DNA from: Paracoccaceae bacterium
Lineage (GTDB): Bacteria > Pseudomonadota > Alphaproteobacteria > Rhodobacterales > Rhodobacteraceae
Length of the DNA: 59,626 bases
Direction of reading: 5' to 3'
Assembly (NCBI GenBank): GCA_019090795.1
Contig: JAHRVG010000027.1
Coordinates: 1 to 59,626 of the forward strand
Position numbers and translations under genes: made by a program. The notes beneath the pieces are model-generated. The model did not search any database. It had not been told where the DNA came from and saw nothing but the letters and a program-made list of their open reading frames with translations. How positions within the stretch are numbered: the first letter of the stretch is position 1; each line of letters begins with the position of its first letter. This document shows, in pieces, positions 1-59,626 of the stretch.

Positions 1-39
1 CTAGCTTCGTCGGCAGCGTCAGATGTGTATAAGAGACAG
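1..39 (+). other. Illumina Nextera adapter left at contig end (not genomic)
   Basis: Positions 7-39 read as the complete 33-base Nextera read-1 transposase adapter, ending in the 19-bp Tn5 mosaic end AGATGTGTATAAGAGACAG at 21-39. Positions 1-6 (CTAGCT) fit the tail of an i5 index; from memory they match the last six bases of index S515. Genomic sequence starts at about 40. The adapter adds six false residues (LSLIHI) to the end of the reading frame crossing it. Confidence 0.97.
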
Positions 40-1008
40 GGTAAAAGCATTGCGGGCAATCTCGCGCTTTTGAAACACCCGCTCTACGGTCGATAGGTAA
101 AACTCGGCTGTCATATCCATAACTGCCAGATACTCGTCATAAAACCGGTTATGGCGATCACTATCAGAGGCCTCCCCTTGGGAAACAGCCGCGATTTGCT
201 TACTGAACGCGGAGGTGTGATCATCCATATGCATTGACATGAAAGAAGCCAATTGTGTGGCACCCGGGTAGACCTTGCGCCCAACCCCGGGAAAGGAAAA
301 ACCAACGGTCTGGATGACAGATGCTTCCAAATGATCAGTTGTCACACGCGAACTAAAGTTCGTCACACCTGTTGGATTAGCCTCCGGATCAACCGGCCCA
401 CCGATCAAGGTCAGAGTGCGGGGATGGGGTGCATCCTCTTCTTGCGCCAGAATCGCTGTGGCAACCAGCGCCAATGGAACTGGCTGGCAAATTGCGATAA
501 CGTGGATGTCCTCACCAAGATAGCGCAGGAAATCCACCAGATGCTGAGTATAGTCCTCTACATCAAACTTACCCTCGGATAAGGGCACCTCGCGGGCATT
601 TTTCCACTCGGTCACATAGACATCGCAATTGGGCAGCAGGCTGCGCACGGTCGTACGGGTCAACGTTGCATAGTGGCCAGACATCGGCGCAATCACCAAT
701 ACGCGACGGGACACCGGGCGGCCCTTATCTGCTGTAAAGTGGATCAGGTTGCAAAAAGGGTGTTCCAGTTCTATGCGTTTGGTAACAACATAGTCGCGAT
801 CACGCGATACAACGCTATCAATACCCCAATCAGGCTTGGCTACGATCCGCTCGCAAGCATGTTCGGTAACCTCTCCCCATGCGGAGAATAGTGATGGCAG
901 CGGATTTGGGGACATAGCAAAAACCGGGTTTTGCCAAAAGGCCTTGGCCGTTGCACCCATCCAAGCGCTGCTCTGGCGCAGACCTTCATTCATGTCATAT
1001 ACCATCAT
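40..1008 (-). CDS. phaZ: Intracellular poly(3-hydroxyalkanoate) depolymerase, 3' end missing
   Basis: PhaZ hydrolyses stored polyhydroxybutyrate granules in the cytoplasm. The protein has the alpha/beta-hydrolase layout of intracellular depolymerases, with the nucleophile cysteine in IAICQP at about residue 174 instead of a Ser lipase box. The chosen start is the first ATG of an ATG-ATG pair (1008/1005): AAGAAGGG lies 10 bases upstream and the N-terminus MMVYDMNEG fits the family better than the ATG at 1038. About 323 residues are present; full-length members run to roughly 400-430, so the C-terminal part, including the late catalytic residues, lies beyond the contig end. The gene diverges from phaC, the usual pairing of polymer breakdown and synthesis genes in Rhodobacterales. 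Confidence 0.93.
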
Positions 1009-1023
1009 TGCGGCAAACCCTTC

Positions 1024-1053
1024 TTGCGTTAAACCCAATTCATTTCGTACAAT
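1024..1053 (+). promoter_or_regulatory. Putative sigma-70 promoter for phaC
   Basis: TTGCGT (1024-1029), an 18-bp spacer and TACAAT (1048-1053) lie about 40 bases before the phaC start, in the phaZ/phaC intergenic space. No PhaR palindrome overlaps it, unlike the phasin promoters. Pattern match only. Confidence 0.4.
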
Positions 1054-1095
1054 AGCTTATAAATACATCAATCAACTTCTTCAATCGGACTTTAC

Positions 1096-2886
1096 ATGCC
1101 TGATGATTTGACACTCGATCAAGAAAAACTGAACCAGAATCTCGAAAAAATCAATGCACTAACAGCTCGCATGATGGCCGCCCTTGCCGATCGAAAAGAA
1201 CATAACGCGGGCCTTGATGCACCTGACGCCCAATTCTACAAACGGGCTGCCGCCGCTTATTTTGCCGAGATGATCAGCGATCCGTCCCGAATTATGCAGG
1301 CACAAGTGGGGTTCTGGACCGAAAGTCTTAAGAACTGGTCCGATATGCAGCAGAATATTTCTGCGGATGAAGTTGGCGGACCGGTCGAACCAAACCGTGA
1401 CAGACGTTTTAAAAATGATAAATGGGACTCCAACCCCTATTTCAACATGATCAAGCGGCAGTACATGCTCTCGAGCAAGACAATTGAATCAATGACCTCT
1501 GGCCTGACCCACCTGCCAGAAAAAGAACGCGAGAAGGTCGAGTTTTTTGCCAAGCAGATCATTGATATGTTCGCGCCAACCAATTTTCTCGCCACCAATC
1601 CAGACGCACTCGACAAGGCGCTGGAAACCAATGGTCAATCACTGGTCGATGGCTTGGAAAATCTGGTGCAGGATCTAGAGAAAGACCAGAAAGGGCTTTC
1701 GATCACTTTGGCCCAACCCGATGCCTTTAAAGTGGGCAAAGATATCGGCGCAACCGAAGGGGCGGTGGTTTTCGAAAACCGCATGTTTCAACTGATCCAG
1801 TACACCCCAACCACTAAAAAAGTGTATGGTAAACCTCTGCTATTCTGCCCCCCATGGATTAACAAGTTCTACATTCTTGATTTACGGCAGACAAATTCGC
1901 TGGTGAAATATGCCGTGGATCAAGGGCATACAGTCTTCATGATTTCTTGGATCAACCCTGACGCCTCTTACGCCAATTGCGGTTTTGATGCTTATCTGGA
2001 GGACGGTTGGTTAAAGGCTCTTGATACAGTGCTCGAAATAACGGATCAGGACAGTGCCAATTGCCTCGGCTTTTGCATTGGCGGAACGTTGTTGTCCTGT
2101 GGTCTGGCCTATCTGACCGCAAAGAAACAGGATCACAAAGTTAACAAAGCAACCTTCTTGACGACCATGACCGACTTTTCCGAACCCGGTGAACTGGGTG
2201 CGTTTATTGATCCGGGTTTTATCGCAGGCATCAAGAAGGAAGTCGCAGAAAACGGTTGTCTGGATAAATATTTCATGTCCAAAACCTTCAGCTATCTTCG
2301 TGCCAATGATTTGGTTTATGGCCCCTCAGTGCGCTCCTATATGATGGGAGAGACTCCGCCGGTGTTTGACCTGCTGCAATGGAACAGCGATTCGACCAAC
2401 CTGCCGGGACGCATGGCGATAGAGTATCTGGAAAATCTTTATGACGAAAATCAGCTTATCAAGGGCGAGTTTGAAATGCTGGGCGAAACTCTGCGCTTGG
2501 CTGAAATCAACATCCCGATTTTTGCCATCTCCTCAGTTCAGGATCACATCGCGCCTTGGAAAAGCACCTTTAGGGGCTTGGCCAAAGTACGCGGAGAGCG
2601 TACTTTCGTTCTGTCCGAAAGCGGCCATATCGCTGGCATCGTGAACCCACCTGCCAAAAACAAGTACGGCCACTGGTATAACCCAGAGCCACCGCGCGAC
2701 CCAGATTTTTGGTTGGAAAATGCCGACTTCAAAAAGGAAAGCTGGTGGACCCGTTGGGGTGCATGGCTCAAGAATGATCAAAAACGGACAGTCGCCCCGC
2801 GAAAGACCGGCACCGAAAAATACCCCGTAATCGAGGCTGCTCCTGGACGTTACGTGCTTGACCAAGGTCTTTCAACAGCGCCATGA
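1096..2886 (+). CDS. phaC: Class I poly(3-hydroxyalkanoate) synthase
   Basis: PhaC polymerises (R)-3-hydroxyacyl-CoA, mainly 3-hydroxybutyryl-CoA, into PHA at the granule surface. The 596-residue length is right for a class I synthase. The lipase-like box is LGFCIGG with nucleophile Cys327; Asp483 in the QDHIAPW motif and His511 in ESGHIAG complete the triad. The alpha/beta-hydrolase domain covers roughly residues 230-560 and the N-terminal quarter is the variable region typical of PhaC_N proteins. No good Shine-Dalgarno sequence precedes this ATG, but the next in-frame Met is well inside the protein. phaZ diverges upstream and two phasin genes follow on the same strand after 150 bases. Confidence 0.97.
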   Translation: MPDDLTLDQEKLNQNLEKINALTARMMAALADRKEHNAGLDAPDAQFYKRAAAAYFAEMISDPSRIMQAQVGFWTESLKNWSDMQQNISADEVGGPVEPNRDRRFKNDKWDSNPYFNMIKRQYMLSSKTIESMTSGLTHLPEKEREKVEFFAKQIIDMFAPTNFLATNPDALDKALETNGQSLVDGLENLVQDLEKDQKGLSITLAQPDAFKVGKDIGATEGAVVFENRMFQLIQYTPTTKKVYGKPLLFCPPWINKFYILDLRQTNSLVKYAVDQGHTVFMISWINPDASYANCGFDAYLEDGWLKALDTVLEITDQDSANCLGFCIGGTLLSCGLAYLTAKKQDHKVNKATFLTTMTDFSEPGELGAFIDPGFIAGIKKEVAENGCLDKYFMSKTFSYLRANDLVYGPSVRSYMMGETPPVFDLLQWNSDSTNLPGRMAIEYLENLYDENQLIKGEFEMLGETLRLAEINIPIFAISSVQDHIAPWKSTFRGLAKVRGERTFVLSESGHIAGIVNPPAKNKYGHWYNPEPPRDPDFWLENADFKKESWWTRWGAWLKNDQKRTVAPRKTGTEKYPVIEAAPGRYVLDQGLSTAP

Positions 2887-2926
2887 TCTGAAATTTATCT
2901 GTTTATTCAACAGCTTGATGATATAT

Positions 2927-2941
2927 TGCTGCAATGCAGCA
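2927..2941. promoter_or_regulatory. PhaR-type operator, upstream copy of phaP1
   Basis: TGCTGCAATGCAGCA is a perfect 6-3-6 inverted repeat that contains the CTGC-N3-GCAG core reported for PhaR binding in Rhodobacter and Paracoccus. It sits 29 bp upstream of a second copy (2956-2970), about three helical turns away. Confidence 0.8.
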
Positions 2942-2949
2942 TATTTCCC

Positions 2950-2978
2950 TTGCGTTGCCGCAATGCAGCATTTATAGT
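2950..2978 (+). promoter_or_regulatory. Probable sigma-70 promoter of the first phasin gene
   Basis: TTGCGT (2950-2955), a 17-bp spacer and TATAGT (2973-2978) lie about 60 bases before the first phasin ATG. The downstream PhaR-type palindrome (2956-2970) starts immediately after the -35 hexamer and fills the spacer, so repressor and RNA polymerase could not bind together. Confidence 0.65.
2956..2970. promoter_or_regulatory. PhaR-type operator inside the phaP1 promoter spacer
   Basis: TGCCGCAATGCAGCA differs by one base from the perfect upstream copy. It lies between the -35 and -10 hexamers of the phaP1 promoter. PhaR released from DNA when polymer or its oligomers are present would open this promoter; that step is family knowledge from Paracoccus and Rhodobacter. 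Confidence 0.75.
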
Positions 2979-3036
2979 TTAATCTATAGGCGGAAAACAC
3001 CGCCGCACTTTTTCACCTTCTTAAAGGATAGATACG

Positions 3037-3456
3037 ATGGCTAAACAAGATTTCGACTTCGCAAAAGCTACTCAAGATTTTTTGGGCGCTTTTAAGGTTG
3101 ACACCACTGTATTCGACGACGCTGTAAAAGGCGCGGCCGAATTCAACTCCAAACTGGTTAAAATCGCGCTGACATCAGCAAAGAAAAACGCCGATCTGAC
3201 AACCGCATGGACCGCCGAAACTCTGAAAAAAGTTGAAGCTGCCAACAAAGTGCAAAAGGAAGCTGGTGACTATGTCACTGTTGCTTCCGATTTGGCCACT
3301 ACACAGGTTCAGGCGCTGCCAGAAAAACTGTCCAACTATGTTGAAGTTGCCAAAGCTGCGCAAATGGAAGCTGTCGAGCTGTTCGCAGCCGCTGGTAAAG
3401 ACCTGCAAGCCGAGGCGGTTTCCAAGGTCAAAGAGGCAACAGCAAAAGCTGCTTAA
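3037..3456 (+). CDS. phaP: Phasin, granule-associated protein (copy 1)
   Basis: Phasins coat PHA granules and control their number and size. The 139-residue protein is almost all predicted amphipathic helix, has no cysteine, and opens with the phasin-like DFDFAKATQDFLGAFKVD. Its C-terminal half is rich in Ala, Lys and Glu, as expected for surface-binding helices. AAAGGA (3023-3028) is eight bases before the ATG. It resembles the next gene closely at both ends (DFDF at the N-terminus; VELFAAAGK near the C-terminus), so the two are probably a tandem duplication. The promoter carries two PhaR operators, and a strong terminator follows at 3488-3514. Confidence 0.93.
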   Translation: MAKQDFDFAKATQDFLGAFKVDTTVFDDAVKGAAEFNSKLVKIALTSAKKNADLTTAWTAETLKKVEAANKVQKEAGDYVTVASDLATTQVQALPEKLSNYVEVAKAAQMEAVELFAAAGKDLQAEAVSKVKEATAKAA

Positions 3457-3487
3457 TCTTTTATAGTTTCCTCCCAGAAACGCAGAA

Positions 3488-3514
3488 GGGTCGCTGTTCG
3501 CAGCGGTCCTTTTT
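3488..3514 (+). terminator. Intrinsic terminator after the first phasin gene
   Basis: A 9-bp stem (GGGTCGCTG with CAGCGGTCC, two G-T pairs) is closed by a TTCG tetraloop and followed by TTTTT. It ends two bases before the next PhaR operator, so this short spacer holds both the end of one unit and the control region of the next. Confidence 0.85.
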
Positions 3515-3516
3515 GT

Positions 3517-3531
3517 TGCTGCGATGCAGCA
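3517..3531. promoter_or_regulatory. PhaR-type operator, upstream copy of phaP2
   Basis: TGCTGCGATGCAGCA is a perfect 6-3-6 inverted repeat directly after the T-run of the phaP1 terminator. It is 26 bp upstream of the second copy at 3543-3557. Confidence 0.8.
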
Positions 3532-3536
3532 TTCCC

Positions 3537-3565
3537 TTGACTTGCTGCAGTGCAGCAAGTATAAT
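3537..3565 (+). promoter_or_regulatory. Near-consensus sigma-70 promoter of the second phasin gene
   Basis: TTGACT (3537-3542), exactly 17 bp, then a perfect TATAAT (3560-3565). One mismatch from consensus makes this one of the strongest promoter matches in the window, and its spacer is filled by a PhaR-type palindrome, implying a strong but tightly repressed promoter. Confidence 0.8.
3541..3559. promoter_or_regulatory. PhaR-type operator filling the phaP2 promoter spacer
   Basis: CTTGCTGCAGTGCAGCAAG is a perfect 8-3-8 inverted repeat whose core (3543-3557) occupies the spacer between the -35 and -10 boxes; the outer bases overlap the end of the -35 hexamer. It is the longest and most symmetrical of the four copies. 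Confidence 0.8.
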
Positions 3566-3596
3566 TCCTGCAGACATACTCAAAAGGATCAGCCCC

Positions 3597-3989
3597 ATGT
3601 CCACCAACGATTTTGACTTTTCCAAAGCCGCCCAAGATTTCATGGCATCGATGAAATTCGACACCTCCGCCTTTGACGGCACAATGAAAAACGCTGCTGA
3701 CTTTAACGCGAAGCTTACCAAAATCGCGCTAGATGCCGCCAAACAAAATGCCGAACTGACAAGCACCTGGACGCAAGAGACCCTGAAAAAGGTAGAATCT
3801 CAGGCTGCCAGCGATCCGGCCGACCTGGCCAATGTTGCTGCTGCATTTTCGGCTGAACAATCCCAAGCCATGCAAGACAAATTCGCAGCCTTTGCTGAAG
3901 TAGCAAAAACTGCACAAGAAAAAACAGTGGAACTGTTCGCTGCTGCGGGCAAGGAAATGCAGTCCGAGGTTGCCAAGAAGACCAAATAG
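3597..3989 (+). CDS. phaP: Phasin, granule-associated protein (copy 2)
   Basis: A second granule-coat protein of 130 residues. The start at 3597 is set by AAAAGGA eight bases upstream and by the N-terminus MSTNDFDFSKAAQDFM, which matches copy 1; an earlier in-frame ATG would run through the promoter. It shares with copy 1 the central KIAL-AAK-NA-LT--WT-ETLKKVE pattern and the VELFAAAGK stretch near the C-terminus. All-helical, no membrane segment, no cysteine. Unlike copy 1 it has the stronger promoter. It is followed by a terminator and then phaR, so limited read-through could link phasin and repressor synthesis. Confidence 0.93.
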   Translation: MSTNDFDFSKAAQDFMASMKFDTSAFDGTMKNAADFNAKLTKIALDAAKQNAELTSTWTQETLKKVESQAASDPADLANVAAAFSAEQSQAMQDKFAAFAEVAKTAQEKTVELFAAAGKEMQSEVAKKTK

Positions 3990-4009
3990 TAACCTGCGAC
4001 GATGCAACA

Positions 4010-4038
4010 GGGGCACCACGCATCGGTGCCCCTTTTTT
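4010..4038 (+). terminator. Intrinsic terminator after the second phasin gene
   Basis: GGGGCACC (4010-4017) pairs with GGTGCCCC (4025-4032) across a seven-base loop, followed by TTTTTT. phaR starts about 40 bases further on, so phaR needs read-through or a weak promoter in this gap. Confidence 0.88.
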
Positions 4039-4077
4039 ATTTCGCAGTCTTGGGGTAAACTGCGCCATCCAAGCGAA

Positions 4078-4650
4078 ATGAGTGCCCCGATGTCAGAAAC
4101 CATCCTGATCAAACGCTACGCCAGCCGCCGCCTTTATAACACGCAAAGTAGTGAATACGTGACTCTGGATGAAGTCGCCGAACTCATCCGCGCTGGCGAA
4201 GAAGTCGAGATTCGGGATCGCAAAAGCGGCGACGACTTGACCCGCCAGTTTTTGCTGCAGATCATAACCGAACAACAATGCAAGGGTGAAAGCACATTGC
4301 CGATCAATGTGTTGACCGGATTGGTGCGGTCTTGCAATTCAAGTACTCAGAATATGCTCCCCGAATTTCTATCCCGCTCTTACGAGGCTTTCACTGAGCA
4401 ACAGGAAAAAATGATGAGTCGGTTGTCCGGCGGTCTGCCCAAGGGACTGACCCCGCAACTGGGCTTTGGCAGTGCGGCTGAATGGCAACAAAAGCAGACC
4501 GAGATTTACACTTCGATGATGCAGGCATTCATGCCTAAACCCACCACACCAGAGCCTGAAACCGCTGCGCCCGCCCCAGCGACCGCCGACGAAGTATCTG
4601 CCATCAAAGACCAACTGGCCGAGCTACAGCGCAAACTGGAAAACCTTTAA
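4078..4650 (+). CDS. phaR: PHA synthesis repressor PhaR
   Basis: PhaR represses phasin genes and binds PHA granules, so free repressor falls as polymer accumulates. The N-terminal DNA-binding domain is clear: LIKRYASRRLYNTQSSEYVT, then the conserved RDRKSGDDLTRQ (family PHB/PHA accumulation regulator). A helical region with Met-rich and Gln-rich segments follows, then a Pro/Ala-rich linker and a C-terminal coiled-coil-like segment (IKDQLAELQRKLENL). About 190 residues. Two in-frame ATGs (4078 and 4090) are possible; neither has a strong Shine-Dalgarno, and the first is taken. The four palindromes upstream of the phasin genes are its likely targets. Confidence 0.93.
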   Translation: MSAPMSETILIKRYASRRLYNTQSSEYVTLDEVAELIRAGEEVEIRDRKSGDDLTRQFLLQIITEQQCKGESTLPINVLTGLVRSCNSSTQNMLPEFLSRSYEAFTEQQEKMMSRLSGGLPKGLTPQLGFGSAAEWQQKQTEIYTSMMQAFMPKPTTPEPETAAPAPATADEVSAIKDQLAELQRKLENL

Positions 4651-4751
4651 ACCCCTACCTCCGCTAGAAGAAAAGCAGATGGCTCAAGAACCGTTACGCA
4701 TACATCGGTCTGCGCGCTGTCTGTTCTGTGCCTTTCCTTGTATTCAATGGG

Positions 4752-7109
4752 TTACGGCTCGTCGGGCACTGGGCCAGGTGGTAATTTCGGCCCTTCTGCT
4801 GCGGACTGTGCGGCCCCAGCAACCCCTTGCTTTTCTGCGTCACTCAATTCCTCGCCGCCTTGAATTTCCACCACAACATTGCGCTCGGCCATGCGAATTC
4901 CGTTGGCGTCAAACGCATCGCGCACCTTTTGATAGGCATCGCGGCGCACCAACCATTGTTCGCCGGGCTTGGTCATGAACTTAACACCGACGACCATGTT
5001 GAACTCTTCCATCCGCCGCACCCCCTGTGATTTCAGGGTCGACAGGATGCTCGTGCCGTAGAATTCATTCGCTTGCAGCTCCGCGCCAACCTTTTTGACC
5101 AGTTTCTTGACCAGTTGCAGATCGGTATCAAACGGCACCCGGAATTCCAGTTTCATGATCACCCAATCGCGGCTGTGATTGGTCAGTGATTTCAGCTCAC
5201 CAAACGGGATGGTGTGGATCGCGCCCCGGTGATGGCGCACCCGCAACGAGCGGATGGAAATGCTTTCTACTGTACCACGCAACTCGCCAATTTCAATGTA
5301 TTCCCCGATCCGGAACGCATCATCAATCAGGAAGAAAACCCCGGATACAACATCCCGCACCAGCGATTGCGCGCCAAAGCCGATTGCGATGCCCAGTACA
5401 CCGGCACCGGCAATAAGCGGCCCAATGTTTACGCCCAGAGACGAGAGGATCGAGAAAACCACCATGATCAACAAGGCCACCATCAAAGTAACCCGCAACA
5501 ACGGCAGCAATGTCGCCATGCGTGCCTCTGGTCCTGGCGCTTGGCCATCTTCTGGCGGCTCATAGGCGGCCAACCGTTTGTCGATAGAGGTTTTGGCCCA
5601 GGCCCAAATCAGATCAGCAACTAAAATCACAAAGATTGCATCAATCAAAACCGACAAAACCTGCCCCGCAATACTGGCGGATTCTGACAAGGCGATGATG
5701 CTTGTTCCCCATATATTCACCAATAATATCACCGCCAGAAAAACCACAACAAACCGTATAATCCGTTGCGAAATAAGCCGTAAAGTACCGTAGGAATCAG
5801 GTAAAATCAGGGCTTCATCTTCCTTGATTTCGGTCTCTTCCACAGCCTCGGCACCAAGGTTCAGTTCACTCACAACAACGCTATTCTGGGCCACCTCAAC
5901 AGTGTCCTCCGCCGCGTTTTCAAGCAGTTCTTGCGCCCGGTGCTCTGCGTCCTTCGCCGCTTTCTTAGTGATTTCCAGCAACTGCGCCTCGCTCGCCTGA
6001 TCGAAAAAGAAGTCAACCCAGCTGCGTAGCAGATTCAGCATCGGAAACAGAATACCAATAAGCAGCACGCTCTCCATCAAAGGGCCAGTTCCGATCAGCC
6101 ACAAACAAAAGGTGATCACAATCAACACGTTAATGTATAGTTGCCAGTTCATCCGCCTCCCCTGTAGCCCCGTACCCTTAGAACGACGCCACAGCCGGAA
6201 GGAGCGAAAGACAACAAAAAGGAGCACCACACAGGCGATCGCAGCAGCCGCAACAGAAACTGACAACGCAGCAGGAGAGATACTACCGTCTTGGCCCATT
6301 GTCAGTCGGGCAAAAACGTCGGAAAGCGCCATGGCAAAGAACACAACACCAACCGCTTGGGCAATCATCAAATGCAGGTACTTGGCCTTTTGGTTTGACA
6401 GTGGCACCAGCCGCAGTGCAGGCACATTTGGCGCGAGAATGAACATCGTCAGAGCCCGAACAACGCGAAGGGCAATAATTACTGCCAGAAAATTCAAAAC
6501 GACAGTTTCAATCAGGGGCGGCCATTCAAATGCTAAAAATGCCCCGACACTTCCAAAGGAAAACAACAACAGCCCGACAGCAATGATTGCTGCACGCGTC
6601 AGGGCAGCCAGCGCCCGTTTGCCAGGCGTTACATGGGGCAGCATCGCCAAGCGCAGCAGCGGTATTGACGTGTACTGGCGATAGAGCCACTCCAGCCCAG
6701 CCCCCACAAATAAAAATATCACCAGAAACGTCAAGCTGCGGACCTTGCGGTGCAACGTCATTTCTTCCTGCCAACGGTCGATCAGCATTTTCGGGGTCTC
6801 TGGCAGCAATACCCACGCCTCGCCCAGTGCTGACATACGGGTACGTACTTTATTCAAACCGACTACCAACCGGTCGCGAAAGGGAGCGCCTTTTGCTTCC
6901 GTTGCTTCGATCTCGCCAGCCTCGACACTTTCGCTTAACCAATTTTGCACTCTCTGGTCTGCCAATAGGCGCATCAATTCACGCAAATCATTGGGAGACG
7001 GATCCTCTATTTCCACCGGCGCAACTGTTTCTTGGGAAAATACAGGTTGCGGCACCCAGGCCAACAGCAAGATACTCATTGCAAGGGCAAATATTAAATG
7101 CAGTCGCAT
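4752..7109 (-). CDS. Large MscS-family mechanosensitive ion channel
   Basis: Inner-membrane channel expected to release solutes on hypo-osmotic shock. The 785-residue protein has a signal peptide (about residues 1-25, ending FSQE), a periplasmic helical segment, about ten predicted membrane helices, and the MscS core near the C-terminus: pore-lining Gly/Ala-rich stretch GPLIAGAGVLGIAIGFGAQS then the beta domain with GEYIEIGELRGTVESI. It resembles the larger YbiO/MscM-type channels more than small MscS. A charged cytoplasmic loop rich in Glu lies in the middle. The start is fixed by AGGAGG seven bases upstream; the ATG-ATG pair overlaps the stop codon of the ferredoxin gene, which implies translational coupling. 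Confidence 0.93.
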   Translation of the reverse strand: MRLHLIFALAMSILLLAWVPQPVFSQETVAPVEIEDPSPNDLRELMRLLADQRVQNWLSESVEAGEIEATEAKGAPFRDRLVVGLNKVRTRMSALGEAWVLLPETPKMLIDRWQEEMTLHRKVRSLTFLVIFLFVGAGLEWLYRQYTSIPLLRLAMLPHVTPGKRALAALTRAAIIAVGLLLFSFGSVGAFLAFEWPPLIETVVLNFLAVIIALRVVRALTMFILAPNVPALRLVPLSNQKAKYLHLMIAQAVGVVFFAMALSDVFARLTMGQDGSISPAALSVSVAAAAIACVVLLFVVFRSFRLWRRSKGTGLQGRRMNWQLYINVLIVITFCLWLIGTGPLMESVLLIGILFPMLNLLRSWVDFFFDQASEAQLLEITKKAAKDAEHRAQELLENAAEDTVEVAQNSVVVSELNLGAEAVEETEIKEDEALILPDSYGTLRLISQRIIRFVVVFLAVILLVNIWGTSIIALSESASIAGQVLSVLIDAIFVILVADLIWAWAKTSIDKRLAAYEPPEDGQAPGPEARMATLLPLLRVTLMVALLIMVVFSILSSLGVNIGPLIAGAGVLGIAIGFGAQSLVRDVVSGVFFLIDDAFRIGEYIEIGELRGTVESISIRSLRVRHHRGAIHTIPFGELKSLTNHSRDWVIMKLEFRVPFDTDLQLVKKLVKKVGAELQANEFYGTSILSTLKSQGVRRMEEFNMVVGVKFMTKPGEQWLVRRDAYQKVRDAFDANGIRMAERNVVVEIQGGEELSDAEKQGVAGAAQSAAEGPKLPPGPVPDEP

Positions 7110-8308
7110 CATAGCGCCTCCTGTTCTGCGACATCCACAGGCAGGTCTTGTTTCAGCGTATAATCGGCGGGAAGCATTCGTTCGACCCGCATTATCCCAC
7201 CCGGTGGGCTGAGCTGACAAGCCAGCCGAACCCCCGGACCACAGCCCAGCCGATTCAAGGTTTTCTGCTCAAGCTCCGATGGTGCTGGCAGGTCCTCGCT
7301 CGAAGATAAAACAAGCACCCGGCAAGTTCCGCAGCGTCCGCGCCCGTGGCAAATATTGGCATGGGGTAAATCGGCGTGGCGTGCGATGTCCAACATGTTT
7401 GGCCCCGAACGCGCCTTTATAATTGGACCCCTGATATAGTCGATTTCCAAGAATTTCTTGCGATGACGCGACACACGCAGTAGCCGTGCCAGCAAGGTCA
7501 GGAGAACCATGGCAGATGTAATCCAGATAATTCTGGAGGTCACGATTTTTGACTGGGCAACAATCTGCCCAGCATCCACCTCGGGTTCGGTTGTTTCGGG
7601 ATGCTCTTTTGCACGATCCAAGCTGTAGCCCTTATACGGCGCAGTCTCATCATATCCTTGTGGATACTCGGTTGCGTGTGCAGATTTTTCTGCCTGACTG
7701 GCCGCGAGCAGAATGTCCCTGCCCGCCGAAACATAGCCCAACAAAGCAAGCACCGGAACTGCAACGGCCAGTGGATAGAACCAAGGCAGCACCCGCACAG
7801 ACCACATTTTGGAGCGCATCCAGATCAACAGCCCAATACAGCCATGCACCCAGACGATCGCCACAAGCAACACCTGACGCAAACCGGCAATCGGGTCGTG
7901 CAGCCAAAAAAACCTCAACAATTCCCCATAACTGGCTTCAGTTGAAATTTCCTTCATTGCGCCAATACCAATTGCATGCGGAATCAAGAGCGGGATAATC
8001 AGCAACCCGGCCAGAAATTGCACCATATCATTGGCCGACATGCGCAAGGTTTCCCGTTTGTAAATCGCTTGCAGTGCCAGCAAAAAGTGGGTGAACAGCA
8101 CTGCCAGCAGAATTTTGGAGCCCACCGGCCCGGTCCAAATTCCCGAAAGATAGGGGCGCATCCCATCTACTAGGGTGATGGAATGCAACCCCAGAATCAT
8201 GTTCAACAAGTGGGTGGCAATGAACAATAGCAGGAAAATTCCTGAAATAATCCGGGCGCTACGCAAAAATACAGCCGTATTGGAGCTCTTGTTTTTACTT
8301 ACATTCAT
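7109..8308 (-). CDS. Membrane-anchored 2Fe-2S ferredoxin
   Basis: About 399 residues: an N-terminal membrane domain of six or so helices with histidines inside or at the ends of helices (IATHLLN, FTHFLLALQ, IPHAIG, WVHGCIG), resembling a succinate dehydrogenase/fumarate reductase-type heme b anchor, then a tail helix and a cytoplasmic 2Fe-2S ferredoxin domain with CHGRGRCGTC and a fourth Cys in RLACQL. The likely role is electron transfer at the inner membrane; the partner is unknown and heme binding is inference. Such membrane domains also occur fused to class III adenylate cyclases in this order. The start is ATG 8308 with AAGGGG six bases upstream; an upstream GTG at 8326 is less likely. 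Its stop overlaps the start of the MscS-like gene. Confidence 0.85.
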   Translation of the reverse strand: MNVSKNKSSNTAVFLRSARIISGIFLLLFIATHLLNMILGLHSITLVDGMRPYLSGIWTGPVGSKILLAVLFTHFLLALQAIYKRETLRMSANDMVQFLAGLLIIPLLIPHAIGIGAMKEISTEASYGELLRFFWLHDPIAGLRQVLLVAIVWVHGCIGLLIWMRSKMWSVRVLPWFYPLAVAVPVLALLGYVSAGRDILLAASQAEKSAHATEYPQGYDETAPYKGYSLDRAKEHPETTEPEVDAGQIVAQSKIVTSRIIWITSAMVLLTLLARLLRVSRHRKKFLEIDYIRGPIIKARSGPNMLDIARHADLPHANICHGRGRCGTCRVLVLSSSEDLPAPSELEQKTLNRLGCGPGVRLACQLSPPGGIMRVERMLPADYTLKQDLPVDVAEQEAL

Positions 8309-8398
8309 CAATATCCCCTTCAGCACTATCGCGCGGTCAGTACAGACTTGCAGAAGTCTACATAATTCACAATGTCTTGGTCCGGAAATTGGCCAACC

Positions 8399-11300
8399 CT
8401 AAAACTCTTCAACCAGTTGCACGCCGGGTATGTGTTTGATGGCACCTTTAATCTGCGGGTTTAGCGCATACTCCCTCTTTAGCGCCACTTCGACCTCTCC
8501 GGGTAAATCCGGATGTGCCAACACCAGATGCACCGGCCCGCGCGCACGCCTGTCGGTCTTCTTGGTTGCCGTTTCAAGACGCGTCGCCACGGATGCAACC
8601 GCGGCCGCTTCGTTGATAAAAATTTTCAACCCCATCGCGGCGGCATCAACAACGGCTGCGTCGACCGGCTGTACCGCACGGGCCAGCAATTTCAGCTGAT
8701 CCGCCTCCTGATTGGCCTCAACCGTCAGCACCACATTTTCACCGGCCACCAGCATATCGCGGTATTTTTCCAGCGTGTCCGAGAAAACCGTAACCTCATA
8801 CAGCCCCGTCGGATCAGACAGTTGCACGAAGGCAAAACGATTTCCGCGCGCCGATTTACGTTCCTGCTTGCCCGAAACCGATCCGGCAATTTTTACTACA
8901 GCAGCGCCGGATTTAGTGCGTTGGCGAACCTCGCTCAGGGTCAGGATATTCTTGCGTTTCAACGGCCCCAGATAATCATCCAGCGGGTGCCCCGACAGGT
9001 AAAATCCGACCGCCTGATGCTCTTGCGCCAGCCGCTCTGTGGGCAACCAATCCTCGGGCATTGGCAGGCGGGGTGCTGGCAAATCCTCTCCCGCATCGCC
9101 AAACAATCCGCCCTGTGCCGAATTACGTTCGGTAAATGTCGCCGCCGAATAAGCCACCAGTGCATCTACCGACTCAAGACATTTGCGCCGGTTGCCATCC
9201 AGTTGGTCAAACCCGCCAGAGCGCGCCAGCATTTCCATGGGCCGCTTGCCAACCCGTTTCAAGTCCACCCGCCGAGCCAGATCAAACAGGTCTTTGAACA
9301 CGCCATTTTCCAAGCGTTCACTAGTGATCAGCTTCATAGCCTCGCCGCCAACGTTTTTCAGGCCACCCAGCGCATAGTGGATTTTTCCGTCCACAACCGA
9401 ATACGTCGAAAGGGACCGGTTCACACAGGGCGGCACCACCTCGATTTCCAGCCCGCGTTTGGCCTCTTCAATGTACACGCCCAGCTTGTCTGTCAGATGA
9501 ATGTCGCAATTCATCACCGCCGCCATAAACTCTACCGGATGGTTCGCTTTCAGCCAGCCGGTTTGATAAGAAACCACCGCATAGGCTGCCGCGTGGGATT
9601 TGTTAAAGCCGTAGTTGGCGAATTTTTCCAACAGGTCGAAGACCTCGCTGGCCTTTTTCTTGTCAACGCCATTTGCCATCGCCCCCGTTTCAAATTTGGG
9701 GCGCTCCTTGGCCATTTCCTCGGCAATTTTTTTACCCATCGCCCGGCGCAGCAAATCCGCCCCACCCAAAGAATACCCCGCCATTTCCTGCGCAATCTGC
9801 ATCACCTGTTCTTGATAAACGATAATGCCTTGGGTTTCTTCCAGCAGATGGTCGATCAGTGGATGAACGGATTCACACTCCTTTTCACCGTTCTTCACCT
9901 CGCAGTACTGAGGAATGTTTTCCATTGGTCCGGGCCGGTACAACGCCACCAGCGCCACAATATCCTCGATACAATTGGGTTTCATGCGGCGCAGGGCATC
10001 CATCATGCCCGAGCTTTCAACCTGAAACACCGCCACCGTTTTCGCGCTGGCATAGAGATCATAAGTCGCGGTGTCATCCAGCGGGATCGCCCCGATATCG
10101 CCTTCTGCCCCAATGGGCGGGGTGAACAGTTCGCGCCCATCCGCACCGATATGCAATTGGCGTCCCGACTTTTCAATCAGCTCAACCGCATTCTGAATCA
10201 CGGTCAGGGTTTTCAGGCCCAGAAAGTCAAACTTGACCAGCCCCGCCTGCTCCACCCATTTCATGTTGAACTGGGTCGCCGGCATGTCGGAGCGGGGATC
10301 TTGATACAGCGGCACCAATTCATCTAGCGGCCGGTCGCCAATTACCACACCCGCCGCGTGGGTCGAAGCATTGCGCAACAACCCCTCAACTTGCTGCGCA
10401 TAGCCCAGCATCCGGTCAACGACCTCTTCGTTTTTCGCTTCCTCACGCAATCGCGGTTCATCCGCCAGCGCCTTGGTGATTGAAACCGGCTTCACCCCCT
10501 CTACGGGAATCAGCTTTGAAAGCCGGTCCACCTGCCCGTAAGGCATTTGCAAAACGCGCCCCACATCGCGCACTGCAGCCTTGGACAGCAGCGCGCCAAA
10601 GGTAATAATCTGCGCCACTTTATCGCGACCGTATTTTTGTTGCACATACTGGATCACCTCCTCGCGGCGATCCATACAAAAGTCGATATCAAAGTCGGGC
10701 ATCGACACCCGCTCAGGATTCAAAAAACGCTCAAACAACAGCGAGTAACGCAGCGGATCGAGATCGGTAACGGTCAGTGAATAGGCCACGAGTGACCCCG
10801 CACCTGACCCCCGTCCCGGCCCCACGGGAATACCTTGTTCTTTGGCCCATTTGATAAAATCTGCCACGATCAGGAAATACCCCGGAAACCCCATCCCCTC
10901 GATGATATTCAACTCAAAATCCAATCGCTTTTGGTACTCTTCCACACTCACTGCATGGGGGATAACCGCCAGCCGGTTTTTAAGACCCTCATTGGCCTGA
11001 CGGCGCAACTCGATAACTTCGTCATCGGCAAATTTCGGCAAGATTGGATCACGTTTATACACTTTGAAAGCGCACCGTCTTGCAATTTCAATTGTGTTTT
11101 CAATCGCTTCCGGAATATCTGCAAACAGGTTCACCATTTCCTCTTGCGACTTGAAATAATGCTCCTCGGTCAGGCGGCGGCGCGGTTCCTGTTGATCCAC
11201 ATAAGCCCCATCCTTGATGCAAATCAGGGCATCATGCGCCGCATACATATCCCGTTTAGGGAAATAAACGTCATTGGTTGCAACCAGTGGCAGTTCCAGC

Positions 11301-11908
11301 GCATAGGCCATTTCCACAAATGCCCGCTCGCTCAAACTCTCCTCTGGCATGCGTTGCTCCCCATCGCTTGGGTGGCGTTGCAATTCCACATAGAGACGCT
11401 GGGCGAACATATCCGCCAGCCGCATTAGCAACGCTTTTGCTGCTTCATGCTGTCCATCGCGGATCAACTGCCCGACAGGGCCAAGCGCGCCGCCAGTCAG
11501 ACAAATCAACCCTTCAGAATGGCCTTCCAACTCTGCCAGCGTGATATGCGGTAGCTCGTCGCCGGATTCCAGAAATGCACAGGAGTTCAGCTTCATAAGG
11601 TTCAGGTAGCCCGTTTCATTCTGCGCCAGCAGTACAATCGGGCGCGGGGCCGGTGCCCTGTCACCAATCTGCGCTGCCCCCGCATAAGCCAGATCAAACT
11701 GACAGCCAATAATTGGCTGCACCCCTGCCTTGGCGGCTGTTTCGGAAAACTCCAGCGCCGAAAACAGATTGCCGGTATCGGTAACGGCTACGGCAGGCAT
11801 CCCCGCCACGCGGCACATATCCGGCAGTTTCTTGATCTGGATCGCCCCCTCTAGCAAAGAATAGGCAGAATGCAGGCGCAGGTGGATGAATCGGGGATCA
11901 TTGTTCAT
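8399..11908 (-). CDS. dnaE: DNA polymerase III alpha subunit
   Basis: Catalytic subunit of the replicative polymerase. The 1169-residue length and order are those of DnaE1: PHP domain with HLRLHSAYSLLEG at the N-terminus, the palm with GRGSGAGSLVAYSL and the acidic motif PDFDIDFCMDRR, the thumb/fingers, the helix-hairpin-helix region, and a C-terminal OB-fold domain (residues about 980-1070). Stop is TAG. It is transcribed toward the ferredoxin/MscS genes with a 90-base gap in which no terminator or promoter is evident. A very long open frame on the opposite strand is a shadow. Confidence 0.98.
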   Translation of the reverse strand: MNNDPRFIHLRLHSAYSLLEGAIQIKKLPDMCRVAGMPAVAVTDTGNLFSALEFSETAAKAGVQPIIGCQFDLAYAGAAQIGDRAPAPRPIVLLAQNETGYLNLMKLNSCAFLESGDELPHITLAELEGHSEGLICLTGGALGPVGQLIRDGQHEAAKALLMRLADMFAQRLYVELQRHPSDGEQRMPEESLSERAFVEMAYALELPLVATNDVYFPKRDMYAAHDALICIKDGAYVDQQEPRRRLTEEHYFKSQEEMVNLFADIPEAIENTIEIARRCAFKVYKRDPILPKFADDEVIELRRQANEGLKNRLAVIPHAVSVEEYQKRLDFELNIIEGMGFPGYFLIVADFIKWAKEQGIPVGPGRGSGAGSLVAYSLTVTDLDPLRYSLLFERFLNPERVSMPDFDIDFCMDRREEVIQYVQQKYGRDKVAQIITFGALLSKAAVRDVGRVLQMPYGQVDRLSKLIPVEGVKPVSITKALADEPRLREEAKNEEVVDRMLGYAQQVEGLLRNASTHAAGVVIGDRPLDELVPLYQDPRSDMPATQFNMKWVEQAGLVKFDFLGLKTLTVIQNAVELIEKSGRQLHIGADGRELFTPPIGAEGDIGAIPLDDTATYDLYASAKTVAVFQVESSGMMDALRRMKPNCIEDIVALVALYRPGPMENIPQYCEVKNGEKECESVHPLIDHLLEETQGIIVYQEQVMQIAQEMAGYSLGGADLLRRAMGKKIAEEMAKERPKFETGAMANGVDKKKASEVFDLLEKFANYGFNKSHAAAYAVVSYQTGWLKANHPVEFMAAVMNCDIHLTDKLGVYIEEAKRGLEIEVVPPCVNRSLSTYSVVDGKIHYALGGLKNVGGEAMKLITSERLENGVFKDLFDLARRVDLKRVGKRPMEMLARSGGFDQLDGNRRKCLESVDALVAYSAATFTERNSAQGGLFGDAGEDLPAPRLPMPEDWLPTERLAQEHQAVGFYLSGHPLDDYLGPLKRKNILTLSEVRQRTKSGAAVVKIAGSVSGKQERKSARGNRFAFVQLSDPTGLYEVTVFSDTLEKYRDMLVAGENVVLTVEANQEADQLKLLARAVQPVDAAVVDAAAMGLKIFINEAAAVASVATRLETATKKTDRRARGPVHLVLAHPDLPGEVEVALKREYALNPQIKGAIKHIPGVQLVEEF

Positions 11909-12015
11909 CCCGCTAACTTAACGCGGCTTGCCATCGGGCGAAAGGCGTTGCACAATGTTTCGCAACTGAAAACAATCGGGCTAAAGAACCCGAGACAATC
12001 GGGGCCACAGCATCT

Positions 12016-12798
12016 ATGACCTGCCTGTTTACCAAAGTCTACGGCGAGCGAAACACCGGCGCGACCTATCTGGAAAAGCTGGTGAACAAGAACTTCGCCA
12101 CCGATCTGTTGCGCGGCGATTTTGGTGTCGATAGGCGGGTGATGCGGCTGGTTTTGCAACAACACAAACCCAAACTCCGCCCTGTTGAGAACAGTAAACT
12201 GCAAGATCAGTATCACGAGCGGATCCTCTATTCTGATTTTGGCCTCAAACACGCGGCACCGCCGGTCGACGTTATCCGCGCAGCGGCGCACAGTGACAAC
12301 ACCCTGTTTCTATTGATCACAAAACACCCCGTGTTTTTCCTCAGTTCCCTGCATAACCGCCCTGAAAATCCGTTATACAAGGAGGAAGGCCTGAATTTTG
12401 ACCAATTCCTTATGGCCGAGTGGCCGGTTTCCCCGCGTGATAATGTGGGGGATAAGCCGCTCGAAAGCCCGATCGAGTTGTGGAATGTCAAAATGCGTGA
12501 ATACGTGCGGCTGATGAAAACCGCCGAGAACGTGGTCCACATCCGCTATGAAGATTTGATCGCGGATTTCGACGCTCAAATGGATAGGATCGCCGAATAT
12601 ATCCCCAAAATCACCGCCGGATACGGCGCCATTCGCCGTTCGGTAAAAGCATCGGATAATCTGCGTCTTGAGGATTACCAGCGCAAATACAAGTTTCACA
12701 AAATCAAGGCTGACTATAAAAAGCGAGACCTTGAATATATCTATCGCAAAGTGGACGGCGAAATAATGGACGCACTAGATTATCGTAAGGTGATGTAA
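12016..12798 (+). CDS. Sulfotransferase-like P-loop protein
   Basis: Sulfotransferases move sulfate from PAPS to a hydroxyl or amine. The 260-residue protein shows the family's landmarks: an N-terminal phosphosulfate-binding loop (GERNTGATYLEKL), a middle 3'-phosphate motif with Ser in TKHPVFFLSSLH, and IRYEDLI before the last third. No signal peptide, so cytoplasmic. The acceptor is unknown; similar proteins also act on carbohydrates, and some family members may not be active sulfotransferases. Its stop is three bases before the uraH start, so the two are probably translated from one message. It diverges from dnaE across about 107 bases. No strong Shine-Dalgarno precedes the ATG. Confidence 0.7.
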   Translation: MTCLFTKVYGERNTGATYLEKLVNKNFATDLLRGDFGVDRRVMRLVLQQHKPKLRPVENSKLQDQYHERILYSDFGLKHAAPPVDVIRAAAHSDNTLFLLITKHPVFFLSSLHNRPENPLYKEEGLNFDQFLMAEWPVSPRDNVGDKPLESPIELWNVKMREYVRLMKTAENVVHIRYEDLIADFDAQMDRIAEYIPKITAGYGAIRRSVKASDNLRLEDYQRKYKFHKIKADYKKRDLEYIYRKVDGEIMDALDYRKVM

Positions 12799-12801
12799 AA
12801 C

Positions 12802-13152
12802 ATGGGTAAACTGACAACACATGTGCTCGATACCGCGCTTGGGAAACCTGCAGTCGGGATCAAAATTGAATTATTTCATATCTCTGGCACGGAGCACAAA
12901 AAGATAGGTAGCTATGTCACCAATGCTGACGGTCGGATAGATACGCCTCTGCTGCAAGGGGCCAGCTTCAAAACCGGCACCTATGAGCTGGTTTTTTTCG
13001 CCGGTGACTATCTGGATCAAACCGCCCAAGCCTTGCCGGAACCAAAATTTCTGGATCAAATCCCCCTGCGTTTCGGCATTTCAGAGGACAGCCACTACCA
13101 CGTTCCGCTATTGCTCTCGCCCTACAGCTATTCCACCTATCGCGGCAGCTGA
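12802..13152 (+). CDS. uraH: 5-hydroxyisourate hydrolase
   Basis: UraH hydrolyses 5-hydroxyisourate, the product of urate oxidation, to OHCU on the way to allantoin. The 116-residue protein has the transthyretin-like fold markers: N-terminal THVLDTALGKPA with the catalytic histidine and the C-terminal signature tetrapeptide YRGS. It lies between the sulfotransferase-like gene and xdhABC, whose enzyme makes urate, so the locus covers both xanthine to urate and the step after urate oxidation. The urate oxidase or hydroxylase itself is not in the window. Confidence 0.95.
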   Translation: MGKLTTHVLDTALGKPAVGIKIELFHISGTEHKKIGSYVTNADGRIDTPLLQGASFKTGTYELVFFAGDYLDQTAQALPEPKFLDQIPLRFGISEDSHYHVPLLLSPYSYSTYRGS

Positions 13153-13287
13153 ACCGTTTCCTATCGGAAGTATTCCTTGCCAAACGAGAGAATCGCTGCT
13201 TAGCTGATCGCTACGACCCCGCGTATACGTCTTACGCCACATCAGACGCACACGGGTTTTCTGTAAGGAAGGTGGCGGGTTTTCTAC

Positions 13288-14685
13288 ATGAAAATCGAAT
13301 TTCTTCTCAATGGAGAAGCTGTCAGTGTCGAGAATGAAAGCCCTACACGGACATTGCTGGATTGGCTCCGCGAAAACCGAGGCCTGAACGGAACCAAGGA
13401 AGGCTGCTACGAAGGCGATTGCGGTGCCTGCTCTGTGATGGTGACCAGCCAAGATGAAAACGGCACTTCACACCTTGCGATGAACGCCTGTATCCTGTTC
13501 TTGCCGCAACTGCACGGAAAAGCTTTACGCACCGTTGAAGGCTTAGCCGACGACCAAGGCAATCTGCATCCTGTGCAACAGGAAATGATCGACCATCATG
13601 GCAGCCAATGTGGTTTTTGCACACCCGGTTTCGTTATGTCGATGGCCGCAGCCCACCAGTCTGGCCAAGTCAATCACAACGATACACTAGCCGGCAACCT
13701 ATGCCGTTGCACAGGCTACGCCCCTATTATCAAGGCAGCCAAGGCAGCCGAGGCCGCCCCAAAATCCAAAACTCTGGCAGCAGATGCGGCTAACCTGCCA
13801 AGTATTGACGTATCACAACAATCCCACGGTGCCTTTATTCCACAAACCACCGCCGAATTTGCCCCTTGGTATCAGGACAACCCTAACGCCACGTTAATTG
13901 GCGGTGCCACTGACGTTGGCCTTTGGGTGAACAAATTGTTCCGCGATATTAAACCCGTTGTCTTCCTGTCGCAAATCGCTGACTTGCGTGAGATCGTTGA
14001 AACGCCGGGCGGCATCCGCATCGGCGCAGGCGTCACCATGAACCGCCTGCGCACCGCCATTCAACCCCGCCACCCGGATTTTGCCGAAATGATCCGCCGC
14101 TTCGGCTCCACCCAAGTCCGCAACGCCGCCACCATCGGCGGCAACATCGCCAATGGCTCGCCCATCGGCGATAGCCCACCAGCATTAATTGCCCTTGGCG
14201 CGATCCTTCGGCTGCGTCAGGGCAAGAAACTGCGTGAGATACCCATCGAGGGTTTCTTCATCGCCTACGGAAAACAAGACCGCGATAAGGGCGAATTCGT
14301 AGAAAGTATTTTCATACCGACCCAGCCCGACAATTTGAAATGTTACAAACTGTCCAAGCGCTTTGATCAAGACATCTCTGCTATTTGCGGTTGCTTCAAC
14401 ATTACAATCACCGACAACTCTGTCACAGACGCCCGCATCGCTTTTGGCGGCATGGCCGCGACCCCGAAACGCGCCAGCGTCGTAGAATCCACGCTGATCG
14501 GCAACCCTTGGAACGAGGCCACAGTCCGTGCAGCAATGGCCAAATTCGCCACCGATTATCATCCCATCAGCGACATGCGTGCCTCTGATAAATACCGTGC
14601 CCATACCGCACAAAACATGCTGTTGCGCTATTTTTATGAACACCAATCCGGCCCCAAAACCCGCGTGTTGGAGCAGAGGCCATGA
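13288..14685 (+). CDS. xdhA: Xanthine dehydrogenase small subunit (FeS and FAD)
   Basis: Carries electrons from the molybdenum site to NAD. Two 2Fe-2S clusters are visible: plant-type Cys40, Cys45, Cys48 and Cys68, and the second cluster Cys108, Cys111, Cys139 and Cys141 (CGFCTPG and CRCTGY). The FAD domain from about residue 190 has the IGGATDVGLWV flavin motif and NAATIGGNIANGSPIGD. At 465 residues it matches bacterial two-subunit XdhA. GGCGGG eight bases upstream serves as ribosome-binding site. The stop overlaps the xdhB start as ATGA. The 135-base gap to uraH shows no terminator. Confidence 0.96.
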   Translation: MKIEFLLNGEAVSVENESPTRTLLDWLRENRGLNGTKEGCYEGDCGACSVMVTSQDENGTSHLAMNACILFLPQLHGKALRTVEGLADDQGNLHPVQQEMIDHHGSQCGFCTPGFVMSMAAAHQSGQVNHNDTLAGNLCRCTGYAPIIKAAKAAEAAPKSKTLAADAANLPSIDVSQQSHGAFIPQTTAEFAPWYQDNPNATLIGGATDVGLWVNKLFRDIKPVVFLSQIADLREIVETPGGIRIGAGVTMNRLRTAIQPRHPDFAEMIRRFGSTQVRNAATIGGNIANGSPIGDSPPALIALGAILRLRQGKKLREIPIEGFFIAYGKQDRDKGEFVESIFIPTQPDNLKCYKLSKRFDQDISAICGCFNITITDNSVTDARIAFGGMAATPKRASVVESTLIGNPWNEATVRAAMAKFATDYHPISDMRASDKYRAHTAQNMLLRYFYEHQSGPKTRVLEQRP

Positions 14686-16982
14686 GCATCCGTAAGCCCC
14701 TGCCCCATGAAGCTGCACGCCTGCACGTCACTGGAACCGCGCGCTATGTGGACGACATTCCGACACCAGCAAACTGCCTACATCTGGCTTTCGGTCTTTC
14801 GCAAGTGGCTCACGGACGAATTAAATCCATCGACCTTAGTGCCGTACATAGCGCTATAGGAGTTGTAGAAGTCTTAACGGCTCAAGATCTGCCCGCTGCC
14901 AACGATGTATCCGCCTCCCACCACGACGAACCTTTGCTGGCTGTCGACACTGTACATTTCGTTGGCCAACCCATTTTTATGGTCGCCGCGACCAGCCATG
15001 CATTGGCCCGTAAAGCTGCGCAATTGGCCGTAATCGAGATCACAGAATTAACTCCTTTGCTAACTATTGAGGAAGCCTTGGCAGCAGGATCTGAGTTTGA
15101 AGATCCACCAACATACCTCAAGGGAGAGCCTGAAAAAGCCCTCAATAGTGCCACCCATCAAATCGACGGCACCATCAACATTGGCGGTCAGGAACACTTT
15201 TACCTTGAGAGCCAAGCGGCCCTCGCATTCCCGCAAGAAGACGGTGACATGCTGGTGCATTCTTCAACTCAGCACCCCAGCGAAATCCAGCACAAAGTGG
15301 CCCAAGCCCTCGGGCAGCCGTTCAACAGTGTACGCGTAGAAATTCGCCGAATGGGTGGTGGATTTGGCGGCAAGGAAAGCCAGGGAAACAGCCTCGCCTG
15401 CGCCTGCGCCATCATCGCCGCACGCTGTGGGCGACCGGCAAAAATGCGTTATGATCGCGACGACGACATGGTGATCACCGGCAAACGCCACGAATTCCGC
15501 ATCGACTACCGTGTCGGATTTGACAACTATGGAAGGATACAGGCCGTTGATTTTAAACAATACTGCCGAGGGGGCTGGGCGCAAGACCTGACCCTGCCGG
15601 TGGCCGATCGTGCCATGCTACACGCCGACAACGCTTATCACCTACCTAACGCGCGGATCACTTCACACCGCTTAAAAACCAATACTGTATCCAATACCGC
15701 TTTTCGTGGCTTTGGTGGGCCACAGGGCGTCGTTGGTATCGAGCGGGTGATCGACCACATCGCACACCACCTTGGCAAGGAATCGCTCCAAGTGCGCGAG
15801 GCAAACTATTACGCCCCAAAATCAGCCAATGCCGGGCAAACAACGCCCTACCACATGGAAATTACTGACAGCGTGATCGACCAGATTTCCGACACACTCG
15901 TCGATTTCTCTGGTTATAGCGCTAGGCGCACTGCGGTCACAGAATTCAACGCGAAAAACAGCATCCTGAAACGCGGCCTCGCGCTCACGCCAGTGAAATT
16001 TGGAATCTCCTTCACGTTAACCTTCCTCAACCAAGCAGGCGCGCTGGTACACATCTATTCTGACGGTTCAATCCACCTGAACCATGGCGGCACCGAAATG
16101 GGGCAAGGCCTGTTCACCAAGGTCGCCCAGGTCGCGGCAACGTTATTCGCCCAGCCCTTGTCAGCAGTAAAAATCACCGCAACGGACACTGCCAAAGTAC
16201 CCAACACCTCGGCTACAGCCGCCTCGAGCGGCTCTGATCTAAACGGCATGGCCGTAAAAAATGCCTGCGAGACAATCAAGGCGCGCTTGGTGGCGTTCAT
16301 CGCCCAAAACTGGCAGGCTGATCCTGCCAAAATCCGCTTCACCAAAGCTGGCGTAGAAATCGGAACCACGATTCTAACCTTCCAAGAGGTCATCGCCACC
16401 GCCTATCAGAACCGAATTTCACTGTCCTCCACTGGTTTTTACAAAACGCCCAAAGTCGAATGGGACCGGACCAAAGGCACTGGCCGACCATTTTTCTATT
16501 TCGCCTATGGTGCCGCAGTGACGGAAGTGGTTATCGATACGTTAACCGGCGAAAACCGCATCCTGCGCACCGACATCATCCACGACGTCGGAAAATCTCT
16601 GAACCCCGCGCTAGACCTTGGCCAAATCGAAGGTGCATATGTCCAGGGCGCTGGCTGGTTAACCACCGAAGAACTGGTCTGGGACGCTCGGGGCACCTTA
16701 AAAACCCACGCCCCATCCACCTATAAAATCCCCGCCTGTTCAGACCGCCCCGCCGAATTCAACGTCGCCCTGTTCGAGCAAGGCGAAAATACCGAGGATA
16801 CGATTTACCGCTCCAAAGCCGTCGGCGAACCGCCCTTCATGCTGGGCATTTCGGCCTTTATGGCGCTGTCTGACGCCGTTGCTGCCTGCGGAGACGGAAC
16901 CCAATATCCCGACCTGCAAGCCCCTGCAACGGCAGAACAAATACTCAAGGCCGTGATGGCACAAAAGGGGGAGACATGGTGA
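14682..16982 (+). CDS. xdhB: Xanthine dehydrogenase large subunit (molybdopterin)
   Basis: Molybdenum-binding subunit that hydroxylates hypoxanthine to xanthine and xanthine to urate. The 766 residues include MGGGFGGKESQG, the FRGFGGPQG loop, and AVGEPPFMLG near residue 715 with the catalytic glutamate. The length fits the bacterial two-subunit type (fused eukaryotic enzymes carry the FeS and FAD parts in the same chain). It overlaps xdhA by four bases and xdhC by seven, so all three are coupled. Confidence 0.96.
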   Translation: MSIRKPLPHEAARLHVTGTARYVDDIPTPANCLHLAFGLSQVAHGRIKSIDLSAVHSAIGVVEVLTAQDLPAANDVSASHHDEPLLAVDTVHFVGQPIFMVAATSHALARKAAQLAVIEITELTPLLTIEEALAAGSEFEDPPTYLKGEPEKALNSATHQIDGTINIGGQEHFYLESQAALAFPQEDGDMLVHSSTQHPSEIQHKVAQALGQPFNSVRVEIRRMGGGFGGKESQGNSLACACAIIAARCGRPAKMRYDRDDDMVITGKRHEFRIDYRVGFDNYGRIQAVDFKQYCRGGWAQDLTLPVADRAMLHADNAYHLPNARITSHRLKTNTVSNTAFRGFGGPQGVVGIERVIDHIAHHLGKESLQVREANYYAPKSANAGQTTPYHMEITDSVIDQISDTLVDFSGYSARRTAVTEFNAKNSILKRGLALTPVKFGISFTLTFLNQAGALVHIYSDGSIHLNHGGTEMGQGLFTKVAQVAATLFAQPLSAVKITATDTAKVPNTSATAASSGSDLNGMAVKNACETIKARLVAFIAQNWQADPAKIRFTKAGVEIGTTILTFQEVIATAYQNRISLSSTGFYKTPKVEWDRTKGTGRPFFYFAYGAAVTEVVIDTLTGENRILRTDIIHDVGKSLNPALDLGQIEGAYVQGAGWLTTEELVWDARGTLKTHAPSTYKIPACSDRPAEFNVALFEQGENTEDTIYRSKAVGEPPFMLGISAFMALSDAVAACGDGTQYPDLQAPATAEQILKAVMAQKGETW

Positions 16983-17923
16983 CAGGCTTCAACCTCTCGG
17001 AACTGCAATCAGCCAGCGCCAAGGGGCCGTTGATCCGCATCGTTATAGCCAAACACGCCGGTTCAGCGCCACGCGAAACCGGCACTTCAATGCTGGTCGG
17101 AACGGATTGGCAAACAGGAACCATTGGCGGCGGCGCTTTGGAATACGAGGCTACGGAAAAAGCCCGCAATATGCTGGCTAAAGCAAGCAACACTCAAATC
17201 CTGAAAGTACCGTTAGGCCCCGCCCTCGGGCAATGCTGCGGCGGCACGGTAACACTGGTGCTGGAACGCTTCACCACAGCCACCCTGCCAGACCCCAAAA
17301 CCGAAATCTTCGCCCGCGCGATATCAAACGCAACGGTTGAACCGCTCTCGGTTACACGCGCCCTCGCCAACATGCGCAGCCTGCAAGACCGACGCCCACT
17401 GGTGTTTAACGATGGCTGGCTGATCGAGCCCCTGCAAGAAACCTCCCACCCCATTTGGATTTACGGCGCGGGGCATGTCGGCCGTGCGGTGGTCGAAACC
17501 CTGCAAGGCCTGTCTTTTGATATCATCTGGATCGACACAGCACAAAACCGTTTCCCGGCTGAAATTTCTGGCCATGCAACCCCGCTGATCGCAGCAAACC
17601 CCGCCGATGTGGTGCGCCACGCCCCAGCCAATGCGCAACACCTCATTCTGACCTATTCCCACGCACTCGATCTTGAGCTTTGCCACCAGGTTCTGTTACG
17701 CGATTTTGCCTCCCTCGGCGTTATCGGTTCTGCTACCAAACGCGCCCGTTTCACCAAACGCCTGCGTGTACTTGGCCATTCTTACGCGCAAATCACCCGC
17801 ATGACCTGCCCCATCGGCAACCGCGCCCTTGGTAAAACCCCCAAAGCTATTGCCGTGGGGGTGGTCGCTGACCTACTATCGCCCAGTGCTGTGCAAACCA
17901 CCCGAAAGGAAGCCACCCTGTGA
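16976..17923 (+). CDS. xdhC: Molybdenum cofactor sulfuration/insertion chaperone XdhC
   Basis: XdhC binds molybdenum cofactor, supports its sulfuration and hands it to XdhB; it is not part of the final enzyme. The 315 residues show the N-terminal XdhC domain (GSAPRETGTSMLV, GTIGGGALEYEA, GQCCGGTV with the conserved Cys pair) and a C-terminal Rossmann-like domain starting WIYGAGHVGRAVV. The start lies inside the xdhB end and the stop overlaps the GTG start of the ABC ATPase (GTGA), so cofactor maturation and substrate import are on one transcript. Confidence 0.95.
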   Translation: MVTGFNLSELQSASAKGPLIRIVIAKHAGSAPRETGTSMLVGTDWQTGTIGGGALEYEATEKARNMLAKASNTQILKVPLGPALGQCCGGTVTLVLERFTTATLPDPKTEIFARAISNATVEPLSVTRALANMRSLQDRRPLVFNDGWLIEPLQETSHPIWIYGAGHVGRAVVETLQGLSFDIIWIDTAQNRFPAEISGHATPLIAANPADVVRHAPANAQHLILTYSHALDLELCHQVLLRDFASLGVIGSATKRARFTKRLRVLGHSYAQITRMTCPIGNRALGKTPKAIAVGVVADLLSPSAVQTTRKEATL

Positions 17924-19431
17924 CACCTCTTTTGCGAATTTCGGGCCTAACCAAAGCCTACCCCGGCGTGGTTGCCAATGACAACGTAAGCTTTGACATC
18001 GGCATCGGCGAGGTCCACGCACTGCTAGGGGAAAACGGAGCGGGAAAATCCACGTTGGTCAAGGCAATATACGGCCTCGTACACCCTGACAGCGGTACAA
18101 TGGAGTTGGGTGGCAACGCTTACGACCCCGGCGAGCCGCGCAACGCACGTGCGTCAGGCGTGGCGATGGTTTTCCAGCATTTTTCCTTATTCGAGGCACT
18201 GACCGTTGGCGAAAACATCGCCCTCGGCATGGAAAACGCACCGGAAACCACAGCCTTATCCGAGAAAATTCGCACTGTTTCCGCCAATTATGGGCTGACG
18301 CTTGATCCTGACCGCCTTGTTGGCGACCTGTCAGCAGGCGAGCGCCAGCGCGTCGAAATCGTGCGTTGTCTGTTGCAGGAACCCAAATTGCTGGTGATGG
18401 ACGAACCCACCAGCGTGTTGACCCCACAAGAGGTCGATATCTTGTTTGAGACCCTCCGCAAGCTCAAGGCAGAGGGCACCTCGATCCTCTATATTTCCCA
18501 CAAGCTGGAAGAAATCCGTACCATCTGCGACCATGCTACAATCCTTAGGCTGGGCAAAGTTGTCGGCACCTGCATTCCCTCCGAAGAGACCCCGAAATCA
18601 ATGGCAGAAATGATGGTCGGAACCACCTTGACGGCCCCCAAAAAGGGCGCCTTCCAACCCGGTCCTGCATTACTCGAGGTGCACAACCTTTGGCTCGCCT
18701 CCAGCGATCCATTCGGCACAAGTCTCAAGGAAATCACGTTTAACCTGCACGCGGGAGAGGTTCTGGGCATTGGCGGTGTCGCGGGCAACGGGCAGGATGA
18801 ATTGATGCTGGCCCTGTCCGGCGAGGAACGCACTCAAAACGGCACCATCCAGTTCAAAGGCGAAAACATCGGCCACCGCGGCCCTAACTACCGCCGCACA
18901 CAAGGGCTTTTGACTGCGCCAGAGGAACGGCTCGGCCACGCAGCCGCGCCCGATATGTCGCTGACCGAAAACGCTCTGCTGACGGGTTTTGGGCGACAAA
19001 AACTGACAACCAACGGCTTTGTCAAATGGAACGCCACCAAGAATTTCGCCCGCGCCATCGTCGAGAAATTCGACGTGCGCACCCCAAGCGTCAACAACGC
19101 GGCCAAGTCACTGTCGGGCGGCAATCTGCAAAAATTCGTCATCGGACGGGAAATCATGCAGAACCCCGAGGTGTTCATCGTTAACCAACCCACTTGGGGT
19201 GTTGATGCGGCGGCGGCGGCGGATATTCGGCAAGCAATACTGGAGCTCGCTCACAATGGTGCAGCAGTTTTGGTGATCTCACAAGACCTGGACGAGTTGA
19301 TGGAAATATCCGACACCTTCGCGGTTCTATCCGAGGGCGCAATGTCCAAAGTACGATCGGCGCAAGGTGTCACAATCGAGGAAATCGGCCTGCTTATGGG
19401 CGGAACGGAGGTAAGCCATGCTCCGGCTTGA
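17920..19431 (+). CDS. ABC importer ATP-binding protein, purine/nucleoside type
   Basis: Duplicated ATPase of 503 residues. The first half has Walker A GENGAGKST, signature LSAGERQRVEIVR and Walker B LLVMDEPTS. The second half has a degenerate Walker A (GVAGNGQDEL), signature LSGGNLQKFVIGRE and a Walker B with Asn-Gln in place of Asp-Glu (VFIVNQPT), so ATP hydrolysis should rest mainly on the first half. This two-domain form with BMP-type binding protein is the nucleoside/purine (NupA-like) type. Start is GTG, overlapping the xdhC stop; the gene overlaps the first permease by 14 bases. Position after xdhABC supports import of xanthine, hypoxanthine or nucleosides. Confidence 0.92.
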   Translation: MTPLLRISGLTKAYPGVVANDNVSFDIGIGEVHALLGENGAGKSTLVKAIYGLVHPDSGTMELGGNAYDPGEPRNARASGVAMVFQHFSLFEALTVGENIALGMENAPETTALSEKIRTVSANYGLTLDPDRLVGDLSAGERQRVEIVRCLLQEPKLLVMDEPTSVLTPQEVDILFETLRKLKAEGTSILYISHKLEEIRTICDHATILRLGKVVGTCIPSEETPKSMAEMMVGTTLTAPKKGAFQPGPALLEVHNLWLASSDPFGTSLKEITFNLHAGEVLGIGGVAGNGQDELMLALSGEERTQNGTIQFKGENIGHRGPNYRRTQGLLTAPEERLGHAAAPDMSLTENALLTGFGRQKLTTNGFVKWNATKNFARAIVEKFDVRTPSVNNAAKSLSGGNLQKFVIGREIMQNPEVFIVNQPTWGVDAAAAADIRQAILELAHNGAAVLVISQDLDELMEISDTFAVLSEGAMSKVRSAQGVTIEEIGLLMGGTEVSHAPA

Positions 19432-20500
19432 AGCACGACCAAACCCATCCAGAACCATGCAGGCGCTAACGCCGGTCATCGCAGTAGCGGCCACTATGAT
19501 CGCCGGTGGCATCCTGTTTGCGCTGCTTGGTAAAAGCCCATTTGCGGCCATCCGCATGTTGTTCTGGGATCCGGTTTTCGGTGAATTCGCCTTTTACTAC
19601 CGCGGTCAAATTCTGATCAAAGCTGCCCCCCTGATCCTGATCGCTCTGGGCTTGTCCTTTGGCTTTCGCGCCAATATCTGGAACATCGGGGCCGAGGGCC
19701 AGTTCATCATGGGTGCCGTGGTGGGCGGGGCAACAGGCCTAGCGCTTTACCCGTATGAAGCTTTCTGGGTCTTCCCGCTGATGATTATTATGGGCGCAAT
19801 AGGCGGCATGTTATGGGGGTTAATCCCAGCTTTTCTAAAGATAAAATTCAATGCCAACGAGATTCTTGTATCACTGATGCTGGTCTATGTTGCCTCCAAT
19901 TTCCTCGCGGCTATGGTCACAGGGCCCTTGCGTTCCCCCGTGGGCATGAATTTTCCCGTGTCACGGAATTTTTCAGAATACGCCTCTGCGGCAAATGAGG
20001 AACTGATTGCCGGGACCGGCATGCACTGGGGCGTTGTCACGGCTTTCCTTGCTGTTATCGTCGCCTACATCGCCCTGACCCGCCACATCGCTGGTTTTCA
20101 AATTCAGGTTACAGGCCAATCTGCCCGCGCCGCGAAATTCGGCGGTATCAACCCGAACCTAACCATCGCACTCTGCCTCGGCCTATCTGGTGCCCTCGCA
20201 GGAATGGCAGGAATATTCGAGGCAACAGGCCCCGCTGGTAAACTCTCAACAAACTTCCCTGTTGGCTATGGTTTCACCGCCATCATCGTGGCCTTTTTAG
20301 GCCGTCTCAATCCCATCGGCGTTTTGCTTGCGGGCCTCCTGCTTGCTATCACCTTTGTCGGCGGCGATGTGGTCCAGACCGAATTGCAGGTCCCCAAGGC
20401 CTCGATTCAAGTTTTTCAGGGCATGCTGCTTTTCTTCCTGCTCGGCTCTGAAATTCTGGTGAATTTCCGGCTCAGGTTAAACAAAAAGGGGGTCGCGTAA
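19418..20500 (+). CDS. ABC importer permease 1, purine/nucleoside type
   Basis: Inner-membrane permease of the branched-chain amino-acid/sugar permease superfamily (NupP-like). 360 residues with about nine to ten predicted helices; the cytoplasmic coupling region is visible as TGQSARAAKFGGINPN, and GFRANIWNIGAEGQF is typical of the nucleoside group. It pairs with the next gene: the last base of its TAA stop is the first base of that gene's ATG. Confidence 0.93.
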   Translation: MLRLEARPNPSRTMQALTPVIAVAATMIAGGILFALLGKSPFAAIRMLFWDPVFGEFAFYYRGQILIKAAPLILIALGLSFGFRANIWNIGAEGQFIMGAVVGGATGLALYPYEAFWVFPLMIIMGAIGGMLWGLIPAFLKIKFNANEILVSLMLVYVASNFLAAMVTGPLRSPVGMNFPVSRNFSEYASAANEELIAGTGMHWGVVTAFLAVIVAYIALTRHIAGFQIQVTGQSARAAKFGGINPNLTIALCLGLSGALAGMAGIFEATGPAGKLSTNFPVGYGFTAIIVAFLGRLNPIGVLLAGLLLAITFVGGDVVQTELQVPKASIQVFQGMLLFFLLGSEILVNFRLRLNKKGVA

Positions 20501-21432
20501 TGGATTTCTCGGCAATCTCACCCGTCAGCCTGATCGTCAGCCTGATCGCGGCTTCGACTCCAATACTGCTGGCCGCGATTGGAGAGCTGGTAGTGGAAAA
20601 ATCCGGCGTTTTGAACCTCGGGGTTGAGGGCATGATGATCATCGGTGCAATTACCGGGTTTATCGCTGCGGTCAGCACCGGGAACCCGTTCCTCGGATTT
20701 CTGGGCGGAGCCATTGGCGGCGCGCTGGTGTCAATCATCTTTATTGTCCTGACCCAATACTTGATGGCCAATCAGGTCGCCTCCGGCCTTGGCCTGACCA
20801 TGATCGGCCTTGGCCTCGCAGCCCTGCTCGGCCACAGCTATGCAGGCATTAAACCGCCCTCCTCGCCGCATCTTGATATCGCGGGGCTGTCTGACCTACC
20901 CGTTGTCGGCCCGATTCTGTTCAACCATGATTTCATCATCTATTTCAGCATCATCCTCACTGCCTCTGTCTGGTATTTCTTAAACCGCACCAAAGCAGGC
21001 CTGATCCTGCGCGCGGTCGGTGAAAACCACGACGCAGCCCACGCCTTGGGCTATAAAGTTGTGCGCGTCCGCATCTATGCTATCCTGTTTGGCGGCGCTT
21101 GTGCGGGTATCGGTGGGGCCTACCTATCCTTGATCCGCGTTCCACAATGGACCGAAGGCATGACCGCAGGTGCCGGCTGGATCGCACTAGCCATTGTGGT
21201 TTTCGGCAGCTGGAAACCATGGCGGGTTCTGATCGGGGCCTACTTGTTTGGAGGCGTCACAATCCTGCAACTCAACCTTCAGGCAGTAGGGGTAAATATT
21301 GGGGCTGCATATTTATCCATGACGCCTTATATCATCACCATCATCGTTCTGGTCATCATGTCATCCGACAAGAAACGCGCCAGCCTCAATGCGCCTGCCG
21401 CGCTCGGCAAGCTATTTCACGCCTCAAAATAA
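20500..21432 (+). CDS. ABC importer permease 2, purine/nucleoside type
   Basis: Second permease (NupQ-like), 310 residues and about eight to nine helices. VVEKSGVLNLGVEGMMIIGA near the N-terminus and the coupling motif VGENHDAAHALGYKVVRVR are characteristic. It forms the heterodimeric channel with permease 1. A 51-base gap with a small GGGCC/GGCCC hairpin separates it from the binding-protein gene. Confidence 0.93.
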   Translation: MDFSAISPVSLIVSLIAASTPILLAAIGELVVEKSGVLNLGVEGMMIIGAITGFIAAVSTGNPFLGFLGGAIGGALVSIIFIVLTQYLMANQVASGLGLTMIGLGLAALLGHSYAGIKPPSSPHLDIAGLSDLPVVGPILFNHDFIIYFSIILTASVWYFLNRTKAGLILRAVGENHDAAHALGYKVVRVRIYAILFGGACAGIGGAYLSLIRVPQWTEGMTAGAGWIALAIVVFGSWKPWRVLIGAYLFGGVTILQLNLQAVGVNIGAAYLSMTPYIITIIVLVIMSSDKKRASLNAPAALGKLFHASK

Positions 21433-21483
21433 GGGGCACTTAAAAGGGGCCGTCTGCTGGCCCACCAACAAGGAGAGAAAAAT

Positions 21484-22557
21484 ATGAATCTTTTGAAAAC
21501 ACTGCTGACCGGTGCTGCAATGGCGGTTGGCCTTGCAGGCGCGGCGACGGCAGGCGAGAAAGTTAAAGTTGGCTTTATTTATGTTGGCCCAACGGGCGAT
21601 TTCGGTTGGTCCTACCAGCACGACCAAGGCCGCAAAGCCATTGAAGAAGCATTTGGCGATGCCGTTGAAACTTCCTTTGTGGAAAGCGTACCAGAGTCTG
21701 CCGATTCCGAACGCGTGATGACCCAAATGGCCCTGTCCGGCCACGACATCATCTTCGCCACCTCCTTCAACTACATGGACCATGTAATGAATGTGGCCAA
21801 AAAATTCCCGAAGGTGAAATTCGAACACGCCACCGGTTTCAAACGTGCCGACAACGTGTCCACCTATTCGGCGCGCTTTTATGAAGGCCGCGCCGTGATT
21901 GGCCACGTAGCAGGTAAGATGACCAAAACCAACACCATCGGCTACATCGCCTCCTATCCGATCCCCGAAGTTGTGCGTGGCATCAACGCTGCTTATCTGG
22001 CCGCCAAAGCCGTAAACCCCGACGTGAAAATGAAAATCGTCTGGGTTTACACCTGGTTTGATCCAGGCAAAGAAGCGGACGCCGCTAATGCGCTGATCGA
22101 GCAAGGCGCAGACATCATCATGCAGCATACGGATTCACCCGCTGCCATGACAATCGCCGAAGAAAAAGGCATCTACGCTTTTGGTCAAGCCTCTGACATG
22201 GGTCAGTTCGGCCCCAATGCGCGCCTGACATCCATCATCGACAACTGGGATCCCTACTATATCGCCCGCGTTAAGGCTGTCATGGACGGTACTTGGTCCT
22301 CCACTGACACATGGGACGGCATCAAAGAGGGCATGGTTGGCATTGTTGATTTCTCTGACAAGGTTCCTGCGGACGTCGCGGCCTCCGCTGGCGCAATCCG
22401 CGATGCACTTTCCGCAGGCACGATGCACGCCTTTACTGGCCCCATCAACAAACAAGACGGTTCCGTCTGGCTCGCTGATGGTGAAACAGCCGATGATGGC
22501 ACATTGGCCGGTATGAACTTCTACGTTGAAGGCATCGAGGCGGAACTGCCACAATAG
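21484..22557 (+). CDS. BMP-family substrate-binding protein, purine/nucleoside type
   Basis: Periplasmic receptor of the importer. The 357 residues start with a Sec signal peptide (about 23 residues, cleavage near ATAGEK) without a lipobox, followed by the BMP-family opening KVGFIYVGPTGDFGWSYQHD and GHDIIFATSFNYMD. Substrate is probably a purine base or nucleoside, inferred from xdhABC in the same operon and from the permease type. AAGGAGAG sits a few bases upstream. It is the last gene of the run and is closed by the terminator at 22581-22611. Confidence 0.92.
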   Translation: MNLLKTLLTGAAMAVGLAGAATAGEKVKVGFIYVGPTGDFGWSYQHDQGRKAIEEAFGDAVETSFVESVPESADSERVMTQMALSGHDIIFATSFNYMDHVMNVAKKFPKVKFEHATGFKRADNVSTYSARFYEGRAVIGHVAGKMTKTNTIGYIASYPIPEVVRGINAAYLAAKAVNPDVKMKIVWVYTWFDPGKEADAANALIEQGADIIMQHTDSPAAMTIAEEKGIYAFGQASDMGQFGPNARLTSIIDNWDPYYIARVKAVMDGTWSSTDTWDGIKEGMVGIVDFSDKVPADVAASAGAIRDALSAGTMHAFTGPINKQDGSVWLADGETADDGTLAGMNFYVEGIEAELPQ

Positions 22558-22580
22558 GCTTTACACTTTAACAAACCCTG

Positions 22581-22611
22581 AAACGGCCAGCCTAACCCGC
22601 TGGCCGTTTTT
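22581..22611. terminator. Bidirectional terminator between the purine operon and the MFS gene
   Basis: ACGGCCAGC (22583-22591) pairs with GCTGGCCGT (22599-22607) across a seven-base loop; TTTTT follows on the plus strand and an A-run precedes it, giving a shorter T-run on the minus strand. The TAG stop of the convergent MFS gene (22592-22594) lies in the loop. Confidence 0.85.
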
Positions 22612-23806
22612 CTTTTACGCCAGCCAACACTACCAGCGCGGCCAGCGCAAACATCATCGCCATCAGGAACGGCGCGCCGGGGAAATAAAACTGCGTTCCC
22701 TCGCGCGTGAATATGCTGAATAGCCCCGTCATCAGCAGCGGCCCGATTATCATCGCTACCGCCCGAATGCTGGTCACAATACCCTGCAACTCGCCCTGCG
22801 CATCATTGGGCACCGCGCGTGACATGATCCCCTGTATTGCAGGCGAGGAAACCTCTCCCAGCGTGGTCAACGGCAGAAAGACAAAAACCAACCAACCGAG
22901 CGGATTAAAGGCGACCAGAACAAAGGCCAGCACATTGATCCAAAGCCCAAACACCGTAACCCGGTATTCCCCAAACCGGGGCACCAGCACGCGTGTCAGC
23001 CCCCCCTGCACCAGCGCCAGCAAAAACCCAAAGAAAGCCAGCGAAATACCCACCATCTTGGCGTCCCAGCCATATCTCTCCAGCGTATAATAGGCCCAGA
23101 CAACCGGATAGACGATAAATGACATTTCATGCAGGAACACCACAACCATCATCCGCGCCTGCCCTGGCAAGGCACTAAGCGCTCGAAAGGCCCCGAACGG
23201 ATTGGCCCGTGACCAACGGAACGGACGGCGCTTGTCTGCAGTCACTGTTTCAATCAGCACAAAATAGCCAAACACCATATTGATTGCCACAAGAACCGCC
23301 GCGCCAAAAAACGGTGCACGCACGCTCCATTCAGACAATAACCCACCGAGCAGGGGCCCCATGATAAACCCGACACCAAAGGCCGCACCTAACAGGCCAA
23401 AATTCGCCGCCTTGTTCTCGGGTTTGGATACATCCGCAATCACCGCCGCCGCCGTGGAATGATTCGCCGCCGTGATCCCATGTACTATCCGCCCGATGAA
23501 CAGCACCCAAATACTGCCCGCAAAGCCCATGATCAGGTAATCCACACACATCAAAAACAACGAGATCAACAGAATTGGTCGCCGCCCAAAGCGATCCGAC
23601 AGATTGCCCAACATCGGCCCGAACCCGAATTGCATCACCGCAAAGACCGAGCTTAAAACCCCTCCCCAAACCGCCGCACGGCTTAAATCCGCATTGCCCA
23701 ATTCCAGCAGCAATTGCGGCATTACCGGCATAATCAAACCAATGCCAATGGCGTCAAGCATCACTGTGAAAAGAACGAAATAAACGGCAAGGCGGGAGTT
23801 GGTCAT
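22592..23806 (-). CDS. TetA-like MFS drug/H+ antiporter
   Basis: A 404-residue, twelve-helix major facilitator of the DHA1 group. It is close to the tetracycline exporter pattern: [17 protein letters not shown] in helix 1, motif [14 protein letters not shown] between helices 2 and 3, [12 protein letters not shown], and [12 protein letters not shown]. Chromosomal Rhodobacterales genomes commonly carry such TCR/Tet proteins, and the substrate cannot be inferred; tetracycline resistance should not be assumed. It converges on the purine operon and shares its terminator, with no functional link visible. Confidence 0.88.
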
Positions 23807-24053
23807 AATTCTGCTCTGGCGGAGTTAAATACAGGCGCCCACCACTGGAAAAAGTTAGAGAGCAATGCTTACGAACTATTTATCGCAGCGTAATAATATT
23901 TCAAGGTGGAAATATAACCTGGGCATGCACAGGGCCCGCGTCGGTGCCTCGCTCATCTTAAACCGATCACTTATTTTACAAACACCGACCTGTCCTTTTC
24001 AATCAAAGCCACCAATCCAAATACATATCAATTCAAGCAATGGTTACTATAAA

Positions 24054-25301
24054 TCAGTCCCCTGAATCCTTGCCCACAGGCGCCCCACCGGCAAAGCCAT
24101 TCGCCCCTGAATACGCGCAACCTTCCTCTTGCATTTCCAGATGCAATCTGCTGCCCGTATAGGGGTTGGATCGCGCCAATTCCTCATCAAATTCAATCCC
24201 CAAACCGGGTGCCGTCGGCGTCAGAACATAGCCTTCCTCCCAACGGATCGTCCCCTTGACCAATTCCGAATGAAACCCGCCACCTGTCAGAATACTTTCT
24301 ACCATCAATAGGTTAGGGATATTCGCCCCCAGTTGGATATTCGCCGCCCATTCCACCGGTCCCGCATACAAATGCGGCGCAATTTGGGCGTTGTATACCT
24401 CTGCAATTGCCGCGATTTTCTTGGATTCCAGTATCCCGCCCGAGCGACCGGTCGCGGGCTGCAAAATGCTCGCCCCGCCCACCTTAACCGCCTGAGCAAA
24501 CTCGCCCTTGGTCGTTAACCGCTCCCCTGTGGCCACTGGTATCCGTGTCCCCCCCGAAACCCGCGCCAAAGCACCCATATTATCCGGCGGTACCGGCTCC
24601 TCAAACCATAAGGGCTGGTACGGCTCAATCGACTGCGCCAAACGCACCGCACCGCCAGTGGTGAATTGCCCGTGCGTGCCAAAAAGCAGATCCGCCTTAT
24701 CCCCCACCGCTTCGCGCACCGCTTTGCACATCGCCACCGACAGGGAAATATCGCGCATCGCCGGTTGGTGGCCGCCGTAAATCGTGTAAGGGCCCGAAGG
24801 ATCAAACTTCACCGCTGTGAACCCGATCGCCACCATTTCTGCCGCTGATTCCGCTGCCATTTCCGGCGAATACCAAAATGCATCCACATCGTGATGCGCC
24901 ATTGGGTAGAGGTAGGTGTAAGAACGCAGCCGCTCGTTCATCAGCCCCCCCAGCAGCGCGTAAACTGGCCGCCCGTGAGCCTTGCCCAGAATGTCCCAAC
25001 AAGCGATTTCCATCCCCGAAAATGCCCCCATGACTGTGGGATCCGGACGCTGGGTAAAGCCGCTGGAATAGACACGACGGAACATTTTTTCGATATTTTC
25101 GGGGTTCTCGCCCTGCATGTGACGCGCAAAAACATCTTCGATCACCACCTGCATCGCCACAGGTCCAATGGCTGCAGCATAAACCTCTCCATAGCCCACA
25201 ATTCCGCAATCGGTGGTCAGTTTTACAAAGATAAAATACCGCCCACCGCCTCCGGGGGGCGGATTTCCCACCACAAAAACCTCAAGATCAGCCAGTTTCA
25301 T
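24054..25301 (-). CDS. Enolase-superfamily (mandelate racemase/muconate lactonizing) protein
   Basis: About 415 residues, cytoplasmic; these enzymes abstract a proton next to a carboxylate of sugar acids or similar substrates. The capping domain is followed by the barrel with FTAVKFDP (second strand), LLFGTHGQF (third), PLWFEEPVPPDN (fourth), PVATGERL (fifth) and IAPHLYAGPVEWAA (seventh). The third-strand position that normally gives the first metal-binding Asp reads Gly here. The substrate is unknown; the fourth-strand region resembles galactonate/mannonate-dehydratase-like groups. The start is ATG 25301 with a G-run upstream; the ATG at 25319 lacks one. It diverges from the SulP gene. Confidence 0.82.
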   Translation of the reverse strand: MKLADLEVFVVGNPPPGGGGRYFIFVKLTTDCGIVGYGEVYAAAIGPVAMQVVIEDVFARHMQGENPENIEKMFRRVYSSGFTQRPDPTVMGAFSGMEIACWDILGKAHGRPVYALLGGLMNERLRSYTYLYPMAHHDVDAFWYSPEMAAESAAEMVAIGFTAVKFDPSGPYTIYGGHQPAMRDISLSVAMCKAVREAVGDKADLLFGTHGQFTTGGAVRLAQSIEPYQPLWFEEPVPPDNMGALARVSGGTRIPVATGERLTTKGEFAQAVKVGGASILQPATGRSGGILESKKIAAIAEVYNAQIAPHLYAGPVEWAANIQLGANIPNLLMVESILTGGGFHSELVKGTIRWEEGYVLTPTAPGLGIEFDEELARSNPYTGSRLHLEMQEEGCAYSGANGFAGGAPVGKDSGD

Positions 25302-25418
25302 CGCAATCCCCCCGCGCATAATGTCGCTAAAACCACTGTAATGCGCTTTAAACCTTTCCCTTTTACGTCTGACAGCCTAAATGCAACGTTTCAATCCGGC
25401 AATTCAGGAATTCCGCTC

Positions 25419-27032
25419 GTGACCCAGAAAACCCCCCTCGGCACATTCGCCTCGACAATCCGCGGCAATTCCTTCTTTACCTCCGCGCGCGAATTCAACT
25501 TGAACCAGAGCCGCACCGACGTGCTGTCCGGCCTCACCGTCGCCCTCGCCTTGGTGCCAGAGGCTGTGGCCTTTGCATTCGTGGCCGGTGTTGACCCGCT
25601 GGTCGGCCTTTATGCTGCCTTTATTGTCGGTCTGATCACTGCGGTTTTTGGCGGTCGCCCTGGCATGATTTCCGGTGCAACCGGCGCTTTGGCTGTGGTG
25701 ATGGTGGCCCTAGTGGCAGATCACGGGGTGCAGTACCTGTTTGCCACTGTGGTGCTAATGGGTATCATCCAGATCGCCGCCGGGTTACTGAAGCTCGGCA
25801 AGTTTATCCGCATGGTGCCACATCCGGTGATGCTCGGCTTTGTCAACGGGCTGGCCATCGTGATTTTTCTGGCGCAACTGGAACAATTCAAAGTCTCCGA
25901 CGGCGCAGGCGGCCATGAATGGATGGGCGGCATGACCCTGCTCATCACCCTCGGCCTGGTCGCCGCAACCATGGCCATCATCTGGATCACCCCCCGCATC
26001 ACCAAAGCTTTCCCGGCCCCCTTAGCCGCCATCGGTCTGGTGGCTGCTGTAGTAATCCTGTTTGACGTTCCTGTTCCACGTGTCGGCGACCTTGCATCGC
26101 TCAAAGGTGGCCTGCCCCCCTTTGCCATTCCCGATGTGCCGTTTACGCTGGAAACCCTCTACATCATCCTGCCCTATTCTGTGATCCTCGCCGCAATCGG
26201 CTTGATTGAGAGCCTGCTCACCCTAAACCTCGTTAGCGAAATCACCCGCAAAAGCGGCGGTGCCAGCCGTGAATGTGTCGCGCAAGGCGTCGCCAACACC
26301 GTCACCGGCTTCTTTGGCGGCATGGGCGGTTGCGCCATGATCGGCCAGTCGATGATCAATGTTAATTCTGGCGGTCGCACCCGCCTGTCCGGCATTTCGG
26401 CAGCGTTGTTCCTGCTCGCTTTCATCCTCGTAGGCAGCTCGATCATTGAACTCATACCACTGGCCGCCCTCGTTGGCGTAATGTTCATGGTCGTCATCGG
26501 AACCTTCGCCTGGCAGAGCTTTAAAGTCTTGCGCATCGTGCCCCGTGCCGACGCCTTCGTCATTCTGCTGGTGACAGTTGTGACCGTCTATGAAGACCTT
26601 GCCATCGCCGTGGTCGTCGGTGTCATCGTCTCCGCCCTCGTTTATGCGTGGAATGCGGCCTCGATTATCCACGTCAAGGAACACGCCTCGCAAACGCAGG
26701 CAGGCGCGCTGGTTTATGAAATCGAAGGCCCGTTGTTCTTCGGCTCCGCCACAAGCTTTCAGGAATTGTTCGACCCCTCAAACGGCCCCGACCACATCAT
26801 TCTGGATTTCACCAAATCCCGCGTCGTTGACCAATCCGCCTTGCAAGCAATCGAGGCTGTAGCAGCAAAATACATAGATGCCGGTAAACGCCTGCAACTG
26901 CGCCACCTCAGCCCAGATTGTCACCAGTTGCTGCACAACGCAGGCCAGTTGATGATCGACCAAAACGATGATGTAGAATACCATCTGGCAGTGGATTACG
27001 ATATCCAGACGGGTCGTTTAGGTGGGCACTAG
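25419..27032 (+). CDS. SulP-family anion transporter with STAS domain
   Basis: Inner-membrane transporter of sulfate, bicarbonate or dicarboxylate type. From GTG 25419 the protein is 537 residues: an N-terminal segment ending in the SulP-typical SRTDVLSGLTVALALVPEAV, about twelve to fourteen helices, and a C-terminal STAS domain (from about residue 430, with HIILDFTKSRVVDQSALQAI). The substrate cannot be read from the sequence. AGGAA lies eight bases before GTG 25419; an in-frame ATG at 25341 would add 26 residues and has no clear ribosome-binding site. A longer open frame upstream is antisense to the enolase-superfamily gene. Confidence 0.88.
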   Translation: MTQKTPLGTFASTIRGNSFFTSAREFNLNQSRTDVLSGLTVALALVPEAVAFAFVAGVDPLVGLYAAFIVGLITAVFGGRPGMISGATGALAVVMVALVADHGVQYLFATVVLMGIIQIAAGLLKLGKFIRMVPHPVMLGFVNGLAIVIFLAQLEQFKVSDGAGGHEWMGGMTLLITLGLVAATMAIIWITPRITKAFPAPLAAIGLVAAVVILFDVPVPRVGDLASLKGGLPPFAIPDVPFTLETLYIILPYSVILAAIGLIESLLTLNLVSEITRKSGGASRECVAQGVANTVTGFFGGMGGCAMIGQSMINVNSGGRTRLSGISAALFLLAFILVGSSIIELIPLAALVGVMFMVVIGTFAWQSFKVLRIVPRADAFVILLVTVVTVYEDLAIAVVVGVIVSALVYAWNAASIIHVKEHASQTQAGALVYEIEGPLFFGSATSFQELFDPSNGPDHIILDFTKSRVVDQSALQAIEAVAAKYIDAGKRLQLRHLSPDCHQLLHNAGQLMIDQNDDVEYHLAVDYDIQTGRLGGH

Positions 27033-27046
27033 CCTCACGCGGCAAT

Positions 27047-27084
27047 AGCCCCGCAGGGGCTCATAGGAACGCCCCGCAAGGGGC
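27047..27084. terminator. Two consecutive GC hairpins between convergent genes
   Basis: AGCCCC-GCA-GGGGCT (27047-27061) and GCCCC-GCAA-GGGGC (27071-27084) are near-repeats of each other. They lie between the SulP gene and the convergent oxidoreductase gene. ATTTT follows the second on the plus strand. The pair probably acts as a weak bidirectional terminator; the T-run is short. Confidence 0.55.
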
Positions 27085-27093
27085 ACATTTTGG

Positions 27094-28416
27094 CTAGAGC
27101 CAGCGCCCGTCCAGCAATCCATAGAATGTAAAGGCCGGGGCCACTAACGCTCTGCGACCCGCACCTAGGGGGAATCTGCGCAGCGGGGCGCTGAATATTT
27201 TGCCGGGGGATCCTTTCCCCAAGGCAAGATCGGCCAGCAACGCCCCGGCATAACTCCCCATGGCCACGCCATTTCCATGATAGGCAAGCCCGGCCCAAGC
27301 GTTTTTCCAGCCCTCAATTACCCCAACGTAAGGCACGCGCTTTCGGGCAACACAAATCAGGCCGGACCAGAAATATGGTGTTTCCACCGAGGCCCATGCC
27401 GGAAAAAGCCGTTCGAAATCCCGTCGAATGGCCATTTTCATCCGTCCTCGCGCTGGCCCGTCCGCCCGCACGCCACCGCGCATTCCGAACAGAAACCGCC
27501 CGTCCGGCAACAGTCGGAAATAATGCAGCAACCGACGACTGTCATAGGCCATAAGGTCTGTGCTCCAACCTTGCGCCACACGCTCTGCCATCGACAGCGG
27601 GCGGGTAACAATGATGTTGCTTTGCAGCGGCAGGTAACGGGCGCGCAGCCATTCCGGCACATCCTCAGAGCTGTAACCGTTGGTCGCAAGGATCAGGTGG
27701 CGGGCAATCACCCGCCCCTTTGGCAATGACAGAATGTAGCCCCCGTTTTCGGGTGTAATCCCCATAACCGGACTATCGGCGCAAATCTCTGCCCCCGCCT
27801 TTTGCGCCACCTCCGCCAGCCCACCAACATAGCGCGCCGGATTAAGCGCGAACCCCTCTTTGATATGTAGCCCGCCGTGAAAATGCGGGCCTGCCATCCC
27901 GTTTTGTTCAAGGTCTTCGCGTGACAAAAGGCTGGCCGCGATTCCCTTTGCGCCCAGCACCCTGACCTCTGTTGCCATTTCCGTCAGCATCGCGGGGCGG
28001 TGGGCCAGTTCCACCTCACCGTTTGAATGAGTTTGCGCGTCTATCCCGTGGCGTTCCAGCAAATCTGCCACCAACCGGACCGCCGCACGCTCTGCATCCT
28101 GAAAAGCCTCTGTTTCTGCCGCGCCGTATCTGCGCCGCATTGCCCTCGCCCCCAGCATTGCCCCACCCAGACAGCAAAACCCACCATTGCGCCCGCTGGC
28201 ACCCCAACCGGGGCTTTGTGCTTCCAGTACCAGCGCCTCTGCCCCAGCCTCTACCAGATGCAGTGCCGCTGACAGGCCGGTAAAACCGCCGCCAATAATG
28301 GCGTACTCCACATGCCTGTCACCTTCAAGCTCAGGCCAGTTGCCTTTGGGCAGTTCCCAAAAACAATCCTTGCGGGCCTCTGCACCATAAGCATCGTTTT
28401 CATAAATACGCTGCAC
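27094..28416 (-). CDS. FAD-dependent amine/amino-acid oxidoreductase (PuuB/DadA-like)
   Basis: Flavoprotein of 440 residues in the DAO family. The N-terminal dinucleotide motif is YAIIGGGFTGLSAALHLVEAG, preceded by a 35-residue lead ending in a YENDAYG/FWELPKG-type segment seen in gamma-glutamylputrescine oxidases. GWGASGRNGGF follows at about residue 70 and a C-terminal flavin loop YHGNGVAMGSYAGALLADL closes it. With agmatinase and an alcohol dehydrogenase upstream in the same direction, oxidation of a putrescine- or guanidino-derived amine is likely. Start is GTG with AAGGCGG upstream; 15 bases separate it from the dehydrogenase stop. Confidence 0.85.
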   Translation of the reverse strand: MQRIYENDAYGAEARKDCFWELPKGNWPELEGDRHVEYAIIGGGFTGLSAALHLVEAGAEALVLEAQSPGWGASGRNGGFCCLGGAMLGARAMRRRYGAAETEAFQDAERAAVRLVADLLERHGIDAQTHSNGEVELAHRPAMLTEMATEVRVLGAKGIAASLLSREDLEQNGMAGPHFHGGLHIKEGFALNPARYVGGLAEVAQKAGAEICADSPVMGITPENGGYILSLPKGRVIARHLILATNGYSSEDVPEWLRARYLPLQSNIIVTRPLSMAERVAQGWSTDLMAYDSRRLLHYFRLLPDGRFLFGMRGGVRADGPARGRMKMAIRRDFERLFPAWASVETPYFWSGLICVARKRVPYVGVIEGWKNAWAGLAYHGNGVAMGSYAGALLADLALGKGSPGKIFSAPLRRFPLGAGRRALVAPAFTFYGLLDGRWL

Positions 28417-28431
28417 TGAAATCCGCCTTAA

Positions 28432-29511
28432 CTAAAAGACGATCACATTGCGGCGAGATTTCCCCGCCTTGGTGTCTGCAATCGCCTCATTGATCTGATC
28501 CAGCGAATAGCGGTTGGTAATCAGCTCATCCAGCTTTAGCCGTCCTTGGCGATACTGTTCGATCAACCACGGAATATCCCGTTTCAGCACCGTGTCGCCC
28601 ATCAGCGACCCTTTGATGGATTGGCTCAATGCGGATAGGATTACCGGCTCGTAGGATGCTTTCGCACCAGAGGGCGGCATCCCCACCATGATCATCTCGC
28701 CGCGGGGGGCCAATAATCGGGTGGCTGTTTCAAACACCGAAATCGCGCCCACAGTAATAAACACAAAATCAGCCCCGCGCCCGCCTGTCAGTTTACGCAC
28801 CTGGCGTGCCACATCTTTGTCAGCCGCGTTAATCACATCGGTTGCACCAAATTCCAACGCGCCTTTCAGTTTTTCAGGTTCCAGATCAAGTACGATAATT
28901 TTAGATGCACCCACCAGAACTGCGCCCTGAATGGCGTTCAATCCGACGCCACCCGCACCGATCACCACAACCGATTTTCCAGCGCGCACTCCGGCGGTAT
29001 TCACCACCGCGCCAAGGCCGGTAATCACACCGCAGGCCAGCAGGCTGGCCACGTCCTTGGGAATATCATCCGGAATTTTCACGACCTGACTTTGGTCAAC
29101 AACAGCCATTTCAGCAAAGGCCCCAGTGTCCAGACCATGTTCAGCCACAGTGCCATCAGCCAGCGAAATCGGCGAGGATTTCATGCGATCAGTACCCTGC
29201 TCGCAATTCACTTGATACCCTGAGGAACAGGTCGGGCAGGTTCCACATGATTTAATCAAGGTCACGATCACACTATCGCCCGACGCATATTCCGTCACAC
29301 CACTGCCCACGGCGCTGACTGTACCCGCCGCTTCATGGCCATACACGGCTGGCAAATGCCCGCCCCAAGCGCCCTCAATATAGGAAATGTCAGAATGACA
29401 GATTGCGCAAGCGTCAATCTTCACCGCGACTTGCCCCGCCGTTGGGGGCTGCAAGGATATCTCTTCAATCACCAAATCAGAACCAACTTCGTGGCAAACA
29501 GCCGCTTTCAT
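28432..29511 (-). CDS. Zinc-dependent alcohol dehydrogenase (MDR family)
   Basis: NAD(P)-linked oxidation of an alcohol or aldehyde adduct. The 359-residue protein has catalytic-zinc Cys in CAICHSD, GHEAAGTVSAVGSGV, the structural-zinc cysteines CGTCPTCSSGYQVNC, and the Rossmann motif VIGAGGVGLNAIQ with Asp at the end of the second strand, suggesting NAD. The start at 29511 is supported by GGAAAGGAAG; longer in-frame extensions would overlap the agmatinase remnant. Its place in the agmatinase operon suggests it handles the aldehyde or alcohol formed from the amine, but the substrate is not known. Confidence 0.88.
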   Translation of the reverse strand: MKAAVCHEVGSDLVIEEISLQPPTAGQVAVKIDACAICHSDISYIEGAWGGHLPAVYGHEAAGTVSAVGSGVTEYASGDSVIVTLIKSCGTCPTCSSGYQVNCEQGTDRMKSSPISLADGTVAEHGLDTGAFAEMAVVDQSQVVKIPDDIPKDVASLLACGVITGLGAVVNTAGVRAGKSVVVIGAGGVGLNAIQGAVLVGASKIIVLDLEPEKLKGALEFGATDVINAADKDVARQVRKLTGGRGADFVFITVGAISVFETATRLLAPRGEMIMVGMPPSGAKASYEPVILSALSQSIKGSLMGDTVLKRDIPWLIEQYRQGRLKLDELITNRYSLDQINEAIADTKAGKSRRNVIVF

Positions 29512-29512
29512 C

Positions 29513-29653
29513 CTATGCTTCCTTTCCAAATGCACCCGGCAGGATGCACAGCATTTTATACAACAGGTCCGCACCCAACAGCGCGGTATTTTCCGATGAG
29601 TCATAGGGTGGCGAAACTTTGACCAAATCGCAACCCACGATGTTCAGCCCCCG
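29513..29653 (-). pseudogene. C-terminal remnant of a second agmatinase-family gene
   Basis: Between the intact agmatinase and the dehydrogenase, the minus strand encodes RGLNIVGCDLVKVSPPYD, continuing through SSENTALLGADLLYKMLCIL to a TAG at 29515-29513. This is the last third of an arginase/agmatinase fold and aligns with GINVVGMDVVEVSPPFD of the intact neighbour. Nothing upstream of it can encode the metal-binding domain: its frame meets the TGA of the intact gene after about 14 non-homologous codons. The stop lies one base before the dehydrogenase start. It looks like the scar of a tandem pair, of which one copy was mostly deleted. Confidence 0.8.
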
Positions 29654-29695
29654 CCAACCGCACAAACCTATTCGGCCCATCAAGAAGTTATCTGT

Positions 29696-30664
29696 TCATC
29701 GCCCGAATTTCTGGTTGTGCGCCCAAAGGCACATCAGTTCGGTGGCCACATGCGCCCCCGCAATCGCGGTAGCTCCGGTTGTGTCAAAGGGTGGCGAGAC
29801 CTCAACCACATCCATACCCACCACATTGATCCCCGCCAGCCCACGCAGCATCGTCGCGGCTTGGGCAGAAGTCAGCCCGCCCCAGACAGGCGTACCCGTG
29901 CCCGGTGCATAGGCAGGATCAAGCGCGTCAATGTCAAAGGTCACATAGGTTTGGTTGGCCCCAAGTATCTTTTTGATCTTTTCAACAACTGCTTCCGGGC
30001 CAATCCGGTGCACCTCAGGCGCATCAATAATATTGACGCCAAGGGTATCCTCGTTCACCGTGCGTATTCCCACCTGAACCGAGCGTTCCGGCACCACAAT
30101 CCCGTCCTTCACCGCCTTGTAAAACATGGTGCCATGGTCAATCCGCTCTCGGTCATCATCGGCCCAGGTGTCGGTATGGGCGTCAAATTGCAACAACGAT
30201 AGGGGGCCATATTTTTCCGCATGGGCCTTGAGGATCGGGTAGGTGATATAGTGATCCCCGCCGAGCACCAGTGAGGCGGCCCCCGCATCAAGCACCGCCT
30301 TGATATGGGCCTGCAAGGCCGCTGGGAACCGCCCGATATGGCCGTAATCAAACGCCACATCACCGCAATCCACCACGTTGAATTCTTCCATGGGGTTTAC
30401 ATCCCAACCGTAAGGCGCGTCTGGCGCTTGCAAGGCAGAGGCCTCTCGGATAGCGCGCGGACCAAGGCGGGTGCCGGGGCGGTTGGTGACGGCACAATCA
30501 AACGGTACACCAGACACCGCCAGATCAACCCCCGTCAAATCCTTGGTATAACTGCGGCGCAGAAAACTGGTGACGCCGCCGTAAGTGGCCTCATAGCTTA
30601 GACCGCGATAGCCTTTGCGGGTGATCGCGGTGTCGATTTCGTTTGCAGCATCTTCAAGCGCCAT
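29696..30664 (-). CDS. speB: Agmatinase or related guanidino-hydrolase (ureohydrolase family)
   Basis: Dimanganese ureohydrolase releasing urea from agmatine or a similar guanidino compound. The 322 residues carry all metal-binding motifs: GGDHY (His138), DAHTD (Asp161, His163, Asp165) and FDIDALDPA (Asp244, Asp246). The family also contains guanidinobutyrase and guanidinopropionase, which sequence alone does not exclude; the symbol is provisional. It is the first gene of a run continuing into the dehydrogenase and flavoprotein. A perfect TTTGATCAAA palindrome lies 20 bases upstream, in the gap to phoB. Confidence 0.87.
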   Translation of the reverse strand: MALEDAANEIDTAITRKGYRGLSYEATYGGVTSFLRRSYTKDLTGVDLAVSGVPFDCAVTNRPGTRLGPRAIREASALQAPDAPYGWDVNPMEEFNVVDCGDVAFDYGHIGRFPAALQAHIKAVLDAGAASLVLGGDHYITYPILKAHAEKYGPLSLLQFDAHTDTWADDDRERIDHGTMFYKAVKDGIVVPERSVQVGIRTVNEDTLGVNIIDAPEVHRIGPEAVVEKIKKILGANQTYVTFDIDALDPAYAPGTGTPVWGGLTSAQAATMLRGLAGINVVGMDVVEVSPPFDTTGATAIAGAHVATELMCLWAHNQKFGR

Positions 30665-30683
30665 TTTTTTTGCCTATTAATAA

Positions 30684-30693
30684 TTTGATCAAA
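30684..30693. promoter_or_regulatory. Putative GntR-family operator upstream of agmatinase
   Basis: TTTGATCAAA, a perfect 10-bp palindrome in an AT-rich setting, lies 20 bases before the agmatinase start. The same 10-mer occurs at 40440-40449 and 41226-41235 around the gntR gene. Its closeness to the start suggests repression. Confidence 0.6.
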
Positions 30694-30733
30694 AATACAA
30701 TCGGCGCGCGCTACAAATTTTGCAAGAGGTGAT

Positions 30734-31429
30734 TTATCCTCCGAAAGAATATCCAAAACCACGAACTGTGCGGATCGGGTTTTCTTCGCCGGTGCTGCCC
30801 AAGGATTTGCGCAACCGACCCACATGCACATCCACAGTGCGCGTGCCCACATCAGCGCTGCGCCCCCAGACACGATCCAGCAACTGGTCGCGTGACCACA
30901 CCCGGCCGGGTTTTTCGATCAGTGTTAGCAGCAGGCGAAATTCGGTGGGGCCAAGGTCAACCACGCGCCCGCGCACAGTTACCCGATGCTTGGACGTATC
31001 CACAATGACCCCGCCGTGTTCCAAACGCTCTACCACAGAACCGGGGCGCAAACGGCGCAAAACGGCCCGAACGCGGGCCAGCAGCTCTTTCACAGAATAA
31101 GGTTTGATCACATAGTCATCCGCGCCGGTATCCAGCCCTCGAATACGGTCGTCTTCCTCACCACGCGCAGTCAGCATGATGATCGGAATGTTGCTGTGTT
31201 TTAGGTTGCCCTTCAAGCTGCGGCACACTTTGAGGCCCGAGAGGTCGGGCAACATCCAGTCCAGCAGTATCAAGTCCGGCGTTTCCTCTTCGACCAGCAT
31301 CAAAGCATCCTCGCCATTTTCGGCGCGGATCACGTTGTAGTTTTCCTTTTCCAGATTGTAGCAAAGCAATTCCAGCTGGGCTGGCTCATCCTCAACAATC
31401 AGAATGACGGGATCGGTGCTATCGGTCAT
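30734..31429 (-). CDS. phoB: Phosphate regulon response regulator PhoB
   Basis: OmpR/PhoB-type activator of 231 residues. The receiver domain has the acidic pair in VEDEPAQ, phosphoacceptor Asp in LILLDWMLPDLSG and Lys in VIKPYSVKEL. The C-terminal winged-helix domain ends in TRTVDVHVGRLRKSLG and IRTVRGFGYSF. It follows phoR with a 4-base overlap. This phoR-phoB order is the reverse of E. coli, and no pst or phoU genes are in the window. A Pho box upstream of phoR indicates autoregulation. Confidence 0.93.
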   Translation of the reverse strand: MTDSTDPVILIVEDEPAQLELLCYNLEKENYNVIRAENGEDALMLVEEETPDLILLDWMLPDLSGLKVCRSLKGNLKHSNIPIIMLTARGEEDDRIRGLDTGADDYVIKPYSVKELLARVRAVLRRLRPGSVVERLEHGGVIVDTSKHRVTVRGRVVDLGPTEFRLLLTLIEKPGRVWSRDQLLDRVWGRSADVGTRTVDVHVGRLRKSLGSTGEENPIRTVRGFGYSFGG

Positions 31430-32535
31430 AATCTGTCTCCCTCAACCGCGATGGGCAACAGCACGGAAAACACGCTGCCCTCACCCAGTTCACTGGCAAT
31501 CTGTAATTCGCCGCGATGGCGCATCAGGATATGTTTAACAATTGCAAGGCCAAGGCCGGTGCCGCCTTTGTTGCGCGAACGCCCTTTGTCGATGCGATAG
31601 AACCGCTCTGTCAGTCGGGTGATGTGCTTGGCTGCAATGCCCTCGCCCTGATCCGTAACCGATATCCGCAACATTTCGGGATTTTCCTCATCAACACCGG
31701 CATGCACAGTCACTACAGAGTTGACGCGGCCATACTTTGCCGCGTTTTCGATGAGATTTGAAAACACCTGCGTTAATTCATCAAGATCACCATGAACCAT
31801 TGGCAGGTGCTCTGAAATTTCCAAAACTACCTCCGCATTTTCGCGGTTGGTGATGGGTTGCAAAGACGCTTTAACACGGCGCAGGATCAGGTCGACATCG
31901 TTCAGCTCGACCGGGGCAACCCGTTCAGCGGATTCCAGTTTTGACAAGGACAACAGATCATCAATAAGCCGTGCCATGCGTTGTGCTTCGGTTTCCATTA
32001 ATCCCAGAAACCTCTCATGGGCTTCACGGTCATCTTTGGCAGGGCCTTGCAAGGTCTCGATAAATCCATAAAGCGCAGTCAACGGCGAGCGCAATTCATG
32101 GCTAACGTTCGCGACAAAATCACTGCGCATCTGCTCTGCCTCGCGGATGTGGCTGACATCCTCAAGGCTTACAATCGCGTGGGTATCCTGCGGATTGGCG
32201 TCCGAGGCCATCCGTACCACCGTTACACTAAAGGAGGTCGGTACAACCAATTGCAGCTTTACATCGACCGAGGCCTGATCCTGCCCAGCAAGCACCGCAT
32301 CCACTGCACGCAGGCACTTCTTGTTGGGAACAAAATCCGCCAGATCCCGCCCCTTCAACCCGACACCAAAAAGGCCCGAGGAAGCCGCGTTTCGGAACAG
32401 GATACGGTGGTCTGCATCTACCACAAACACCGCGACCTTGAGGCCGTTTAGAACAGCTTCGACGTTTTTGTGCATCATGGTGTCACCTGTTTGTTGCGGT
32501 GCGCCTGTTCCTATGGTCGCCGGAATTTTATTCAT
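31426..32535 (-). CDS. phoR: Phosphate regulon sensor histidine kinase PhoR, without membrane segment
   Basis: Kinase partner of PhoB. The 369 residues contain a PAS domain (about 25-130), a dimerisation domain with phospho-acceptor His146 in FVANVSHELRSPLTA, and a HATPase with NLIENAAKYG, DQGEGIAAKH and GGTGLGLAIVK. No transmembrane helix or signal peptide is visible, unlike E. coli PhoR, so it must be cytoplasmic or recruited by a partner. ATG 32535 has AAGG seven bases upstream; an in-frame ATG-ATG at residues 20-21 with AGGTGA just before is an alternative start. Confidence 0.9.
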   Translation of the reverse strand: MNKIPATIGTGAPQQTGDTMMHKNVEAVLNGLKVAVFVVDADHRILFRNAASSGLFGVGLKGRDLADFVPNKKCLRAVDAVLAGQDQASVDVKLQLVVPTSFSVTVVRMASDANPQDTHAIVSLEDVSHIREAEQMRSDFVANVSHELRSPLTALYGFIETLQGPAKDDREAHERFLGLMETEAQRMARLIDDLLSLSKLESAERVAPVELNDVDLILRRVKASLQPITNRENAEVVLEISEHLPMVHGDLDELTQVFSNLIENAAKYGRVNSVVTVHAGVDEENPEMLRISVTDQGEGIAAKHITRLTERFYRIDKGRSRNKGGTGLGLAIVKHILMRHRGELQIASELGEGSVFSVLLPIAVEGDRL

Positions 32536-32573
32536 TTCTCAACCTTGGGTTTTTGGAGCGTATTAGCCGGGCA

Positions 32574-32604
32574 ATGTAACAGTTTAATGTCAGCTTAATG
32601 TCAG
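32574..32604 (-). promoter_or_regulatory. Pho box upstream of phoR-phoB
   Basis: On the minus strand: CTGACAT-TAAG-CTGACAT (32604-32587), then TAAA and a third, less perfect unit CTGTTACAT (32582-32574). The first two units match the 7-4-7 direct-repeat plan of PhoB boxes. It lies about 40-70 bases before the phoR start, so PhoB should activate its own operon. Confidence 0.78.
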
Positions 32605-32616
32605 CCAAGCGCAAAA

Positions 32617-32647
32617 GCAAAGGGCGCACCAGAGGTACGCCCTTTGC
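32617..32647 (-). terminator. Intrinsic terminator of the TRAP operon
   Basis: GCAAAGGGCG (32617-32626) pairs with CGCCCTTTGC (32638-32647), with three more pairs inside. On the minus strand CTTTTGC follows. It ends the dctPQM transcript just before the phoR control region. Confidence 0.72.
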
Positions 32648-32665
32648 GAAAGTACTAGGCCCCGC

Positions 32666-34042
32666 CTACTTGGTTATGATCTCCGGTCCCATAACCATAT
32701 TGGGCAGGAAGGTAGACAGGACCGGAATGTAGGTCACCATAATCAGGAACACAAACAGAATGGCAAGGAACGGCAGCGCGGCACGTACCACAGCCATCAT
32801 CGGCATTCCAGCGACGCCTGACGTCACAAACAGGTTCAGGCCAACCGGCGGGGTGATCATGCCAATTTCCATGTTTACCACCATGATGATGCCCAGATGG
32901 ATTGGATCAATCCCCAGCTCTATCGCAATCGGAAACACCAGCGGCGCCACAATCACCAGCAGGCCAGAAGGTTCCATGAACTGCCCCCCAATCAACAGTA
33001 TCACATTGACCACAATCAAAAAGGTAATCGGACCAAGCCCCGCGCCCAGCATTGCTTGGGTAATTTGTTGGGGTACTTGTTCATCTGTCAGCACGTGCTT
33101 GAGGATCAGCGCATTAGCGATCACAAACAACAGGGTGACGGTTAGCTTGCCTGCATCAAACAGCGTGTTCACGGTGTCCTTATGCCAGAAGGCTGTGACT
33201 ATTGCCCAAGGCTTGCGCAACAGGCTTATGTTCGGCTCTCCCTCTTTGGTGGCAAGCGGGCCCATGTCGCGATAGATAAAACTTGCCACAATCCAAGCGT
33301 AGACAGCGGCAACTGCTGCGGCCTCGGTTGGGGTAAAGATACCTCCATAGATACCGCCCAGAATGATCACGATCAGGAACAGTCCCCAGCCCGCCTCCTT
33401 TGCGGCGACAAAGCGTTCGCCCCAACTGGCGCGCTCGCCCTTGGGCAGATTTTGCACACGTGCCATGATGTAAATACCCAGCATCAGCATGAAGCCCGCC
33501 AATAGGCCAGGGATCACACCCGCCAGGAACATACGGCCCACAGAAACTTCGACGGAGGCGGCGTAAACCACCATCACGATGGAGGGCGGGATCAGGATGC
33601 CAAGCGTGCCCGCATTACAGATCACGCCAGCAGCAAATTCTTTGGTGTAACCGACCTCGCGCATACCCGCGATCACAATGGAGCCAATGGCCACAACCGT
33701 AGCGGGGGAAGAGCCGGAGAGGGCTGCAAACATCATACAAGCAAACACACCCGCGATGGCGAGGCCGCCGTGAAAGTGACCAACACAGACAATGGAAAAC
33801 CGGATAATCCGCCGCGCCACACCGCCCGTCGACATGAAAGACGAGGCAAGAATGAAAAACGGAATTGCCAGCAGAGTAAAATGGCCCTCGAACGCATTGA
33901 ACAGGGTTTGCGCCACTGAAGCCAACGAACTGTCGGAAAACCACAACAAGAACAGAGTAGACGACAGGCCAAGGCCGACCGCGATAGGGACACCAATCAG
34001 CAACATGCTGATGATCATCACAAAAAGGAGTGCGACTTCCAT
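32666..34042 (-). CDS. dctM: TRAP transporter large permease DctM
   Basis: Main translocation subunit of a tripartite (TRAP) transporter, driven by an ion gradient. About 458 residues with twelve or more predicted helices; MLLIGVPIAVGLGLS near the N-terminus, GSSPATVVAIGSI, and the late block EIGMITPPVGLNLFVTSGV are family hallmarks. The start is ATG 34042 with AGGGG upstream; longer extensions overlap dctQ. Four bases separate it from dctQ. Confidence 0.95.
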   Translation of the reverse strand: MEVALLFVMIISMLLIGVPIAVGLGLSSTLFLLWFSDSSLASVAQTLFNAFEGHFTLLAIPFFILASSFMSTGGVARRIIRFSIVCVGHFHGGLAIAGVFACMMFAALSGSSPATVVAIGSIVIAGMREVGYTKEFAAGVICNAGTLGILIPPSIVMVVYAASVEVSVGRMFLAGVIPGLLAGFMLMLGIYIMARVQNLPKGERASWGERFVAAKEAGWGLFLIVIILGGIYGGIFTPTEAAAVAAVYAWIVASFIYRDMGPLATKEGEPNISLLRKPWAIVTAFWHKDTVNTLFDAGKLTVTLLFVIANALILKHVLTDEQVPQQITQAMLGAGLGPITFLIVVNVILLIGGQFMEPSGLLVIVAPLVFPIAIELGIDPIHLGIIMVVNMEIGMITPPVGLNLFVTSGVAGMPMMAVVRAALPFLAILFVFLIMVTYIPVLSTFLPNMVMGPEIITK

Positions 34043-34046
34043 TGGC

Positions 34047-34706
34047 TTACCCCTCCTCTTTCTGTCTGATTTCGTCGAGTTCGTCCTCGACTTCGTGGGT
34101 GGCAATTATGTTGTCGATGTCACCGCGCCAGACATGAATGCCCGCCTGAACAAAGCGAAACAACAACAGCGCCATGGAAAACGGCAATACTGCATAGGGG
34201 ATCAGACGGGGAATTTTCTCATAGGCTTCCCCTTCGTTAAAAATCCCCTCCATGAAGCGCAGAATATCTGGCATCACCACGGATTCCACCTCGTACCAAC
34301 CTTTGCCACGAAACTTGTCCTCAAAACCGGTGGGGAACCAGCGGCCCTCGGTTGCGGGCAGGTTGGCAAAGTTGGCCCAGTAATCCCACGATCCCTTGAG
34401 CAAGAAAACCGCGAAAAGGATACAACAGAAGATCGAGAACAGGCCCATAGCTCTGCGGCCCCGCCGATCAACCATGTTGATAATTGCGTCTACCCCTAAA
34501 TGTGCGTGGATCTTAACCGCGTAGCTCGCGCCCAGCAGTACCAGCCAGGCAAACAGGAACACGGTCAGTTCCAGTGCCCAAAGGATGTTTGAATTAAACC
34601 CGAAACGGGCGATCACATTGGCAAATGTAATCAGAACCATTGCCCCGAGGATGCCTGCAATCAGCGTTTCCTCAAGCCGGTCAAATGCGCTTTTGTGGCG
34701 TTCCAT
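34047..34706 (-). CDS. dctQ: TRAP transporter small permease DctQ
   Basis: Small membrane subunit, 219 residues and four predicted helices, with the DctQ pattern ALELTVFLFAWLVLLGASYAVK in the second helix and HLGVDAI after it. It forms the membrane complex with DctM. A loop of about 60 residues between the third and fourth helices and an acidic C-terminal tail make it longer than the most compact DctQ proteins. A hairpin terminator lies between it and dctP upstream, which should make DctQ and DctM less abundant than the binding protein. Confidence 0.92.
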   Translation of the reverse strand: MERHKSAFDRLEETLIAGILGAMVLITFANVIARFGFNSNILWALELTVFLFAWLVLLGASYAVKIHAHLGVDAIINMVDRRGRRAMGLFSIFCCILFAVFLLKGSWDYWANFANLPATEGRWFPTGFEDKFRGKGWYEVESVVMPDILRFMEGIFNEGEAYEKIPRLIPYAVLPFSMALLLFRFVQAGIHVWRGDIDNIIATHEVEDELDEIRQKEEG

Positions 34707-34721
34707 GTTCCCCCCCGTTTA

Positions 34722-34751
34722 AGAAAACGCGGCCCCATTTTTGGGGCCGCG
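34722..34751 (-). terminator. Attenuating hairpin between dctP and dctQM
   Basis: CGCGGCCCC (34728-34736) pairs with GGGGCCGCG (34743-34751) across six bases; on the minus strand GTTTTCTT follows. It lies inside the operon just after dctP, so partial termination would favour the periplasmic receptor over the permeases. Confidence 0.75.
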
Positions 34752-34763
34752 CGGTTAGATGGC

Positions 34764-35768
34764 TTAGTTAGACATCATGTTGATTTTTTGCGCCGCTGCG
34801 ATGTTATCCGCTCCAACGTCGCCTTCAAACTTGGCCCAAACTGGTTTCATGGTTTCAACCCAAACCGCACGCTGTTCAGCGGTCAGTTCGCGCACAACAC
34901 CACCGGCGGCAAGCACGGATGCTTTAGCTGCCTGATTTACCGAATATGCCTCGCCATTACGGGCTTCTGTCACTTCGGCAATGATGGTCAGGAACTGGTC
35001 ACGAACCCCCGCATCCAGACCTTCCAGCCAGTCAACATTGGCCACCAACAGATAGTCAATAATGCCGTGATTGGTTTCGGTTACGCCGTCCTGAACCTCA
35101 AAGAACTTCTTGCCAAAGATGTTGGACCAAGTGTTTTCCTGACCATCCACAACGCCCTGCTGCAGCGCACCGTAAACTTCAGAAAATGCCATTTTCTGTG
35201 GCGAACCACCGATGGCTTCCATTTGGGCAACCAGCACGTCAGACGATTGCACACGGAATTTCAGGCCGTTTGCATCTGTTGGCAAGATCAGCGGCTTGCT
35301 TGCGGACATTTGTTTCATGCCATTGTGCCAATAGGCCAGCCCTTGCAGGCCGCGTTTTTGCATGCTGTCCAGCATGCCCTGACCGGCGTCAGATGCCTGA
35401 TAGGCATTCACTGCATTCATGTCATTGAACATGAATGGTAAGTCAAAAATTCGGAACTGTTTGGTGAATTTTTCAAATTTAGACAAAGAAGGTGCGGCCA
35501 GTTGAACGTCGCCTTGCAGCATCGCTTCCAGAACTTTGTTGTCGTTATACAGTGTTGAACTTGGAAAAACCTCCATGCACATCTTGCCGTTCATTTCTTC
35601 GTTAACCCGTTTCTCCAGCAACGAGGCAGCGATGCCTTTGGGGTGTTTATCGGTGTTGGTCACATGGCTGAATTTTACAACAACCTCGCCGTCTTCGCAG
35701 CTTGCGGATACGGCGTTGGCGGATACGGTCAGGGCCAAGGCCATGGCAGCGGTGGTCAAGAATTTCAT
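34764..35768 (-). CDS. dctP: TRAP transporter substrate-binding protein DctP, C4-dicarboxylate type
   Basis: Periplasmic receptor, 334 residues with a Sec signal peptide (about 23 residues, ending NAVSASC). The mature part shows VVKFSHVTNTDKHPKG at the start, the conserved Arg of LKFRVQSSDV that grips the substrate carboxylate, and VDGQENTWSNIF. Members next to dctBD bind succinate, fumarate or malate; that assignment rests on neighbours. GGGAG lies six bases before the ATG; an upstream Met at 35792 is unlikely. A GC hairpin (35793-35810) lies in its leader. It diverges from dctB. Confidence 0.92.
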   Translation of the reverse strand: MKFLTTAAMALALTVSANAVSASCEDGEVVVKFSHVTNTDKHPKGIAASLLEKRVNEEMNGKMCMEVFPSSTLYNDNKVLEAMLQGDVQLAAPSLSKFEKFTKQFRIFDLPFMFNDMNAVNAYQASDAGQGMLDSMQKRGLQGLAYWHNGMKQMSASKPLILPTDANGLKFRVQSSDVLVAQMEAIGGSPQKMAFSEVYGALQQGVVDGQENTWSNIFGKKFFEVQDGVTETNHGIIDYLLVANVDWLEGLDAGVRDQFLTIIAEVTEARNGEAYSVNQAAKASVLAAGGVVRELTAEQRAVWVETMKPVWAKFEGDVGADNIAAAQKINMMSN

Positions 35769-35792
35769 GTTTTTCTCCCAGAATGGTGTCAT

Positions 35793-35810
35793 CCGGGGAA
35801 TCGCCCCCGG
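35793..35810 (-). promoter_or_regulatory. GC-rich hairpin in the dctP leader
   Basis: CCGGGG (35793-35798) and CCCCGG (35805-35810) form a perfect 6-bp stem about 25 bases upstream of the dctP start. It may stabilise the message; no T-run follows, so it is not a terminator. Confidence 0.4.
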
Positions 35811-35920
35811 TTGTCTTTAGGATGCGCACGGTCGAACTATGGACAAAGGACTTTCTATCGTCACAAAAACGTCATAAAATTCAGAGCATTACCTGAGGTC
35901 ACCGCATTCTTTTCGTTTTT

Positions 35921-35940
35921 TTGTGTGCAAAACCACACAA
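35921..35940. promoter_or_regulatory. DctD-like palindrome 1 between dctP and dctB
   Basis: TTGTGTG-CAAAAC-CACACAA is a perfect 7-6-7 inverted repeat in the divergent intergenic region. It resembles the GTGCG/CGCAC-type upstream sites I recall for rhizobial DctD. Confidence 0.6.
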
Positions 35941-35947
35941 GGCTATA

Positions 35948-35977
35948 GCTATTTGTGTGGAAATTCGCACAAATAGC
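35948..35977. promoter_or_regulatory. DctD-like palindrome 2 upstream of dctB
   Basis: GCTATTTGTGTG and CGCACAAATAGC form 12-bp arms with one mismatch around GAAATT. The repeat ends 17 bases before the dctB GTG start and is close to palindrome 1 in sequence and spacing, suggesting a two-site array controlling both directions. Confidence 0.6.
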
Positions 35978-35994
35978 GGCAACAGGAAGGTGCT

Positions 35995-37743
35995 GTGAAA
36001 CATATCCTTAAAACTCTCTCTCTGGGGATATACCTCATTTTTTGCGCCGCTCTGGTCTGGGGCTATTGGGCGCTGGCCTACCGCGATGCTTTGTCCCAAC
36101 TGACCAAAACCGGCACTGCGCAATTGGAACAGGCCTCCGACCGCTTGTTGGCACAATTGCAACGTTTTCGCCAGTTGCCCGGCCTGCTCGCCGATCACCC
36201 TTTAGTTTACGAGGCGCTGATCCCGTTTAACGACGTGAGCCACATCAACGAGTTCTTGCTGAAGAATGCCGACCTAACAGGCGCATTCGATATCTATATC
36301 CTTGACGAAGGCGGCACCACCGTTGCCAGCTCCAACGCCGACCTGCCACGAAGTTTCATGGGGCACAACTATGCTTTCCGCCCCTATTATCGCCACGCCA
36401 TCACCGGCGGGCTAGGCTTTTTTCATGCGCTTGGCAGCTCATCAGGGCAACGCGGGTTCTTCTTTGCCGGCCCGATCCGCGACAAAGATAGTAAACCCAT
36501 TGGTGTTGTAGTAGTGAAGGTGGATTTGGAAGCGTTAGAGGTGGTCTGGCGCGCCGATCCGCATGTAGTGCTGTTTTACGATAACAATGGTGTAGTGTTT
36601 CTGGCGAACCGGTCTGATCTGATTTTCAAGATGTATGATTTTGAAACCACAGATCTGGAATCAATCAACATCCTGCGGCAGTATCCCGTGGATGGCCTCT
36701 CACCCTTGCCGGTCCATCAACAGCGCTCGGTTTTCGGCCATACCCTGTGGCAAACACCAAATAGCAACAGCTTCCCGCCAATGTCTCTTGCCCTGACCCG
36801 CCCGGCCCCCCTGATCGACATGACAGCACAGGTATTTGTCAGCGTACAAGACGCGCAGGAACAGGCACGGTTTCAGGGGATTTTGGCAGCATCAACGCTC
36901 GCGCTGATTTCTCTTGCTCTGTACGCGCTGGCACAGCGACGAAAACGTTTAGCGGACCGATTGGCAATTGAGGAGCGGGCCAATTCTACGCTAGAAGCAC
37001 AGGTCGAGCGGCGTACGGAACAGCTACGACTGGCGCAGGATGGTCTGGTGCAGGCAGGCAAGCTGACGGCCTTGGGTGAAATGTCAGCTGGATTGAGCCA
37101 TGAACTGAACCAGCCTTTGGCCGCGATCCAGAACTTTGCAGAGAACGGAAAAATTCTGCTGGAGCGCGAACGGTTGGGCGAAGTGGAAGCCAATCTGGTA
37201 CAAATTTCCGACCTGACCAAACGCATGGACCGCATAATACGCAACCTGCGCGCCTTTGCCCGCAAAGAGGACGAAAGCATCGCGCGGGTGGATATTTCTC
37301 AGGTCATCATAGAGGCCGTCAAGCTGGTCGAAATTCGCGCCAAAAATGAAAATGTCATCATAAACCTGCCCCCAGACGCATCGCCTGTCTGGGTGATGGG
37401 GGGGGGCATTCGCTTGCAGCAAGTGCTGGTGAACTTGATCTCGAATGCCATGGACGCGATGAAAGTCAGTCCCGTGAAATCCATTGAAATATCGCTGACC
37501 TCCGACGCCAAATTCACCGTGGTGCGGGTGCGCGATACTGGCCCCGGCTTGAACACACCGGACAAAATATTCGAGCCTTTCTACACCACCAAATCCGTTG
37601 ACAGCGGGCATGGGTTGGGGCTGGGGTTGTCGATTTCTTATGGCATCGTGCAAAGCTTTGGCGGCAACATCAAGGGCGCAAACCATGCGGGGGGCGGCGC
37701 GATCTTTACCATGGAATTACAAACAGCACCGGAGACCCCATGA
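35995..37743 (+). CDS. dctB: C4-dicarboxylate sensor histidine kinase DctB
   Basis: Membrane sensor kinase of 582 residues: first helix at about 7-27, a periplasmic double Cache-like sensor (about 30-290, with GHNYAFRPYYRHAI), second helix about 295-313, a coiled coil, the dimerisation domain with His369 in GLSHELNQPLAAIQNF, and a HATPase (NLISNAMDAM, DTGPGL, GLGLGLSISYGIV). The order and length match DctB. The start is GTG with AGGAAGG four bases before. It overlaps dctD by four bases (ATGA), so kinase and regulator are coupled. Confidence 0.95.
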   Translation: MKHILKTLSLGIYLIFCAALVWGYWALAYRDALSQLTKTGTAQLEQASDRLLAQLQRFRQLPGLLADHPLVYEALIPFNDVSHINEFLLKNADLTGAFDIYILDEGGTTVASSNADLPRSFMGHNYAFRPYYRHAITGGLGFFHALGSSSGQRGFFFAGPIRDKDSKPIGVVVVKVDLEALEVVWRADPHVVLFYDNNGVVFLANRSDLIFKMYDFETTDLESINILRQYPVDGLSPLPVHQQRSVFGHTLWQTPNSNSFPPMSLALTRPAPLIDMTAQVFVSVQDAQEQARFQGILAASTLALISLALYALAQRRKRLADRLAIEERANSTLEAQVERRTEQLRLAQDGLVQAGKLTALGEMSAGLSHELNQPLAAIQNFAENGKILLERERLGEVEANLVQISDLTKRMDRIIRNLRAFARKEDESIARVDISQVIIEAVKLVEIRAKNENVIINLPPDASPVWVMGGGIRLQQVLVNLISNAMDAMKVSPVKSIEISLTSDAKFTVVRVRDTGPGLNTPDKIFEPFYTTKSVDSGHGLGLGLSISYGIVQSFGGNIKGANHAGGGAIFTMELQTAPETP

Positions 37744-38960
37744 GCGGACATGTTTTACTGGTCGAAGACGACCGCGCGTTGCGCGCATCTCTTGCCCAAA
37801 CTCTTGACCTGGCCGGTTTTCAGATAACTCAGACGGGCACCTATATAGAGGCCAAGGACCATATCGCCGCCAGCTTTGACGGGGTGGTTCTGACCGATAT
37901 CCGGATGCCGGGAAAAGATGGGTTTGATGTACTGCAACTGGCCAAAATGCGTGATGCCGATCTGCCGGTCATTGTGCTGACAGGCGAGGGAGACATCCCT
38001 ATGGCAGTGCGTGCGATGAACGGGGGCGCGCATGATTTCCTGACTAAACCCTGCCCGCCCGATGCACTGGTGCGGGTGCTTTCCAAAGCGCTGGAGCTGC
38101 GCAAACTGACCCTGAAAACCCGCGCATTGGAGCGACGGCTGGAACGCGGTGATGTGGCGGCGGTGAATTTCCCGGGGCCATCACTTGCCGCCAGCAACCT
38201 GCGCAAATCCTTGCGCCACTATGCCTCTGTGCCGGTTGCCGTGCATTTTTCCGGGCCAGAAGGCAGCGGCAAAAGGATCGCCTGCCACACCCTGCACGCA
38301 TTGTCGGATTCCAAGGGACCGTTTGTGGCGGTGAACTGTCGCGATCTCACGGCTGAAAAGGTGCAATCGGCAGTAATTGAGGCCCAAGGCGGCACCCTGT
38401 GCCTGCGTTGGCTGGATGACACCAGCGCCAAAAACCAACTGGCCGTTTTGCAACTGATGGATGGGCTAGGTTTTCGGCTAATCACCAGCAGCAACGCCCC
38501 TTTGCAGGAGCTGCACCGCCAAGGGCTAAATCCGGATTTGTTCTATGCACTTGATGTAGCGACAATTCCAGTGCCGGGGTTGGCCTTGCGCAAAGAAGAT
38601 CTGCCTGATGTTTTCGATTCCTTTGTGCGCCAGGCCTGCCGGACCCTCAATCGCTCGATGCCTGACATCGCAGAATATCGCACCATTGTCTCGGCGCGGG
38701 ACTGGCCTGCAAACTTGCCCGAACTGCGCAACTATGCCCAGCGGGTGGCACTGGGCTTGCAAGAAACCGGATTCAACCCGACGCAGGCAGGATTGAGCCA
38801 ACAAATGGAAGCATTTGAACGGGGCGTTATCGTCGAAGCACTGGCCCGCTGTGGTGGACGTGCTGCCCTTGCGGCGCAGGATTTGAACCTGCCGCGCAAA
38901 ACCTTTTACGACAAATTAAAACGCCACAATCTGAAACCGGAAGAGTTCAAACGCGGTTAA
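37740..38960 (+). CDS. dctD: DctD-like response regulator with degenerate AAA+ domain
   Basis: Regulator partner of DctB, 406 residues. The receiver domain is normal (acidic VEDD, phosphoacceptor Asp53 in LTDIRMPG, Lys in LTKPCPP). The middle domain keeps Walker A GPEGSGKR (172-179) but between VNC (about 200) and GGTLCLRW (217) only some 16 residues remain where active family members have about 50 including GAFTGA. The Walker B Asp-Glu is replaced (CLRWLDD), and the arginine-finger motif FREDLYYRL reads LNPDLFYAL. A Fis-type helix-turn-helix ends it. It probably activates or represses without sigma-54, as reported for Rhodobacter NtrC. Its 3' end overlaps the convergent aminotransferase by 14 bases. 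Confidence 0.88.
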   Translation: MSGHVLLVEDDRALRASLAQTLDLAGFQITQTGTYIEAKDHIAASFDGVVLTDIRMPGKDGFDVLQLAKMRDADLPVIVLTGEGDIPMAVRAMNGGAHDFLTKPCPPDALVRVLSKALELRKLTLKTRALERRLERGDVAAVNFPGPSLAASNLRKSLRHYASVPVAVHFSGPEGSGKRIACHTLHALSDSKGPFVAVNCRDLTAEKVQSAVIEAQGGTLCLRWLDDTSAKNQLAVLQLMDGLGFRLITSSNAPLQELHRQGLNPDLFYALDVATIPVPGLALRKEDLPDVFDSFVRQACRTLNRSMPDIAEYRTIVSARDWPANLPELRNYAQRVALGLQETGFNPTQAGLSQQMEAFERGVIVEALARCGGRAALAAQDLNLPRKTFYDKLKRHNLKPEEFKRG

Positions 38961-40338
38961 AGAACGCCCTCTCTTTGAGGTCTGCATAGGTTTTATCCAG
39001 TGCTGATCTGGCGCGCGCTACCAAGGTATCAATGTCACTTTCCTGCATAATCAGCGGCGGCGAAATAATCATTGTGTCGCCAGTTGCACGCATGATCAAA
39101 CCACCATCAAAACAGTGGTCCCGGCAGATTTGCCCCGCTGCGCCCTCATCCGCAAATCCGGCACGGGTGGCTTTGTCAGAGGTCAGCTCCAGCGCGCCCA
39201 TCAAACCAATACAACGGGCATCGCCCACCAGTGGGTGATCCGCCAGGGATTTCCATTTCTTTGCAAGGTAGGGGCCCGCCACCTTGGCAACGTGGTCAAC
39301 CACGCCTTCCTCATCCAAAATCCGCAGGTTTTCCAGCGCCACAGCACAGGCCACCGGATGGCCGGAATAGGTGTAACCGTGGTTAAAATCGCCCCCGTTT
39401 ATGACATCTGCCACCGCATCGGATACAAGCGTCGCGGCAATCGGGATATAGCCGGAGCTAAGCCCCTTGGCCACAGTCATGATGTCGGGGCGAATACCGA
39501 AAGTCTGGCTACCAAACCAGTTGCCCGTCCGGCCAAAACCGCAAATCACTTCATCCGCAATCAGCAGGATTTCGTATTTATCGCAAATCCGCTGGATTTC
39601 CGGCCAGTAGGTTTGGGGTGGAATAATCACCGCACCGGCACCTTGCACCGGTTCCGCAATGAAGGCCGCGACCTTGCCTTCGCCTAGACGCAAAATCTCT
39701 GCCTCCAGACAGCGGGCCCGCTCTAGGCCAAATTCTTCGGGACTTTTCCCGCCACCCTCGCCATACCAATAGGGCTGGTCGATGTGGCTAATATCCGGAA
39801 TTGGCAATCCGCCCTGCGCGTGCATTGGCGTCATACCGCCAAGACTGGCGCTGCCAACGGTTGAACCGTGATACGCATTCTTGCGGGAAATGATCACCTT
39901 TTTGTCGGGCTTTCCTAGCGAGGCCCAATAGTGACGCACCATACGGATATTGGTGTCGTTCGCCTCAGATCCGGAACCGGCGAAAAACACGTGGTTCAAA
40001 TCACCCGGTGCCAGTTGCGCCAAACGCGTGGCCAGAGCAACCACCGGCGGGTGGGTGGTTTGGAAAAAAGTGTTGTAATAGGGGAGCTGCGCCATTTGAC
40101 GTGCAGCCACATCTGCCAGTTCCTTGCGGCCATACCCGATGTTTACGCACCACAGGCCCGCCATGGCGTCCAGATACTCGTTGCCCTCGGAATCGCTAAG
40201 CGTAACACCTGTGCCGCTGGTAATCACCCGCGCGCCTTTGGCGTTGATTTCGTTCCCCTTGGTAAAAGGATGCATATGGTGCGCCGCGTCCAGTGCCTGA
40301 ATCTCGGCGGTAGGCATGTGGTTGTCGATCTTGTTCAT
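38947..40338 (-). CDS. Class III PLP aminotransferase, probable putrescine:pyruvate type
   Basis: 463 residues. Key features: GSGSEANDTNIRMVRHYW, the Asp-containing LLIADEVICGFGRTGNWFG, and the PLP lysine in MTVAKGLSSGYIPIAA. Length and N-terminal pattern (AAHHMHPFTKGNEINAKG) fit the SpuC/putrescine-pyruvate group; related beta-alanine or taurine transaminases are possible. The start at 40338 has AGGAG nine bases before. Position beside a GntR regulator and a putrescine-binding protein, with the operator at 40438-40451, supports a polyamine role. Confidence 0.85.
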   Translation of the reverse strand: MNKIDNHMPTAEIQALDAAHHMHPFTKGNEINAKGARVITSGTGVTLSDSEGNEYLDAMAGLWCVNIGYGRKELADVAARQMAQLPYYNTFFQTTHPPVVALATRLAQLAPGDLNHVFFAGSGSEANDTNIRMVRHYWASLGKPDKKVIISRKNAYHGSTVGSASLGGMTPMHAQGGLPIPDISHIDQPYWYGEGGGKSPEEFGLERARCLEAEILRLGEGKVAAFIAEPVQGAGAVIIPPQTYWPEIQRICDKYEILLIADEVICGFGRTGNWFGSQTFGIRPDIMTVAKGLSSGYIPIAATLVSDAVADVINGGDFNHGYTYSGHPVACAVALENLRILDEEGVVDHVAKVAGPYLAKKWKSLADHPLVGDARCIGLMGALELTSDKATRAGFADEGAAGQICRDHCFDGGLIMRATGDTMIISPPLIMQESDIDTLVARARSALDKTYADLKERAFFNRV

Positions 40339-40410
40339 GGCAGAAACTCCTGCGCGAAAGTTAAGGGGACGGAGGATTGAAAACCCAGTTAATCTCACTA
40401 CTGCCGATAA

Positions 40411-40420
40411 TATGATCAGA
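40411..40420. promoter_or_regulatory. Weaker copy of the GntR-type site
   Basis: TATGATCAGA matches TTTGATCAAA at 8 of 10 positions and lies 29 bases from the perfect copy at 40440-40449, in the aminotransferase leader. It could be an auxiliary half-occupied site. Confidence 0.3.
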
Positions 40421-40437
40421 TTTTAGTTCGTCAACAC

Positions 40438-40451
40438 AATTTGATCAAATT
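40438..40451. promoter_or_regulatory. Putative GntR-family operator upstream of the aminotransferase
   Basis: AATTTGATCAAATT, a perfect 14-bp palindrome containing the shared TTTGATCAAA. It lies about 100 bases upstream of the aminotransferase start; its last base is the last base of the gntR stop codon. Confidence 0.62.
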
Positions 40452-41128
40452 TATGACCATTCGAAACTGTTACGCACAATTTCAAAACCCTGTTGAATAT
40501 CCTGCAGAATCGCCTGCCCTGCGGCTATGGCATCGCCAGCCTCTAGTGCTACAACGGCTTCATTATGCAAATCTACCATACTCGCAGTGCCCCATTTACC
40601 GCAAATAATCCGGTACAAAGGCCCATAACGTAGCCACAGGGTTTCCGCCATCGGTACCAAAATTGCTGAATTGGCGTGGCCGTACAAGGTGAAATGAAAC
40701 CGGTGGTTTTCGAACATGTACCGACGCACATCTCCGGCCTCAATCGCGCGGTTCACACATTGATCAATCGTACGCAGCTCTGGGATTGCATCCGCACTGA
40801 TGTTTTCGCAGGCTAATCTAGCCAGTTCCGGCTCCACAGACTGGCGTGCGAACACCAGTTCCGAAAAATTGTTTTCGTCCATTTGCGGTACGCAAACCCG
40901 CCGATTGCCCTGAAAAACCAATGCACCCTCGGCGGTAAGGCGGCGAATCGCTTCACGCACCGGTGTCATGGAAACGCCGATTTCCTCGGCTAAGCCTTGA
41001 ATTGTTACTGCTTGACCCGGCGCCAGTTCCCCAAACAAAACCTTGTCGCGCACCTTTCGATACACCAGTTCGTGCGCTGGCAAGTTTGCCTTGGGCAAGG
41101 CGTTTTTTTGCAGGTTTTTTTCGGTCAT
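40451..41128 (-). CDS. GntR-family regulator, FadR/FCD subgroup
   Basis: 225 residues from ATG 41128: winged helix-turn-helix (about 20-85, with LAEEIGVSMTPVREAIRRLT) and an all-helical FCD ligand domain (about 90-215, with conserved metal-type residues in ENHRFHFTLYGHA). The frame opens at a TTG 12 codons earlier, but ATG is preferred. The likely ligand is a polyamine or a derived amine, inferred from neighbours: aminotransferase downstream in the same direction, putrescine-binding protein divergent. The palindrome TTTGATCAAA on both sides of the gene, and again upstream of agmatinase, is its probable operator. Confidence 0.88.
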   Translation of the reverse strand: MTEKNLQKNALPKANLPAHELVYRKVRDKVLFGELAPGQAVTIQGLAEEIGVSMTPVREAIRRLTAEGALVFQGNRRVCVPQMDENNFSELVFARQSVEPELARLACENISADAIPELRTIDQCVNRAIEAGDVRRYMFENHRFHFTLYGHANSAILVPMAETLWLRYGPLYRIICGKWGTASMVDLHNEAVVALEAGDAIAAGQAILQDIQQGFEIVRNSFEWS

Positions 41129-41225
41129 GTTTTGCAAAACTGTGTTTGATGTGTTTAGTTGCAAGCCTGCACAAATTTGCGGATAACCGCAACAGGTTTG
41201 ACAAAACTCTTGCTTTCTGCTGATT

Positions 41226-41235
41226 TTTGATCAAA
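41226..41235. promoter_or_regulatory. Putative GntR-family operator upstream of potF
   Basis: TTTGATCAAA in the gntR/potF divergent gap, 50 bases before the potF start and about 97 bases upstream of gntR. It could control both directions. Confidence 0.6.
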
Positions 41236-41284
41236 TTTTGGCGGCGATGATATTGCCAAGAAAAAACTGCTCAGGGAGAAGCAC

Positions 41285-42379
41285 ATGAAACTTACAAAAA
41301 CCGGTACGCTGGCTGCTCTGCTCGCCGCAACAACCGTTGCAGGCACTGCGATGGCCGAGGAAATCCACGTTTACAACTGGTCCGACTATATCGACGAAGA
41401 ACTGCTGGCCAAGTTCGAGACAGAAACCGGCATCAAACTGATCTATGATGTATTTGATTCCAACGAAGTTCTGGAGACAAAGTTGCTGGCAGGCAGCACC
41501 GGTTACGATGTGGTTGTGCCATCAGGTACATTCCTGAGCCGCCAAATTCAAGCCGGTGCATTCATGAAGCTGGACAAAAGCAAGCTGAGTAATATTGGCA
41601 ATGAATGGGATGCCGTGAAAAAGCAGACCGGAATCTATGATCCGGATAACGCCTATTCCATCAACTATATGTGGGGCACCACCGGCATTGGCTATAATGT
41701 GGGCAAGGTGAAAGAAGTGCTCGGCGATGACGCGCCCGTAAATTCTCTGGCGTTGATTTTTGATCCAGCCAATATGGAAAAACTGGCCTCTTGCGGAGTG
41801 CATTTTCTGGATGCCCCAACTGAAATCATCCCTGCCGTGCTGCGATATTTGGGTGAAAACCCTGACAGCCACGACAAGGACGTTCTGGCCAAAGCCACCC
41901 CTATCCTTGAGGCAATCGCACCTCACGTCCTCAAATATCACAGCTCAGAGTATATCAACGCGCTTGCCAATGGCGATATTTGTGTAGCTTTCGGCTGGTC
42001 CGGTGATGTTCTGCAGGCCCGCGACCGTGCGGCAGAGGCAGACAATGGCGTAGAAGTCGAATATGCCATTCCATCCCAAGGTGCCTTGATGTGGTTTGAC
42101 CAAATGGCAATCCCTGCGGATGCACCAAACCCCGATGGTGCACATAAGTTCATCAACTTTATTCTGGATGCCCAGAATATGGCGGCCGCGTCGAACTATG
42201 TCTATTACGCCAATGGCAACCTTGCCTCGCAGCAGTTTCTGATCGAAGACGTGATTGGCGACACCGCGATTTACCCCGACGCAGATACAGTGAGAAATCT
42301 GTATATCACCACATCCTATCCACCGAAAATCCAGCGGGTTGTGAACCGAGCCTGGACCAAAGTGAAGTCGGGCAACTAG
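41285..42379 (+). CDS. potF: Putrescine/spermidine ABC transporter binding protein (PotF-like)
   Basis: Periplasmic receptor of 364 residues with a Sec signal peptide (cleavage near AMAEEI). The mature start IHVYNWSDYIDEELLAKF is the PotD/PotF signature, and Trp/Asp residues lining the polyamine pocket are visible in NWSDY, MWGTTGIGYN and FGWSGD. Closer to PotF/SpuD (putrescine) than PotD by the opening. No PotG, PotH or PotI follows; a strong terminator closes the gene, so it is a single-gene unit working with a permease elsewhere. AGGGAG lies six bases before the ATG. Confidence 0.9.
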   Translation: MKLTKTGTLAALLAATTVAGTAMAEEIHVYNWSDYIDEELLAKFETETGIKLIYDVFDSNEVLETKLLAGSTGYDVVVPSGTFLSRQIQAGAFMKLDKSKLSNIGNEWDAVKKQTGIYDPDNAYSINYMWGTTGIGYNVGKVKEVLGDDAPVNSLALIFDPANMEKLASCGVHFLDAPTEIIPAVLRYLGENPDSHDKDVLAKATPILEAIAPHVLKYHSSEYINALANGDICVAFGWSGDVLQARDRAAEADNGVEVEYAIPSQGALMWFDQMAIPADAPNPDGAHKFINFILDAQNMAAASNYVYYANGNLASQQFLIEDVIGDTAIYPDADTVRNLYITTSYPPKIQRVVNRAWTKVKSGN

Positions 42380-42402
42380 ACCCGTTAACCAATTGAAAAC
42401 CG

Positions 42403-42435
42403 AAAAGCCGTTCACACATTGTTGAGCGGCTTTTT
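42403..42435 (+). terminator. Intrinsic terminator of potF
   Basis: AAAAGCCGTTCA pairs with TGAGCGGCTTTT (12 bp, one G-T) around an eight-base loop, ending in TTTTT. It isolates potF from what follows. Confidence 0.9.
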
Positions 42436-42493
42436 GTTTCGTGGTGACGGAGCGGCGGCTATAAATCTGCCTGACCTAGCTTTGGAAACTATC

Positions 42494-42724
42494 ATGCGCC
42501 CGAAACTTACCGCAGCCATTGTTCTAGCCAGCTTTGGAACTGCCAATGCCCGGAATTTGACCATTCATCCACTGGCTGAAATCAGAGATGGCCCGTTGCC
42601 TGCCTTGGTGAATATCCGCGCCAAAAATGCCGGTCTGACCATTAAATCCAGCGTCCCGTTCGACAGAAATGGCGGCAACACCGGGCTGATCGAGGTTTCC
42701 GTCTTGGGCCATGCTGGGGAATAA
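42494..42724 (+). CDS. Doubtful small secreted protein, possibly decayed
   Basis: Not recognised. From ATG 42494 a 76-residue frame opens with a signal-peptide-like MRPKLTAAIVLASFGTANA and then LTIHPLAEIRDGPLPALV. It ends at a TAA after GHAGE, but the same frame continues open for about 26 further codons (to 42801) after that stop, which would suit a gene broken by a nonsense change. A shadow frame on the opposite strand (42524-42769) is equally long. The stretch 42436-42872 otherwise holds nothing I can identify: no promoter, RNA or repeat. Confidence 0.25.
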   Translation: MRPKLTAAIVLASFGTANARNLTIHPLAEIRDGPLPALVNIRAKNAGLTIKSSVPFDRNGGNTGLIEVSVLGHAGE

Positions 42725-42872
42725 GATGCCGTCAAGACGAAACCGCGCCCCATTGGTGACAATGGTCATCTCCGAGTCGGTAGCCAGAAATATGTAAACC
42801 CAGCTTTTCGGACCAATTAGCGCCCAGCGATTTTCCCGCGGAGCGCCTTTTCAACAGCCTTCAGCCCGCTAG

Positions 42873-43964
42873 CTAATCAGCCTCGCCCATCAGCGCCGCA
42901 ACCTTCATTGCAATCTGCTTATAGGTCTTGGCATGCACGCCATCCGGTTCAGCGACAACCACTGGTTTACCCTGATCCGAGAAATGGCGGATATCCATGT
43001 GCAGCGGTATCGCACCAAGGAACAATACACCCAGCTTGCCCGCTTCAGCCTGCGCGCCACCATGGCCAAAGATGTCAGAACGCTCGCCACAATGGGGGCA
43101 GAAAAAGGTGCTCATGTTCTCAATAATACCGAGGATGGGAACATCCACGTTCTTGAACATTTTCAGACCCTTACGCGCATCAATCAGCGCCAGGTCTTGC
43201 GGAGTAGACACGATCACAGACCCCGCCAGCGGTACCTGCTGCGCCAGTGTCAGTTGCGCATCCCCCGTACCCGGCGGCATGTCAAGAACCAGCACGTCCA
43301 GCGCGCCCCATTCGACCTCTCGTACCATCTGCATCAGGCCGGACGTCACCATTGGACCACGCCAGATCAAGGGTGCTTCTTCGTCCATCAAAAAGCCCAT
43401 GGACATCACTTTGATGCCATATTGCTCCACCGGAATGATGCGGTGGTTGACGATTTCGGGGCGTTCGGTGATTCCCATAAGACGCGGAATAGAAGGCCCG
43501 TAGATATCGCAATCCAGCAGACCAACCTTCAACCCCAAAGCCCGCAGACCCAGTGCCAGATTGACCGACGTCGTGGATTTGCCAACCCCACCTTTGCCCG
43601 AAGCCACGGCCAGAACCGCCTTCACGCCCGGAATTGCACCGGGGGTTGGCCGCATGTCGGGGCCAACAGGGCGGTCCGGTTTGGTGCTCAGTTTTGGTGG
43701 CTCTTTCTGCTCGGGTTTGGATGCCTTCTTCTCGGCCGTCAGCACTACAAGAACCGTATCAATCCCCTCGATCCGCGAAACTTCGCGCTCTGCTGTGGCT
43801 TGTAGTTCGTTGATCTCTTGGCCGCCATCTTCGGGTACAGTGATCGAAAACACCACCTTGTTGTCCATAACAACAATGTCCGAAATCATCCCTGCCGATA
43901 CCAAGTTCTGCCCGCCTTTGCCGTATGGAATCTTGGCGAGCCTATCTAAAACTTTGTTTTTCAT
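42873..43964 (-). CDS. mrp: Mrp/NBP35-family iron-sulfur carrier ATPase
   Basis: Cytoplasmic P-loop protein that assembles or carries 4Fe-4S clusters (ApbC/Mrp). 363 residues: N-terminal MIP18-like domain (about 1-75), a Lys/Pro linker, then the deviant Walker A AVASGKGGVGKST, LLDCDIYGPSIPRL, and PPGTGDAQLTLAQ. The cluster-binding pair is CPHC in TFFCPHCGERSDIF. The start at 43964 is chosen over GTG 43988; AGAGGGG lies about 10 bases upstream. No operon partner is evident. Confidence 0.95.
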   Translation of the reverse strand: MKNKVLDRLAKIPYGKGGQNLVSAGMISDIVVMDNKVVFSITVPEDGGQEINELQATAEREVSRIEGIDTVLVVLTAEKKASKPEQKEPPKLSTKPDRPVGPDMRPTPGAIPGVKAVLAVASGKGGVGKSTTSVNLALGLRALGLKVGLLDCDIYGPSIPRLMGITERPEIVNHRIIPVEQYGIKVMSMGFLMDEEAPLIWRGPMVTSGLMQMVREVEWGALDVLVLDMPPGTGDAQLTLAQQVPLAGSVIVSTPQDLALIDARKGLKMFKNVDVPILGIIENMSTFFCPHCGERSDIFGHGGAQAEAGKLGVLFLGAIPLHMDIRHFSDQGKPVVVAEPDGVHAKTYKQIAMKVAALMGEAD

Positions 43965-44064
43965 CCTGAGTTTCCCCTCTGACGACACCTAGGATGCCGG
44001 AATCATTTATATTCGTGCATTTGAATATAACATAACTCGAAATAATTCCAGAGTATTTTGCTCA

Positions 44065-44095
44065 AAAAAATGGCCCGCGTCAAAACGCGGGCCAT
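44065..44095 (-). terminator. Intrinsic terminator of leuB
   Basis: TGGCCCGCG (44072-44080) and CGCGGGCCA (44087-44095) form a perfect 9-bp stem; on the minus strand a run of seven T residues follows. It directly follows the leuB stop. Confidence 0.9.
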
Positions 44096-44103
44096 TAGAT
44101 ACC

Positions 44104-45210
44104 TTAAAGCGAGGCTTCCAGCTCGGCCAATATCGCATCACCCATCTCGCTGGTCGATACCGGCTTGCCACCATCCGCCTGCATCAGGTCAGCGGTGCGG
44201 ATGCCCTTGGCCAGCACTGCCTCAACTGCTTTTTCCAGCCGTGTCGCCTCTTCACCCTGATCAAAGCTATAGCGCAGCGCCATGGCGAAACTCAGGACAC
44301 AAGCGCTTGGGTTGGCCATGGCTTTGCCCATGATGTCTGGCGCGGAACCGTGTACCGGCTCGTACATAGCTTTGGGGCGGCCATTTTCCATCGGCGCGCC
44401 CAAAGATGCAGAAGGCAGCATACCCAAAGAGCCGGTCAGCATCGCCGCACAATCGGACAAGATATCGCCAAACAGATTGTCGGTCACAATCACATCAAAC
44501 TGCTTGGGATCCCGAACCAATTGCATCGCGCCATTATCTGCATACATGTGGCTCAATTCCACATCCGCGTAATCAGCCTTGTGCACCTCTGTCACCACCT
44601 CACGCCACAAAACGCCAGATTCCATCACATTGGCTTTCTCCATCGAGCAAACCCTGTTGTTACGTTTGCGCGCCAGCTCAAACGCCGAACGGGCCACGCG
44701 ATCAATCTCGGCCTCGGTATAGCGTTGGGTGTTGATCCCGACCCGCTGGCCATCTTCCACAAATATTCCCCGCGGCTCACCGAAATAGGAACCTGAGGTC
44801 AGCTCGCGCACGATCATAATATCAAGACCGGAAACAATTTCCTTCTTCAGCGAGGAAAATTCCGCCAAGGCGTCAAAGCACTGGGCCGGGCGCAGGTTGG
44901 CAAACAGGTCCATCTCTTTGCGCAGGCGCAGCAGGCCGCGCTCGGGCTTCTCGTTGAAATCCAGAACATCGTATTTAGGTCCGCCAACAGCCCCCAGTAG
45001 AACCGCATCCACCTCTTGCGCTTTGGCCATGGTATCATCATGCAGCGGCGTGCCATGGACATCATATGCCGCGCCCCCGACCAGATCATCACTGACATCG
45101 AATGTCAGATCGCGCTTATCACCATACCAAGTAATAATCCGCTTCACTTGATCCATTACTTCTGGGCCAATACCATCTCCGGCCAGCACCAACAAAGAGG
45201 GAGTGTTCAT
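44104..45210 (-). CDS. leuB: 3-isopropylmalate dehydrogenase
   Basis: Third enzyme of leucine synthesis, oxidising and decarboxylating 3-isopropylmalate with NAD. 368 residues with [36 protein letters not shown], the metal-binding Asp region [18 protein letters not shown] and [16 protein letters not shown] 45210 has AAGGA eight bases before; another ATG is one codon earlier. leuC and leuD lie about 4 kb upstream on the same strand with five genes between. Confidence 0.97.
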
Positions 45211-45367
45211 CATCAAATTCCTTTTCAACTCAGGTTGTCACAAGACCTAAACAGCCATCACGACAGGGTCAAGACAAGCCGACGGTATATACCTGTTTCA
45301 AATTCATTGTCCTGCTAAAAACCCCCTGCTGGAGGCTCTGTTATTATGGTCTAGATTGCTTTGGAAA

Positions 45368-46249
45368 TCACTGCAGACAAACCGGTAATCGCGCGGCTAA
45401 AAAATCAAACACCAGACGCACCCGCGCCGAGGTCCGCAACTCCTGATGCGCCGTCAGCCAAACCGGCAGTGGCGGGATCGGTATCTCGGGCAGCACTGGA
45501 ACCAACCCGCGCGCCTGCGCCAATGCCACCTGTGTCGCACCGATACCTACGCCAGCGATCAAAGCTTCCAGATAGGCCACCTGATTATCAATGCGAAAGG
45601 CAAAGTCCTCTCGACGCACTTTGAAACCCAATTCCGCCATCCCGCGCATAATTATATCGGAACGGTCATACCCCAGCACTGTGTGATGCCAGATACCCTC
45701 TATACTTTTGGGGGCCCCGGCATGATCCAGATAGGATTGCGCCGCGAACAGACCAACGGCAACTTCGCCCATTCTGCGCACAATCAAATCCTGTTGTTGA
45801 GGCATCACCATACGCACCGCGATATCAGCCTCGCGCAGCAGCAGGTTTTCGGTGCTGTTGGTTGCCACAAGCTCCACCTGCAACTCCGGTTGTTGTCGCA
45901 ACAACTGCCCCAACAGTTCCGGCAAAGTATAGGTCGCGACAATTTCAGAGGCGGTAATACGTACGGTTCCGGCGATTTCCTCGGCCTGCCCCTCGGCCAC
46001 CAGAGAAATTCGCGCAGCTGCGGCGCGCATTGCTTGCGCATGTTGCATCAGTGCAGTGCCGGTTTGGGTCAGCACATAGCCCCCCTGGCTGCGTTGAAAC
46101 AACACTGCACCCAGCTGTTCTTGCAATTGCTGAACATGACGTCCGATTGTGGGCTGGCTGTGTTGCATGGCCCGCGCGGCGGCGGAATATGATCCCTCCT
46201 CAGCCACTGCCAAAAAGCTTTGCAGCAAAGACCAATCGAAGTTTTGCAT
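45368..46249 (-). CDS. LysR-family transcriptional regulator
   Basis: 293 residues: N-terminal helix-turn-helix with LLQSFLAVAEEGSYSAAARA, MQHSQPTIGRHVQQLQ, and a periplasmic-binding-like effector domain from about residue 90. It diverges from the epimerase-like gene, the classic LysR layout, so that gene is its likely target; the 104-base AT-rich gap should hold its binding sites. GGAG is four bases before ATG 46249. The inducer is unknown. It lies between leuB and the rest of the leu region, without a metabolic link to leucine. Confidence 0.9.
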   Translation of the reverse strand: MQNFDWSLLQSFLAVAEEGSYSAAARAMQHSQPTIGRHVQQLQEQLGAVLFQRSQGGYVLTQTGTALMQHAQAMRAAAARISLVAEGQAEEIAGTVRITASEIVATYTLPELLGQLLRQQPELQVELVATNSTENLLLREADIAVRMVMPQQQDLIVRRMGEVAVGLFAAQSYLDHAGAPKSIEGIWHHTVLGYDRSDIIMRGMAELGFKVRREDFAFRIDNQVAYLEALIAGVGIGATQVALAQARGLVPVLPEIPIPPLPVWLTAHQELRTSARVRLVFDFLAARLPVCLQ

Positions 46250-46353
46250 CCCACTCCATTCATATTTGAATAACTGAACTGCAATTATAGTCAATTTCAA
46301 TTCAAAACAGAACCGTTATCTATGATGAAACGGACAAACTTCAGGAGATCTCC

Positions 46354-47241
46354 ATGACACAGACAGCCCTTGTCCTCGGTGCCACCGGCCGATTTGGCCG
46401 AAATATGAACGAAGCACTGCAAGCGACAGGTTGGAACACCCGCGCGTTCAATCGTGAAAATGACATGCTCAAAACTGCGGCGCAGTCTGCGGATATCATC
46501 GTTTATGGCTGGAATCCGCCCTATAATAAATGGGCCAGCCAGTGTTTGGGCCAGTTGCAACAAGTCATCGACGCGGCCCGCGCCTGCGGAGCCACGATCC
46601 TGTTCCCCGGCAATATTTACCCCTACGGTACTGAAATGCCTCCGTTGCTCACGGAAACGACACCCCATAGTGCAACCAATACCCTTGGAAAAATCCGAAC
46701 CACAATGGAATCAATGCTGCAAGCATCCGGCGTGAAAACCATTATCCTACGCGCGGGTGATTTCATTGATACAGAGGCGAACGGCAATTGGTTTGACATG
46801 ATAATCACCAAGAATACGCACAAAAATGGCAAGATCAGCTATCCGGGCAATCCTGATATCCCCCATGCTTGGGCCTATCTACCGGACTTTGCCCGTGCGT
46901 TAACGGCACTCGCAGACAAACGCGATACATTGCCCGCGTTCACAGCCCTCAATTTCGAAGGCTATACCCTGAGTGGTTCGGAACTGGCAGAGCGGTTGAA
47001 TGCAAAAGTTCAAAGAATGAGCTGGGTGCCTATTCACATTGCGCGCCTGTTTTGGCCTATGGCGAAACATCTGCTGGAGATGCGTTATCAGTGGAATACG
47101 CCCCACCGGGTTGACGGCAGCGCCTTGCAAAGCTTGCTACCGGATTTCAGCGCAACTCCTGTTAACATCGCACTGCAATCGGCGGTTTCATTCGAGATCA
47201 ACCCAAATCAACCGGTGATCCGAACTGGCGCGACCATCTGA
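46354..47241 (+). CDS. NAD(P)-dependent epimerase/dehydratase-like protein
   Basis: 295-residue extended SDR-like protein. The nucleotide motif is LVLGATGRFGRNMNEAL; a PGNIYPYGTEM segment replaces the usual Ser and Tyr-x-x-x-Lys surroundings, so catalysis may be atypical. AGGAG is seven bases upstream. The last 54 bases overlap the convergent endonuclease/phosphatase gene, and the final residues (QPVIRTGATI) come from DNA that also encodes that gene's conserved C-terminus, suggesting loss of the original stop. The function is not known. Confidence 0.78.
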   Translation: MTQTALVLGATGRFGRNMNEALQATGWNTRAFNRENDMLKTAAQSADIIVYGWNPPYNKWASQCLGQLQQVIDAARACGATILFPGNIYPYGTEMPPLLTETTPHSATNTLGKIRTTMESMLQASGVKTIILRAGDFIDTEANGNWFDMIITKNTHKNGKISYPGNPDIPHAWAYLPDFARALTALADKRDTLPAFTALNFEGYTLSGSELAERLNAKVQRMSWVPIHIARLFWPMAKHLLEMRYQWNTPHRVDGSALQSLLPDFSATPVNIALQSAVSFEINPNQPVIRTGATI

Positions 47242-48312
47242 GCCGATCAACCCGTACCCCGCCTCATCCGGCGTCGGCCAGAACACACCCGCATCAAGCA
47301 CCTTAAGGATCTTGGACGGCAACACATAATCCACCCGCAGATTTCCCGGCCCCGGATCATCACGCCAGTCTGACGTGTCGAGTCCGGGGTCTCCCTTTTG
47401 GGCGAGATTGGCATGGCCCTGCTGCTCACTCGCCACTTCTGCACCTCTGGATCGGGGGCGCGCATCCTGCAATGCCGGATTACCGAGCAATCGGGCAATT
47501 GCCCTATGTCTGCTGTCGCCATCTACCGGATCTGAGTTCAAATCCCCCAGAATGACAAAAGGGGCATCCGAGAAATCACCCCCCCTTAAAAGCCGATCCC
47601 AAAACAAAACCTCATCCGCATTGCGCATGCCATTGGCATCCTGTGGCCCGTCAAAAACCGGCGGCGTCGGATGCGAAGCCATAACCTGCAACACCCGCCC
47701 ATCTGGCAATTTTACCGGAACGATCCAGTGCCCTTTGGAGGACAGGCGCATCACCTCTTGCGCCGCGAATGATGGAAAAGGCTTCCCGTCTTCAAAAACT
47801 GGCAACAGCGCCTCGGGCGCATCTTTCCACAGGATGTTGGTAAATTCCCGCGCCCCCCCCGCATCAATCGGGAACCTTGAGATCAGCGCCATGGCATATT
47901 GCCCGCGAAACGCTCCATAGCCGTAGGCATCGGCTGGCCCATCCGGCTTTCTATCCCCGTTCAGATCCAACCCGCTGGGTACACCAGTGTTCTGTGGTGG
48001 CGCAAAAAAATAGGGATAGCCAATTCCCCCGTAGGCCCCGTCATCTTGCCCCAGCAATTCCAAAAAGGCCTTGAGCGCAAGATTTTCATAGTCATGGTCC
48101 AGCTCGTTGATCAACAGAACATCGGGGCGAACCGTCTTGATGATATGCGACACCGCAGTGATCTGCTTGTCTTTGCGCTCAGTTATATTTTGCAGCAACA
48201 CCCCCGGTCCGCGCCGGGTTAGCGCAGCATTGAACGTTGCAATCCGAAACGGTTCTGCCACAACAGCGCTTGCAGCCAACAGCAATATTGCTGTCAGCCA
48301 GAAGCGCCTCAC
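47188..48312 (-). CDS. Secreted endonuclease/exonuclease/phosphatase-fold protein
   Basis: 374 residues with a signal peptide (about 19 residues, ending AVVAEP). Active-site landmarks of the DNase I-like fold: Asn in IATFNAALT, Glu in LLINELDHDYENL, GDLNSDP, and SSDHRLIWVDL at the C-terminus. It may act on nucleic acids or phosphodiesters outside the cytoplasm; the substrate is unknown. A DLNGDRKPDG calcium-like loop is present. The start is GTG 48312, overlapping the stop of the upstream membrane protein (GTGA), so the two are coupled. Confidence 0.87.
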   Translation of the reverse strand: MRRFWLTAILLLAASAVVAEPFRIATFNAALTRRGPGVLLQNITERKDKQITAVSHIIKTVRPDVLLINELDHDYENLALKAFLELLGQDDGAYGGIGYPYFFAPPQNTGVPSGLDLNGDRKPDGPADAYGYGAFRGQYAMALISRFPIDAGGAREFTNILWKDAPEALLPVFEDGKPFPSFAAQEVMRLSSKGHWIVPVKLPDGRVLQVMASHPTPPVFDGPQDANGMRNADEVLFWDRLLRGGDFSDAPFVILGDLNSDPVDGDSRHRAIARLLGNPALQDARPRSRGAEVASEQQGHANLAQKGDPGLDTSDWRDDPGPGNLRVDYVLPSKILKVLDAGVFWPTPDEAGYGLIGSDGRASSDHRLIWVDLE

Positions 48313-48929
48313 GCTTGGGCGGCCTTTTCTTTGGTAATCAGGCTGGCAACCTTGAACAGGGCAATCGCTCGCAACAGGGATGTTGCAGGGACAAAGCACC
48401 AGATCGCAATGAGCCAGAGCAAAAACTGGCTGTTGCTAGACGATATTGGTTCCAGCGGCCCAAGAAAGGACAGTGCTGCAAGCGGGGCCATATACGGCAA
48501 GGATATGCCGATAATGACGTTCATAACTGCATTGCGGCGCAGAGTCGTCGGCGCGTCATGGCTGCCCGCATCAAAGGTTGGCATGTTGATCCAGAGATTG
48601 AAATGCTCTCGCCCAACTGGCCAACCAAAAACCCAGACAGTGATGCCGGCCAGAACAACCCCGATCGCAGTGACGCTGAGCGCCAATCCCGAGGCCTTGC
48701 CCAGCAAGATCCGGCTTTCCGGCCCGGCGGTTTCCGCCAATGACAGAAAGGACTGCAACGGGCTATAGCTGAAATTCCAGAAATCAAAACTCGCCGCGGC
48801 AAAATCGGAAACTGCCAGTGTGCCGGCAGTGGTTTCCACCGGCCCGCGAAATGCATAGACCAACAGCACCACAAGGGCCACCAGCAGGCCAAATCGCAAC
48901 CGATTAGGGGGCGGCAAACCTGAATTCAA
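48309..48929 (-). CDS. Conserved membrane protein of unknown function
   Basis: 206 residues with about four predicted helices (near 13-29, 79-103, 134-158 and 168-195) and a loop of some 50 residues after the first. No recognised domain. Its stop overlaps the GTG of the secreted endonuclease/phosphatase gene, and its start overlaps the small membrane protein upstream by 26 bases. The tight packing suggests a three-gene unit at the envelope, downstream of leuD. Confidence 0.72.
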   Translation of the reverse strand: MNSGLPPPNRLRFGLLVALVVLLVYAFRGPVETTAGTLAVSDFAAASFDFWNFSYSPLQSFLSLAETAGPESRILLGKASGLALSVTAIGVVLAGITVWVFGWPVGREHFNLWINMPTFDAGSHDAPTTLRRNAVMNVIIGISLPYMAPLAALSFLGPLEPISSSNSQFLLWLIAIWCFVPATSLLRAIALFKVASLITKEKAAQA

Positions 48930-49116
48930 TCAGGGTCGGAGACGGAAATCCGTACTCGAATATCACAAACGCCGCTGCAATTGCAGCAAGCAACATAGAT
49001 AGCTCCGCCGAATTGGGGGATACCTCAGGTAACATAACAGCGGGAATCGCCACGGTCACTGCAACCAAAGCGGCCCTCACTGATGCGCCAGCAAGCCTCG
49101 TCAACACTGCTCTCAT
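48904..49116 (-). CDS. Small membrane protein of unknown function
   Basis: 70 residues with two hydrophobic segments (about 12-30 and 38-56) and the ending EYGFPSPTLIEFRFAAP. It overlaps the next gene by 26 bases. No family is recognised; support comes from its hydrophobic pattern and packing in the unit. Confidence 0.55.
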   Translation of the reverse strand: MRAVLTRLAGASVRAALVAVTVAIPAVMLPEVSPNSAELSMLLAAIAAAFVIFEYGFPSPTLIEFRFAAP

Positions 49117-49275
49117 CCTAACACCCAGATTTAGTTCCGGGTTGTTGTTATGGCATTTAGCCTTATTATTGCCTTAATAATGTCAGCATTTAGATTCACG
49201 TCAACCGTGATAGAATAAAATTGTTATAAATCAGTTGGTTTCAGGCCGTACCTGTAGTAGTTTTGCACCACCACA

Positions 49276-49303
49276 ATATGGCCACATTTCACAGTGGCCA
49301 TAT
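49276..49303 (-). terminator. Hairpin downstream of leuD
   Basis: ATATGGCCAC (49276-49285) and GTGGCCATAT (49294-49303) form a perfect 10-bp stem with an eight-base loop. It follows the leuD stop by about 20 bases, but lacks a T-run on the minus strand, so it may be a weak terminator or an mRNA-end stabiliser. Confidence 0.55.
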
Positions 49304-49325
49304 CTATATGTTGTGTTTGGCGGTT

Positions 49326-49931
49326 TTATGCCCAAGGCGTCCGTTGGCTGTATTCTGCCTCGAAGCCGTCAATGGCATCGACCTTTTGCATGGTCAGGCT
49401 AATGTCATCCAACCCATTGAGAAGGCAGTGTTTCTTAAAGGAATCCACCTCAAATGAAATTGCGGTGCCATCGGTTGCAGAAATGGTTTGAGCCTCCAAA
49501 TCCACAGAGATTCGCGCATTTTCGCCCCGCTCGGCATCTTCCATCAAAACAGCCACTTCTTCAGCGGAAAGGCGGATCGGAAGGACGCCATTTTTAAAGC
49601 AGTTGTTATAAAAAATGTCTGCAAAAGAGGTGGAGACGATCACCTTTATGCCGAAATCCTTTAGTGCCCAAGGCGCATGTTCACGACTTGAACCGCAACC
49701 AAAGTTGTCGCCGGCCACGATAATCTCTGCTTTTCGATAGGCAGGCTGGTTCAAAACAAACGATTCGATTTCATTGCCGCTGCCGTCATAGCGCATTGCG
49801 TCAAACAGATTGACGCCCAGACCAGAGCGTTTGATCGTTTTCAGAAACTGCTTGGGGATGATCATATCGGTGTCGATGTTGATCAAAGGCATCGGTGCCG
49901 CAACACCGGATACATTTTTGAATTTTTCCAT
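49326..49931 (-). CDS. leuD: 3-isopropylmalate dehydratase small subunit
   Basis: Swivelling subunit of isopropylmalate isomerase, 201 residues, the standard length. [30 protein letters not shown] and a [13 protein letters not shown] segment are diagnostic. AAGGAG lies seven bases before ATG 49931. It follows leuC by 10 bases. Confidence 0.97.
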
Positions 49932-49941
49932 GACTATCTCC

Positions 49942-51345
49942 TTAACCCAGTTCCCGAACATCTGTCAGATGCCCTGTTATCGCCGCTGCTGCCGCCATTG
50001 CTGGCGACACCAGATGGGTACGCCCACCCCTGCCCTGACGGCCCTCAAAGTTACGATTGGACGTAGCCGCGCACCGCTCGCCTGGTTGCAATTGGTCGGG
50101 GTTCATTGCCAGACACATGGAACAACCGGCCAAGCGCCATTCAAAACCGGCCTCTTTAAAGATATCGGCCAAGCCTTCTTCCTCAGCCTGCGCACGCACA
50201 AGGCCTGAGCCGGGCACGATCATCGCCCGCATGCCGTCAGCAATCTTTTTACCTTTGACAACTTCGGCAACGGCGCGAAAATCCTCGATCCGGCCATTGG
50301 TGCAGGAACCGATGAACACCGTGTCAATTTTGATGTCCGTCAGCTTTTGCCCAGCCGTCAATCCCATGTAATCGAGCGCACGCTGTGCTGCCACAACCTT
50401 GCCGCCTTCAAAATCTGTTGGGTTTGGCACTGTGCCGGTGATTGGCAAAACATCTTCGGGCGATGTGCCCCAAGTCACGACTGGCGCAATGTCTTCGCCT
50501 TTCAGCACTAAAACCTTGTCGAAATGCGCATCCTCATCGGTGAACAGCGTTTTCCAATAGGCCACTGCGGCATCCCAATCGGCACCTTTCGGCGCGTGTG
50601 GGCGGCCCTTTACATAGTCATAGGTAGTTTGATCCGGAGCAATCAGCCCAGCGCGGGCGCCACCTTCAATTGCCATATTGCAAACAGTCATGCGACCTTC
50701 CATCGACAGATCACGGATCGCTTCACCGCAATACTCAATGACATAGCCAGTGCCCCCTGCGGTGCCGGTTTTGCCAATCACCGTCATGGTGATGTCTTTG
50801 GCAGTGACGCCGGGGCTAAGCTTGCCGGTGATTTCCACCTTCATGTTTTTGGACTTTTGCTGGATCAAGGTCTGGGTGGCCAGTACATGTTCCACCTCTG
50901 ACGTACCAATTCCGTGCGCCAATGAACCAAACGCACCATGGGTGGCGGTGTGGCTGTCGCCGCAAACAACGGTCATGCCCGGCAAGGTCCAGCCCTGTTC
51001 CGGCCCAACGATATGCACCACACCTTGGCGCACGTCATCAACGGGGTAATAATGGATACCGAAATCGCGGGCATTTTTATCAAGCGCCTCAACCTGAATG
51101 CGGCTTTCCTCATTTTCGATGAACTTCACACGATCCGCTGTTGTAGGAACGTTGTGGTCCGGCACAGCGATGGTTTTTTCCGGAGAACGCACCTTGCGCC
51201 CTGCTGTACGCAGACCCTCAAAGGCTTGCGGGCTGGTGACTTCGTGCACTAGATGCCGGTCAATATAGAGAAGGCAAGTGCCATCCTCAGATTTGTCTAC
51301 CACATGGGCATCCCAGATTTTATCATAGAGTGTTTTTGCGGACAT
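49942..51345 (-). CDS. leuC: 3-isopropylmalate dehydratase large subunit
   Basis: Aconitase-family 4Fe-4S subunit, 467 residues. The cluster cysteines are in [13 protein letters not shown] and [15 protein letters not shown] and [12 protein letters not shown] mark the active site. It converts 2-isopropylmalate to 3-isopropylmalate with LeuD. The 274-base region upstream, toward the divergent MscS-like gene, shows no leucine-rich leader peptide or convincing attenuator. Confidence 0.97.
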
Positions 51346-51619
51346 GATTTTCTCCCCGCGTTAATGTTTGCTGAATTTTGGCTGCAGAGTATTGGGAGAA
51401 AGGCTATAGGTATGCCAGCAAAGCTATGGCAGCCCCGTGGAACCGCCATGGCAAGCGAGCCTTGTCATCCATATCAAATACGAGTGTCATAGGGACACCT
51501 GTAGCGCCGAATCAGCCGTGCTACAAGGCTTGCAGTCAGCAACCGCATGATTTCCTGCAATTCCACCCTTACCTGTTGCGCCGAAAACCCCTATCCTGAA
51601 GCAGAGCAAAGGGGAAAAC

Positions 51620-53011
51620 GTGGCAAACGAACAAACCACTACGGATCAAGTAGCCCAGCAGTCGATTTTGACTGCTGAGAAGGTGACAACCGAGGCAGTG
51701 CCAACACTGGCAGAACAAACCGGTACCGTAATTTCCATGGTTGAGCGGCTTTCCGTGCGCCTGATGAACCCTTGGAGTGCGTATCAGGTTCTGATCATCC
51801 TCGGATTGATCGCCTTGTCCTATTTGGTTTACCGCATTTACAAGCCGCGTATTCGCGCCTTGCTGGGTGCACCGCATGGTTGGCCAAAGTGGATGTTGCG
51901 CATTCTGGCGCTGACAAACCAGCGGCTGTGGCTTTTGATTTTCGTGATCCTGTCCTGGTGCACCTTGATTATCATGCAAGAGGTCACCTGGCCTTCGCGC
52001 AGCTATTTTGTCGGGCTTGCGGCATTGCTGGCAACCGGTCTGTTCGTGATTGCAATCGCCACACGGATGATCCGCAACAAAGCCCTGCGCAAAATGGTCA
52101 AATGGATGGGGTGGATTTTCATCACCCTCGAAGTCCTCAATCTGCGAGAAACCGTAACAAATGCACTGGAAGTAATTTCATTGCAAACGGGTGATACAAA
52201 GATTACCGCGCTCACGGTTTTAACCGCCATTCTGACCTTGGGCATTCTGTTTGTCTCGGCGAGTTTCCTGAGCCGTGTTGGTGCCGCACGCATTAACCAG
52301 ATTGAGGACATGTCACCCTCAATCCGGGTTTTGTTGATTAAAGTGCTGCAACTGACCCTGTTCATCACTGCTTTCCTGATCTGCCTGCGCGCCATCGGGT
52401 TCGATTTGGGTAATCTGGCTCTGATTTCCGGTGCTGTGGGTTTGGGCATTGGCTTTGGACTGCAAAAGATCGTCTCGAATTTAGTGTCCGGCGTTATCAT
52501 TCTGCTGGATAAATCCATCAAACCGGGCGATGTGATTTCCCTTGATAACACCTTTGGCTGGATTACTCAGCTGGGCGCGCGCTATACCTCGGTACTGACC
52601 CGCGACGGGCGCGAACACCTGATCCCGAACGAGGATTTTATTACCTCGCAAGTAATCAACTGGTCCCATTCCAGCGATTTGGTACGGCTCGATATCCATT
52701 TCGGGGTCGCTTATGACAGCGATCCACATGAGGTGAAGCGTATCGCTGCCGCAGCACCACTGACTGTCAAGCGGGTAGTGAAATCCCCGGCCCCTGTTTG
52801 CCACATGGTAAATATGGGTGACAGTTCGATTGATTTTGTGCTGCGGTTCTGGATCGGGGACACCACCGCAGGGCTAACCAATGTGCGGGGGGATAACTAT
52901 CTGGCGCTTTGGGATGCACTCAAGGCGAACAATATCGACATCCCCTTCCCGCGGCGGGATGTGCAGATTTTGCCGTCTAGTGCTGCGGACAATCCCTTGC
53001 CCAGCGATTGA
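51620..53011 (+). CDS. MscS-family mechanosensitive channel (medium size)
   Basis: 463 residues, six or so helices before the MscS core. The pore stretch NLALISGAVGLGIGFGLQKI and the beta-domain DKSIKPGDVISLDNTFGWIT are clear; the C-terminal vestibule domain ends PFPRRDVQILP. No signal peptide. Start is GTG with AAAGGGG six bases before. This second MscS-family protein is not similar in layout to the 785-residue one at 4752. It converges with the asparaginase gene. Confidence 0.93.
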   Translation: MANEQTTTDQVAQQSILTAEKVTTEAVPTLAEQTGTVISMVERLSVRLMNPWSAYQVLIILGLIALSYLVYRIYKPRIRALLGAPHGWPKWMLRILALTNQRLWLLIFVILSWCTLIIMQEVTWPSRSYFVGLAALLATGLFVIAIATRMIRNKALRKMVKWMGWIFITLEVLNLRETVTNALEVISLQTGDTKITALTVLTAILTLGILFVSASFLSRVGAARINQIEDMSPSIRVLLIKVLQLTLFITAFLICLRAIGFDLGNLALISGAVGLGIGFGLQKIVSNLVSGVIILLDKSIKPGDVISLDNTFGWITQLGARYTSVLTRDGREHLIPNEDFITSQVINWSHSSDLVRLDIHFGVAYDSDPHEVKRIAAAAPLTVKRVVKSPAPVCHMVNMGDSSIDFVLRFWIGDTTAGLTNVRGDNYLALWDALKANNIDIPFPRRDVQILPSSAADNPLPSD

Positions 53012-53039
53012 AGTTTGAAGCATTAAGGCTTGCGCGCCG

Positions 53040-54053
53040 CTAAATTCTTGCACCACCTGAAAAGAAGGTCGTGTCAGGTCTCATTTCGCCAACATCAAGC
53101 CCTGCGAAGTTCTGCAGGGTCGGGTGCAAGTACTTTGCCACCAACGGATTGTTTGCATCCGCCACACCAAGGCGCACGAGAATGCTGGCCATCATGTTTT
53201 CCGAACCGCGTGTGGCCCCGTCCTGCACTTTCACAGCCACGCCCAAACCGCGTTCCGGCAGGATTGCGGCAAACACACCCTCCGCGCCAGTTTTCACCAC
53301 TGTCGGCCCCGGTATCGCGCGCATCAATTCGGTGCAGGCGCGCCCTTCTCCAGCCACCAGATCAGGGTGCTTTTTCATCGCCGAGATCAGCGCAGTGGCC
53401 GCGGCCTGTCTTGTTACTCCCAACCCGGACGGGTCTGCCATCCGCGCCATTGCTGTGGCCAGCCCCCGCAGCGATGTCGCAAAATTGGGGGCAGAACAGC
53501 CGTCGATCACATGCCCTGGTGATTCTTCTCCGGTCATTTCTTCAAAGACAGAGAGAACCGCCTTTTGCACCGGATGATCCGGCAGCACATATTCCGCGTT
53601 GCCGCCCAAATGTTTATTCAGACACAAAAACCCGCTGTGCTTGCCCGAACAATTGTTATGCCGTTTGTCATGGGCGCAACCCGATCGCACCAGCGCATCG
53701 CGTGCCTCAGGATCACTGGGTACCTGAGGTCCGCAGCGCAGATCAGCCTCGCCCAGATCAAGATCGGATAACCATTGCGTCACTCGATCCGTATGGATCG
53801 CCGCCCCCTGATGCGAGGCGCAAGACAGGGCCAGTTGTTCGCTGTTCAGCCCGAAACGCGCCGCTGCACCGCTCTCTAGCAGCGGCAAAGCTTGCAGCAT
53901 CTTGCAAGACGAGCGCGGCAGCACCACATCATCCACATCTCCCCAAGCAGCAATCACCTGCCCCCTTGAATCACAAACTACCGCACGGCCCCGATGCACT
54001 GATTCCAGAAAATCACCGCGCCACACTTCCGCCACATTTACCCAATCATCCAT
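53040..54053 (-). CDS. L-asparaginase II, ReAV (Rhizobium) type
   Basis: Hydrolyses asparagine to aspartate and ammonia; unrelated to the E. coli enzymes. With ATG 54053, the family's key residues fall at Ser48 and Lys51 (RSSCKMLQ), Cys135 and Lys138 (NCSGKHSG), numbering that I recall for the Rhizobium etli enzyme; a further Cys is in DGCSAPNF. 337 residues, cytoplasmic, no signal peptide. GGAG lies seven bases before this ATG; another ATG sits two codons earlier. It diverges from the IalB-like gene. Confidence 0.9.
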   Translation of the reverse strand: MDDWVNVAEVWRGDFLESVHRGRAVVCDSRGQVIAAWGDVDDVVLPRSSCKMLQALPLLESGAAARFGLNSEQLALSCASHQGAAIHTDRVTQWLSDLDLGEADLRCGPQVPSDPEARDALVRSGCAHDKRHNNCSGKHSGFLCLNKHLGGNAEYVLPDHPVQKAVLSVFEEMTGEESPGHVIDGCSAPNFATSLRGLATAMARMADPSGLGVTRQAAATALISAMKKHPDLVAGEGRACTELMRAIPGPTVVKTGAEGVFAAILPERGLGVAVKVQDGATRGSENMMASILVRLGVADANNPLVAKYLHPTLQNFAGLDVGEMRPDTTFFSGGARI

Positions 54054-54234
54054 CGCCATGCTCCATTTTCCGCCTAAAACAAGGGGGTTCACCGGTCTTC
54101 TCTGGCATTTCCCTGCTCGATTGCCGTAAGAATACGCCACAAGAAAACCACATTCAGATGCTAGTTACAAAGGGAAGATCGCGAAAATGCGACCACAGGC
54201 AGCAACTTTTTCAGCTCGGAGGCTGGGAACCAAA

Positions 54235-54765
54235 ATGTTCAGATCAATAGCATACACATGTGGCTTTATGGCCGTCTGTCTGGCAGCCGCCAGCGTCGCC
54301 TATGCTCAGGAATCAACCAACCGGGTTGATGCAAAAACCGACTGGTCTATCTTTGTCGAAGATAAGCCTGTCAAGGAATGCTGGGTGGTGTCAAAGCCAA
54401 CAAAAATAGTCAACACACGCGGTGGCAAAGTGGTTTCTGCAAAACGCAGCGATATCCTGTTTTTCGTCACTTATCGCCCGTCAAACGGCATTAAGGGCGA
54501 GGTCTCATTCACCGGCGGCTACCCTTTTGCCAAAGACAGCCAAGTAAACTTGCAAGTTGGCAAAGACAGCTATGATTTGTTTGTCGATGGCGAATGGGCG
54601 TGGCCTGCAACCGCTGGTGATGACGCTAAAATCCGCAAGGCGATGCAGGGCGGCGCAAGCGCTATCCTGACGGCCCACTCGGGGCGTGGCACCAATACCA
54701 AGGACACCTTTTCACTGAATGGTTTCACCGCCGCATTGGCCGAAGCCGAGAAACGCTGCATATAA
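54235..54765 (+). CDS. IalB-like periplasmic protein
   Basis: 176 residues with a Sec signal peptide (about 24 residues, AYAQES). The rest resembles the invasion-associated locus B family: DWSIFVEDKPVKECWVVSKP, FVTYRPSNG, and the C-terminal FSLNGFTAALAEAEKRC. In free-living Rhodobacterales the role is unknown; no virulence function should be inferred. GGGAA is six bases before ATG 54235. A good terminator follows. Confidence 0.85.
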   Translation: MFRSIAYTCGFMAVCLAAASVAYAQESTNRVDAKTDWSIFVEDKPVKECWVVSKPTKIVNTRGGKVVSAKRSDILFFVTYRPSNGIKGEVSFTGGYPFAKDSQVNLQVGKDSYDLFVDGEWAWPATAGDDAKIRKAMQGGASAILTAHSGRGTNTKDTFSLNGFTAALAEAEKRCI

Positions 54766-54799
54766 AAGCCTTCTGATTTCAGAAAAGATGCTATAAACG

Positions 54800-54830
54800 C
54801 CCCCAATCCCCGCGATTGGGGGTTTTGTTT
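54800..54830 (+). terminator. Intrinsic terminator after the IalB-like gene
   Basis: CCCCCAATC (54800-54808) and GATTGGGGG (54814-54822) form a 9-bp stem with a five-base loop, then TTTTGTTT. rlmN starts 13 bases later, so rlmN must either use read-through or a promoter overlapping this hairpin. Confidence 0.9.
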
Positions 54831-54842
54831 TGGATACCAGCT

Positions 54843-56015
54843 ATGACCGCGACCGCACCTATCACGCAAGATTTTATAACCATCCCGCGCAAAGAGGGCG
54901 GCAGCGCGCTGCCTAACCTGATCGGCATGACCCGCGCGCAATTGGCGGTGGCTCTGGATGAGGTGGGGACTCCACCTAAACAGATCAAAATGCGCGTTGG
55001 GCAAATCTGGCAGTGGATCTACACCAAAGGCGTGCACTCCTTTGACGATATGACCAACCTGTCAAAAGATTTCCGCGCGCTTTTGTCTATGAATTTTCAG
55101 CTGTCCCGTCCGGAAATCGTCACCCGCCAAATATCGAGCGATGGCACCCGCAAATACTTATTGCGCATTGCCGGCGGGCATGAGGTCGAGACGGTTTACA
55201 TCCCTGAAACCAACCGTGGCACCCTTTGCATTTCCTCACAAGTTGGCTGTACGCTGACCTGCACCTTTTGTCATACCGGCACGCAAAAACTGGTGCGTAA
55301 CCTGACCACAGCGGAAATCGTTGGTCAAATCATGGTGGCCCGTGATGACCTTGAGGAATGGGGCAAGCCACCCGGTGACAAACGGCTGGTTTCCAACATT
55401 GTGCTGATGGGCATGGGCGAGCCGCTATATAATACCGACAACGTACGCGACGCGATGCTGATTGCCATGGATGACGCGGGCATTTCCCTGTCACGCCGCC
55501 GGATTACCTTGTCCACCTCCGGCGTGGTGCCTGAAATTATCCGTGCTGGGGCGGAAATCGGCTGTATGCTAGCGATCAGCTTTCATGCCACTACGGATGC
55601 AGTGCGCGATACGCTGGTGCCGATCAACCGCAAGCACAATATTCAGGAACTGCTGCAAGCCTGCCGCGATTACCCACGACTTTCAAATGCCGAGCGGATC
55701 ACCTTTGAGTATGTCATGCTAAAGGACGTGAACGACAGCGATGCCGATGCGCGACGCCTTGTGCGGCTGATCAAGGGTATCCCTGCCAAGATTAACCTGA
55801 TCCCATTCAACCCCTGGCCCGGTTCACCATATGAACGCTCAAGCTGGGAGCGGATCGAAGCATTTGCCGAAATTGTGAACAACGCCGGATACGCCAGTCC
55901 TGTACGAACCCCGCGCGGCGAGGATATCATGGCCGCATGTGGCCAATTAAAAAGTGCGACGGAACGCGCGCGCAAATCTCGGGCACAGATTGCCAAGGAA
56001 ATTGAAGGTCAATGA
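54843..56015 (+). CDS. rlmN: Dual 23S rRNA A2503 / tRNA A37 methyltransferase
   Basis: Radical-SAM enzyme that adds the C2 methyl group to adenosine in rRNA and some tRNAs. 390 residues. The cluster motif is [11 protein letters not shown] (CX3CX2C), and the second catalytic Cys is in [10 protein letters not shown] near the C-terminus. The N-terminal region has [24 protein letters not shown] 54843 is preferred over a TTG frame opening at 54816. It ends one base before the L,D-transpeptidase start. Confidence 0.97.
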
Positions 56016-56016
56016 T

Positions 56017-56511
56017 ATGCGTCTGATATCCCTCTTTCTGATCGCCTCGCTTGCCTTGTCTGCCTGTGGACAATCCAAATTCAAACGTTATCGCGGACCA
56101 CAAGTGACCCAGATCCTGATTGATAAGTCAGAACGTAAAATGCACTTGTTACACAAGAATAAGGCTTTGAAATCCTACGATGTTGACCTTGGCTTTACCC
56201 CTGTCGGCCATAAGGCAATCGAGGGCGATGGGCGCACACCAGAGGGGGTTTATCGCATCGACCGCCGCAACCCCAACAGCAGCTTTCACCTCTCACTGGG
56301 GATTTCCTACCCAAACATTCAGGACCGTGCCAAAGCAAAAGCACTGGGTAAAAGCCCGGGCGGAGAGATTTTCATCCACGGTGGGCCGCGTTTAAGGATC
56401 AATCGTGGCAAGAAAGACTGGACAGCCGGATGTATCTCGGTTTCCAACAAGGAAATAGAAGTCATCTACGCCATGGTGCAGGACGGTACGCCGATTTATA
56501 TCAAGCCCTAA
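56017..56511 (+). CDS. YkuD-type L,D-transpeptidase lipoprotein
   Basis: 164 residues. An N-terminal lipobox (LSAC, Cys at about residue 18) indicates membrane anchoring at the envelope. The YkuD domain has IFIHGGPRLRIN and DWTAGCISVSN with the catalytic Cys, so it can cross-link or attach peptidoglycan. ATG 56017 is one base after the rlmN stop, giving a probable transcriptional and translational link. No peptidoglycan-binding domain is present, unlike larger members. Confidence 0.92.
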   Translation: MRLISLFLIASLALSACGQSKFKRYRGPQVTQILIDKSERKMHLLHKNKALKSYDVDLGFTPVGHKAIEGDGRTPEGVYRIDRRNPNSSFHLSLGISYPNIQDRAKAKALGKSPGGEIFIHGGPRLRINRGKKDWTAGCISVSNKEIEVIYAMVQDGTPIYIKP

Positions 56512-56549
56512 AGCCTCCCTAGCCGCACGTCAGTACAGCGCGGCCCCCG

Positions 56550-57041
56550 TTAGCTGCCAAACAGCTGCACCCACCAGATTTTTCCGACCGGTTCCTGGTT
56601 CCATGAAAACCCAAGATAGCGCGCATTGGGGTGCATAATACCTGCTCGCGTCACTGGATCCCGCATCCAAGCCTGCAAGGTTTCCTGATCATTCTCGAAT
56701 GTTTCAGAAATATTTTCTGAAACCATTTGCCCAGCGTAACCCGTACGTGCCACCCGTTCCAACGGGTTGGATCCGTCTGAACCAAAATGCCAAGGACGAT
56801 TCTGCCGCGAAATATCAATCGCATGAGTTTTTGCAGCCGCGGTCAGTTGCGACGATAACTCCACCGGGTTTAAGCCGCTGGCCGTGCGCAAAGCGTTGAC
56901 CGCATCCAAATGGCGCAACTGGATTTTAGCGACGTCCTTTTGCGAAATCCGGAAAACCTTGCGTTGATTCGGGTCTATTTCATCCGCACAAGACACAACA
57001 AACAACAAAATAGTAAAAGCAGCCAATAGTTTACGCAGCAT
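56550..57041 (-). CDS. CAP-domain lipoprotein
   Basis: 163 residues: signal peptide with lipobox VVSC (about residue 18), then a CAP/SCP fold with LDAVNALRTASGLNPVELSS, WHFGSDGSNPLERV, VSENISETF and the family's late His block IMHPNARYLGF. Bacterial CAP proteins are envelope proteins of mostly unknown role. The N-terminus was taken at ATG 57041; the TTG 57056 is weaker. It converges with the L,D-transpeptidase and diverges from another YkuD gene. Confidence 0.87.
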   Translation of the reverse strand: MLRKLLAAFTILLFVVSCADEIDPNQRKVFRISQKDVAKIQLRHLDAVNALRTASGLNPVELSSQLTAAAKTHAIDISRQNRPWHFGSDGSNPLERVARTGYAGQMVSENISETFENDQETLQAWMRDPVTRAGIMHPNARYLGFSWNQEPVGKIWWVQLFGS

Positions 57042-57200
57042 CTTGAGGATCCCCAAATCAAAACAGTCTTCCCCCTCTAATACGCTTTGTTATGTTTTTC
57101 AAACCCAAGATGGCAGGAATACGCTGGATCGCGATTGTTTGAATTGAATCTATGCCCCAGAAGCCCTACTTTCAGCGAAAGAAACTAACGAGGGCACTTT

Positions 57201-57827
57201 ATGGCCGATTCATCCAACTCCCGTCTGACCCGTCGGGCATTTGCTGGCAGCCTGCTGGCAGGCGCAGCGGTAGGCACACAGGCATTTGCCCAGCAAACCA
57301 ACGACCCAGCGTTATTCCAGCAGCTTAAACAGGAGAATCTGGCAAACCCGGAAACCGGCGCCGTAAAACGAAACATATCCGGTTTTACTGCCAAAGCATG
57401 GCAACCCTATTTTTCCAACCTGCGCAGGGGCGCAATCTTGGTAGATACCGAAAGCCGAGCTTTGCATTTCTGGTCCGAAGACCGGGCGGTTTACAAGCTA
57501 TTCCCGACATCGGTTCCTGAATCACCTGAGCTGACCAAATTGGGGCGTACTTCGATAGTGCGCAAACGCGTTGGGCCGGATTGGCGCCCGACACCCAATA
57601 TGTTGAAACGCAATCCTGAGTGGCCAAAATACATTCCGCCCGGCCCTGAAAACCCGCTGGGCACCCACGCAATGTACCTGTCGTGGAAGTATTATCGCAT
57701 CCACGGCACCCATGATACGCGCAAAATTGGCCGCCGTTCTTCCAATGGCTGTATTGGTCTGTACAACGAGCATATCGCGGCTTTGTTCGAACTCAGCCAA
57801 GTGGGCACCCAAGTGTTGCTTATTTGA
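57201..57827 (+). CDS. Tat-exported YkuD-type L,D-transpeptidase
   Basis: 208 residues. Twin-arginine signal LTRRAFAGSLLAG then AFAQ cleavage. The YkuD domain has YRIHGTHDTRKIGRRSSNGCIGLYN with the Cys nucleophile, and GTHAMYLSWKYYR. It probably modifies peptidoglycan cross-links in the periplasm. Unlike the lipoprotein paralogue at 56017 it uses Tat rather than Sec and is soluble after export. A terminator follows. Confidence 0.93.
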   Translation: MADSSNSRLTRRAFAGSLLAGAAVGTQAFAQQTNDPALFQQLKQENLANPETGAVKRNISGFTAKAWQPYFSNLRRGAILVDTESRALHFWSEDRAVYKLFPTSVPESPELTKLGRTSIVRKRVGPDWRPTPNMLKRNPEWPKYIPPGPENPLGTHAMYLSWKYYRIHGTHDTRKIGRRSSNGCIGLYNEHIAALFELSQVGTQVLLI

Positions 57828-57855
57828 CGACAAAGCATCTAGCCATGCCTAAATG

Positions 57856-57887
57856 TGGCCATGTTACAGTTGCCAAGGCCATTTTTT
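57856..57887 (+). terminator. Intrinsic terminator after the Tat L,D-transpeptidase
   Basis: TGGCCATG (57856-57863) and CAAGGCCA (57874-57881) pair with one mismatch, followed by TTTTTT. Weak stem but good T-run. Confidence 0.6.
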
Positions 57888-57984
57888 GCTGCTTAAACCT
57901 ATGCACGAGGTACAGTCTTGGGTGTTCGTCGTGGGGTTTCTACCTTTACCCCTTAAACGTCGAGCAGAACTTTGGAGGTTCATT

Positions 57985-58173
57985 ATGAAAAAAATCGCAC
58001 TGGCAGCTGCCATTTCGCTGACCGCATCCACTGCATTCGCTGGTTCCCCAGCGCCAGCAGTAGAGCCAATCGTTGAAACAGTTGAAGAAGCTTCTTCTTC
58101 TTCCTCTTCAGGCGCTATGCTGCCAATCTTGGTACTTTTGCTGATCGGCGCTGCAATTGCTGCAAACGACTAA
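57985..58173 (+). CDS. Small Ser-rich membrane protein
   Basis: 62 residues: signal peptide (KKIALAAAISLTASTAFA), an acidic/valine linker (EPIVETVEEA), a run of six serines, and a C-terminal hydrophobic segment AMLPILVLLLIGAAIAAND. GGAGG is six bases before ATG 57985, a very clean ribosome-binding site, and a strong terminator follows, which makes a real single-gene unit likely. No function is known to me; it is too short to be an enzyme. Confidence 0.75.
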   Translation: MKKIALAAAISLTASTAFAGSPAPAVEPIVETVEEASSSSSSGAMLPILVLLLIGAAIAAND

Positions 58174-58216
58174 TCGGAATTCAGATTGATCCGGAAACGG
58201 GTCACTCGCACAGTTT

Positions 58217-58250
58217 GAAGGGATGGCTTTTTGCCGTCCCTTCTGCTTTT
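58217..58250 (+). terminator. Intrinsic terminator after the small membrane protein gene
   Basis: GAAGGGATGGC (58217-58227) pairs with GCCGTCCCTTC (58233-58243) over 11 bp with one G-T pair; TTTTT loop, then TGCTTTT. It also lies at the end of the convergent SDR-like gene. Confidence 0.88.
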
Positions 58251-58253
58251 GGG

Positions 58254-59063
58254 CTATAGCAATGAGCGCAGACCCGATTGATAGTCCGGATAAATTAATT
58301 TAACGCCCAGTTCATCTTTGATTTTGGTGTTATGCACGCGTTTTGACTCGCCATAAAAGCTCCGCGCCATGGGCGTCATTTCTGCTGTTTCAAAATCCTC
58401 AGCTTCCGGCACTGGCATTCCCAGCAGTTGGGCGGCGAATGCCAGCACATCCTCAGGTGGGGCTGCATTACCATCACACACATTGTAAATGCTGCCCGGA
58501 TTAGGTTTCGCGATTGAGGCCATCAGCACCCTTGCGATATCCTCTACATGAATGCGGCTGAACACCTGGTCCTTTTTGATGATCCGGCGCGCTGTGCCAT
58601 TGCGGATCTTGGCAAATGGCCCCCTGCCCGGCCCGTAGATACCGGCCAGTCGGAAAATATGAACCGGTAGATCCAGCCCCAACCATTCAGCCTCTGCCAC
58701 TGCCCGCTCTTTGCTGCGTTTCGACAGGGGATTGATCTGTGTTGTCTCATCCAGCCAGCCGCCCTGATGATCACCATAAACACCGATGGTGGACAGGTAG
58801 CCCACCCACTCAAACTGCGCTTTGCGCGCCAGAATATCGCCCTTTAACGCCCGCAAAACCGGATCTCCCTTAGCATCCGGCGCGATAGAAATCAGCAGGT
58901 GACTGGCCTTGTCCAGATAGGGGCGCATGTCCGTGCCAGGCCATTGCAGCGATCCATCCTTTTCACGCGAAGTTCCAATCACCTGCCAGCCCAAAGGGCG
59001 CAAGTGCCGTTCCAACTCTTGCGCGCTATAGCCATGCCCAAAGCTTAACAGTGTCTTGCCCAT
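58254..59063 (-). CDS. Atypical SDR / NAD(P)-dependent epimerase-like protein
   Basis: 269 residues. The nucleotide motif is loose (LLSFGHGYSAQELERHL), followed by YLSTIGVYGDHQGGWLDE with the Tyr-Gly block and FRLAGIYGPGRGPF. This is the YeeZ-like atypical group of extended SDR proteins. The function is unknown. Its ATG abuts the queG stop with no base between (TAG-ATG), so it is probably co-expressed with queG. Confidence 0.82.
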   Translation of the reverse strand: MGKTLLSFGHGYSAQELERHLRPLGWQVIGTSREKDGSLQWPGTDMRPYLDKASHLLISIAPDAKGDPVLRALKGDILARKAQFEWVGYLSTIGVYGDHQGGWLDETTQINPLSKRSKERAVAEAEWLGLDLPVHIFRLAGIYGPGRGPFAKIRNGTARRIIKKDQVFSRIHVEDIARVLMASIAKPNPGSIYNVCDGNAAPPEDVLAFAAQLLGMPVPEAEDFETAEMTPMARSFYGESKRVHNTKIKDELGVKLIYPDYQSGLRSLL

Positions 59064-59626
59064 CTAATTCTCCAGCCTGTTGCGCGCCCAGTCGGCAGCA
59101 TCCCGAACCACGGGGTTTTTATCCTGTATCAGTTTTGTCACAACCGGCAACAGATTGCGTTGCCCTGAATTGCCGATCGCATAGAGCACGTTGCGCACAA
59201 AGCGATCCCGCTTGATCCGCTTTACCGGGGATTTGCTGAACAGGGAGCGAAATTCGGCATCATCCAATCCGGCGAGATAGCCCAGATCCGGAGCAACCAA
59301 TTCTGGTCGCGCATTATAGCCGATCTCGCTGGCCACCTGCGCGAACTTGTTCCACGGGCAAACCGCAAGGCACTCGTCGCACCCGTAAATATGGTTGCCC
59401 AGCAGTGGGCGCAGTTCCGGATCAACCGGCCCGTCAAATTCAATTGTCAGATAAGAAATACACCGCCGCGCATCCAGTTGATAGGGAGCAACGAAGGCCT
59501 TGGTTGGGCAGACGTCCAGACAATTCGTGCAATTGCCGCAATGATCCGCTTCGGCTGTATCCTTGCTGAAATCCAGTGTGGTAAAGATCGCCCCAAGGAA
59601 AAACCAGCTACCCAGCTTGCGCGAAA
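59064..59626 (-). CDS. queG: Epoxyqueuosine reductase, C-terminal part
   Basis: Last enzyme of queuosine synthesis, reducing epoxyqueuosine at tRNA position 34. Only the C-terminal 187 residues are in the window; the N-terminal cobalamin domain lies beyond the right edge. Two 4Fe-4S motifs are visible ([12 protein letters not shown] and [13 protein letters not shown]), then a HEAT-like C-terminal stretch ([20 protein letters not shown]). The frame crosses the window end without a start, so no coordinate is given for its 5' end. Confidence 0.93.

Follow-up and report, generated by a model that had tools for sequence, protein, structure and literature searches.

The two phasin genes of this Paracoccaceae bacterium lie directly upstream of a gene for a PHA synthesis repressor, which raises the question of where in the phasin promoters the repressor would bind and whether that position is a constant feature of such genes. 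The question was addressed in a stretch of 59,626 nucleotides (contig JAHRVG010000027.1), referred to here as the window, and by comparison with relatives within and beyond the Rhodobacteraceae.

Gene organization of the phasin locus

The genes are arranged in the order phaC, phaP1, phaP2 and phaR:

1096..2886, + strand: phaC, class I PHA synthase (TIGR01838, 709.7 bits against a cut-off of 622.65)
3037..3456, + strand: phaP1, phasin, 139 aa (PF09361, E 8.1e-5, 23.2 bits; cut-off of 24.9 not reached)
3597..3989, + strand: phaP2, phasin, 130 aa (PF09361, E 2.8e-4, 21.5 bits; cut-off of 24.9 not reached)
4081..4650, + strand: phaR, PHA synthesis repressor, 189 aa (TIGR01848, 131.3 bits against a cut-off of 109.45)

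The phaR product also scores above the cut-offs of PF07879 and PF05233, and the gene beside the phasins is the single TIGR01848 match in the whole genome. The protein shares 74% identity with a named-record relative from Amylibacter sp., and 73% and 63% with two from Rhodobacteraceae. The Phasin_2 scores of the phaP1 and phaP2 products fall 1.7 and 3.4 bits below the curated cut-off; homologues are similarly placed in 92 other loci of the family sample, and gene order and relatives together make it very likely that both products are phasins.

Neither of the two palindrome pattern scans of the window revealed a PhaR-type site directly upstream of phaC, or a PhaR-type palindrome in the region from 3990 to 4080 that would point to autoregulation of phaR. 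PhaR-like palindromes occur immediately 5' of phaR in five of 26 relatives (L030, L087, L092, L093 and L134), starting approximately 29–37 bp ahead of the gene. These palindromes, which are absent from the window, suggest autoregulation in some relatives. At the contig start, positions 7–39 are what we take to be an exact copy of the Nextera read-1 transposase adaptor. A reverse-strand open reading frame at 19–1038, presumably encoding an intracellular PHB depolymerase, runs into this adaptor, and its C-terminus is therefore an assembly artefact.

Architecture of the two phasin promoters

The promoter elements and candidate operators are the following:

2927..2941, no strand: distal predicted PhaR operator of phaP1, odd-centred palindrome TGCTGCAATGCAGCA, 7/7 pairs, just 5' of the -35 box
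2950..2955, + strand: -35 hexamer TTGCGT of phaP1 (sequence; TTG at the same offset in 98/98 paired family promoters)
2956..2970, no strand: proximal predicted PhaR operator of phaP1, 6/7 pairs, within the 17-bp spacer
2973..2978, + strand: -10 hexamer TATAGT of phaP1 (sequence)
3483..3515, + strand: terminator-like hairpin 3' of phaP1 (-17.2 kcal/mol, z -4.75)
3517..3531, no strand: distal predicted PhaR operator of phaP2, palindrome, 6/7 pairs
3537..3542, + strand: -35 hexamer TTGACT of phaP2 (sequence and consensus scan)
3540..3560, no strand: proximal predicted PhaR operator of phaP2, 21-bp odd palindrome, 10/10 pairs, core 3543–3557
3560..3565, + strand: -10 hexamer TATAAT of phaP2 (sequence and consensus scan)

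The coordinates bear out the original prediction that both genes share one plan, in which an upstream palindrome is followed by a second one within a 17-bp spacer. The spacers, TGCCGCAATGCAGCATT at phaP1 (2956–2972) and TGCTGCAGTGCAGCAAG at phaP2 (3543–3559), each open with a 15-bp palindrome and are flanked by the predicted hexamers, TTGCGT and TATAGT in the first case and TTGACT and TATAAT in the second. The palindrome centres, at 2934 and 2963 upstream of phaP1 and at 3524 and 3550 upstream of phaP2, reproduce the predicted distances of 29 and 26 bp. The description of the palindromes as perfect holds for the distal phaP1 copy and the proximal phaP2 copy, but not for the proximal phaP1 and distal phaP2 copies, each of which has one unmatched pair. 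The proximal phaP2 operator does extend into the -35 hexamer, as had been proposed; it overlaps three of its bases (3540–3542) and one base of the -10 hexamer.

The phaP2 boxes match the consensus at 11 of 12 positions, and the promoter was listed by a consensus promoter scan of the window. The same scan missed the phaP1 promoter, which matches at 8 of 12 positions and at only 3 of 6 in the -35 box. The original prediction also proposed that both promoters are strong and that release of PhaR would give a sharp switch; the box matches are closer to such strength at phaP2 than at phaP1. Transcription is predicted from the family profile described below to start near 2984–2986 for phaP1 and at A3572 for phaP2. 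The hairpin that follows phaP1, which is absent from the scan listing that gave the phaP2 promoter, ends two positions short of the distal phaP2 operator, and phaP2 therefore probably relies on its own promoter.

Frequency of the sites in the window and the genome

The pattern TGCTGCNNTGCAGCA, with up to two mismatches allowed, is matched 14 times strand-wise in the window, where 3.5 would be expected (the maximum of 100 shuffles being 9), and eight of the 14 are the four phasin operators, each counted on both strands. The looser pattern CTGCN3GCAG is present exactly in three of the four operator copies and is one base off in the proximal phaP1 copy; with one mismatch it showed no window-wide enrichment (44 matches against 36.0 expected). 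The full promoter-plus-operator pattern has two matches without mismatch in the window, namely the phaP1 and phaP2 promoters, where 0.09 would be expected at three mismatches or fewer; two matches were obtained in one of 100 shuffles. Throughout the 3.63 Mb genome, fewer than three mismatches to this pattern were found solely at phaP1 and phaP2, and six further places have three. The reversed pattern, used as a control on the same genome, gave three matches at up to three mismatches and one at up to two.

Conservation of the operator register in the Rhodobacteraceae

The family sample comprised 120 genomes, 116 of which, the window's own included, have a PhaR match. Oriented phaR loci numbered 119 (115 other genomes, together with L001–L003 and the window), and 93 of them have a nearby homologue of the window's phasins, yielding 100 phasin promoters. 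The 26 loci that lack such a homologue were excluded from the promoter count, as were phasins located elsewhere there. Sites were called with a consensus derived from the window, and the TTG register played no part in the calling.

A pair of sites is present in 98 of the 100 family phasin promoters near phaR. The exceptions are the promoter of L047, where only 43 bp of contig remain upstream, and one of two at L082. The family promoters contain 191 sites at three or fewer mismatches, where single-base shuffles predict 1.1, and the place of the distal phaP1 operator is likewise occupied by a site in relatives. Alignment of the relatives' phasin promoters thus recovers the spacer-embedded palindrome in every paired promoter, as anticipated.

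A palindrome so placed might be retained as a part of the promoter itself, reflecting a preference of RNA polymerase for a certain spacer sequence, with no repressor bound. Its location between the TTG and the -10 box in 98/98 family pairs would accord with this explanation. Against it, a further copy of this palindrome stands upstream of the -35 box. A TTG lies exactly 6 bp 5' of the proximal palindrome in all 98 pairs, and at this distance from the distal palindrome in just one of 98. Moreover, phasin promoters of other families carry the palindrome outside the core promoter. A sequence preference of the promoter in place of an operator was rejected on the grounds of this recurrence outside the core promoter, and we regard it as barely conceivable.

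The distance between the two sites is 26 bp in 16 pairs, 27 bp in 7, 28 bp in 32, 29 bp in 28, 30 bp in 14 and 49 bp in one. In 97 of 98 pairs it thus falls within 26–30 bp, or approximately 2.5 to 2.9 helical turns; the 49-bp pair is most likely that of L059, which has a third site in between. In 39 pairs the proximal copy is closer to the consensus, in 18 the distal copy, and the remainder are tied. Placement of the -10 box is looser than that of the -35 box. In 78 of 98 pairs its best match falls at a spacer length of 17 bp, and in 52 a length of 19 bp scores best or equal best. The -10 hexamer has A as its second base in 97/98, the commonest -35 hexamer is TTGAAA (56/98), and a perfect TATAAT occurs in a single pair, that of the window's phaP2. 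A profile of 99 promoters, four pairings of which have since been revised, displays a C-A step at offsets 28–29 (74% and 79%), which suggests the transcription start.

A search of 20 relatives with the promoter-operator pattern at up to two mismatches gave 20 matches in 16 genomes, and two with the reversed control. Fifteen matches lie at a phasin near phaR, one (in G010) approximately 6 kb from phaR, and four elsewhere, each of the latter with two mismatches. The four relatives without a match all belong to the loci that lack a phasin homologue near phaR. The G010 match (C1:842657–842685) is a spacer-embedded site with one mismatch, and no such phasin adjoins phaR in that genome; the phasin may have moved away from phaR.

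Among 33 genomes labelled as the same genus, the pattern is present in 12 and was not found in the other 21. One of these 21, G263, departs from the family plan in having three PhaR-like sites, at distances of 23 and 21 bp (L280, 1960–2018); they precede a small gene adjoining phaR that, by eye, bears no close homology to the window's phasins. Genomes without a PhaR match were uninformative as a negative control; there are four of them, and three have a match at three or fewer mismatches. One of the genomes without a PhaR match, G098 (84% complete), contains the promoter-operator pattern with one mismatch.

Operator placement in other alphaproteobacterial families

The class set consisted of the best-scoring 90 of the Phasin_2 matches from 142 genomes, all from other families and with some genomes contributing more than one promoter. 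The same classifier was applied to these 90 and to the 100 family promoters, the spacer bin being defined as +10 to +17. In the family, 88 of 100 promoters have a spacer site, every one at +13 from the -35 box; of the remainder, three have a site over the start, one has neither and eight are unclassified, including the window's phaP1, whose -35 box is under the classifier threshold. By contrast, the spacer bin is empty in the 90 best-scoring class promoters. There, 51 promoters show a bracket plan, in which the two sites lie upstream of the -35 box and over the start, 12 have the start site only, 8 the upstream site only, and 19 are unclassified. Sites near the spacer bin occur in four class promoters, at +8 in three of them and at +20 in the other. 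In family and class alike, most distal sites lie between -17 and -13. Adjacent class spacings of up to 90 bp (n = 73) include 50 at 54–61 bp and 10 at 17–24 bp. The palindrome is strongly conserved inside the spacer in the family and lies mostly outside the spacer in the class, which suggests that the operator is the element under constraint.

A third placement was observed in L227, L233 and L248, from other families, in which the second palindrome overlaps a TTGACG -35 box. A loose paired-core pattern was also counted across the class, but this census, with a match in 96 of 289 genomes, was set aside, as many of its matches resemble chance and the reversed control also matches some genomes. 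All 61 genomes of an order-level sample belong to the window's own family, so that the change of plan cannot be dated from that sample.

Comparison with known PhaR systems

The arrangement is a known kind of PhaR switch that has already been described in other species. In Paracoccus denitrificans, PhaR is said to repress the phasin (work of Maehara, 2002).

The PhaR site of Rhodobacter sphaeroides, quoted as CTGCNNNGCAG (PMC12542648), agrees with the window sites, and phasin repression is reported for strain FJ1 (Chou and Yang 2010, via PMC12542648 and PMC7204398). At Bradyrhizobium diazoefficiens phaP1, where the start was mapped by 5'-RACE, footprinted PhaR sites lie on either side of the -35 box at a distance of 6 bp (PMC6201568). 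The two sites flank the -35 box as in the window, their 12-mers being 29 bp apart from start to start, but the proximal 12-mer begins 6 bp 3' of the -35 box there and 3 bp in the window. A further report places the two boxes 17 nt apart, with the proximal one said to overlap the -10 box, and finds that mutation of either weakens PhaR binding (PMC10888616). In Sinorhizobium meliloti, two palindrome copies flank the -35 box of phaP1 and phaP2, mutation abolishes the EMSA shift, and the phasin promoters are more active without phaR (PMC12542648). The likeness to the window extends to the copies of this PhaR (AniA) flanking the -35 box (21 bp in S. meliloti; 28 bp apart at its phaP2). The S. meliloti phaP1 copies are 18 bp apart, with arms unlike those of the window (for example GTGCAGTGCAC), and the proximal copies are listed at -47 from the start, so that they may cover the -35 box and the register may differ. 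Because the B. diazoefficiens phaP1 and S. meliloti phasin sites flank the -35 box, we gave up the notion of a spacer plan peculiar to the window's family, although the spacer bin is empty in the 90 class promoters. Ralstonia eutropha phaP1 resembles the window in its odd-centred palindromes, one of them directly upstream of the -35 box; its second site lies around the start instead of in the spacer, as in the class bracket plan, and steric hindrance has been proposed (PMC12849132). PhaR can also serve as an activator, as is reported for phaP3 in the same organism (PMC12849132).

No statement of a family-wide fixed register was found in the literature consulted; the original R. sphaeroides and P. 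denitrificans reports may give single-species cases. As the evidence in this organism comes from sequence alone, a regulator other than PhaR might bind the palindromes. The sites agree with those published for PhaR in R. sphaeroides, S. meliloti and B. diazoefficiens, and a phaR gene adjoins the phasins; both points speak against such a regulator, which we consider very improbable. We are highly confident that the four palindromes serve as PhaR operators in a PHB-sensing phasin switch of the ordinary type.

Proposed mechanism of repression

What this analysis observed directly is the sites with their register, the phaR gene close by and the conservation within the family. By analogy with the species above, we infer that PhaR binding, PHB titration and polymerase occlusion operate in this organism. 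When PHB granules are absent, free PhaR would occupy both palindromes of each phasin promoter. The spacer-bound repressor would lie across the stretch that separates the -35 box from the -10 box, extend partly over the boxes themselves and keep sigma-70 RNA polymerase off, and the distal copy would provide extra PhaR occupancy just upstream of the -35 box. As PHB accumulates, the granules would titrate PhaR and both phasin promoters would fire. In tet- and lac-based promoters, which employ repressors of other families, an operator in the spacer between the -35 and -10 boxes blocks the polymerase in this manner. Occlusion of RNA polymerase by PhaR, the steric repression of the original prediction, is well supported by analogy, given the adjacent phaR, the match to published sites, the footprints, EMSA and box mutations obtained for a similar arrangement in other species, and the invariant register of the 98 family pairs. 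Titration of PhaR by PHB has been described for several species (PMC12542648, PMC6201568).

The original prediction also called for cooperative binding. A PhaR tetramer might bridge the two sites cooperatively and give a steep response, in which case the pairing would matter as much as the spacer position. The B. diazoefficiens PhaR is probably a tetramer and both boxes seem to be required for full binding (PMC10888616), the binding of R. eutropha PhaR is sigmoid (PMC3570403), and the pair spacing in the family is confined to the narrow range given above. Conversely, this spacing slides over 4 bp and is not near whole helical turns, in contrast to the fixed proximal register, and either S. meliloti copy alone is enough for an EMSA shift (PMC12542648). 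The sliding distance of the distal site counts against a rigid, phased contact between the sites, and the 26–30 bp spacings lend no support to a helically phased placement. Cooperative binding therefore stays a proposal, and we hold the bridging tetramer to be possible, at somewhat less than an even chance. Occlusion from the spacer is the preferred reading.

Evolution of operator position

We lean slightly towards a history in which, in the ancestry of the Rhodobacteraceae, the downstream operator shifted by approximately 30 bp from the start to the spacer and was then fixed to the exact base, making spacer and operator one element. This reading is based on the bracket plan of 51/90 class promoters and of R. 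eutropha phaP1, set against the spacer register of 98/98 family pairs. The short-spaced pairs that flank the -35 box in B. diazoefficiens and S. meliloti run counter to a single clean move.

The window in itself is one further phasin pair of the PhaR type, and the family-wide comparison of register added here lifts the observation slightly beyond routine. With the same repressor and the same kind of target gene, it offers a natural case for relating operator position to repression, the contrast being between many families whose second operator overlies the start and another in which it holds a base-exact spacer position. The profile, approximately CTTGAAA-TGCTGCRNYGCAGCATG-YATAT, can be used to find candidate PHB-responsive promoters in Rhodobacteraceae.

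In L008 (G000:C97), positions 1501–1515 repeat the perfect distal phaP1 palindrome letter for letter, and a weaker second site follows 85 bp further on (1586–1600). The two sites lie upstream of a small gene that, by eye, has a signal-peptide-like start, and they possibly mark an additional PhaR target.
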